NCBI RefSeq assembly: GCF_017873415.1
Contig: NZ_JAGGKD010000019.1
Coordinates: 1-37,597 of the forward strand
Reading direction: 5' to 3'
Origin: Methanolobus bombayensis
Lineage (GTDB): Archaea; Halobacteriota; Methanosarcinia; Methanosarcinales; Methanosarcinaceae
DNA: 37,597 nt
Positions 1 to 37,597 of the stretch are shown in pieces. Positions within the stretch are counted from its first letter, which is position 1, and each line of letters begins with the position of its first letter. Position numbers and translations under genes: made by a program. The notes below the pieces were generated by a model, which was not told where the DNA came from, did no database searches, and saw only the letters and a program-made list of their open reading frames with translations.

Positions 1-59
1 GCCAGCGTTCCATACTGTACTTAAGTACGAGAGTCTTTGGGAAATATGGATCGCTGCCA
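1..59 (+). rRNA. rrf: 5S ribosomal RNA, 3' half (cut by window edge)
   Basis: The first 59 bases match the 3' half of an archaeal 5S rRNA: the arm around GTACTTAAGTAC, the CGAGAGT bulge segment, the CTTTGGGAA loop E region and the closing GGATCGCTGCC that would pair with the missing 5' end. The 5' half lies outside the window. T-rich tracts at about 85-120 could end transcription. This places the window just downstream of an rRNA operon. Identified by recall of the conserved shape, not by a covariance search. Confidence 0.82.
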
Positions 60-210
60 GCTCACTCACACATGATCTAACAACTTCTTTTTCTATTTGC
101 TTAATTTTTAGCTTTTAGATCAGCTATTTCTAATCTCATGTAGATTCAATGTACCGCACAAAACGCGGCACAGAATAATAATTAATTGATAACTCATTAT
201 TTTAATTATC

Positions 211-1683
211 TTATTTTTCAGGATTAATTACGATAACATCCTCATCATGAACTCTTCTCTGAGCCTCACGATTTGCTACTTCAATGAATTCCTCGTTTAT
301 TGTTTTCTTACCTGCAACCCATTTATCCATTATCACACAGGTTACAAGATCTCCAGTCACATTAACTGCAGTACGGCTCATGTCAAGTATCCTGTCAACT
401 CCTATTATAAGCGCAATACCCGAGGTTGGTATTCCCACGCTGTTCAATATCATTGCAAGGATGACAATACCAACTCCTGGTGTTGATGGAGTACCAATTG
501 ATGCACCTACAACAGTAACCATTATAAGTAACAGTTCTCCAAAACCAAGATCCACACCAAAAGCTTGTGCAAGGAAAACAGCAGCTATACTCTGATAAAG
601 AGCCGTACCGTTCATATTAATAGTAGCACCAAGTGGAATTACAAATTGGGAAATAGAAGGTCTGACTCCGACATTCTCTTCTGCAGTCTTTATGGAAAGT
701 GGCATGACTGCGGCAGAACTGGATGTTGAAAATGCAAGTAATAGCACATCACGTATAGACCTTAGAAAAATCAATGGATTTTTTCTGGTTATTATTAGAA
801 TAATAAGCATATAAACAATCAACATTAGTAAGAGGCCAAGCAATACTGTACCAACATAGACCAGCATTCCCATCAAAGCATCGATTCCAAGATTCAGCGT
901 GAATTTACTTATAAGTCCAAATACAGCAACAGGTGCTAATAACATACTCCAACGAACAACAGTCATGCTTACTTCCTGAAGTGAACCAAGCAATTCAAGC
1001 AGAGGTTTTGATTGTGCCGGTTGCATGGAAACAAGAGCTACTCCTATTATTATAGAGAAGATAACTACTTGTAGCATCTGTCCTGTTGCAAGTGATCCAA
1101 GAGGATTTGTCGGAACAATTGTAGTTATCATTTCTGGAAGTTCAGCCACCTCCAGTGACTCAATTCCGGTGGCATCTGCTTGTGTTGAATTTGAAGTAAC
1201 AGTACCTTGCACAAGATCAGTGCTAATGTAGGTACCTGGATTTATTGTCAGTGCAAGCGTAAGTCCTACAAGTATTGCAAAAGCTGTGGTAACAAGGAAA
1301 AATGCAACTGTTCTCAGACCAATCTTCTTTAATTGTTCCATGTCCTCTCCGGATGCAATTCCTCGAATAATTGATGCAAAAACAAGCGGGACAACAATCA
1401 TCTGGAGAAGTGCAAGGAACAGATAACCCGGTAGCGCAAGCCATTCCCCGATTGTATAGGACATTTCCTTACTTAGTATTCCAGTCGAAGGGCCAAGTAC
1501 CAGTCCTGTGAGAATACCCAGGAACATTCCTATTAAGATCTTTAACCAGAGCCTTCCCTTCATGAGTTCCTGAAGGTGATAGTTGAGATTCTTTAGTGAA
1601 CGCGGGTGAATTAGCGTAAGTGGATCCGGTAATTTGTACCTGCCTGACATGACTCCACTTTTATTTTTCATCTTTAATTGCAT
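211..1683 (-). CDS. Dicarboxylate/amino acid:cation symporter (DAACS/SLC1-like)
   Basis: Secondary transporter that would import glutamate, aspartate or C4-dicarboxylates with Na+ or H+ across the cytoplasmic membrane. The 490 residues show the family landmarks in order: first membrane helix after KGRLWLKILIG, the serine-rich re-entrant loop FSTSSSAAVMPLSI, the NMNGTALYQ motif (usually NMDGT), and the second re-entrant loop GTPSTPGVGIV followed by the final helix. The tail from about residue 460 is hydrophilic. The start is uncertain: 1683 gives a 41-residue cytosolic extension seen in some relatives; an internal ATG before KGRLWLK has a good AGGA ribosome site. It is divergent from pspA with 81 bases between. 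Substrate is not readable from sequence. The Asp to Asn change in NMDGT touches the cation site region, so coupling may differ from the well-studied homologues. Confidence 0.9.
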   Translation of the reverse strand: MQLKMKNKSGVMSGRYKLPDPLTLIHPRSLKNLNYHLQELMKGRLWLKILIGMFLGILTGLVLGPSTGILSKEMSYTIGEWLALPGYLFLALLQMIVVPLVFASIIRGIASGEDMEQLKKIGLRTVAFFLVTTAFAILVGLTLALTINPGTYISTDLVQGTVTSNSTQADATGIESLEVAELPEMITTIVPTNPLGSLATGQMLQVVIFSIIIGVALVSMQPAQSKPLLELLGSLQEVSMTVVRWSMLLAPVAVFGLISKFTLNLGIDALMGMLVYVGTVLLGLLLMLIVYMLIILIITRKNPLIFLRSIRDVLLLAFSTSSSAAVMPLSIKTAEENVGVRPSISQFVIPLGATINMNGTALYQSIAAVFLAQAFGVDLGFGELLLIMVTVVGASIGTPSTPGVGIVILAMILNSVGIPTSGIALIIGVDRILDMSRTAVNVTGDLVTCVIMDKWVAGKKTINEEFIEVANREAQRRVHDEDVIVINPEK

Positions 1684-1764
1684 TTATGGTATTTTGACTG
1701 AAAGATAGGCATTTATGCAAGTGTGCACTTATATGATTATTTGTGAGTCATCAGGAGGGATAAT

Positions 1765-2463
1765 ATGGGACTATTCAATAGAATGGAAACAGTAGTCAAA
1801 TCAAAAATGAATAAACTTATGGATCGTATGGAGGACCCACGCGAAACACTGGATTATTCCTATGAAAAACAGCTGGAAATGCTACAGGATGTAAAAAGAG
1901 GTGTTGCTGAAGTTACAACATCAAAAAAGAGACTTCAGCTACAGAGGTCCAAAATCCAGCAGAACATTGAGAAGCTTGATGGTCAGGCAAAAGAAGCTAT
2001 CAAAGCAGACAGGGAAGATCTTGCACGTCTGGCACTTGAAAGAAAAAGCTCTCTGAATACTCAGATTCAGGGTCTTGATCAGCAGATAGCCGATCTTGAA
2101 AAAGAACAGGAAAAGCTTGTTGCTTCAGAAAAGCGTCTTTCAACCAAGGTTGAAGTATTCAGAACCAGAAAAGAAACCATAAAGGCTCAGTATTCTGCAG
2201 CCGAGGCTCAGGTCAAGATTAATGAATCTGTATCAGGCATCAGTGAAGAGATGGCTGATGTGGGACTTGCAATTGAAAGAGCTGAAAATAAGACCGAAAA
2301 TATGAAAGCACGTGCATCTGCGCTTGATGAGCTTATTGATACAGGCACACTTGATGACCTTACAAGCAGCGGAGATGATATTGATAGAGAACTTGCAAAG
2401 ATTAATTCGGCAAATGCTGTTGACCTTGAACTCGAGCAACTCAAAAAGGAGGCAGGTAAATGA
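1765..2463 (+). CDS. pspA: PspA/IM30 family membrane-stress protein
   Basis: Peripheral membrane protein that polymerises on the inner face of stressed membranes and protects ion gradients. The 232 residues are almost wholly charged coiled coil, starting with the amphipathic membrane-binding helix MGLFNRMETVVKSKMNKLMD and the conserved RMEDPRETLDYSYEKQ segment, as in PspA/Vipp1. Length is normal for the family. A strong AGGAGGG ribosome site sits 7 bases before the ATG, and a TATA-like TTATATG lies near 1729. The last four bases overlap the start of the next gene (ATGA), so the two are translationally coupled. No PspF-type regulator is nearby. Confidence 0.95.
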   Translation: MGLFNRMETVVKSKMNKLMDRMEDPRETLDYSYEKQLEMLQDVKRGVAEVTTSKKRLQLQRSKIQQNIEKLDGQAKEAIKADREDLARLALERKSSLNTQIQGLDQQIADLEKEQEKLVASEKRLSTKVEVFRTRKETIKAQYSAAEAQVKINESVSGISEEMADVGLAIERAENKTENMKARASALDELIDTGTLDDLTSSGDDIDRELAKINSANAVDLELEQLKKEAGK

Positions 2464-2738
2464 TCATAAGAATTGTTGGTGAAGGTCAGTACGAAGTTCC
2501 CGAAAGCTTTTATGATGAATTGAATGTCATTGACAATAAAATAGTTGATCTTGTTTCAGAAGGAAATGAGGGAGAATACAAGTCTGAGCTTACAAAACTC
2601 ATAGACAATATAAAGTCCTGCGGAAACCAGATCGATGCTACAGAAATTGTTGAATCAGATGTTATTGTTCCACCTGAGGATCTGACATTTGAGGAAGCTA
2701 AAGAAGTATTCAAAGGTGAAGGTATATTTGAAGATTAA
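2460..2738 (+). CDS. pspAA: PspA-associated protein PspAA
   Basis: Small acidic protein of 92 residues that starts inside the pspA stop codon. The N-terminal MIIRIVGEGQYEVPE followed by DELNVIDNKIVDLV matches my recollection of the PspAA family (PspA-associated alpha/beta domain) encoded beside pspA in many archaea and actinobacteria. No membrane segment or catalytic motif is visible. The ATGA overlap with pspA implies fixed stoichiometry. Its biochemical role is not established; a partner or modulator of PspA assembly is the natural inference. Confidence 0.82.
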   Translation: MIIRIVGEGQYEVPESFYDELNVIDNKIVDLVSEGNEGEYKSELTKLIDNIKSCGNQIDATEIVESDVIVPPEDLTFEEAKEVFKGEGIFED

Positions 2739-2755
2739 AACCTGAGTTTTAGTTC

Positions 2756-3328
2756 TTAAATTGGCATACTCCAGAGGGGATACCATTTCCCCACTTCTTT
2801 TTCTATTGGAAGTTCATTTTCCATTAACGACTTAAGCCTGAATTCCATATTGTTGTCCCTATTGTTCTTTCCTCGGGGGACAAAAGGATAATAATTCCCC
2901 TGTTTGAAATTATAGATCCAGTAAACAGGTCCTTCACTCTCAAAACGATATACTGCACAGAGTATCTGTTCGCCGAATCCTTGTTCAACAAGTGTCTGGG
3001 ATATCATGTGGATATTGGTCACCAGATCCTCAAAATCCTTGTCCTTCAGGATAACCCACAGAAAATTATATTCATCTTTCTCTATGCTAAAATCTGTACC
3101 TGTTTCTTTGGTACTGAATTGCAACAGTTCTTCGATCTCTTGTCTGGTGTTTGTATATTTTGACATATCCATTGACTTAAAGCAAATCCCGGCAACAGCA
3201 GATGGTTTAAGGTTCAAATTGAGTTCCAGTGTTATTACTGCTGTTGATATGGCAAAAAGCTTGTCAGTCTTTGCTTTAGGTACTCTGCTACTTCCAAGTA
3301 CGGAACCCAGTAGATCGCGAAAACCCAT
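2756..3328 (-). CDS. pspAB: PspA-associated protein PspAB
   Basis: Soluble protein of 190 residues beginning MGFRDLLGSVLGSSRVPKAK, typical of the PspAB family that occurs next to HtpX or PspA. No cysteine cluster or nucleotide-binding motif is visible, and the family's biochemical activity is unknown. Its ATG overlaps the htpX stop by one base (TAATG), so it is coupled to htpX. Its 3' end faces that of pspAA across only 17 bases, so the two stress operons converge. The pairing with HtpX suggests a link between membrane-protein quality control and PspA. Confidence 0.82.
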   Translation of the reverse strand: MGFRDLLGSVLGSSRVPKAKTDKLFAISTAVITLELNLNLKPSAVAGICFKSMDMSKYTNTRQEIEELLQFSTKETGTDFSIEKDEYNFLWVILKDKDFEDLVTNIHMISQTLVEQGFGEQILCAVYRFESEGPVYWIYNFKQGNYYPFVPRGKNNRDNNMEFRLKSLMENELPIEKEVGKWYPLWSMPI

Positions 3329-4209
3329 TAGTATTCGATCTCCCTCTGTATCTTTTCAAGGGCAGCTATTCTTTTTTCCATGGATGGGTGGGTTGAAAGC
3401 ATGTTCATAACCGATCCAGAAACAGCTGCAGGTATTATGAAAAATGCATTCATTCCTTCAACTTTCCTCAGGTCTTCCGTAGGAACTTTTTGCATTGTTC
3501 CACTGATCTTTCTAAGAGCTGAAATGAGTTGTGTTGGCTGACCTGTTATGAGTGCAGAGCCTCTGTCTGCTGCAAATTCCCTGTATCTTGAAAGTGCACG
3601 TATAAGCAGGAAACTTAAAACCCAGACGATTATGGAAACTATCCATATAGCAATAAGTCCACCATTTGAATTTCTGCGATTTCCGCCAAAGCCTCCAAAA
3701 TAAAAACTGTATCTTACGATATAGAATGCCAGTGTTGATATGAAACTGGCTATTGTCAATACAGCCATATCCCTGTTTTTAACATGACTCAATTCATGTG
3801 CAAGCACAGCTTCCAGTTCACCCTGGTCAAGCTTACGCATAAGTCCTGTTGTAACTGCAACTACGGCTTTTTTCGGACTTCTTCCGGTTGCAAAGGCATT
3901 GGGTATTGAGGTATTTACAACAGCCACAGTTGGTTTTGGAAGACCAGCTATGACGCAGAGTCTTGTGATCGTTTCATGGAGCTTTGGCTCTTCTGCCTCG
4001 GAAACAACATGTGCACCAGTGGACCACAGCACCAGTTTATCAGAATAGTAATATTGAGCTCCCATAAAAATAGCAACAAACAGCAGCACAAAGCCTGCAG
4101 ATGCATACTGGGAAAGGAACACAAGGAATGCAAGGTACACTGCAGCCAGAAGGAACATTGTCAGTAACATTCTTTCTTCAAGTCCAAGGTCTTTTTTCCA
4201 TTCTACCAT
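3328..4209 (-). CDS. htpX: HtpX-type membrane zinc metalloprotease (M48)
   Basis: Membrane-embedded protease that degrades misfolded membrane proteins. From the ATG at 4209 the protein has 293 residues: two N-terminal helices (about 14-55), the zinc motif HELSH at 138-142, two further helices, then the REFAADR motif carrying the third zinc ligand Glu. This start gives the usual HtpX N-terminus; an upstream ATG at 4257 would add 16 residues and nearly touch the preceding gene. It is the second gene of a GTPase-htpX-pspAB operon. The linkage to PspAB fits a role in envelope stress. Confidence 0.94.
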   Translation of the reverse strand: MVEWKKDLGLEERMLLTMFLLAAVYLAFLVFLSQYASAGFVLLFVAIFMGAQYYYSDKLVLWSTGAHVVSEAEEPKLHETITRLCVIAGLPKPTVAVVNTSIPNAFATGRSPKKAVVAVTTGLMRKLDQGELEAVLAHELSHVKNRDMAVLTIASFISTLAFYIVRYSFYFGGFGGNRRNSNGGLIAIWIVSIIVWVLSFLLIRALSRYREFAADRGSALITGQPTQLISALRKISGTMQKVPTEDLRKVEGMNAFFIIPAAVSGSVMNMLSTHPSMEKRIAALEKIQREIEY

Positions 4210-4260
4210 TTTAGCACCATTTCCTGTAAATAATATCGGTATAATAATACTTTTCAATTT

Positions 4261-5043
4261 TCACTCAATGTCAGTTTTTTCCCGGTGAAGAAGCCCTTTC
4301 TGCCAGTCATTTATGATTCTGACAGCAGTCCGGTTCTCATCAATTTCTCCCTTCTTTTTCAGGAAATTGCACTGAAGTCCTATCATTTCGAGAAGATCAT
4401 AAGAGTTTTCATCGGTGAAACTGATCTTATAGAATGATTCCAGTAATTCTCTGTCCTCATCAACGAGTTTTTCAATGATTTTAAGAGCCACACCAATCGG
4501 ATCTTTAAGGTGAGTTGAATCTTTGATTCCCAGAAGTCCCTGTATATATTCGTCATGTTCGTCAAACGGGAATACGCCAGGTGTATCAAGAAATACTATG
4601 CGTGATCCTGCATTTACGATCTGCACGCCCTTTGTATGGCCTGATATTGCAGACGTTGAGGCTTTACCTCTTCCTGCAACACCGTTGATCACAGAAGATT
4701 TGCCGGTATTAGGATAGCCAATACAACCAACATGTATGTCCCGACCCTGTATGTCAGCTACTTCCAGTATTTTGTGCCTGAGCATCGTAGTCCCAAATCT
4801 CTCTTTTGAAGAAACAAATACAGCAGGTGCTATTTTTGCCATTCTTGATTTTGCTTTTTCAAGTTTTTCTTTAGGGACAAGATCACACTTGTTCATTACA
4901 ATGATAAAAGGTTTTTTTGCACGTTTTAGATCCTTTTCAATCTCACTGTTTCTGGTGTCATCTGGAAACCGTGCATCTATTACTTCAAGAAGGACATCAG
5001 CTTTTTTAATGACATCCTTTACCAATTTTTTCTGGCTTGCCAT
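4261..5043 (-). CDS. Circularly permuted GTPase (YlqF/RbgA-related)
   Basis: GTP-binding protein of 260 residues with G motifs in permuted order: G4 NKCD at 51-54, G5 around SSKERFG at 78-84, G1 GYPNTGKSS at 109-117, G2 Thr in GHTKG at 135-139, and G3 DTPG at 153-156. An upstream DARFP element at 23-27 is also typical. This order is diagnostic of the YlqF/YawG group, whose members work in ribosome assembly. After G3 there is a short C-terminal helical domain. It leads the operon with htpX and pspAB; a functional tie to them is not evident. Exact subfamily (RbgA, Nog2-like or archaeal-specific) is uncertain. Confidence 0.88.
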   Translation of the reverse strand: MASQKKLVKDVIKKADVLLEVIDARFPDDTRNSEIEKDLKRAKKPFIIVMNKCDLVPKEKLEKAKSRMAKIAPAVFVSSKERFGTTMLRHKILEVADIQGRDIHVGCIGYPNTGKSSVINGVAGRGKASTSAISGHTKGVQIVNAGSRIVFLDTPGVFPFDEHDEYIQGLLGIKDSTHLKDPIGVALKIIEKLVDEDRELLESFYKISFTDENSYDLLEMIGLQCNFLKKKGEIDENRTAVRIINDWQKGLLHREKTDIE

Positions 5044-5215
5044 GGTATTTCTCGGTATCAGAAAAGTTATTCGTATAATTCATATTGTATTTAATGAGTT
5101 TCCATATTCCCTGAAAGAATATATTATCTTTGATAGATTGCAAGTATTCTGAATTTGTTCTTGCAGTTTGCTAGCATTTATAATATTAATGGACAATATA
5201 TTAGTGGTTGATAGT

Positions 5216-6046
5216 ATGACCATGATATCGTTTGATTCACAGTTATGTACAAATTGTGGAACATGTGTGGTAACATGTCCACTTGGTCTTATATTAGAGG
5301 GAGATAAGGCTTCAGAAAGAACACCTTTCATGCCAGATAATCTGGATGCTGTTTGTGCAAAATGCGGAAGTTGTGAAGCATTCTGCCCGGAAGGTGCAAT
5401 ATCTTCTCTGTTTGATACTTCGTATTCTAAAGTATCATTGAAAGATTTCAGGGACATTGGTCCGGAACAACTTGGTATATATATGAGAAAACGCCGGTCA
5501 GTGCGCAATTATTCATATGAGCTTGTCAGCAAAGAAAAGATAGAGCGCATAATGGATATTGTTCGATATGCACCTTCAGGTGTCAATTCACAGCCGGTAA
5601 AATGGCTGATAGTCCATAATCCTGAAAAGGTCCGCAAGATAACCTCACTTACAATTGAATGGATGCAGGGATTGCTGGAGTCTGATGATGAGAATCCGAT
5701 GAAAATGATGATCCCTACTTTGATATCTGCATATGAAAATGGAAAAGACCCTATTTGCCGTGGTGCACCACACCTTGCAATAGCATATACTGTGAATTCA
5801 CAGTACATAGATTCTACTGACAGTGTAATAGCTCTTACCTGGTTTGAGCTGGCAGCACCTGCATTTGGTCTTGGTGCATGTTGGGCAGGTTTTGTAAAAA
5901 TAGCATCAATAAGTTATCAGCCTCTTATAGATGAACTTAACTTACCTCCCGGTCATGTTGTCAGGCATGCCATGATGTTTGGTTATCCTCGGTATGATGT
6001 ACATAGTATTCCTGGTAGAAATCCGGTTGATATTAAGTGGAAATAA
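5216..6046 (+). CDS. Nitroreductase with N-terminal two-[4Fe-4S] ferredoxin domain
   Basis: Flavoprotein oxidoreductase fused to a ferredoxin domain. From the ATG at 5216 (276 residues) two CxxCxxCxxxC clusters lie at Cys 11/14/17/21 and 47/50/53/57, followed by a nitroreductase fold starting with RKRRSVRNYS, the usual FMN phosphate-binding arginine segment. The ferredoxin part would pass electrons from a ferredoxin pool to FMN; the substrate cannot be predicted. An ATG at 5168 in frame is less likely because the TATA-like TTATAAT near 5178 lies downstream of it, and GGTTGAT just upstream of 5216 can serve as a ribosome site. Monocistronic by context. Confidence 0.9.
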   Translation: MTMISFDSQLCTNCGTCVVTCPLGLILEGDKASERTPFMPDNLDAVCAKCGSCEAFCPEGAISSLFDTSYSKVSLKDFRDIGPEQLGIYMRKRRSVRNYSYELVSKEKIERIMDIVRYAPSGVNSQPVKWLIVHNPEKVRKITSLTIEWMQGLLESDDENPMKMMIPTLISAYENGKDPICRGAPHLAIAYTVNSQYIDSTDSVIALTWFELAAPAFGLGACWAGFVKIASISYQPLIDELNLPPGHVVRHAMMFGYPRYDVHSIPGRNPVDIKWK

Positions 6047-6204
6047 CCTTACTTATTTTTCTTTTTTCAATAAATATATCATTATTTTAAACATTGATGC
6101 TTTTATAAACTTCTGATGCATGTTTTGGATAAGGTGTTGTCTGAAAGTTTCAGATCTTAGCAATATTTAAGTATTAGATAAACACTATGAAGATGCAAAA
6201 TAAT

Positions 6205-6224
6205 TTGTGCAGTTGGCTGCACAA
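6205..6224. repeat. 8-bp inverted repeat (hairpin or operator)
   Basis: Arms TTGTGCAG and CTGCACAA are perfect complements around a four-base TTGG spacer, and the hairpin is followed by an AT-rich run. It could be a terminator for the upstream nitroreductase gene or a regulatory structure or operator in the leader of the histidine kinase. Position about 135 bases before the kinase start allows either. Confidence 0.5.
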
Positions 6225-6321
6225 TTTAATTATTTAATGTATATCTGCAATACTACGATCAGTAATTTATAACGTTATATCTTATTACTCGCTTGTCTTT
6301 GAGTATTTAAGGATGTTTTAA

Positions 6322-6357
6322 ATGCCGGTCACATACGTCGACCTACACACTAATTGA
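6322..6357 (+). CDS. Possible 11-residue leader peptide upstream of histidine kinase
   Basis: ATG at 6322 opens an 11-codon frame, MPVTYVDLHTN, ending in TGA two bases before the kinase ATG at 6360. AGGATG lies seven bases upstream and could bind 16S rRNA, whereas the kinase ATG itself has no obvious ribosome site. This arrangement would fit translational coupling. A frame this short can arise by chance, so confidence is low. Confidence 0.25.
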   Translation: MPVTYVDLHTN

Positions 6358-6359
6358 TC

Positions 6360-8192
6360 ATGACACTCTCTGATAAACCCCGGGTACTAGTTGTTGATGA
6401 TGAGCCTATGAACGTTGAGCTACTCCAGGCTTACCTATCAGATGATTACGATGTGCTGTCAGCTTTTAATGGCCACGAAGCACTTGATATTGCTTTCAGG
6501 GAGATGCCGGATATTGTTCTTCTTGATGTAATGATGCCAGATATCAATGGTTATCAGGTTTGCGAGCAGATCAAAAACTCACCATCTACTCAGTTTATTC
6601 CTGTAGTTCTGGTGACCGCTCTTTCAGGCAGGGAAGATAGATTAAGAGGTATTGAGTCAAAAGCCGATGATTTTCTCACAAAACCTGTCGACAGGCTCGA
6701 ACTTAAGATGAGAGTGAAATCTCTTCTTCGCATAAAAAGCCTTCATGATAATCTTATAAAGGAAAGGGATCAGGCAGAGAACTACTTTGATGTTGCAGCA
6801 GTAATGATGTTAGTGCTGGACTCAGCTCAGAATATCACTCTTATAAATAAACGAGGCCTAGAGATAATGGGGTATGATGAGTCAGAGGTTATTGGAAAAA
6901 ATCTTCTTGACAACTTCATACCTGTTGCCTCAAGATCTGACATGGAAATCCATTTTTTAAACTCTCTGAATCCTGCAGGAATAGGCAGCACTTACTATGA
7001 GTGCCCGGTGATTACAAAAAACAATGAGTTGCGTATGGTTAACTGGTATTCCAAGCCTCTTATAGATGAAAACGGTAAAATGACGGGGGTACTTTTTTCC
7101 GGTCAGGATATCACTATCCGTAAAAAAGCAGAGGAGAAACTCAGGGAACAGACGCATGCTATGGAAGCATCCATAGACGGAATGGCTATTCTTAGCGAGC
7201 AAGGTGTTTTCACTTATGTTAATGTTGCTTATGCTCAGATATTCGGTTATGATAATCCAAGGGAACTGATAGGTAAAAAATGGGATATGCTTTACAACCC
7301 TCCTGAGGTTAGGTTGATAAAGTCTACAATTTTTCCGGAATTCATAAAAAAGGGTAAATGGAAAGGTGAACTTGTAGGCAGAAGAAAAGACAAAACTACT
7401 TTTTTCCAGGAGATGTCTCTAACTGTTCTTGATAAAGGTCTGATATCTGTTGTGAGGGATATCTCTGAGCGCAAGAAAGCAGAGTCGAAAATCAATGAGT
7501 ACGCGATTCAGCTTAAGAATTCAAATGAATTAAAGGATCTGTTCATGGATATCCTTCGTCATGATCTCTTAAATCCGGCAGGTGTGGTCAAAGGATTTAC
7601 TGATATGCTGCTTAATGAAGAAACAGATACTAATAAAAAATATAAGCTTCAGCTTATCAACAGTAATGTGTCCCGTCTTATTGAAATGATCGAGTCCGCT
7701 GCAACGTTTGCCAAGCTTGAAGATACAGACGAGCTGGAGTTCAAACCAATGGATATTGGTATTATTCTCCGCAATGTAGCCGAGGAACTAATGCCGCAAC
7801 TTTTAGCAAAGAACATAACTCTTGATATGAAGATCTCCGGTAATTATCCTTCAATAATGAACCCTTTGATAGATGGTGTTTTTACTAATTTTATATCCAA
7901 TGCTATCAAATATGGTCCTTCTGACAGTGTTGTGACTGTAGATATTCAGGATATTGGAGACGAATGGAAGATTGTTGTCTCCGATGAAGGCGAGGGTATT
8001 CCTGATAAGGATAAAAGCCTGATATTCAATCGTTTCCAGCGCCTTGCCGAGAAAAAGAAAGGTGTAAAAGGTTCAGGTCTCGGACTTGCTATCGCTAAAA
8101 GAATCATAGACTTGCACGGTGGTAATATAGGTGTGGAAGATAATCCTGCAGGAAAAGGCAGTTCTTTCTGGGCAACAGTAAAAAAAGCATGA
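6360..8192 (+). CDS. REC-PAS-PAS sensor histidine kinase
   Basis: Cytoplasmic signalling protein of 610 residues, without membrane helices. Order: N-terminal receiver domain (about 7-120) with acidic pocket D13/D14, phospho-acceptor D56 in LLDVMMPD and K108; PAS domain about 140-255 ending DITIRKKAEEKL; second PAS about 265-375 ending DISERKKAE; dimerisation helix with the H-box Asp-Ile-Leu-Arg-His at about 401; then the HATPase domain with N-box FISNAIKYGP, G1 DEGEGIPD and G2 GSGLGLAIAKR. The receiver in front of the kinase suggests it takes phosphate from another kinase or modulates its own. A TTG at 6354 could add two residues; the ATG is preferred. No partner response regulator is in the window. 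PAS ligands are not predictable; no heme-binding Cys or His is obvious. Confidence 0.93.
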   Translation: MTLSDKPRVLVVDDEPMNVELLQAYLSDDYDVLSAFNGHEALDIAFREMPDIVLLDVMMPDINGYQVCEQIKNSPSTQFIPVVLVTALSGREDRLRGIESKADDFLTKPVDRLELKMRVKSLLRIKSLHDNLIKERDQAENYFDVAAVMMLVLDSAQNITLINKRGLEIMGYDESEVIGKNLLDNFIPVASRSDMEIHFLNSLNPAGIGSTYYECPVITKNNELRMVNWYSKPLIDENGKMTGVLFSGQDITIRKKAEEKLREQTHAMEASIDGMAILSEQGVFTYVNVAYAQIFGYDNPRELIGKKWDMLYNPPEVRLIKSTIFPEFIKKGKWKGELVGRRKDKTTFFQEMSLTVLDKGLISVVRDISERKKAESKINEYAIQLKNSNELKDLFMDILRHDLLNPAGVVKGFTDMLLNEETDTNKKYKLQLINSNVSRLIEMIESAATFAKLEDTDELEFKPMDIGIILRNVAEELMPQLLAKNITLDMKISGNYPSIMNPLIDGVFTNFISNAIKYGPSDSVVTVDIQDIGDEWKIVVSDEGEGIPDKDKSLIFNRFQRLAEKKKGVKGSGLGLAIAKRIIDLHGGNIGVEDNPAGKGSSFWATVKKA

Positions 8193-8196
8193 GATG

Positions 8197-8628
8197 TTAT
8201 TTTCCGATATCTTCATACCATATGTCCGGTTTTTCATGAATGAATTCTTTCATGAGTTCTTTGCATTCATCTATATCAAGGTCAATAACTTCAACACCAT
8301 GTTCTTGCATGAACTCTGAAGCTCCATCAAATGTTTTTGCTTCTCCTGCAATTACCTTTTTTATCCCGAACTGCACAATAGCTCCGGCACAGAGATAACA
8401 TGGCATGAGTGTAGAGTATATTGTTGTTCCCTGATATTTTCCAATCCTTCCTGCATTGCGTATGCAATCGATTTCTGCGTGGGCCAGGGGATCATCGTGC
8501 TGGACTCTTCTGTTGTGCCCTCTGCCTATTATCTTTCCTTCTTTCACAAGAACTGAACCTATAGGTATTCCTCCTTCTTCCAGTCCTTTCTTTGCTTCAT
8601 CAATAGCTTTTTGCATGAATTTGTCCAT
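8197..8628 (-). CDS. Cytosine deaminase, yeast FCY1-like
   Basis: Zinc hydrolase that would convert cytosine to uracil in pyrimidine salvage. In 143 residues it has HAE at 50-52 (zinc ligand His and catalytic Glu) and PCYLC at 76-80 with both zinc cysteines. The ending EKPDIWYEDIGK closely resembles the C-terminus I recall for the yeast enzyme (DERPQDWFEDIGE), and GGIPIGSVLV and GRGHNRR also resemble it. This favours free-base cytosine deaminase over tRNA adenosine deaminase or guanine deaminase. AAGGA lies seven bases before the ATG. It is a single gene, tail to tail with the kinase. Confidence 0.87.
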   Translation of the reverse strand: MDKFMQKAIDEAKKGLEEGGIPIGSVLVKEGKIIGRGHNRRVQHDDPLAHAEIDCIRNAGRIGKYQGTTIYSTLMPCYLCAGAIVQFGIKKVIAGEAKTFDGASEFMQEHGVEVIDLDIDECKELMKEFIHEKPDIWYEDIGK

Positions 8629-8746
8629 AATATTCCTTCTACAAATTTAACAGACTGCAATATAGTTGGTACTAATATATTAATTTCATTCAAAAATAAA
8701 AATCATTTCTGATTACTGGTGATGGAATAAAAACGGAAATGTAAAT

Positions 8747-8762
8747 GTATGCTCACGCATAC
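8747..8762 (-). terminator. Hairpin after the corrinoid cap gene
   Basis: Arms GTATGC and GCATAC flank a four-base loop only eight bases beyond the TAA of the short corrinoid gene on the minus strand, followed by AT-rich sequence. A stop codon with a hairpin this close suggests a defined transcript end for the short gene. Confidence 0.4.
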
Positions 8763-8770
8763 TTTTATTT

Positions 8771-9088
8771 TTAATTGGAAAGCATCAGGTTTCCAAAGAA
8801 ACAGCTGTCTTTATGGGCACTAATTGCTGCAGGCTTAAGAAGAGATATGCCTTTGTTCATTGTTTTTGATGCTGTAAGTATGTCCATAAGTGACAATTTA
8901 CCGGATTCAAATCCGTCTCCTACTGTTTTCATACCTTCTATGAATCCTTCTTCTATAACATCAACAGGGTCAATACCTGAGCTAATTGTCTCCATTGCTA
9001 CGTTTATTGCTTCAGCATCGTTAAAGTTAATTACAGAATTTTTAGCTTTGTCGATAAGCTCTCTTTTTGTAGGATCATTATCATTCAT
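8771..9088 (-). CDS. Stand-alone corrinoid-protein cap domain, lacking the cobalamin-binding half
   Basis: The 105 residues match the N-terminal helical domain of methyltransferase corrinoid proteins (MtmC/MtbC/MttC type; methionine synthase cap-like): the segments DPVDVIEEGFIEGMKTVGDGFESGKLSL and ILTASKTMNKGISLLKP fall where full-length proteins carry GxxxGMxxVGxxFExGExFLP and the following helix. Full-length members are about 210-220 residues and continue into a Rossmann domain with the DxHxxG cobalt-ligand motif; here the frame ends in about 15 unrelated residues and a TAA, and no such motif appears downstream. The gene keeps an ATG, upstream AT-rich promoter elements and a hairpin just after the stop. 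It may be a decayed copy, or a small protein that binds a methyltransferase or activating partner. It cannot bind cobalamin in the usual way. Confidence 0.75.
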   Translation of the reverse strand: MNDNDPTKRELIDKAKNSVINFNDAEAINVAMETISSGIDPVDVIEEGFIEGMKTVGDGFESGKLSLMDILTASKTMNKGISLLKPAAISAHKDSCFFGNLMLSN

Positions 9089-9141
9089 TATCTCATCATT
9101 CCTCAGACATTTTTCTATTAAATTGAAAGTTTTGTTTTCAG

Positions 9142-9157
9142 GACAGGAGCTCCCGTC
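9142..9157. repeat. Near-perfect palindrome in the 5' region of the corrinoid cap gene
   Basis: The abutting half-sites GACAGGAG and CTCCCGTC are complementary at seven of eight positions. The element lies 54 bases upstream of the cap-domain ATG, downstream of the likely TATA region near 9200-9215. It could be a repressor operator or a leader hairpin. Confidence 0.35.
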
Positions 9158-9275
9158 AGGCCTTCCCTATATTTCATTTTTCATAAGAATCTTGTCTACC
9201 AGAATTATATATTTGCTCGATAAATATATAGTATCAATATATGAATGAGAGTTGTAAAAAGTATAATTCCCACTA

Positions 9276-10490
9276 TTATTTCTTTATTCTGAACACTCGG
9301 TCATTTTTGCGAACGATATCTTCAACGGCAATTCCTATTTCGTTTCCTCTTTCTACAGAATCTACCGTTTCCCCTTCCTGTACAATTGATGTAACTTCCT
9401 GTTCAAGATAAGTAGTATTACCTTCGATAATTATCGTATCACCGTTCTCAAGTCCTTTTTCCAGCAGTTTTACCGCAGCTGCAGATTGCTTAGAGTAATA
9501 GTTTGTTACTATTCCAACTGCTTCTCGTTTAACGGGGGATGCATTCATGTCAAAATCAAATGCCAGGCTGTCAGGTCCGGGGTAACCAAAGTAGAATCCT
9601 GTTGAAAATCCTCTATTGTATTCGAGTGCCATTTTCTCTTTGAGTGGAAGTACTTTATCTCTGGTAAAATTCCCTTCTTTGAACAGGTCAATTGCTTTTC
9701 TATAAGACTCCGAAACAGTTGCAGTGTATCTTGGATTTCTGAGTCTACCCTCTACCTTGACGGAATCAATTCCTGCTTCAACAAGTTCGGGTATGTACTC
9801 TATCATGCAAAGGTCCTTTGCACTCATAAGATATTTTCCTTCTATATCAATAATTGCACCGTTGTCAGAATGAAGAGACCATTCCCATCTGCACGGCTGG
9901 CTGCATTCTCCACAATTTCCTGACTTGCCAAGAAGGTATGCTGAAAGATAACATCTGCCGGATATGGCCTGACACATTGCTCCGTGAACAAATGCCTCAA
10001 GTTCCATCTTTGTATCCTCTTTAATTTCCTTTATCTGCTCAAGGCTAAGTTCCCTTGCAAGTACCACTCTGTTAGCTCCCAATGACCTGTAAAACTCTGC
10101 TGTAATCTGGTTTGAGACATTTGCCTGTGTTGATATATGTATGCGAAGGTCTTTTTCTGCTGCTTTGGTAATAGTGGCGGGATCCCATGCAATTACGGCA
10201 TCAACTTCTGCCGAGGCTGCATTTTCAAGTACTTGGTCCAGTTCTTTTAGATTATCCGGATATATTACGGAGTTCACAGCCAGATAGCCTTTAAGTCCAT
10301 GTGAATGGATCTCATCAATAAACAAGGCAAGTTTCTCAGTAGTTATCTCCTGTGCCCGTGATCTGAGGCTGAGTTTGTCCAGGGAAAAGTAAACTGCATC
10401 TGTGTGTTTCCGACATGCTTTAAGAGCTGCTAGGTTTCTGACACCCGTTACAAGTTCTGGAATTTTGTGTTCTTTAGATTCCGTGGACAT
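9276..10490 (-). CDS. Peptidase U32 family protein
   Basis: Protein of 404 residues of the U32 family, whose bacterial members (RlhA, TrhP) are now known to hydroxylate rRNA or tRNA bases rather than cut peptides. The diagnostic block is EAFVHGAMCQAISGRCYLS followed by GNCGECSQPCR, giving Cys 173, 180, 196 and 200 as probable Fe-S ligands (Cys 193 is extra). The N-terminal TIM-barrel-like part and the AKDLCMIEYIPEL segment and KVEGR motif are as expected. The C-terminal 90 residues form a small beta domain common to the family. Substrate in archaea is unknown. It stands alone, divergent from feoA. Confidence 0.88.
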   Translation of the reverse strand: MSTESKEHKIPELVTGVRNLAALKACRKHTDAVYFSLDKLSLRSRAQEITTEKLALFIDEIHSHGLKGYLAVNSVIYPDNLKELDQVLENAASAEVDAVIAWDPATITKAAEKDLRIHISTQANVSNQITAEFYRSLGANRVVLARELSLEQIKEIKEDTKMELEAFVHGAMCQAISGRCYLSAYLLGKSGNCGECSQPCRWEWSLHSDNGAIIDIEGKYLMSAKDLCMIEYIPELVEAGIDSVKVEGRLRNPRYTATVSESYRKAIDLFKEGNFTRDKVLPLKEKMALEYNRGFSTGFYFGYPGPDSLAFDFDMNASPVKREAVGIVTNYYSKQSAAAVKLLEKGLENGDTIIIEGNTTYLEQEVTSIVQEGETVDSVERGNEIGIAVEDIVRKNDRVFRIKK

Positions 10491-10581
10491 TGATGTATGG
10501 ATTCAAATTAAGATTTAAATTATTTGTGTTGGAAATCAAGTTCAATTGTTCAATGGACAATCTTTGTTCGAAACCGGGAAA

Positions 10582-10590
10582 TTATATATA
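10582..10590 (+). promoter_or_regulatory. TATA box for feoA
   Basis: TTATATATA preceded by a purine-rich GGGAAA that could be a BRE. Transcription would start near 10610, about 90 bases before the feoA ATG and just upstream of the DtxR-like palindrome. Confidence 0.5.
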
Positions 10591-10619
10591 GTATTATACA
10601 CTATATTGCAGTATCAAGT

Positions 10620-10641
10620 AAGATTAGGGTAGCCTAATCTT
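10620..10641. promoter_or_regulatory. DtxR/IdeR-type metal-regulator operator
   Basis: Nine-base perfectly complementary arms (10620-10628 and 10633-10641) surround a GTAG centre. The core TTAGGGTAGCCTAA differs at one position from the classic DtxR core TTAGGTTAGCCTAA. It lies just downstream of the predicted start of transcription of feoA, the position expected for an iron-dependent repressor. The regulator gene is not in the window. Confidence 0.75.
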
Positions 10642-10700
10642 GCAAGGGGATATAAAATAATATTCCTTTTTCAATTTCTAAAAAACCAATGAGGTAAAAA

Positions 10701-10937
10701 ATGGCTCCAATAATACCACTTGCTATGATGCCCGAAGGTAAGGATAGTAAGATTATTTCAATTAATGCAGGTAAATGTCTGATTCATCGTCTCAGATCAA
10801 TGGGCTTTATTGAGAATACTCTGCTTAAGGTCAAAAAAGGTGTTAATGGTTCTCTTATTGTGTCCATAAACGGTTGTGATTATGCGCTGGGTATGGGGAT
10901 GGCCACAAAGATCATGGTGCAGGAATATTCTGCATAA
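10701..10937 (+). CDS. feoA: FeoA-family protein (ferrous iron uptake accessory)
   Basis: Small SH3-like protein of 78 residues. The pattern MPEGKDSKIISINAGKCLIHRLRSMGFIENT followed by a beta-rich half ending GMGMATKIMVQE is that of FeoA, the cytosolic partner of the FeoB ferrous iron transporter. The ATG has a good GAGGT ribosome site. No feoB follows, so it either serves a FeoB encoded elsewhere or acts alone. The DtxR-like palindrome upstream predicts repression when iron is plentiful. Confidence 0.85.
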   Translation: MAPIIPLAMMPEGKDSKIISINAGKCLIHRLRSMGFIENTLLKVKKGVNGSLIVSINGCDYALGMGMATKIMVQEYSA

Positions 10938-10964
10938 AATCATTTTTTTTTAAAATAGAAAAGA

Positions 10965-10988
10965 AAATGAAGCTTTAAGGCTTCATTT
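10965..10988. terminator. Bidirectional terminator between feoA and the PEF-CTERM gene
   Basis: Arms AAATGAAGC and GCTTCATTT are perfectly complementary with a six-base loop, between two convergent genes, with T-rich or A-rich sequence on each side. Confidence 0.6.
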
Positions 10989-11014
10989 ATTAGTTTTACC
11001 AAAGTAGTCTTAAG

Positions 11015-11623
11015 TTATTCTTCCTGTCTTTTTACGAATATGAAGGCAAGTCCGATTATTGCTGCAATTGGTGCTGCAATTGTTGGGAACTCAGGAATTT
11101 CCTCTGAATCAGGACAATCATATCCATATTTGTATATGGTCACATCATAATCGTTAGAGTTAGTATTTTTGATTTTTATTGAATGTGTGCTGTAATCCAG
11201 ATCTGTAATTTGTAGTGTCCTGATCGTTTGTTTGTCAATAGATTGCCCAAGCCCAACATCTGAGTATGTGTTATTTGACCATACCTGAGTTCCATCTACA
11301 TATACACGTGCATAACCGTCATTCCTGTCACTGGCAAAAACAATGCAGAACTCACTGGTAGGATTCTCAGTGTTAATGAGCATGTAATCGCCTTCATTGA
11401 TTACGGCCAGTCTTCCGTCTGCATCCGTCCAGGTACTTCCTGAAATTGTTGTAGTAAATATATTTTCAAAACCAGTTATTTTTGAGTTGGAATTTCCATA
11501 CACGTAAATTTCGGGAGTCGTGTCTTGCTCTATATATGTTGTGGAAACTGCAGATGCAGTACCTGCTAGCATTAATGCGGCAATGAGCATCAAAGCTATG
11601 TTTTTCAAATTGTTTTTCTTCAT
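11015..11623 (-). CDS. Secreted PEF-CTERM surface protein
   Basis: Exported protein of 202 residues. An N-terminal signal peptide (KKNN then a hydrophobic stretch ending at about ASA, residue 25) leads into a beta-rich, Asn/Thr/Tyr-rich domain. The C-terminus has the tripartite sorting signal: IPEFP, a hydrophobic helix and the basic end KRQEE. This PEF-CTERM signal is recognised and processed by an archaeosortase, then the protein is lipid-anchored on the cell surface. No archaeosortase gene is in the window. The central domain has no recognisable relative; an adhesive or structural S-layer role is a guess. GGTGG just upstream of the ATG is the ribosome site, and a TTTATATACC element on the minus strand near 11690 is a likely TATA box. 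Confidence 0.85.
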   Translation of the reverse strand: MKKNNLKNIALMLIAALMLAGTASAVSTTYIEQDTTPEIYVYGNSNSKITGFENIFTTTISGSTWTDADGRLAVINEGDYMLINTENPTSEFCIVFASDRNDGYARVYVDGTQVWSNNTYSDVGLGQSIDKQTIRTLQITDLDYSTHSIKIKNTNSNDYDVTIYKYGYDCPDSEEIPEFPTIAAPIAAIIGLAFIFVKRQEE

Positions 11624-11866
11624 ATCATACCACCAAGATTTATACTAAATTGTCTTTGATAATTGTCTCATCTATATTTTTGGTATATAAACATTGTGAA
11701 AAACTAACATATGTTGTTATTACCATCATCATCATTTCTTTCAATTTTAGAAGTTTTTACTAAGAACGTAAAACTAAAGAATCCAAGACCGGATGCTTTC
11801 CATAAGCTAAGCTAGTTACTCGATAAAGAATATAATATCCAAATAATATGGTACTAAAAATGAGCA

Positions 11867-11890
11867 AAAAAGGATTTAAAAATCCTTTTT
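11867..11890 (-). terminator. Terminator of the heme-pyrimidine gene run
   Basis: Eleven-base arms AAAAAGGATTT and AAATCCTTTTT with a two-base spacer span the pyrK stop codon. On the minus strand the stem ends in a run of T, as in an intrinsic terminator. It marks the end of the gene run that begins at ahbD. Confidence 0.6.
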
Positions 11891-12655
11891 ATTGCCGCTT
11901 GGTCCACGCATATATTTGCCAAGCTCTGAATCAACAAGTTCTAAGCCGTTGAACACAGGTCCGTCCCTGCAGACTCTTAAGCCCTTCTTGTCTATGCAAC
12001 AGGCACCACACACACCAATTCCACACTTAAAGTATCTGTGCAGGCTGAACTCTGTCTTTTCAAGGACATTTTCTTTTTCAAGAATTCCAAAGATGCATTT
12101 CATCATCATTTCTGGACCGCAGGTGTAAATCCTGTCAAACGATGAGATGTCCGTTTCAACAAGAACATCTGTTACAAACCCACATCTGTGTGCAGAACCG
12201 TCATCTGTTGTTATGTGGAGTTCACCGCATGATGTTAATTCATCAACAAAAAGCAGCTCATCGGCATTTCTTGCTCCTAGAATAGTAGTTATGTATACGC
12301 CTTCAGAAGCTGCATGATTTGCCAGAGATACAATCGGTACAGTACCTACTCCACCTGCAATTAGTAGTATTTTCTCATCTTTGCCCGGAAGCGTGAAACC
12401 ATTTCCAAAAGGTCCTCTGATTCCAAGGGAATCTCCTTCATTGAGATTGAACAATTTCTCAGTCGCATCTCCTACCTTTTGCACAGTAATGGAGTTATTA
12501 CTTGACAATCCCATGGGAATCTCGTCAACTCCGTGTATCCATACCATGACAAATTGTCCGGGCACAGCCTCATCAAAAGATCTGTCAAAAACAAAAGTCC
12601 TTGTGGATGGTGTTTCCTTGATGATCTTAGTAATTTTGACGTTGATGGGGTACAT
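11876..12655 (-). CDS. pyrK: Dihydroorotate dehydrogenase electron transfer subunit
   Basis: FAD and [2Fe-2S] subunit that passes electrons between PyrD and a pyridine nucleotide or other carrier. The 259 residues show a ferredoxin-reductase-like fold: FAD-binding beta barrel, nucleotide-binding [12 protein letters not shown] at about 98, CGPEMMMK, and near the C-terminus the cluster ligands [10 protein letters not shown] plus a later Cys (RVCRDGPVF). The ATG overlaps the pyrD stop by one base, and GAGAGGATATA precedes it. It is the last gene of the run. Confidence 0.93.
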
Positions 12656-13557
12656 TATATCCTCTCATGTGCAATTCCAACGACATCTGTTATGTCATTG
12701 TATCTTTTTTTAGCAACGAATCTCTCAATTCCTGATGTAATTGAGCTGAAAATATCCAATCCTTCATGGATTGCAGAACCTATCTGAACTGCAGTAGCTC
12801 CTGCCATTATCATTTCAATGGCATCCTGCCAGGTGTAAACACCTCCAACACCTATTACTGGTATATCAAGTGCTGTGTAAAGGTCATAAACACATTTGAC
12901 TGCAACAGGCTTCACTGCTTTTCCCGAAAGGCCACCAAATCTGTTTCCAAGAATAGGGTAGCCGCTTTCGATATCTATTGCCATTCCTTTAACAGTATTG
13001 ATTGCAACAACCGCATCAGCTCCTCCTCTCTGAGCAGCATCACCAATTGTCACTATGTCTGTGACATTAGGTGTTAGCTTTACCCATACAGGTATGTCTA
13101 CTGCATCTTTTACTGAGGCTGTGATACTTTCAACAGCATCCGGGTTGCTACCAATCGATGCGCCGTAACCAAGTGCGTGTGGACAACTTACATTAAGTTC
13201 AAATGCATCAGGTTTTGCTTCAAGAAGCCCGAGGGCTACGTCCACAAACTCTTCTTCGGTTCCGCCGAATATGCTTGCGATTACCGGAGTACCGGATTCT
13301 TTCTTTGCAATTGCAAGTTCGTTCTTAAAATCGGGATATGATGGATTCGGTAAACCCATGGCATTCAAAAATCCATATCCAAGGTCTATCATGCTTGGAT
13401 TCTTATGTCCTTCTTTAGGTTCAGGGCCAATGGACTTTGTAACCACAGCACCTGCTCCTTCCTTTGCTACGCGCACAAGGGACGCGCCTGTGGTTCCCAT
13501 GATGCCGGCAGCAAGTATAGTTGGATTTTCAAGTTCTATTCCGGTTACTTTAATCAT
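12655..13557 (-). CDS. pyrD: Dihydroorotate dehydrogenase, class 1B catalytic subunit
   Basis: FMN enzyme that oxidises dihydroorotate to orotate in pyrimidine synthesis, working with PyrK. The 300 residues from the ATG at 13557 start [18 protein letters not shown], typical of the family, and carry LNVSCPH with the active-site Cys125 of class 1 enzymes. The TIM-barrel phosphate-binding segments [11 protein letters not shown] and [11 protein letters not shown] are present. An earlier ATG at 13590 would lie inside hemC and is disfavoured. The start overlaps the hemC stop region by a few bases. Its place at the end of a heme operon is unusual but consistent with a shared long transcript. Confidence 0.93.
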
Positions 13558-14497
13558 ATTGTCCCTGCACTTCTTCGGCTGTTCCTGCACTCAACTGGCA
13601 GACCGCTCTCTGTACTAGTTCTTTGCCACCCATTTGTACAAGTTCTTTTGCAATCATTCTGGCATGCTCCTGATATGTTTCAATCTGGATTACTTCTTCA
13701 ATGCGGACATGTTCTGAGCCGTCAAGTGCCAGTACTTCACAGCAGATGCTGATTTCATCATCGTTGATAAATTGTGCAAAGGAACCTATTGGTGCAGTGC
13801 ATCCACCTTCTACATCAGTGATGACTATACGCTCGATCTCAGTCTCAATTCTGGTTTGTTGGTGATCAAGATTGGCTGTTACTTCTTCTGCCTCACTTCC
13901 TGCAGGTGTGACTACTGCTATGGTTCCCTGGTTCGCTGAAGGGCAGAAGAATTGTGTTTCAAGACGTTCGACATCCATTTCCCAGCCCATTCTCTGAAGA
14001 CCTGCTTCAGCAAGCAGAATACCATCATAAAGTCCTTCTTCAAGTTTTCTTATTCTGGTGTTAATGTTACCTCTGAGATCCTGAACATGAAGATCCGGTC
14101 TGTATCTGAGTACCTGGGCTCTTCTCCGCATGGATGATGAACCAATTACAGCCCCTTCTGGAAGATCATCTATCCTTGAACCATCTGTTGTAATTAGCAC
14201 ATCGTGTGGTGAATCTCGCTTAAGGACCGCGGATGTAGCAAGTTCTTCAGGTCGTATGGTTGGCAGATCTTTCATTGAATGGACTGCTATATCGACCTCA
14301 CCATCAATCATCCTGTCATCCAGTTCCCTGACAAATGCCCCGACACCTGCAACTTCATGGAGTGGCCTGTCTGTAAATGTGTCACCGGATGTCTTTATTA
14401 TCTTCCGGGTTGTGCTAACTCCAAGCTCTGCCAGCATACCTTCAATGGTCTCAGTCTGTGCAATAGCAAGAGCACTTCCGCGGGTTCCAATTATCAT
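13550..14497 (-). CDS. hemC: Porphobilinogen deaminase (hydroxymethylbilane synthase)
   Basis: Joins four porphobilinogens into hydroxymethylbilane. The 315 residues begin MIIGTRGSALAIAQ and carry SMKDLPT at 74-80, GSSSMRRRAQ at 119-128, and the dipyrromethane cofactor cysteine, Cys233, in EGGCTAPIGSF. Length is normal. GGTGA lies upstream of the ATG. The next enzyme, uroporphyrinogen III synthase (HemD), is not present downstream, where pyrD follows directly. Confidence 0.96.
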   Translation of the reverse strand: MIIGTRGSALAIAQTETIEGMLAELGVSTTRKIIKTSGDTFTDRPLHEVAGVGAFVRELDDRMIDGEVDIAVHSMKDLPTIRPEELATSAVLKRDSPHDVLITTDGSRIDDLPEGAVIGSSSMRRRAQVLRYRPDLHVQDLRGNINTRIRKLEEGLYDGILLAEAGLQRMGWEMDVERLETQFFCPSANQGTIAVVTPAGSEAEEVTANLDHQQTRIETEIERIVITDVEGGCTAPIGSFAQFINDDEISICCEVLALDGSEHVRIEEVIQIETYQEHARMIAKELVQMGGKELVQRAVCQLSAGTAEEVQGQYD

Positions 14498-14510
14498 GTG
14501 AATTCACCGT

Positions 14511-15776
14511 TCATTTTAGGCTTGCTTCGTATGCAGTGAGTGTCTTTTCAATATCTTCTTCGCTGTGAGCAGTTGAAATGAAGTTAGTCTCAAATTGTGA
14601 TGGTGGGATGAAAATACCGCTTTCAAGCATCTTGAAGAAGAATTTGACATAACCTTCCTTGTCACATTTGAGAACATCCTGGTAGTTCAGTGGCTTGTCT
14701 CCAAAGAATATCTTGAACATGGATGCAATACCGATTACATTGTAATCAAGATTGAGGTCTGAAACAATCTCAGATAACCTGTTTCTCATCATGTCACCGG
14801 TTGCATTGAGTTTCTTGTGTACTTCTTCCTTTTCAAGCACATCAAGCACTGCAAGTCCTGCTGCAACCGATGCCGGGCTTCCGCTGAAGGTCCCTGCCTG
14901 GTATACGCTTCCTGACGGTGCTATCATTTCAATGATCTCTTTCTTTCCTCCGAAGATGCCAATTGGCATTCCTCCTCCGACAATCTTACCAAGTGTTGTC
15001 ATGTCAGGTGTAACACCGAAATATTCCTGTGCTCCACCCATTGCAAGTCTGAAGCCGGTGATAACTTCGTCAAATATAAGGACTACGTCATTCTCTTCAG
15101 TAACTTTGCGAACCTCTTTCAGGTAGTCACCGTCAGGTAGAATCGGACCAATGTTGCCCATTACAGGTTCCAGTATAACCGCAGCCATATCATCCTGATT
15201 CTTTTCGATAAGTTGAGTGAGAGCTTCTATATCGTTAAAAGGTGTCTGTAATGTGTGCTTTGTGAAGTCTTCCGGAATTCCAAGTGAATCCGGCTTTCCA
15301 AGTGTTGTTGCACCTGATCCTGCTTTCACAAGCACTGCATCATGCGCACCGTGGAATCCACCTTCGATCTTTATGAATTTGTTTTTGCCTGTGAATCCCC
15401 TTGCCGCGCGAAGCGCACTCATAGTAGCTTCAGTTCCAGTTGACACAAATCTGAGCATGTCGATACTTGGATACAGCGATGCTATCTTTTCTGCAAGCAG
15501 AACTTCTGGTTCAGTTGGTGTGCCGTAGAGCCATCCTTTCTCAAGCTGGTCGATGATTGCCTGTTTGATGGTGGGATTTGCATGCCCCAGTATATTAGGA
15601 CCATATGCAAGACAGTAGTCGATGTACTCGTTTCCATCAATGTCTTTTATCTTAGAACCACATGCTGATTCAGTGTAGAAAGGGTATGGTTTGATAGCTC
15701 TTACCGGACTGCTTACTCCTCCTGGGAGGAAGTTTCTTGCTTTGTTGTATAGATCTCTGGACTTATCTAATGACAT
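14511..15776 (-). CDS. hemL: Glutamate-1-semialdehyde 2,1-aminomutase
   Basis: PLP enzyme that converts glutamate-1-semialdehyde to 5-aminolevulinate. The 421 residues contain [11 protein letters not shown] near the start, [20 protein letters not shown] and the PLP-binding Lys264 in [13 protein letters not shown]. Full length for the family, spacing of 13 bases to hemC, with GGGTG upstream of the ATG. Confidence 0.96.
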
Positions 15777-15791
15777 AAAAACACCCTGTAA

Positions 15792-16766
15792 TCATTTTAA
15801 CATCTGTGCCATTTCCTTGGCAAAATAGGTAATTATCATATCTGCACCTGCGCGCTTAATGGACATCAGGGATTCATACATTACCTGCTTCTCATCAAGC
15901 CAGCCATTTTGTGCTGCTGCTTTTAGCATTGAATATTCACCGCTTACATTGTAGGCTGCAGTTGGCATTTCAAATTCTGTTTTGAGGCGGTAAATTACAT
16001 CTAAATACGGAAGCGCTGGTTTGACCATTATTATATCTGCCCCTTCCTCGATATCAAGGGCAGTTTCCATAAGCGCTTCATCGGAGTTTGCAGGGTCCAT
16101 CTGGTGCGTGGACCTGTCTCCGAAACAACAACCTGAACCTGCTGCATCCCTGAAGGGTCCGTAGAAAGCTGAGGAATATTTTGCAGCATAGGACATAATT
16201 GGTGTATTCTGGTAATTGTTATTGTCAAGTTCACTGCGAATCGCGGAGATCATACCATCCATCATTCCTGAAGGTGCTACCATGTCAGCTCCGGCTTTTA
16301 CATGGCTGACTGCAGTCTTTCCAAGCAGTGGAAGGGTCGGATCGTTCATGATCTCTTCAGTGTCAAAATCAACCATTCCACAGTGACCATGGCTGGTGTA
16401 CTCGCATAGGCAGACATCGGTAATCACAAGCATGTCTTTGCCAAGTTCATTTTTGATCTCACGTACTGCTTGCTGTACGATATCATTGTGTCCCCAGGCA
16501 CTGCTACCCTTCTCATCTTTATGTTCCGGGACTCCGAAAAGTATCATGGCAGGTATGCCAAGGTCAGCAGCTTCTTTTGCATCGTCTGCAACCATGTCCA
16601 CTGGCAGGTTGAATACACCTGGCATGGATGATACTTCCTGGGGTTCATTTATTGTTTCATTAACAAACACCGGATATATTAGGTCATTGGACGACAGTGA
16701 GGTCTCACGTACCAGATCTTTTATTTTGCCGCTTCTCAGCCTTCTCATTCTGTGCTCGGGGAACAT
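15792..16766 (-). CDS. hemB: Delta-aminolevulinic acid dehydratase (porphobilinogen synthase)
   Basis: Condenses two 5-aminolevulinates to porphobilinogen. The 324 residues start [11 protein letters not shown], the usual N-terminus, which is why I keep the start that overlaps hemA by 22 bases. Catalytic lysines are K196 ([12 protein letters not shown]) and K249 ([12 protein letters not shown]). The metal-site cysteines [12 protein letters not shown] at 119-129 mark it as a zinc-dependent form. Confidence 0.96.
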
Positions 16767-18037
16767 TTTACCAGCTCATTCTTTTCTTTAATGTTTGATC
16801 TATTAGCGATAAATACTCTGGCAACAGATTCCAGCAACTCATCATCGCCTATCTCTGCTGCATACCTGATAACTTTGGTAGGCTCTGCCAGCATTTTATT
16901 GATAATGGAATGTGTCAGGTCTTCAATTATCTGCTTTTCAGTGTCGCCAATTGTGTGATAAGCACCAAGCTTTGTGATAGCTTTGTCTTTTTCATTAACA
17001 CGAAGCTTGTATGACTGGGCATAGAGCTCTGACACAAGTGTGTCTGCTCTCTGTCTTTTATATTGTTTAATAAGAAGATCTAATTCCTCATCGATTATGG
17101 CCTGAGCTTTTTTAGCTTCTATCATTCTCATTTCCAGATTCTTCTCATTAATGACTCTCAGGTTATCTATATTATAAAGGGTTACGTGGGGAATTTTATC
17201 TATTGAAGGATCAATGTCCCTTGGGTTTGCGATGTCAATCAAAAGCAGTTCTTTTTCCCTGAAATTCATTGCCTTTTCTATCTGCTCGTACTTCAGGACA
17301 TAGTGAGGTGCACCGGTTGCACTGATTACGACATCAGCTCTCCTTAGGTTCTCCTCAATCTGGTCAAAGTGTACTGCATGTCCTCCCATCTCATCGGCAA
17401 GATCCTTTGCAGTTTCATATGTACGATTGGCAATGTACATCAGTTCAATTTCTCTGTGGGAAAGTGCACGTGTGACAAGTGTTCCCATTTCACCTGTTCC
17501 AATTACAAGTACCATTTTGTTTTTGAGGTCACCAACAGTGTCCTCTGCAAGATCTACTGATGCTGATGCAATTGAAAGTGCACCACGGTTGATCTCAGTC
17601 TCGGTCCTTACACGTTTTCCTACCTGGATGGCTTTACTGAATGCAGTATCAAGCATTTTGCCGGTGGTTCCAAGCTTCTTGGCAACCACATACAGATCTT
17701 TAATCTGGCCAAGGATCTGGTCTTCACCGATAATCATAGATTCAAGACCACATGCAAGCCTCAGCAGGTGCATGATGGATTCTTCATGTTCGAAAAAGTC
17801 TACAATATTAGAAGAAAGTCCCATTTTTTTGGCAAACTGGAACAGGACAGTACTACCTCTTGGAGAAACAACATATATTTCCACCCGGTTGCAGGTTTTA
17901 AGCACAACACATTCACAAACAAGATCAATGGAATGAAGTTCCTTGAGCATTTTTTCTATGTCCCCTTCCCATGCTTCCTCTATCTCTTCAACGGTTGCTT
18001 TGGAATGGGTTATCACCATACTGGTTATTTCAGTCAT
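16745..18037 (-). CDS. hemA: Glutamyl-tRNA reductase
   Basis: First committed enzyme of the C5 pathway; reduces glutamyl-tRNA to glutamate-1-semialdehyde with NADPH. In 430 residues it has the nucleophile Cys49 in [18 protein letters not shown], the NADPH site [13 protein letters not shown], and a C-terminal dimerisation helix. A strong GAGGTAACC site precedes the ATG. It sits between the siroheme synthase gene and hemB in the same direction. Confidence 0.96.
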
Positions 18038-18088
18038 GGTTACCTCGCGTTTTACAATGATTTAAGTAGCGGTGTCTGTGGCACATGT

Positions 18089-18763
18089 TCATCTGACTTT
18101 CTCGCTTATTTTCTTCCTTACTATACCTTGTGCTGTATTAAACCCTTTTTCATATGATTCTTCAAGGGCGCTCCACACTTCTTCGCTCTCAAGAATATCC
18201 CACAATATATCTTTCCTGTCTCTTTGATCAGGAACTTCTTCTTTTAGATATGTCCGCATATGGTCCTGGATCCTTATCATATCTCCAAATTCAGGAGTGA
18301 TGATCTTCTCAACCTGCCTGCGTGTAAATCTTGAAAAGGCAGGGCTTGAACCTGCGGTGGATATGCTTATAGTAAGTCCTCCACGTTTGATCACAGCAGG
18401 TACTGTGACATCACCTATGGCATCAACTTCGTTTGTCAATATTCCAAAGGACTTGGATATATTAACAATTCTTTCGTTTATGTTTCTGTCATTGGTGGCA
18501 GGTATTACTAGAAAAGAATCTCTGACAATACAATTGATCTCATCATCAGTGAGTTTCCCTGCATCTGCTTTGATCAGCTGAATATCGTATTTTTTTTCAA
18601 GATTATAAAAAACATCGCAAAAACTACGGCTGACTACTGTAACTTTTGCATATTCTGAGAACAGGTTAGCTTTTCTTTCCCCGACAGATCCACTTCCAAA
18701 TATTACGACTTTCTTGTCGCTCATATCTATCAGCAGTGGCAGGAAGTGGTTCTTGTCTTTCAT
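18089..18763 (-). CDS. Precorrin-2 dehydrogenase / sirohydrochlorin ferrochelatase (Met8/CysG N-terminal type)
   Basis: Oxidises precorrin-2 to sirohydrochlorin and probably inserts iron to give siroheme. The 224 residues have the NAD motif GSGSVG at 23-28 (VVIFGSGSVGERKANLF), TNEVDAIGDVTVPA with the expected catalytic aspartate, and STAGSSPAFSRFTRR. It lacks the methyltransferase half of CysG, so precorrin-2 must come from a separate methyltransferase. Position between ahbB and hemA fits supply of siroheme to AhbAB. A good GGAGATGGAGAT ribosome site is present. Confidence 0.92.
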   Translation of the reverse strand: MKDKNHFLPLLIDMSDKKVVIFGSGSVGERKANLFSEYAKVTVVSRSFCDVFYNLEKKYDIQLIKADAGKLTDDEINCIVRDSFLVIPATNDRNINERIVNISKSFGILTNEVDAIGDVTVPAVIKRGGLTISISTAGSSPAFSRFTRRQVEKIITPEFGDMIRIQDHMRTYLKEEVPDQRDRKDILWDILESEEVWSALEESYEKGFNTAQGIVRKKISEKVR

Positions 18764-18825
18764 ATCTCCATCTCCGGAAATGATTGCCTTCTGCTTTTCC
18801 CGGTAAACTTAGTTAAAGATTACGA

Positions 18826-19284
18826 TTACAATCGAACTCCAGTTTTCTTGAATTCCCTGTCACTATACAGAAGTTTATAATCTTTGACCCCTGTTCTCTC
18901 TGAGATCCTTGCAGCAACTTCCTCGCAGTCCTCCTTTGTGTATGAGTGGACCATTGCAAATAGGTTGTAGTTCCATCCGGGAGCACGTGGTCTTTCATAG
19001 CAGTGTGTGACTTCTGAAAAGCCTGCCATTGTTGTCCCGACTTCTTCTGTCCTTTCATCAGGTACGTTCCAGACACACATCGCATTTGCAACAATTCCGA
19101 TATCTCTGTGTCCGATGGATGCGCCGAACCTGCGAATGATCTCTTCTTCCTGCATCTTTTTGAGGCGTTCGATAATTTCCTGCTCGCTGATCCCAAGTTC
19201 ACTGGCAATGTCTGCAAAAGGTGATTTTTTAAGAGGGATGCCGTTCTGTGTCATTTTTATTATTTTCTCATCAATGTCATCCAT
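18826..19284 (-). CDS. ahbB: Siroheme decarboxylase subunit AhbB
   Basis: With AhbA it removes two acetate carboxyls from siroheme to give 12,18-didecarboxysiroheme. From the ATG at 19284 it has 152 residues: an AsnC/Lrp-like winged helix (about 1-55, DDIDEKIIKM to IRRFGASI) and a RAM-like domain with THCYERPRAPGWNYNLFAMVH, where the His and Tyr region binds substrate. The GAGGTGAG site ahead of this ATG decides the start; ahbA ends just upstream. It resembles a transcription factor but the context and motif mark it as an enzyme subunit. Confidence 0.92.
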   Translation of the reverse strand: MDDIDEKIIKMTQNGIPLKKSPFADIASELGISEQEIIERLKKMQEEEIIRRFGASIGHRDIGIVANAMCVWNVPDERTEEVGTTMAGFSEVTHCYERPRAPGWNYNLFAMVHSYTKEDCEEVAARISERTGVKDYKLLYSDREFKKTGVRL

Positions 19285-19295
19285 GTTCTCACCTC

Positions 19296-19751
19296 TCATT
19301 TGATATTGAATCTGACTCCGATCTTAAACAGCTTTTTTGTTGGAAGGTCGACAAACTCCAATCCTGTCTTTTCATGGAGTTCTACTAATATAGTGTCTAT
19401 TCTTTCTCTGTTGGCTGCAGAAATAGTGAACCATATGTTGAATTTTTCCGGACGATGATAATTATGTGATACTTCATGATACTCATTGATGTATTCTGCG
19501 ACCTCATCAACTTTTTCTTCAGGGACACTAACAGCCACAAGAGTGCTGGTTCCTCCGACTCCCCTGCGGTTAATTATTGGGCCAATTTTCCTGACCGCGC
19601 CTTCATCATGCAGCCTGCCAAGCCTTTCAATTACTTCATTTTCACTGATGCCCAATTCTTCTCCAAGTTTCTTGTATGGCTCTGTTTCCAGGGGAAAACC
19701 AAACTGGATAGTATTGAGTATCTTTTTATCGGTATCGTCAAGAAATATCAT
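19296..19751 (-). CDS. ahbA: Siroheme decarboxylase subunit AhbA
   Basis: Partner of AhbB. From the ATG at 19751, 151 residues: winged-helix part starting FLDDTDKKILNTI and the substrate-binding segment SHNYHRPEKFNIWFTI, distinguishing AhbA (HNY) from AhbB (HCY). A GTG at 19760 is also in frame but overlaps a GTGAT element that better serves as ribosome site. Close spacing to ahbD and ahbB shows one transcript. Confidence 0.92.
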   Translation of the reverse strand: MIFLDDTDKKILNTIQFGFPLETEPYKKLGEELGISENEVIERLGRLHDEGAVRKIGPIINRRGVGGTSTLVAVSVPEEKVDEVAEYINEYHEVSHNYHRPEKFNIWFTISAANRERIDTILVELHEKTGLEFVDLPTKKLFKIGVRFNIK

Positions 19752-19756
19752 TCGAA

Positions 19757-20803
19757 TCACTGTTTTTTAGGTACATATATACAGTATGGCTCTTCTTCCA
19801 GATAGTCGCCTGTGGCAGCATAAGCACGCGCACGGCAGCCTCCGCATACTGTGTTATATTCGCATCTTCCGCATTTTCCCTTGAGTTTGGAAACATCACG
19901 CAGGTCGTTGAATACTTTTGAGTTCTCCCAGATATCCTTAAAACTCTGCTCTTTTATGTTTCCTGCAAGTGCGGGAAGATATCCGCAGGGGAAAACGTCT
20001 CCTGTGCTTGATACAAAGCAAAAACCAGTTCCTCCCAGACATCCTTTTGTCATTGCTTCGTAGCCATGGGTGTTGACACTTATCTCAATACCTTCTTTTT
20101 CTGCACGCTGGCGCATTATCCTGAAATAGTGTGGTGCACAGGTAGCTTTGAGCTGAATGCCTGCATCCTTCTGCCTGTCATAGAACCAGTTGAGTATCCT
20201 TTCATATTCCACAGGTGGAATCTCATCGTTTTCAAGTTCTTTACCTCTGCCTGTTGGTACAAGAAGGAAAATATGGAGTGCATCTGCATCCAGTTCCTTT
20301 GCCATTTCAAGTATGCCGGGTATTTCATCAATGGTGCGTTTTGTGATGGTTGGGTTGATTTGGAATCCAATACCTGCATCTTTTAGATTCTCTATGCCTT
20401 TTATGGCACCATCAAATGCTCCGGGCATGCAGCGGAAGTCGTCGTGTGTCTGAGAATTTGCCCCATCAAGGCTGATGCTCACTCTCTGGATGCCCACGCT
20501 TTTTATTTTGTCTGCCATTTCAGGTGTAACGAGTGTACCGTTGGTTGCCATGGCAACACGTAGTCCTTTTTCTGTGGCATACTTGGCTATTTCGAATATA
20601 TCATCCCTCACCAGCGGCTCCCCGCCACTAAGTATGAGTATCGGGTTACCCATTTCCCTGATCTCATCCACGAAATGGAGTGCTTCTTCGGTTGTTAGTT
20701 CGCCTTCAGGTTTTTTCTCAGTGGATGAACCTCTGCAATGTTTGCATGAAAGATTACATCCTGCTGTTGTTTCCCAGGCAATGAGTCTTGGAGGTCTTAC
20801 CAT
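19757..20803 (-). CDS. ahbD: Radical SAM heme synthase AhbD
   Basis: Last enzyme of the siroheme-dependent heme pathway: oxidative decarboxylation of two propionates of Fe-coproporphyrin III to vinyls of heme b. The 348 residues start PPRLIAWETT and carry the radical SAM cysteines at 16, 20 and 23 (CNLSCKHC), GGEP, and a C-terminal SPASM-like set (CLGGTGFC..., CGRCEYNTVCGGCRARAY, and a last Cys before the end) for an auxiliary cluster. AhbC would start with a different N-terminus (no ISKLYCG-like block here), so AhbD is the better call; this also agrees with the placement next to ahbAB that I recall for Methanosarcina. First gene of the leftward run. Confidence 0.88.
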   Translation of the reverse strand: MVRPPRLIAWETTAGCNLSCKHCRGSSTEKKPEGELTTEEALHFVDEIREMGNPILILSGGEPLVRDDIFEIAKYATEKGLRVAMATNGTLVTPEMADKIKSVGIQRVSISLDGANSQTHDDFRCMPGAFDGAIKGIENLKDAGIGFQINPTITKRTIDEIPGILEMAKELDADALHIFLLVPTGRGKELENDEIPPVEYERILNWFYDRQKDAGIQLKATCAPHYFRIMRQRAEKEGIEISVNTHGYEAMTKGCLGGTGFCFVSSTGDVFPCGYLPALAGNIKEQSFKDIWENSKVFNDLRDVSKLKGKCGRCEYNTVCGGCRARAYAATGDYLEEEPYCIYVPKKQ

Positions 20804-20847
20804 AATTGATCATGAATATTTTTGTTCGTATGTTCACTTATATTACC

Positions 20848-20855
20848 TATTTATA
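20848..20855 (-). promoter_or_regulatory. TATA box for the ahb-hem-pyr gene run
   Basis: TATAAATA on the minus strand, 45 bases upstream of the ahbD ATG and flanked by CCTAT and ATAGG half-sites that form a short palindrome around it. Transcription would start near 20825. Confidence 0.4.
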
Positions 20856-20915
20856 GGATGGGACTATACTACTGCACACCCATATTAATACTTGATTATC
20901 AGGCAGAGTCACTAA

Positions 20916-20924
20916 TGTATAAAT
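20916..20924 (+). promoter_or_regulatory. TATA-like element for the ccmDE operon
   Basis: TGTATAAAT sits about 93 bases upstream of the ccmD frame, giving a predicted leader of roughly 65 bases. The leader contains arms GCCTAT (20968-20973) and ATAGGC (20983-20988), which reuse the CCTAT/ATAGG half-sites seen at the ahbD TATA box. Confidence 0.35.
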
Positions 20925-21008
20925 TGGCTCATTTGTGTCTGATTATTGCTAGAGGGTTCGTCTTAATGCCTATGACGGACAAATAGGCTGATATAGAGGT
21001 GATTCTTT

Positions 21009-21125
21009 ATAGGCGCGTTAGATATTGCATTTGCAATTACATGGATTACATTACTGGCGTATGTTGCATACGTTGTAAGTTCCCGCAGAAGGCTGATGCG
21101 CCAATGTAACAGGATAGAAAAATAA
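21009..21125 (+). CDS. ccmD: CcmD-like small heme-exporter subunit, apparent ATA start
   Basis: An open frame of 38 codons reads GALDIAFAITWITLLAYV then AYVVSSRRRLMRQC to TAA. One short helix with an aromatic-rich start followed by a cluster of arginines is the CcmD pattern, and the next gene is ccmE. CcmD joins CcmABC in releasing heme-loaded CcmE. There is no ATG, GTG or TTG before the helix: the frame opens after TGA at 21000. GAGGTGAT at 20996-21003 is an excellent ribosome site and points to an ATA at 21009 as start. Either ATA is used or a base differs in the assembly. Too short for most gene finders. Confidence 0.68.
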   Translation: MGALDIAFAITWITLLAYVAYVVSSRRRLMRQCNRIEK

Positions 21126-21158
21126 TCCTGATATTCGATCATTGTAGAGGTGCTTCCT

Positions 21159-21539
21159 ATGGATAAAACACAAAAAACGATACTTGCAGTTGCTTTCATT
21201 GCTGTTGTTGCTTTTGTAGGTCTCTGGAATGTTGACCTTTCACAGGGATATTATATGATATCTGAGCTTTCCCAGAACTCTGAGAAGTTCATAGGGCATG
21301 ATGTCAACACAATGGGTATGATCAAGAATGGTACTCTTGATATTTCTACAGATGGCACTTCTTTTGCACTTCAGGATCTTGAAGAACCTTCTTATGCGAT
21401 TAAGGTGGAATATACCGGTTCTCTCCCGGCCAACCTTGTGGAAGGGCAAAGTGTTAGCATAAGTGGAAAAATGCTTTCTCCAACTATGGTTGAGGCAAGT
21501 CAGATAGTTATGAGCTGTCCTTCTAAATATTCAGAGTAA
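21159..21539 (+). CDS. ccmE: Cytochrome c maturation heme chaperone CcmE, CxxxY type
   Basis: Membrane-anchored periplasm-side heme chaperone. From the ATG at 21159 it has 126 residues: N-terminal helix (7-23), an OB-fold beta barrel (VNTMGMIKNGTL, SFALQD, VSISGKM) and C-terminal CPSKY at 120-124. Bacterial CcmE carries HxxxY with a covalent heme histidine; archaeal and some sulfate-reducer proteins carry CxxxY, as here. An in-frame GTG at 21150 is part of the GAGGTG ribosome site. It follows ccmD and leads into the prenyl synthase gene 12 bases later. Other ccm genes (A, B, C, F) are not in the window. Confidence 0.88.
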   Translation: MDKTQKTILAVAFIAVVAFVGLWNVDLSQGYYMISELSQNSEKFIGHDVNTMGMIKNGTLDISTDGTSFALQDLEEPSYAIKVEYTGSLPANLVEGQSVSISGKMLSPTMVEASQIVMSCPSKYSE

Positions 21540-21551
21540 GCAGGCGTAGTT

Positions 21552-22421
21552 ATGATACAAATAGAAGATCTGGATGAATATCAGCTAATCAAGATGGCCA
21601 AGGATGATATGGTCCAGTCTATGGATGATAGTTCACAGATGAAAAAGATGCTTCTGCATATATGCAGTTCCGGCGGAAAGAATATTCGCCCTGTTATGCT
21701 TATATTATGTACTGAGATGTGCGGGGGAAATTCTACGGAAGGTGTCAAGGCGGCACTTGCAATTGAATTCATCCATTCAGCATCCCTTATTCATGATGAC
21801 GTTCTTGATGGTGGTCTTGTACGTCGCGGTGTTGAGTCAGCACACAAGAAATATGGAATTCCTGCAGCGATACTTTGTGGTGATTTTCTGATCTCCAAGG
21901 CAATATCTCTTATTTCGGGTTACGGTAACAATGCAGTAAATGAATTCGGCAGGGCCGGGATGTATATGGCTGAAGGTGAAACCATAGACATTTCAAGTGT
22001 TGATGATGAATTCAGGGAAAAGAACTATTTCGAGTGCATTACTAAGAAAACAGGTTCTCTTTTTGCAGCCAGCGCTTCAATAGGTGCATATGTTGCAGGT
22101 GTGGATTCCGGAACTGCTAAAAATTTACGGTATTTCGGTGAAAATGTGGGCAATGCATATCAAATAGTTGATGATTTGCTTGAGTATCTTAACGAGCTTG
22201 AAGATAAAAGATCTACTTATGAATCTGTTACATTACCTCTTATCTACAGAAGGTCCATGGGTCATGATAAGGCTGTGGAGAAGACTGTAGAACAGGTTCT
22301 TCAATGCGTCAAAAATGCAAAAGATATCCTTGCTTCTTTCCCTTCTTCTGATGCAAGGGATAAACTGGAGTTAATAACTGATCTTATTACAGTGGATATG
22401 CTTCCTGCAGATGTTCTTTAA
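21552..22421 (+). CDS. Polyprenyl diphosphate synthase
   Basis: All-trans prenyltransferase of 289 residues. First Asp-rich motif HDDVLDGGLVRRG at 81-93 (D82, D83, D86) is intact; the second, QIVDDLLEY at 205-212, has Glu in place of the final Asp. Five residues before the first motif lies Ala77, with Ser78 beside it, small residues as in enzymes that make products longer than C20. In Methanosarcina a C25 geranylfarnesyl diphosphate synthase was proposed to supply the methanophenazine side chain; the location after ccmDE makes that role attractive here, but it is inference. The alternative is GGPP synthesis for archaeal lipids. Operon with the radical SAM gene downstream. Confidence 0.87.
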   Translation: MIQIEDLDEYQLIKMAKDDMVQSMDDSSQMKKMLLHICSSGGKNIRPVMLILCTEMCGGNSTEGVKAALAIEFIHSASLIHDDVLDGGLVRRGVESAHKKYGIPAAILCGDFLISKAISLISGYGNNAVNEFGRAGMYMAEGETIDISSVDDEFREKNYFECITKKTGSLFAASASIGAYVAGVDSGTAKNLRYFGENVGNAYQIVDDLLEYLNELEDKRSTYESVTLPLIYRRSMGHDKAVEKTVEQVLQCVKNAKDILASFPSSDARDKLELITDLITVDMLPADVL

Positions 22422-22446
22422 TTTTATTCAATTACCAGGTGACTTC

Positions 22447-23637
22447 ATGAGGGTTTATGATAAATCAGTAATTAAAGTGAATGCCAGTACTGAAAACGGA
22501 AGAGTGGTCCTTGATACAGAAGGGCCGTTATCTACTGTTGCAAAACCTATTATAAAGCGTATAAATAAGATCTTCCTTGAGGAGAAACCCATATACTCAG
22601 ATGAGGAAAATATAATATTCTCTACATGGGCTCCTCCGATGCCAGGTGATATTTTTAAAAGGCTGATCAGTGCGCAGGTAGCTTCTATTTTAAAGAAAAG
22701 AATACCTGATCAGTTCTCTATAGGTATTACAACACATTGTCCATATGATTGCATACACTGTGGTGCAGCAGGTACTGTAGCAGATCCGATTCTCTCCTTT
22801 GATGAGATTAATGGTGCTATTGAACAATCTATTGATCTGGGTTCTTATTATATAGCTTTCGATGGCGGAGAAACCCTGCTTAGAAAAGACCTTGAGCAAA
22901 TGGTGGCGAAGGTAGACAAAACACGTGCGATTGCTACTTGTTTCACATCGGGTTTTGGTCTTACTGAACAAAGGGCAAAGGATCTCAAAAATGCAGGCCT
23001 TTTTGCTGCACATATGAGTCTTGACAGTCCGGAAGAGGCGGAACATGATCGGGTCAGGGGACGTGACGGTGCTTTCCAGAACACTGTTAACGGTATAAAA
23101 CATGTGGTTAATGCAGATATTCTTGCGGATCTTTTCGTGGTCATCTCTCCTCATAATATTGATGACCTGGATGGTTTCTACAATTTCGCAGCAGATATGG
23201 GTATGCAGGAAATGTCTATTTATGAGATTATAGCTGTTGGTCGCTGGATGGATCATGAGGATGAAGTAATAACTTCCAAAGATGTTGATAGGCTTGGAAA
23301 ATTCCAGAAATCAATGAACAACAAAGAGGATGGTCCCAGAGTAACTTCATTCCCGAATTTCATGGGTCCTGATGAGTTTGGATGCTTTGCAGGGAGAAGG
23401 TGGATGCATACAACAGCAGGTGGGGACGTTCTGCCCTGTGCCTATACACCGCTTTCATTTGGCAACATCCGTGAGGAAGAACTTGCTGATATATGGGAAA
23501 GAATGGGTAAACATGAGGCTTATAGTTGCTCTGCAGAGTACTGTATGATGCGCAACCCTGAGTTCAGGGATAAATATATCCGCACTATCTCGGAAGGAAC
23601 GCAGCTTCCGGTGAGACTAGATAAAGATATTCATTAA
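22447..23637 (+). CDS. Radical SAM protein of unknown substrate, SPASM-like C-terminus
   Basis: From the ATG at 22447 (AGGTGAC site) the protein has 396 residues. A 90-residue N-terminal region with no known relative precedes the radical SAM core: CPYDCIHC with Cys 98, 102, 105, then FDGGETLLR in place of the GGEP motif. The C-terminal part has FGCFAGRRWMHTTAGGDVLPCAYTPLSFGNI and a late CSAEYCMM, suggesting at least one auxiliary Fe-S cluster. It is not AhbC as far as I can judge (N-terminus differs). The gene begins about 25 bases after the prenyl synthase stop, so they are co-transcribed. A step in methanophenazine or other membrane carrier synthesis, or in heme/cytochrome modification, is possible. 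Confidence 0.85.
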   Translation: MRVYDKSVIKVNASTENGRVVLDTEGPLSTVAKPIIKRINKIFLEEKPIYSDEENIIFSTWAPPMPGDIFKRLISAQVASILKKRIPDQFSIGITTHCPYDCIHCGAAGTVADPILSFDEINGAIEQSIDLGSYYIAFDGGETLLRKDLEQMVAKVDKTRAIATCFTSGFGLTEQRAKDLKNAGLFAAHMSLDSPEEAEHDRVRGRDGAFQNTVNGIKHVVNADILADLFVVISPHNIDDLDGFYNFAADMGMQEMSIYEIIAVGRWMDHEDEVITSKDVDRLGKFQKSMNNKEDGPRVTSFPNFMGPDEFGCFAGRRWMHTTAGGDVLPCAYTPLSFGNIREEELADIWERMGKHEAYSCSAEYCMMRNPEFRDKYIRTISEGTQLPVRLDKDIH

Positions 23638-23761
23638 TTTATTGCAATTGTTATTCATTATTAATGTGTAGGAAATAGCATCAGTAGATAACTTTATGAA
23701 TATAGGATGGCTGATAAATACTTTCAATATCATGATAAATCATTATCTTTTATAGCTTGCT

Positions 23762-23783
23762 AGTATCCGGAAAACCGAATACT
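23762..23783. promoter_or_regulatory. Inverted repeat abutting the ATP synthase promoter
   Basis: Arms AGTATCCGG and CCGAATACT are complementary at eight of nine positions around AAAA. The right arm runs into the TATA box at 23783-23790. A protein bound here would cover the BRE/TATA region and compete with TBP/TFB. Confidence 0.45.
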
Positions 23784-23790
23784 TTATATG
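23783..23790 (+). promoter_or_regulatory. TATA box of the A1Ao ATP synthase operon
   Basis: TTTATATG, 66 bases upstream of the ahaH start, predicting transcription from near 23812. It is the only strong TATA-like element in the 0.2 kb between the radical SAM gene and ahaH. Confidence 0.5.
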
Positions 23791-23855
23791 TGAGTTAGCA
23801 GTAGGAGATGTTGATTTATTCGGGATAATTAGCAATTCATCACATGAGGATTAGC

Positions 23856-24174
23856 ATGGCCAAAGAAAAAATCTTGTCGGAAATCAAAGAGGCAGAAGAC
23901 AATGCACGCAAAATGGTTGACGACGGTAATAAAAGAAAGAACGACCGTATCGCCAGTGCACGTGCCGAGGCCAGGGAAATCATTAAACAGGCCGAAGTCG
24001 ATGCACAGAAATCTGCACAGAGTGCAATGAAATCTGCAGAAGAGTCTATCGCTTCAGATAAATCAAAGGTCATCGAGAATGGAGAAAGCGAAGCAAAATC
24101 CATTGCAAGTTCTGCTTCTTCTAAGATCGATGAAGCTGTTGAATTAATTGTTAACGAATTCGAGAGGGCAATAC

Positions 24175-24182
<8 letters not shown>
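23856..24182 (+). CDS. ahaH: A1Ao ATP synthase subunit H
   Basis: Peripheral-stalk coiled-coil subunit that pairs with subunit E. From the ATG at 23856 it has 108 residues, nearly all charged helix with Ala-rich heptads ([17 protein letters not shown]). An ATG at 23844 adds four residues but GAGGAT fits 23856 better. First gene of the operon; its last eight bases overlap ahaI. Confidence 0.9.
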
Positions 24183-26368
<2,186 letters not shown>

Positions 26369-26417
26369 GTTTATTTAAGAGCATTTCTCGCTCTTAAATT
26401 TTCCAAAGGTGTTGAGC

Positions 26418-26969
26418 ATGGGACTTGAAATTGTTGTTAAGGATATCATGGATGCTGCTCAGGCAGAAGTTTCCAAAATGGATTCTGAAGCAGATGCAGA
26501 AGTAGCCCTGATTCTGGATGAAGCAAAACAGAATGCTAAAAGGATTATGGGTGAGAGTCTTGCAAAAGCAGAAGATGATATTAAAAAGATCAGGCAGCAA
26601 GAAATATCCAGTGCAAATCTTGAAGTGAAGCGCACATTGCTCAATGCACGCAAGGAAATACTCGAAAAAGTATATGTCCAGGCTGTAGAAACCATATCAG
26701 ACTTTTCTCCAGAGAAAAATGAGGAACTCCTCAAAGCTCTCATTAACAAAAATGAGGCAAACGGTACAAAGATATATTCAAATGCCGAGTCCGAGGAGAT
26801 TGTAAAAAAGATATCTTCACTCGAATATGCCGGCAATATAGATTGTCTTGGTGGTGTTGTTATCGAGAATGAAGATGGTACTATCAGATTGGATTATACC
26901 TACGATGTCATCCTTAAAAGCGTGAATGAGCGGTTGTTGAAACAGACATCTGATATCTTATTCGGGTGA
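26418..26969 (+). CDS. ahaE: A1Ao ATP synthase subunit E
   Basis: Peripheral-stalk subunit of 183 residues: a long N-terminal coiled coil (about 1-85, rich in Ala, Glu, Lys) that pairs with H, and a globular C-terminal domain (CLGGVVIENEDGTIRLDYTYD) that touches A and B subunits. ATG at 26418 is chosen over an in-frame GTG at 26409. A 50-base spacer after ahaK is the longest inside the early operon. Confidence 0.93.
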   Translation: MGLEIVVKDIMDAAQAEVSKMDSEADAEVALILDEAKQNAKRIMGESLAKAEDDIKKIRQQEISSANLEVKRTLLNARKEILEKVYVQAVETISDFSPEKNEELLKALINKNEANGTKIYSNAESEEIVKKISSLEYAGNIDCLGGVVIENEDGTIRLDYTYDVILKSVNERLLKQTSDILFG

Positions 26970-26976
26970 TTTCTAA

Positions 26977-28053
26977 ATGCAGCTGTTGCAGAAATTTAAG
27001 CGTGGTAATTCGAAAAAATCCCAGTCAAAGGGTCATGCAAATTATGCATATACCACAGCACGTGTACGTGCAATGAAAAGCAAGCTTCTGCCAAAGGAGA
27101 CCTATCCCAGGCTCATGAACATGAGCATTGATGAAATTACCAGATTCATTGAAGAATCTGAGTATAAAGAGGATGTCGACGAATTGGCAAGGCAGTATGA
27201 AGGTGTAGACCTTATTGAGCATGCCCTTAACAGGAATCTCGCAGAAACCTTTACTAAATTACTTAAAATTTCAGATGGTGATGTGAACTTCCTTATTGGT
27301 GAAAAACTCAAGAAGTTTGATATCTGGAATATAAAAACCATTCTGCGTGGTAAGTATTGTAATGCATCTACAGAAGAAATCCTTGATGCAATTGTTGCAG
27401 CAGGAAGGATGAGCTATACTTCCCTTTCAGAACTTGCAGCAAAAGCAACTTACGAGGAAGTAATCTCTGAGCTTACAAATACGGAATATTATCCGATACT
27501 AAAGAATTATGATGGTACAAATCTTTCAGAGGTCGAGAACCAACTTGATAAAATGTACTATGTTGGTTTATTTGAGGCAATCGGTGAGTCTAAATCCAAA
27601 GATAGAAAACTGTTTGCAGAATTTACCAGAATGGGCATTGATCTGAAAAATCTTATCACTCTTTTCCGTCTTAAAAAATCCGGAATTACAGATCCAGATG
27701 CAATTAATCTTATGATCGATGGAGGATTAAGGTGCAAACTTAAGGAAACAGAAAGGCTGTTGCCTCTTTCCTTTGAAGACTTTGTGTCAGAGCTGGAAAG
27801 CAATCCTTACTGGGACGTAATCTCAGATATTGTGAAACCGGATATGGCCTCATTGATAGACGTCGAGACCAGACTGAAAAAACACAGGCTTAAATCTGCA
27901 GCAAGCTTTTCACATGTTTATCCGATCTCAATTGTACCAATCATGGACTACATGCTAAGCAAACAGAATGAGATAAGCAATCTGCGGATGATTATTCGTG
28001 GTAAAGCTGCAAATCTCGAAGATGATGTTATCAAAGAACAGTTGGTGATTTGA
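26977..28053 (+). CDS. ahaC: A1Ao ATP synthase subunit C
   Basis: Central socket between rotor ring and the D/F shaft. 358 residues, mostly alpha-helical, with the family's N-terminal [17 protein letters not shown] and internal triple-repeat character. GGTGAT upstream of the ATG. Stop overlaps the ahaF ATG by one base. Confidence 0.94.
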
Positions 28054-28352
28054 TGGAATTAGCAGTGGTCGGAAATGGCGAGTTTGTAACAGGTTTCAGA
28101 CTTGCTGGTGTCAAGAAGATATTTGAAGTTAATAATGGCGAACTTGAGCCTACTGTAGAAAAAATACTTGAGGATCGAGAAATCGGCATTCTGGTAATGC
28201 ACGGTGATGATCTGAATGAACTACCGGAGATATTGAGAAACACTATCAGCGATTCTGTTGAGCCAACTGTTGTGACTCTCGGTGGTAGTGGTGAAAGTTC
28301 GAACTTAAGGGAAAAAATAAAGCAATCGGTAGGTGTAGATCTGTGGAAATGA
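28053..28352 (+). CDS. ahaF: A1Ao ATP synthase subunit F
   Basis: Shaft subunit of 99 residues, Rossmann-like: [20 protein letters not shown] at the N-terminus and [11 protein letters not shown]-like strand ([10 protein letters not shown]). A TTG directly before the ATG is not needed. Overlaps the ahaA start by ten bases. Confidence 0.94.
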
Positions 28353-30079
28353 AAGGTGAAATTTATCGTGTGGCCGGACCTGTCGTTACGATTATGGGTA
28401 TCAAGCCAAAGATGTACGATGTGGTGCACGTTGGTCACGAAGGTCTTATGGGCGAAGTTATCAGAATTGAAGGTGACAAAGCCACTGTTCAGGTATATGA
28501 GGATACATCTGGTATCAAGCCAGGTGAACCTGTAGTGAACACTGGAATGTCCCTTTCTGTAGAGCTCGGACCTGGTTTATTAGAAAGTATTTATGATGGT
28601 ATTCAGAGACCTCTGAAAGTTCTCCAGGAAAAGATGGGAGACTTCATTGACAGGGGTGTAACTGCTAATGGTCTTGACCGTGAAAGAGTATGGGAATTCA
28701 AGCCAACTGTTTCCAGTGGTGATTCCGTAACAGGTGGTCAGACAATTGGTATTGTACAGGAAACAGAGAACATTGAGCACAAGATTATGGTGCCACCAAC
28801 AGTCTCCGGTACAATTGAAGAAATAAAGTCTGGAAAGTTCAAGGTAGACGAAACAATCTGCGTACTCGCAGGCGGTAAAGAACTTTCCATGATGCAGAAG
28901 TGGCCTGTAAGAATGCCACGTCCAGTAGACAAGAAATTCATTCCAAGAAGACCTCTTATTACAGGTCAGAGAATTCTTGATGGTCTCTTCCCTGTTGCAA
29001 AAGGCGGTACAGCAGCTATCCCTGGTCCATTCGGATCAGGAAAGACTGTTACACAGCAGCAGCTTGCAAAGTGGAGTGACACTGATATTGTAGTTTATAT
29101 CGGATGTGGAGAACGTGGAAACGAGATGGCTGATGTACTGAATGAGTTCCCTGAACTCCAGGACCCAAAGACCGGTCGTCCACTCATGGAACGTACAGTC
29201 CTTATCGCAAACACATCCAACATGCCTGTAGCTGCTCGTGAAGCATCTGTTTATACAGGTATTACGATCGCGGAATATTACCGTGACATGGGGTACGATG
29301 TATCACTTATGGCTGACTCTTCATCCAGATGGGCAGAAGCAATGAGGGAAATTTCCTCAAGGCTTGAAGAAATGCCTGGTGAAGAAGGTTATCCAGCATA
29401 CCTTTCTGCAAGGCTCTCAGAATTCTATGAGCGTGCAGGTGCGGTAAAGTCACTTTCCGCAGAAGAAGGTTCAATTACAGTTATTGGTGCAGTATCACCA
29501 CCTGGCGGTGACTTCTCAGAGCCTGTAACACAGAACACCCTCCGTATCGTAAAAGTGTTCTGGGCACTGGATGCAAAACTTGCACAGAGAAGACACTTCC
29601 CGTCCATTGACTGGCTTACAAGTTACAGTCTGTACACCCAGGGTCTTGCTGACTGGTTTGCAGAGAACGTCGCACCAGACTGGGTACCACTCAGGGACAA
29701 TGCAATGGATCTTCTCCAGCAGGAATCCGAACTTCAGGAGATCGTACAGCTTGTAGGTTCCGATGCCCTTCCGGAAGACCAGCAGCTTGTTCTGGAGATT
29801 TGTCGTATGCTCAGGGAATATTTCCTTCAACAGAACGCATTCCATCCTGTTGACACATATTGTCCGTTCGACAAGCAGTACCAGTTACTCAAAGCTATCT
29901 CCAAGTACAGTGATATGGCACAGGCAGCACTTGAATCCGGCATACCAATGAAGGATATATTGTCCATTGAGTCAAAGGACGAGCTTGCAAAGGTCAAATT
30001 CGAAGAGGACTTCGAAGGTGCACTGAATGTTGTCATGGAGAAGATGGACAAGGAATTTGCAGCACTCGGAGGCAACTAA
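28343..30079 (+). CDS. ahaA: A1Ao ATP synthase catalytic subunit A
   Basis: ATP-forming subunit of 578 residues. Walker A GPFGSGKT at about 228-235, the large archaeal non-homologous insert before it (about 115-190), and the [25 protein letters not shown] segment identify it. I take the GTG at 28343 as start: it gives [15 protein letters not shown], which parallels the Methanosarcina protein, and GGTAGGTG is well placed. ATG at 28349 would remove two residues. Confidence 0.97.
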
Positions 30080-30080
30080 A

Positions 30081-31460
30081 ATGACCAAGGAATATAAGAC
30101 GATCACAGAAATATCCGGACCACTGATCTTCCTCGAGAAGACCGAACCGGTAGGTTATGGTGAACTTGTTCACATCAATCTTCCAGACGGTACAACAAAG
30201 AGAGGTCAGGTTCTTGATACCTCATCTGACGTTGTAGCAGTTCAGGTATTTGAAGGTACAGGCGGACTTAACGAAGAGTCCGGTGTAGTGTTCTCCGGTG
30301 AGACCATCAAGCTTCCTGTATCAAAGGACATGCTAGGTCGTATCCTGTCCGGTGCAGGTGAACCACTTGACGGCGGACCACGCATTGTTCCAGAAGACAG
30401 GATTGACGTTAACGGTGCATCAATGAATCCATATTCAAGGATGCCACCAGAGGACTTTATCCAGACAGGTATCTCCACCATTGACGGTACAAACACACTT
30501 GTGCGTGGACAGAAGCTCCCTATCTTCTCAGGATCAGGTCTTCCACATAACGAGATTGCTCTTCAGATAGCACGTCAGTCTAAGGTACCAGGTTCCACTG
30601 AAGATTTCGCAGTAGTATTCGCTGCAATGGGTATCACAAACGAAGAAGCCCAGTACTTCATGGAAGACTTCGAGAAGACCGGTGCTCTTGAAAGAGCTGT
30701 GGTTTTCCTTAACCTTGCAGATGACCCTGCTGTAGAACGTATCATCACACCAAGGATGGCTCTTACAGCTGCAGAGTATCTAGCATACGAACACGATATG
30801 CACGTACTTGTTATTCTTACTGACATCACAAACTACTGTGAAGCACTCCGTCAGATGGGTGCGGCCCGTGAAGAAGTACCAGGTAGACGTGGTTACCCAG
30901 GTTACATGTACACTGACCTTGCATCACTCTACGAGCGTGCAGGTGTTATCAAAGGAAGGAAAGGATCAGTTACTCAGTTCTCAATCCTTACAATGCCAGG
31001 TGACGATATCACCCACCCGATTCCTGACCTTTCAGGATATATCACAGAAGGCCAGATCGTAGTTTCCAGGGAACTTCACATGAAGGGTATCTATCCACCT
31101 ATCAATGTGCTTCCATCACTCTCACGTCTGATGAACTCAGGCATCGGTGACGGAAAGACCAGAGATGACCACAAGGCTGTATCTGACCAGATGTATGCTG
31201 GTTATGCAGAAGGTCGTGACCTCAGAGGTCTTGTAGCCATTGTAGGTAAGGAAGCACTGTCTGAAAGGGACCAGAAGATCCTTGAGTTCGCAGATCTGTT
31301 CGAGGACAGGTTCGTACGTCAGGGAAGAGATGAAGACAGGTCCATTGAAGACACTCTTCAGGTTGGCTGGGACATTCTCTCTGAACTTCCTGAATCTCTG
31401 CTAACCAGGATCGATAACAAATATATCGAGAAGTACCACCCTGCTCACAAGAGCAATTAA
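30081..31460 (+). CDS. ahaB: A1Ao ATP synthase regulatory subunit B
   Basis: Non-catalytic nucleotide-binding partner of A. From the ATG at 30081 it has 459 residues; the P-loop position reads SGSGLPHNE, the expected non-catalytic form. GGAGG lies just upstream, inside the ahaA end. The longer frame from 30027 is inside ahaA and rejected. Confidence 0.97.
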
Positions 31461-31478
31461 TTAAAAAGGTGATCCAAC

Positions 31479-32096
31479 ATGGGCGTGAAAGATGTAAAAC
31501 CAACTCGATCAGAACTTATTGAGATCAAGAAGAAGATTAAGCTCTCTCAGAGTGGTCACAAGCTGCTCAAGATGAAAAGAGATGGTCTTATCCTTGAGTT
31601 CTTTGAGATCCTGAGCAAAGCAAAGGATGTCAGATCTGAGCTGGATGCCGCCTATGAAGGTGCTTCCCGTAAGATTGGTATTGCAAATGCTGTTGACGGT
31701 ACCATTACCGTCAAATCCACAGCTTTTGCACTTCAGAGCAAACCTGAGATCGAGCTGGAAAGCCGTAACATCATGGGTGTTGTGGTTCCAAAGATCGAGT
31801 CATCAAGTGTCAAGAAATCCATTAATGAACGTGGTTATGGTATTCTTGGTACAAGCTCATATACTGATGAAGCAGCAGATTCTTATGAGGAACTTGTTGA
31901 GAAGATCATCCTTGCAGCAGAGATAGAGACCACCATGAAAAAGCTTCTTGATGATATTGAGAAGACAAAAAGGCGTGTCAATGCTCTTGAATTCAAAGTC
32001 ATTCCTGAACTTGAGGAAGCAATGGTCTTCATAAGACTCCGTCTTGAAGAGATGGAAAGGGAAAACACCTTCAGACTTAAGAGGATTAAGGGATAA
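31479..32096 (+). CDS. ahaD: A1Ao ATP synthase subunit D
   Basis: Central shaft subunit of 205 residues, two long helices paired as a coiled coil: N-terminal [32 protein letters not shown] and C-terminal [31 protein letters not shown], the classic family signature. AAGGTGATC precedes the ATG. Confidence 0.96.
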
Positions 32097-32125
32097 TCCT
32101 CTAATATCTTTTTTAAACTGTTTTT

Positions 32126-32302
32126 ATGACTGAAGATCCTGAAAATCGGCCGAATATTGTCGATCGCTTTTTTATAAAATTAATGCAACCAGAGAATCTT
32201 GGAAGGATTCTCAGGTGGGCCTGGCTCATATCATTAGTGATGTTAGCACTTGGCTATGTTATAATCTTTAGTAAAATTTCACAGTATATTGATTTTATAT
32301 GA
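32126..32302 (+). CDS. ahaG: A1Ao ATP synthase subunit G (small membrane protein)
   Basis: A 58-codon frame starting 29 bases after ahaD: MTEDPENRPNIVDRFFIKL, then QPENLGRILRWAW, one membrane helix (about 31-49) and a short tail. The phrase RFFxKLMQPENLGRI is what I recall of AhaG, the last gene of the Methanosarcina aha operon. Its role in the complex is poorly defined. Too short for usual gene-finder cut-offs. Confidence 0.82.
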   Translation: MTEDPENRPNIVDRFFIKLMQPENLGRILRWAWLISLVMLALGYVIIFSKISQYIDFI

Positions 32303-32323
32303 TATGGTTGCTGAAACCAAACA

Positions 32324-32803
32324 TTATCCTTTTAGTGACCTAAAGGTCTCAAGTACTTTTTCTGCATGTCCCTTAGTCCTGACATTATCCCATATTTTTG
32401 CAATGTTTCCTTCATTATCTATGAGGAAAGTTGTTCTTACTGTTCCAAGGTACTCTTTACCATAGTTCTTCTTTGTTCTCCAGACATCATATTTCTGGTG
32501 AACACTGGTATCTTCATCAGAGAGAAGAGTTATTCCAAGTTCTTTTTTTTCAGTGAATTTGATATGAGATTTGATGCTATCCTTGCTAATTCCCAGTATG
32601 ATTGCATCTTCTGATTCAAAATCACTCTTCAATGTTGTAAAATCCTGTGCTTCCCTTGTGCATCCTGATGTGTTATCCTTTGGATAGAAGTAAAGAACTA
32701 TCCATTTTCCAGAAAAATCCTTGAGACATACATTATTCTCATTCTGATCAGGGAGACAAAACTCAGGAGCTTTTTGTCCTTCAGTGAGTGAATTCTTGCT
32801 CAT
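32324..32803 (-). CDS. bcp: Peroxiredoxin, BCP/PrxQ type
   Basis: Thiol peroxidase that reduces hydrogen peroxide and organic peroxides. 159 residues from the ATG at 32803, with GQKAPEFCLPD, the active-site YFYPKDNTSGCTREAQDF (peroxidatic Cys48), and DEDTSVHQKYDVW. Two departures: TSGC replaces the usual TPGC, and the resolving Cys five residues on is Gln, so it works as a one-Cys enzyme or uses another thiol (Cys16 or Cys26). An ATG at 32827 adds eight residues; neither start has a clear ribosome site. Confidence 0.92.
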   Translation of the reverse strand: MSKNSLTEGQKAPEFCLPDQNENNVCLKDFSGKWIVLYFYPKDNTSGCTREAQDFTTLKSDFESEDAIILGISKDSIKSHIKFTEKKELGITLLSDEDTSVHQKYDVWRTKKNYGKEYLGTVRTTFLIDNEGNIAKIWDNVRTKGHAEKVLETFRSLKG

Positions 32804-33078
32804 GCCATAGTTTATGTATGTTTTCATTTAAAGACTTTAAGCAAAAAGGAACAATACAAATATATTTTTTTAGTAAAAGGAAATTGGGCTGGCTTTAATA
32901 ATCGGGGCAGAGTTGTAAGTTATTTTTAAGACCAACCCATTTTGTAAAAAGTAAGTTCTAAATATATATTTGAGCATCAGTATGTATATAGTACACAATA
33001 TTCTATATTGGTAAGCTATATTTGATTGAAACTGATGGGAATTAGAGAATAATAGCATCTGGGTTGGAGCAAACAAAC

Positions 33079-33729
33079 ATGGGAATACTTGATATTCGGA
33101 ACCTGTCTGTCAGTTATGATGGAAAAACGATTCTTTCAGACTTTGATCTTTCCGTTTCTAAAGGAGAAAAGATACTTATCAAAGGAAGGTCAGGAATTGG
33201 AAAATCAACTCTTTTCAGAATTATTATGGGATTTAGTGTACATAATTCAGGGGAAATATCACTGGACGGTATTCCTGTTGATTCAGAACATATATGGGAT
33301 ATAAGAAGAAGGGTTGCTTACGTGTCACAGGATACGGATATTGCAGAAGGAAAAGTCAGTGACCTGCTTGATGAAGTATTCTCGTTCAAGGCGAACAAGG
33401 ATAATCCTGCAATAGAAGACCTTGAATCAATAATGGATGAACTGTCTCTCTCTTCCGGGTTACTGAACAAACAATACATGAAACTGTCAGGCGGTGAAAA
33501 ACAAAGAATTGCACTTGTCCTTGCATTAATATCAGGGAAGGATATTTTTCTGCTTGATGAAGTCACAGCAGAGCTTGATGCAGATCTAAAACATAAAGTT
33601 GTGGAAATGTTCTTTGATAATTCACAATGGACGGTACTTTCCATTTCACATGACAGGGAGTGGGAGGATAAAGCTTTGAAAGTAATTGATTTCTCTGAGG
33701 AGGCAAATAATGGAAACATACGACATTAG
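33079..33729 (+). CDS. ABC transporter ATPase, FetA/YbbL type
   Basis: ATP-binding subunit of 216 residues: Walker A GRSGIGKST at 36-44, signature LSGGEKQR, Walker B IFLLDEVTAELD, H-loop ISHDRE. With the following FetB-like permease it would form an exporter linked to iron homeostasis in bacteria. The ATG at 33079 is preferred to TTG at 33064; GGTTGGAG lies upstream. The last 20 bases overlap the permease gene. A TATA-like AATATATATT near 32960 is upstream. Confidence 0.9.
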   Translation: MGILDIRNLSVSYDGKTILSDFDLSVSKGEKILIKGRSGIGKSTLFRIIMGFSVHNSGEISLDGIPVDSEHIWDIRRRVAYVSQDTDIAEGKVSDLLDEVFSFKANKDNPAIEDLESIMDELSLSSGLLNKQYMKLSGGEKQRIALVLALISGKDIFLLDEVTAELDADLKHKVVEMFFDNSQWTVLSISHDREWEDKALKVIDFSEEANNGNIRH

Positions 33730-34501
33730 TCTTGAAGGTATGCTGTTTTCGTTCCTGTTACTCCTCATACCACTTGTGATTAGTTATTATCTGGGACTGA
33801 AACTCACTTCTTCTACACTTGAAAGTGCAGTAAGAATGGTTCTACAACTTGTTTTTGTAGGTATTTTTCTTACCTTTGTCTTTGATCTGAATAATGCTTT
33901 TATCAATATTACATGGGTGTTTGTAATGGTTATTGTTGCTTCTCATACTGTTCTGAAAAACGCGGAACTGAAAACGCGAAACTTATTACCTGTACTCGTG
34001 CTTTTCATGGCCCTGACAAATTATTCCATGCTTCTTTATTTCAACAGGTTCATACTGGATCTCAATAATCTCATTGATGCAAGATATTTTATACCTATTG
34101 CAGGTATGGTATTGGGTAATTCACTGAAAGCCAATGTCATAGGAATGGAAAATTTCTGCAATGAGATACAGAGGAACGAAAATCGCTATCTTTTCCGTTT
34201 ATCGATGGGTGCTGAAAAGACAGAAGCTCTTGTTCCTTATTTACGCAAGAGCATGAGAGTTGCATTAAAACCAACAATTGCAAATATGGCTACCATTGGT
34301 ATAGTTTTCCTTCCAGGGATGATGACCGGTCAGATACTTGCCGGTGCAAGTCCTATTGTTGCCATAGAATACCAGATTGCCATCATGCTTGCGATATATG
34401 TCACTACAATGGTGAATGTTTTTTTGGGTGTTCTTGTCCTGATACACAGAGGTTTTGATGATTACGGAATGTTCAAAAAAGAATTGTTAAGGAATCCCTG
34501 A
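33710..34501 (+). CDS. ABC exporter permease, FetB/YbbM (UPF0014) family
   Basis: Membrane permease of 263 residues with about seven helices. The conserved block SAVRMVLQLVFVGIFL near the start, the MVLGNSLKANVIGMENF segment with its coupling-like charged stretch, and PGMMTGQILAGASPIVAIEYQIAIM identify UPF0014. Bacterial FetAB exports excess iron and helps against oxidative stress; substrate here is inferred. GAGG nine bases before the ATG at 33710. Substrate specificity cannot be read from sequence. Confidence 0.9.
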   Translation: METYDISLEGMLFSFLLLLIPLVISYYLGLKLTSSTLESAVRMVLQLVFVGIFLTFVFDLNNAFINITWVFVMVIVASHTVLKNAELKTRNLLPVLVLFMALTNYSMLLYFNRFILDLNNLIDARYFIPIAGMVLGNSLKANVIGMENFCNEIQRNENRYLFRLSMGAEKTEALVPYLRKSMRVALKPTIANMATIGIVFLPGMMTGQILAGASPIVAIEYQIAIMLAIYVTTMVNVFLGVLVLIHRGFDDYGMFKKELLRNP

Positions 34502-34507
34502 ATCATT

Positions 34508-34831
34508 TCAGTTTAAACTACTGCTTAGATGAAGTCCTATTACTCCTATTGCTATGAGTGCAAGGAATGCTATTCTTATCGGTGGCATTGGTTCATTGAA
34601 TTCCATGTAGCCTATTATAGATATCAATGCCACCCCAAGTCCTGCCCATATGGCATAGGCAACGCTGACATCTATTTTTTTCAGGGCTATGGTGAAGGCA
34701 ACGAAACTGAACCCATAGAATACAAAGATCAAAATGGATGGCAGTGGTTTTGTGAAGCCTTCAGCCAGTTTCATACATGTAGTTCCGCAAATCTCAAAAA
34801 TGATGGCAAATGCCAGATAAAGATAGCTCAT
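34508..34831 (-). CDS. Small multidrug resistance (SMR) efflux protein, EmrE-like
   Basis: Four-helix drug/proton antiporter subunit of 107 residues. Essential Glu13 lies in FEICGTTCMKLAEGF, and the AYAIWAGLGVALISIIGY segment matches helix 3 of EmrE/QacE. Only one SMR gene is present, so it would work as a homodimer. A strong GGAGG site precedes the ATG. Guanidinium export (Gdx/SugE type) is an alternative, though the KLAEGF and IWAGLG residues look more EmrE-like. Confidence 0.9.
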   Translation of the reverse strand: MSYLYLAFAIIFEICGTTCMKLAEGFTKPLPSILIFVFYGFSFVAFTIALKKIDVSVAYAIWAGLGVALISIIGYMEFNEPMPPIRIAFLALIAIGVIGLHLSSSLN

Positions 34832-34959
34832 TTTTCCTCCATACGTACACTTTATTAAAATATAATTTTAAAATACTTTCTACTATTTCTAAACATAGCG
34901 TCAGTTTATAATACTATTTTAATCCACATTTCCTATAATCTTAAAGGAGATGCTCTTTA

Positions 34960-35745
34960 ATGCCAGTAATGACATTCATTGCCTGTAGGATGTTTGAAGA
35001 TGAGATTGTTCACATCATTGAGAATGACAGTTCAGTAAAGAGTCTGCTAGTAGTAGACAACACAGATAGTGATGGACTTGTGTCTAAACTGAAAGATTCT
35101 GGTTGTGATTTTACTCTGATAACAGAAAACAGGCTTTCAGATTTTTCTCAAGAAAAAGAAAATCTTGTTCTTGTAGTGGAAATGCTCGAGCTTGCTTTAC
35201 ATGCTAATCCTGATAATCTTAAAAAAGTTGTTTATGATAGGGCACGTGAGATGGCAAAATATTCAGATGGTATTTTGCTTTTTTATGGTCTTTGTGGTAA
35301 TGTCCTTGGAAAAGTTGATACAGAACTTGCTGATCTATCGTGCCCAGTCCGAATACTGAAAGAGAATAACGGAGACGTTATTGATGATTGTATAGGTGCA
35401 GTGCTTGGAGGAAGGGCTGCATATCTTGAAAAATTAAAAAGTTTTAATGGAACAGGTACTTTTTTCATGACTCCAATGTGGGCATCCCACTGGCGGGAAA
35501 TGGTTGTATCTGCAGGTATGACCCCTGATCCTGACAATATAAAACTCTCAAAGTTCGTTTTTGATTATGCAGGATACAAGAATGTGGCTAAAATGGACAC
35601 GGGACTTTATTATGAAAAGCAGTTTGAAGCTATGGTTGAAGAGTTTGCAGGTATTTTTGGTTTTCAAATCATTGAAATGAAAGCCAGTCCTGAGTTGCTT
35701 GTGCGCTGTTATGAACAGTTGAAAGATGAAATATTTGTTGTTTAA
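34960..35745 (+). CDS. DUF1638 family protein
   Basis: Soluble protein of 261 residues of the DUF1638 family, common in methanogens and methylotrophic anaerobes near corrinoid methyltransferases. Visible landmarks are MTFIACRMFEDEI, LLFYGLCGNVLGK and FFMTPMWASHWREM, with conserved Cys and His that could bind metal or substrate, and YKNVAKMDTGLYY. The function is not established. A strong AAAGGAGAT site precedes the ATG. It stands alone here, with no methyltransferase gene adjacent. Confidence 0.82.
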   Translation: MPVMTFIACRMFEDEIVHIIENDSSVKSLLVVDNTDSDGLVSKLKDSGCDFTLITENRLSDFSQEKENLVLVVEMLELALHANPDNLKKVVYDRAREMAKYSDGILLFYGLCGNVLGKVDTELADLSCPVRILKENNGDVIDDCIGAVLGGRAAYLEKLKSFNGTGTFFMTPMWASHWREMVVSAGMTPDPDNIKLSKFVFDYAGYKNVAKMDTGLYYEKQFEAMVEEFAGIFGFQIIEMKASPELLVRCYEQLKDEIFVV

Positions 35746-35784
35746 GGTGAATTTCAGTTTTTTCTTTAATTTATTCAAAAAGTA

Positions 35785-35808
35785 AATGGATAATTACCAT
35801 TATCCATT
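35785..35808. terminator. 10-bp hairpin after the DUF1638 gene
   Basis: Arms AATGGATAAT and ATTATCCATT are perfectly complementary with a four-base loop, between two convergent genes; AT-rich flanks on both sides allow it to work in both directions. Confidence 0.55.
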
Positions 35809-35822
35809 ATTCGGGATTATAA

Positions 35823-35845
35823 CAAAGGAATTTCAATCTCCTTTG
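35823..35845 (-). terminator. Hairpin at the end of the small 80-residue gene
   Basis: Arms CAAAGGA and TCCTTTG, nine-base loop, spanning the stop codon of the leftward gene. Confidence 0.4.
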
Positions 35846-36075
35846 CTGTACGTTCTTACAGATTCGATTTTCTCCCAGTCATAATATGTGTTGATTTTCT
35901 GACCGCTGTCTTCCTCTGTAATGCGTACAAACTGTTCACCAAGGAAAATGATCACTTTTTCGTAAATTTTTCCTTCGTTTACCTGAATGCTAACGCCTTC
36001 CCTGAGTTTTCTTGACATTGTTCCATGAAGCGGGGACGATGCATATTCAAATACTTTTTCCCATGTATCTTTCAT
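35833..36075 (-). CDS. Small conserved-looking protein of unknown function
   Basis: From the ATG at 36075 (AAAGGTG site) 80 residues: an N-terminal helix (KDTWEKVFEYASSPLHG) and a beta-rich half (VSIQVNEGKIYEKVIIFLGEQFVRITEEDSG, then YYDWEKIESVRTYS) resembling a small barrel. No cysteines, no signal or membrane segment. I do not recognise the family. The upstream palindrome at 36118-36140 and TATA-like TTATATTAAA on the minus strand near 36165 suggest a regulated single-gene unit. Confidence 0.65.
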   Translation of the reverse strand: MKDTWEKVFEYASSPLHGTMSRKLREGVSIQVNEGKIYEKVIIFLGEQFVRITEEDSGQKINTYYDWEKIESVRTYSKGD

Positions 36076-36117
36076 TTTTTCACCTTTCAATTCACTGTGG
36101 TTTTTAAAATTCGATCC

Positions 36118-36140
36118 ATGTATGATTTGCAATCATACAT
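36118..36140. promoter_or_regulatory. Perfect 10-bp palindrome at the transcription start region
   Basis: Half-sites ATGTATGATT and AATCATACAT with a three-base TGC spacer, 43 bases upstream of the 80-residue gene and roughly 25 bases downstream of its TATA-like element. The position fits an operator or a 5' hairpin of the transcript. Confidence 0.55.
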
Positions 36141-36293
36141 CGGATTCTTATGTGCGGGTATTTAATATAAAAAAGTTACTTCTATTGCTCTTTTAATATA
36201 CACTCTCATACATATATATTACTAACTTAGACATTTATGTAACAGAAAATCAAAAAACAAACAAAAAAAGTTTAATCTATTGTCTGAAATCAA

Positions 36294-36616
36294 TTAATCC
36301 ATATACTCTTTCCTGCACGGTGAAAATACTTCCACTGCAACAGAACCCTCAAGTACTTCTGCCTTGTGTGTGATATTTGAGGGTATGTTCCATGAGTCAC
36401 CGGACGTCACTTCATGAGTCTTATCTCCAATGGTGAGTAACATTTTTCCTGAGATCATAATCCAGTTTGCTCATGAATGTGTTCATGAGATGGTAGAAGG
36501 CTTCCCTTTTGCAAGATAAATTCAGTCATCAGAGTTTTTTCACCATAAACAACAGTTTTCATCTTTATTCCGGGAAGGATATCCTTATAATCTGATTCGT
36601 TATGTTTGCTGAACAT
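36294..36616 (-). pseudogene. Cupin-domain protein, split by a one-base frameshift
   Basis: The ATG at 36616 opens [16 protein letters not shown] and runs to the cupin metal motif [10 protein letters not shown], then stops at a TGA (36455-36457). Shifting frame at about 36459-36462 continues the fold at once: [38 protein letters not shown] to a TAA at 36294. The sum is one base short of 108 codons, so a single deletion explains it. Intact, this would be a small single-domain cupin with metal ligands His-x-His and Glu. It may be a fresh pseudogene or an assembly error. No other features of decay are visible. Confidence 0.8.
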
Positions 36617-36677
36617 GATATATGCTTACAGCCTATATCAATTTATTATTTTTCATTTAAAATGTAAAAAAGAATGG

Positions 36678-36707
36678 TTTTTCTCACCTGCCAGCAGGTA
36701 AGAAAAA
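36678..36707. terminator. Strong 14-bp hairpin terminator
   Basis: Arms TTTTTCTCACCTGC and GCAGGTAAGAAAAA pair at 13 of 14 positions around a two-base spacer, with T runs on either strand. It lies 20 bases beyond the stop of the 55-residue ORF on the minus strand and just upstream of the cupin promoter region. Confidence 0.6.
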
Positions 36708-36726
36708 GATTTTCCTCTTAGTTTAA

Positions 36727-36894
36727 TCAGTACATCATACTAATGGAAGGTTTTAAAAATCCAACAACACAAGTTCCTTTTTTTGATGACACACATTTAT
36801 AATCATCTGGCTTTGCATCAATTTGTTCGAACTCTTTCCAGACTCTGAAATGTCTGAAACGCTGCTGCGTCTTTCTAGACAGCTTCCATTCCAT
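36727..36894 (-). CDS. Possible small protein, 55 residues
   Basis: Frame starting MEWKLSRKTQQRFRHF, basic at first, then KPDDYKCVSSKKGTC, with a Cys pair separated by seven residues, and ending SISMMY. GGAG lies eight bases before the ATG, which starts three bases after the stop of another tiny ORF. A strong terminator follows. I do not recognise it. Coding nature rests on ribosome site, coupling and terminator only. Confidence 0.42.
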   Translation of the reverse strand: MEWKLSRKTQQRFRHFRVWKEFEQIDAKPDDYKCVSSKKGTCVVGFLKPSISMMY

Positions 36895-36897
36895 GTT

Positions 36898-37011
36898 TCA
36901 TTCTCCATTTACTGATTTAGTATTCTTGTTTTCCAGACCTTCTGTGAGGTCTTCCTGTCCAATTAGTGCTCTAACTTTTTCCCATATAAGGTAAACGCAT
37001 GTAATCTCCAT
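36898..37011 (-). CDS. Possible small protein, 37 residues
   Basis: ATG at 37011 opens MEITCVYLIWEKVRALIGQE, an amphipathic or membrane-surface helix, followed by a polar tail to TGA at 36898. No clear ribosome site; a TATA-like AATATAAAAG lies about 100 bases upstream on the minus strand. It ends three bases before the 55-residue ORF. Unknown family, and it may be chance. Confidence 0.35.
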   Translation of the reverse strand: MEITCVYLIWEKVRALIGQEDLTEGLENKNTKSVNGE

Positions 37012-37218
37012 AATCTATTGTTTTTTCTGATCTTTAGTAAGTAAATATTGTTCTGTAGTTAGCCTATCGGCTTAATTGAAGAATATGTATCAATGTTCCA
37101 ATACTCTTTTATATTAAAACAATCATGATTAATTGTTATAATAATCTACTAAAAATTGAAATCAGAGTCTTTTGTCTCTTAATGTGATTTTTTTGACAGG
37201 TTTAAGAGTTTGAGCTTC
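37012..37218. other. Intergenic AT-rich region upstream of the tiny ORFs
   Basis: Contains a TATA-like AATATAAAAG on the minus strand near 37110 and an imperfect palindrome TTAGCC/GGCTTAA at 37059-37075 in the predicted 5' leader of the tiny ORFs. No gene, tRNA or known riboswitch is seen. Confidence 0.35.
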
Positions 37219-37597
37219 TCAGATGGAACAGCTTTGTGATTGTCCTTCACTTTCTCCTTCTAGAGAGATTTTTAACTGGCATAGTCTTTCAGGCTTTCCA
37301 AGCACTATACACTGGTCACCTGTCATTAACTGTGTATCACCTGCCGGATTTTCGATAATCTGTTCTCCTCTTTTGATGGCCAGCACAGTTGTACCATACA
37401 TATTTCTCAGATCTGCCTCTTTCAGGGTGCATCCACGAAGAGCACTATCTTTATCTATTTTAAAAGATGTAACGTCCACACCGGGCAACTCATCTTTTAA
37501 GTTATAGTCATTAACTAAACATTTCTAACTTATCGCTCATGAACTTTTCTATCCATCTTTTTGCAAAACTAAGTTTTAATGAACATTTCATGAACTC
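37219..37597 (-). pseudogene. C-terminal RCK_C (TrkA_C) domain of a cation transport protein, apparent frameshift, cut by window edge
   Basis: Residues PGVDVTSFKIDKDSALRGCTLKEADLRN to MTGDQCIVLGKPERLC form a TrkA_C domain, the ligand-binding regulator at the C-terminus of K+ channels, Trk proteins and KefB-type antiporters. Its frame is closed upstream by TAG at 37525-37527. A different frame entering from the window edge reads KLSFAKRWIEKFMSDKLEMFS and stops at 37511, so the two overlap by about 14 bases. One indel between 37511 and 37524 would fuse them. Without the rest of the gene I cannot say whether it is a channel or an antiporter. Confidence 0.6.

Follow-up and report, generated by a model that had tools for sequence, protein, structure and literature searches.

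Three paralogous archaeal radical SAM proteins, here called A, B and C, are candidate members of the methanophenazine pathway, in which they probably act on the head of the molecule or on its attachment. The gene for A lies in the window, the whole 37,597-nt stretch of Methanolobus bombayensis DNA that was analysed (assembly GCF_017873415.1, contig NZ_JAGGKD010000019.1), within the piece from 20,916 to 23,637, while B and C are encoded in the same genome outside the window. This reading draws on gene linkage, on the existence of three orthologous clades, on the co-occurrence of the genes as a set and on their separation from menaquinone genes. Judged from genome sequences, participation at some step of the pathway appears quite likely, and a specific part in head-group assembly is a nearly even call.

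Methanosarcinales methanogens use methanophenazine as their membrane electron carrier. Use of this carrier has also been inferred for ANME-2a, 2b, 2c and ANME-3, and excerpts of papers of 2015, 2018 and 2021 state that its biosynthesis was not known, the 2015 paper adding that this precluded searching genomes for it. A marker set composed of A, B, C, a UbiA-type prenyltransferase and a geranylgeranyl-reductase-like flavoprotein would allow carrier use to be read from genomes, names deletion targets in tractable Methanosarcina and suggests a radical SAM route to a phenazine.

Organization of the window locus

The initial annotation described ccmD, ccmE, a prenyl synthase gene and a radical SAM gene running in one direction with short spacers. 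This layout was confirmed, all four genes being on the forward strand with spacers of 12 and 25 bases (Table 1). Divergent heme (ahb) genes lie on one side of the locus and an A-type ATP synthase operon lies downstream, its first gene being presumably ahaH; the initial annotation of this piece mentions neither neighbour. The start of A was taken as 22447 rather than 22411 because the former fits the N-terminus that is conserved in the alignment of A proteins.

Table 1. Genes of the window locus and its two neighbours.
Feature	Position	Strand	Basis or remark
ahbD, heme b synthase; divergent neighbour outside the proposed set	19757..20803	-	TIGR04545 596.8 bits, cut-off 500
ccmD-like small membrane protein, 38 aa	21009..21125	+	apparent ATA start; frame kept in genus relatives
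ccmE, heme chaperone in maturation of c-type cytochromes	21159..21539	+	PF03100 54.3 bits, cut-off 24.6
polyprenyl diphosphate synthase; best model of geranylfarnesyl (C25) type	21552..22421	+	PF00348 178.4 bits
radical SAM protein A, shortened three-Cys SPASM-like tail	22447..23637	+	PF04055 67 bits; PF13186 35.3 bits
ahaH-like first gene of A-type ATP synthase operon; neighbour outside the proposed set	23844..24182	+	ORF, order

The annotated ccmD is a real frame that apparently lacks an ATG, GTG or TTG start, as do its counterparts in genus relatives, which have a conserved GAGGTGA-like site in front; by position and character the gene seems to be ccmD. The assignment of ccmE is borne out by its Pfam match, the NCBIfam CcmE equivalogs scoring below their cut-offs. 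Its product ends in CPSKY, a CxxxY form that we take to be the archaeal variant. The prenyl synthase has Ala and Ser before its first Asp motif as annotated (S-A-S-L-I-H-D-D-V-L-D, with Ala at −5 and Ser at −4). Its best match among the 17 NCBIfam models listed is NF040627, the geranylfarnesyl diphosphate (GFPP) synthase MM_0789 of Methanosarcina mazei, at 339.6 bits, and the same model is the best one for 6/6 related synthases encoded beside A, all seven proteins remaining under the curated cut-off of 600 (range 220.7 to 527 bits). The window synthase matches PDB entry 3ipi with an E-value of 4.5e-86, and a C25 chain has been reported as the product of its M. mazei homologue.

Three orthologous clades linked to prenyl-lipid genes

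Across the class, A, B and C resolve as three clades of orthologues. The family tree retained all 82 rows picked by script, including one fragment of 77 residues, and long branches were flagged at L109 D, L096 and others; one match, from genome G241, proved AhbD-like and was removed from the family. The initial annotation proposed to check whether the radical SAM gene stays beside the prenyl synthase gene; in 58 of the 63 A loci the two are neighbours and share a strand, which is more than chance. In the M. bombayensis genome, B lies in an operon with the UbiA-type prenyltransferase and the reductase-like flavoprotein, and C lies elsewhere. In the B loci of the Methanosarcinaceae-type group (f1) the operon order is UbiA, reductase, B, with the reductase adjacent in 20/20 loci and UbiA in 19/20. 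In the B locus L230 of genome G143 no UbiA was found in the approximately 1.5 kb upstream of the reductase. The linkage is looser elsewhere, B being separated from UbiA and the reductase in groups f2, f3 and f6, and A from the prenyl synthase in f2, f3 and f7.

Separation from menaquinone genes

We scored MqnA and MqnD of the futalosine pathway to menaquinone with PF02621. In the class, 138 of the 149 genomes contain the radical SAM family, and strong MqnA/D matches occur in exactly the remaining 11. At the level of the order, the family is present in 109 and strong MqnA/D in 38 of 149 genomes with no overlap, two genomes having neither. The genome of the window itself has no PF02621 match. 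Across the phylum, 225 of 294 genomes lack the family at an E-value of 1e-35, a count made irrespective of cytochromes; with spurious matches set aside, 68 genomes bear the family, and 67 of these are without PF02621. The wide occurrence in cytochrome-less methanogens that the initial annotation had named as counter-evidence was thus not seen as such, but lineages recorded as Methanocellales do bear the family. The exception in the phylum set is G275, which has one B-type copy plus MqnA/D; on the stretch that carries this copy, which may be a contaminant, only the B gene matches other loci (74.5% to G016). One further genome, G329, has a single family member.

Genomes of the family-rank groups f4 and f5 lack the family, except for G093 in f5. 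This genome, recorded as Methanoperedenaceae UBA10536, contains A, B, C, the synthase, UbiA and the reductase, with UbiA, reductase and B consecutive, and has no PF02621 match. In the excerpt available of one study, the most basal Methanoperedenaceae MAG is the only one reported to be without the futalosine pathway (PMC7327174), and part of another reports methanophenazine as undetected in a Methanoperedens enrichment (PMC4683180). The UbiA and reductase genes follow the same split among 30 chosen genomes: strong reductase matches occur in 20/20 family-bearing and 0/10 family-less genomes, and strong UbiA matches in 14/15 family-bearing class genomes and 0/10 family-less ones. Because the genomes are related, Fisher values for these co-occurrences overstate the association, and independent evolutionary switches between the set and the menaquinone genes are few. 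PF02665, tried as a marker for HdrE (96/294 genomes), was dropped as it is weak even in f1 genomes.

Taken as a whole, the family occurs with the expected methanophenazine users and not with menaquinone-gene bearers, apart from G275. The alternative that it produces or alters a different lipid or cofactor, one that merely accompanies methanophenazine users, such as a trait of HdrDE/Fpo respiration or a modified prenyl lipid, fits the fact that the linkage is to prenyl-lipid genes generally. It also fits the Methanocellales-type bearers: Met12, an archaeon of that order, is described in the portion of the source available as lacking Hdr and Fpo, so that its kin may not use methanophenazine. The exactness of the separation from Mqn genes in the class, and its persistence in the order with only two genomes having neither, point instead to the carrier itself, and we consider the alternative unlikely.

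A proposed methanophenazine gene set

We tentatively propose that these genes are the first gene set for methanophenazine, encoding a phenazine-lipid pathway distinct from bacterial phz, and that archaeal lineages have replaced this set with menaquinone genes, hardly any genome containing both. The C25-type prenyl synthase beside A would make the C25 chain, the three radical SAM enzymes may assemble the phenazine head out of a small aromatic compound or modify it, the UbiA-type prenyltransferase beside B would join chain and head, and the flavoprotein beside B could saturate the first isoprene unit. The natural chain of methanophenazine is 2,3-dihydropentaprenyl. In outline the futalosine pathway is similar, radical SAM enzymes making a redox head that a UbiA-type enzyme prenylates. 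That pathway (MqnA, MqnC, MqnD, MqnE) occupies the same niche as the proposed set, without overlap in the class and order, yet no Mqn model is among the best 25 listed for A. The bacterial phz pathway would make a related ring; in the part available of one source, a PhzF domain is reported from only some methanophenazine methanogens and its role is called unclear (PMC5244752).

The suggestion in the initial annotation that A serves an unknown step of methanophenazine or heme modification has therefore gained on its methanophenazine side, through the adjacency to the synthase, the separation from Mqn genes and the operon of B with UbiA and the reductase. With this, neighbourhood is no longer the sole basis of the link, as it was in the initial annotation.

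Clusters in distant archaea

In distant archaea, three family members, the reductase and a diverged UbiA-like protein lie in a single locus in 8 of the 10 genomes examined. Class-type UbiA was not found in the five distant genomes tested, and the diverged protein has no Pfam match; of two that were scanned, one has a weak NCBIfam prenyltransferase match (0.0049) and the other none. Profile comparison with the class UbiA gave an E-value of 0.0026 (probability 11.6). Asp-rich motifs at matching places tentatively suggest that it is UbiA-like. Methanophenazine use in these lineages would be an extrapolation. The clusters also encode D and a PBP-like protein, neither of which has a clear class orthologue. 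The latter was rejected as an enzyme common to the pathway. At an E-value of 1e-5 it has matches in 40 of 42 genomes, but strong ones (6.7e-135 or better, the next being 3.1e-26) occur in only nine, all of them genomes with distant clusters. By sequence it is THI5/SsuA-like and differs from the futalosine pathway proteins; its best solved relative is THI5 (6.6e-14), and its structural model is poor (mean pLDDT 56).

Protein A and the heme enzymes

A belongs to the radical SAM superfamily, its PF04055 score exceeding the cut-off of 29.5 and its CxxxCxxC motif being intact. The motif is kept in 67 of the 68 A, B and C rows, the exception being C of G136. The annotated GGET in place of GGEP is present in A; among the aligned A rows it occurs in 4 of the 5 f1 rows, and the remainder have GGEP. 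A matches the SPASM model PF13186 above the cut-off of 21.5. A full SPASM tail has seven Cys and two auxiliary clusters, whereas three tail Cys are kept in 11/11 aligned A rows, which places A outside the full SPASM subfamily; the three-Cys pattern fits 62 of the 68 A, B and C rows. The predicted structure has a pLDDT of 84.5, and confidence is also good for its N-terminus of about 90 residues (block pLDDT 83-92). The nearest solved folds are SkfB (Z 24.9, rmsd 3.4, 288 aligned residues, 21% identity) and PqqE (Z 23.1, rmsd 2.9, 259 aligned, 19% identity). With these and with BlsE, SuiB, viperin and MoaA, all of SPASM/twitch type, A shares the radical SAM core with CxxxCxxC, but the N-terminus is its own, and in f1 class genomes A always occurs in sets with B and C.

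Modification of heme or assistance in cytochrome maturation by the paralogues is suggested by the best NCBIfam matches of A, which are of heme type (AhbD TIGR04545, 117.4 bits; NirJ2 TIGR04055, 113.2 bits), and by a divergent ahbD beside the locus in the window, in 7 of 12 further f1 loci whose flanks are long enough, and in G093. Both scores are, however, far under the cut-off of 500, A falls under all the AhbD, AhbC and NirJ cut-offs (500 to 650) and in a separate clade of the tree, and its family is absent where menaquinone genes occur. Moreover, f4 and f5 lack the family save for G093, though Methanoperedens-type archaea are reported, in the parts available of two papers, to have HdrDE and menaquinone:cytochrome c oxidoreductases (PMC9012536, PMC7327174). 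Fifteen A loci of group f6 keep the prenyl synthase, but neither ccmE nor a divergent ahbD was found there, and the distant clusters contain UbiA-like and reductase genes. On the sub-threshold scores, the absence from f4 and f5 and the f6 loci, a heme or cytochrome role was rejected as the main reading; the corresponding half of the initial suggestion is disfavoured, with little chance of being right.

Evolutionary history and the ATP synthase neighbourhood

The pattern would be one of phylogenetic inertia if f4 and f5 had lost the family through unrelated causes. These are two family-rank groups only and hence represent few independent events, but G093, a member of f5, has the set and no PF02621 match, linkage ties the set to prenyl-carrier genes, and the separation extends to nearly all family bearers of the phylum, so that such inertia appears very improbable. 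It is hardly credible that A is a passenger of an ATP synthase/heme locus: ATP synthase homologues adjoin A in 42/42 f1 loci, and the grouping of a heme cluster, a GFPP synthase gene and the ATP synthase was already noted for Methanohalophilus mahii in the part available of its report (PMC3017947), but ATP synthase homologues adjoin A in 0/21 other loci, and the reading is largely refuted by the 16/16 f5 and f6 loci in which prenyl synthase and A remain together with no ATP synthase genes found nearby.

Gene order and the prenyl diphosphate synthase

The genes around the radical SAM protein of the window (hereafter A) are listed in the Table. The gene order in the initial annotation, with spacers of 12 and 25 bases within the run of ccmE, the prenyl synthase gene and the A gene, was accurate when compared with the open reading frames of the window and family models. 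The start given there for the operon lies ahead of the ccmD frame. The closeness of a heme cluster, a GFPP synthase gene and the ATP synthase has already been remarked for Methanohalophilus mahii (PMC3017947). The closest model for the prenyl synthase of the window was the methanogen GFPP synthase, with 339.6 bits under a curated cut-off of 600; this model was also the best for six synthases beside A in the family-rank groups f1 (Methanosarcinaceae-type), f5 and f6 (220.7 to 527 bits, all below 600). The C25 diphosphate is the reported product of MM_0789 of M. mazei (PMC3017947), of which MA0606 is given as a homologue (PMC8546582).

Genes around A in the window
Feature	Position	Strand	Remark
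ahb heme genes	from 20803, running away	-	
ccmD	21009-21125	+	reading frame
ccmE	21159-21539	+	
prenyl diphosphate synthase	21552-22421	+	
radical SAM protein (A)	22447-23637	+	
A-type ATP synthase genes	begin 23844		gene names presumed

The ccmD frame of the window seems to use ATA as its start codon. Its counterparts in relatives of the genus lack an ATG, GTG or TTG start; there, ATA or ATT stands about 6 bases after a conserved GAGGTGA-like site. An ATG start is present in several other genera. Separately, codon 129 of the prenyl synthase gene of genome G136 (L085:6148-7029) is an in-frame TAG, and the homology extends to either side of it; the TAG is either a pyrrolysine codon or the mark of a pseudogene.

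A family of three radical SAM proteins

A combines CxxxCxxC with a shortened SPASM-like tail of three conserved cysteines, and scores far under the heme and PQQ model cut-offs. Its predicted structure (mean pLDDT 84.5, pTM 0.89) is nearest in fold to SkfB (Z 24.9, rmsd 3.4, 288 aligned) and then to PqqE (Z 23.1, rmsd 2.9, 259 aligned), followed by viperins, BlsE, SuiB and MoaA. The three-cysteine tail suggests that A has one auxiliary cluster with a free site, as in MoaA, which acts on a small molecule.

Contrary to its description as an orphan, A has two paralogues in the same genome, B (42% identity) and C (35%). B is the third gene of a run after a UbiA prenyltransferase (PF01040, 150 bits) and a geranylgeranyl-reductase-like flavoprotein, the reductase and B genes touching, while C adjoins a gene that we take to be KaiC-like. 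The family tree (82 rows) places the members from the class in three clades of orthologues, A (100/96), B (100/100) and C (100/99). AhbD falls outside them, as does a fourth type (D), which is PTO1314-like. G150 (f7) has, besides A, B and C, one more C-like copy, which sits on a long branch and reads GGDP (L096:6800-8011).

Distribution relative to menaquinone genes

We compared the family with PF02621 (MqnA/MqnD), a marker of menaquinone synthesis by the futalosine pathway. In the class set the family was found in 138 of 149 genomes (E 1e-35) and PF02621 in 12, eleven strongly (7.5e-58 or better) and one weakly (7.8e-6, G141); the eleven strong genomes are exactly the eleven that lack the family. 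In the order set the family was present in 109/149 genomes (E 1e-40), with exactly three copies in all 75 f1 genomes, and PF02621 in 39/149, among which none of the 38 strong ones (2.5e-56 or better) carried the family. Two order genomes had neither, one of them (G023) being 61% complete. Fisher tests gave 7e-17 (class) and 2e-33 (order), although the genomes share ancestry and there have been few independent switches. Across 294 phylum genomes, with 69 family and 90 PF02621 matches, only G275 appeared in both lists; its single B copy branches within the f3 part of the B clade and is possibly a contaminant. The family match of G241 was false and AhbD-like.

A telling case is G093, recorded as Candidatus Methanoperedenaceae UBA10536, which among the f5 genomes examined is the only one with the set of A, B, C, prenyl synthase, UbiA and reductase, and which has no PF02621 match. 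PMC7327174 describes the futalosine pathway in every one of its 16 Methanoperedenaceae MAGs except the most basal, and PMC4683180 reports that methanophenazine was not found in a Methanoperedens enrichment. G093 has the UbiA, reductase and B genes in direct succession, and B gives the best match (412 bits); a fourth, poorly matching family copy lies on another contig.

Gene linkage and co-occurrence

The prenyl synthase gene adjoins A, in the same orientation, in 58 of 63 A loci, including that of the window; the exceptions are both f2 loci, both f3 loci and the single f7 locus. ccmE is near A in 43/63 loci (41/42 f1, one of them a weak match of 36 bits, and 2/2 f2). ahaH is near A in all 42 f1 loci and none of the 21 others, so that all 16 f5 and f6 loci, in which no ATP synthase genes were found, keep the synthase-A pair. 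All 20 f1 B loci have an adjacent reductase gene, and 19 have UbiA, whereas the 12 B loci outside f1 (f2 3, f3 4, f6 4, f7 1) have no adjacent reductase and a single UbiA, at the f7 locus. UbiA adjoins the reductase in three f2 genomes. Records in these groups include Methanothrix harundinacea (G157, f6) and an ANME-2c MAG (G016, f3).

In 30 chosen genomes, 20 with and 10 without the family, strong reductase matches (8.4e-58 or better) occurred in 20/20 and 0/10, respectively (best without the family 1.1e-36). Of the 15 class genomes with the family, 14 had a strong UbiA match (2.5e-96 or better) and the remaining one, 73% complete, had a UbiA fragment; no strong match occurred in the five distant family genomes or the ten without the family (best 2.5e-16).

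A probable role in methanophenazine synthesis

The data are most simply explained if A, B and C produce methanophenazine together with the prenyl synthase, UbiA and the reductase. Known enzyme types in the set account for making, attaching and reducing the tail, and the three radical SAM enzymes would make the phenazine head with its oxygen; we infer this allocation because the head is the remaining step and they are the remaining enzymes. Three observations count against it. In G136, the reading frame of C (L121:6001-7227) is open over its full length, yet both CxxxCxxC and the tail cysteines are gone from it; A and B of this genome keep theirs, and this C is by its sequence a pseudo-radical-SAM protein. 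G329 has a single distant member (L100:6708-9295), adjoining a B12-binding radical SAM gene, and a genome search found no second copy. Moreover, linkage is looser outside f1. Of the two roles initially proposed, linkage and distribution support methanophenazine; a role in heme fails on the distribution of the family.

The pathway is called unknown in papers from 2015 (PMC4683180), 2018 (PMC6315138) and 2021 (PMC8546582). UbiA, UbiD, UbiB and UbiE homologues have been proposed as possible participants from transcript levels (PMC6315138), UbiX-UbiD with an aconitase-like gene has been raised as a possibility (PMC5852551), and PhzF has been discussed and left unclear (PMC5244752). In the literature searched, with subscription journals and preprints mostly outside it, we found no radical SAM enzyme tied to methanophenazine synthesis; an earlier report elsewhere is possible.

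Clusters in distant archaea

Eight fetched f12, f18 and f22 genomes have three family members and the reductase in one locus; in f16 these are split over two groups in G222, and one group only was fetched for G213. Seven of these eight loci also encode a PBP-like protein (PF09084), which is soluble, and a UbiA-like membrane protein, the contig of the eighth being cut; so do the loci of both f16 genomes. D is present in six distant genomes, with a fragment at the stretch end in a seventh, and was not seen in the fetched loci of G243 and G261. Locus-bearing records include Methanosarcinales archaeon Met33H, several Methanocellales archaea, UBA148 and Ca. Methanohalarchaeum thermophilum. One Methanocellales archaeon, Met12, is described as lacking Hdr and Fpo (PMC11176372), and its relatives may not use methanophenazine. 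In the 82-row tree the distant C joins class C (100/94) and the two remaining copies make up a separate clade (100/100), which may mean that A and B arose separately in these lineages.

One contig of 9.9 kb whose record names Candidatus Bathyarchaeota (L126, DAOWHM010000117.1) has three family members together with D and genes for the reductase, the UbiA-like and the PBP-like protein. Those compared are 66-76% identical to their Met33H counterparts, and the contig represents either a transfer or a mislabelled bin. The PBP-like protein (L042:16373-17254 and orthologues) is conserved in all 9 of the distant genomes with a cluster that were tested, has no obvious export start and is related to THI5/SsuA; by analogy with MqnA and MqnD, which are enzymes, it could be an enzyme.
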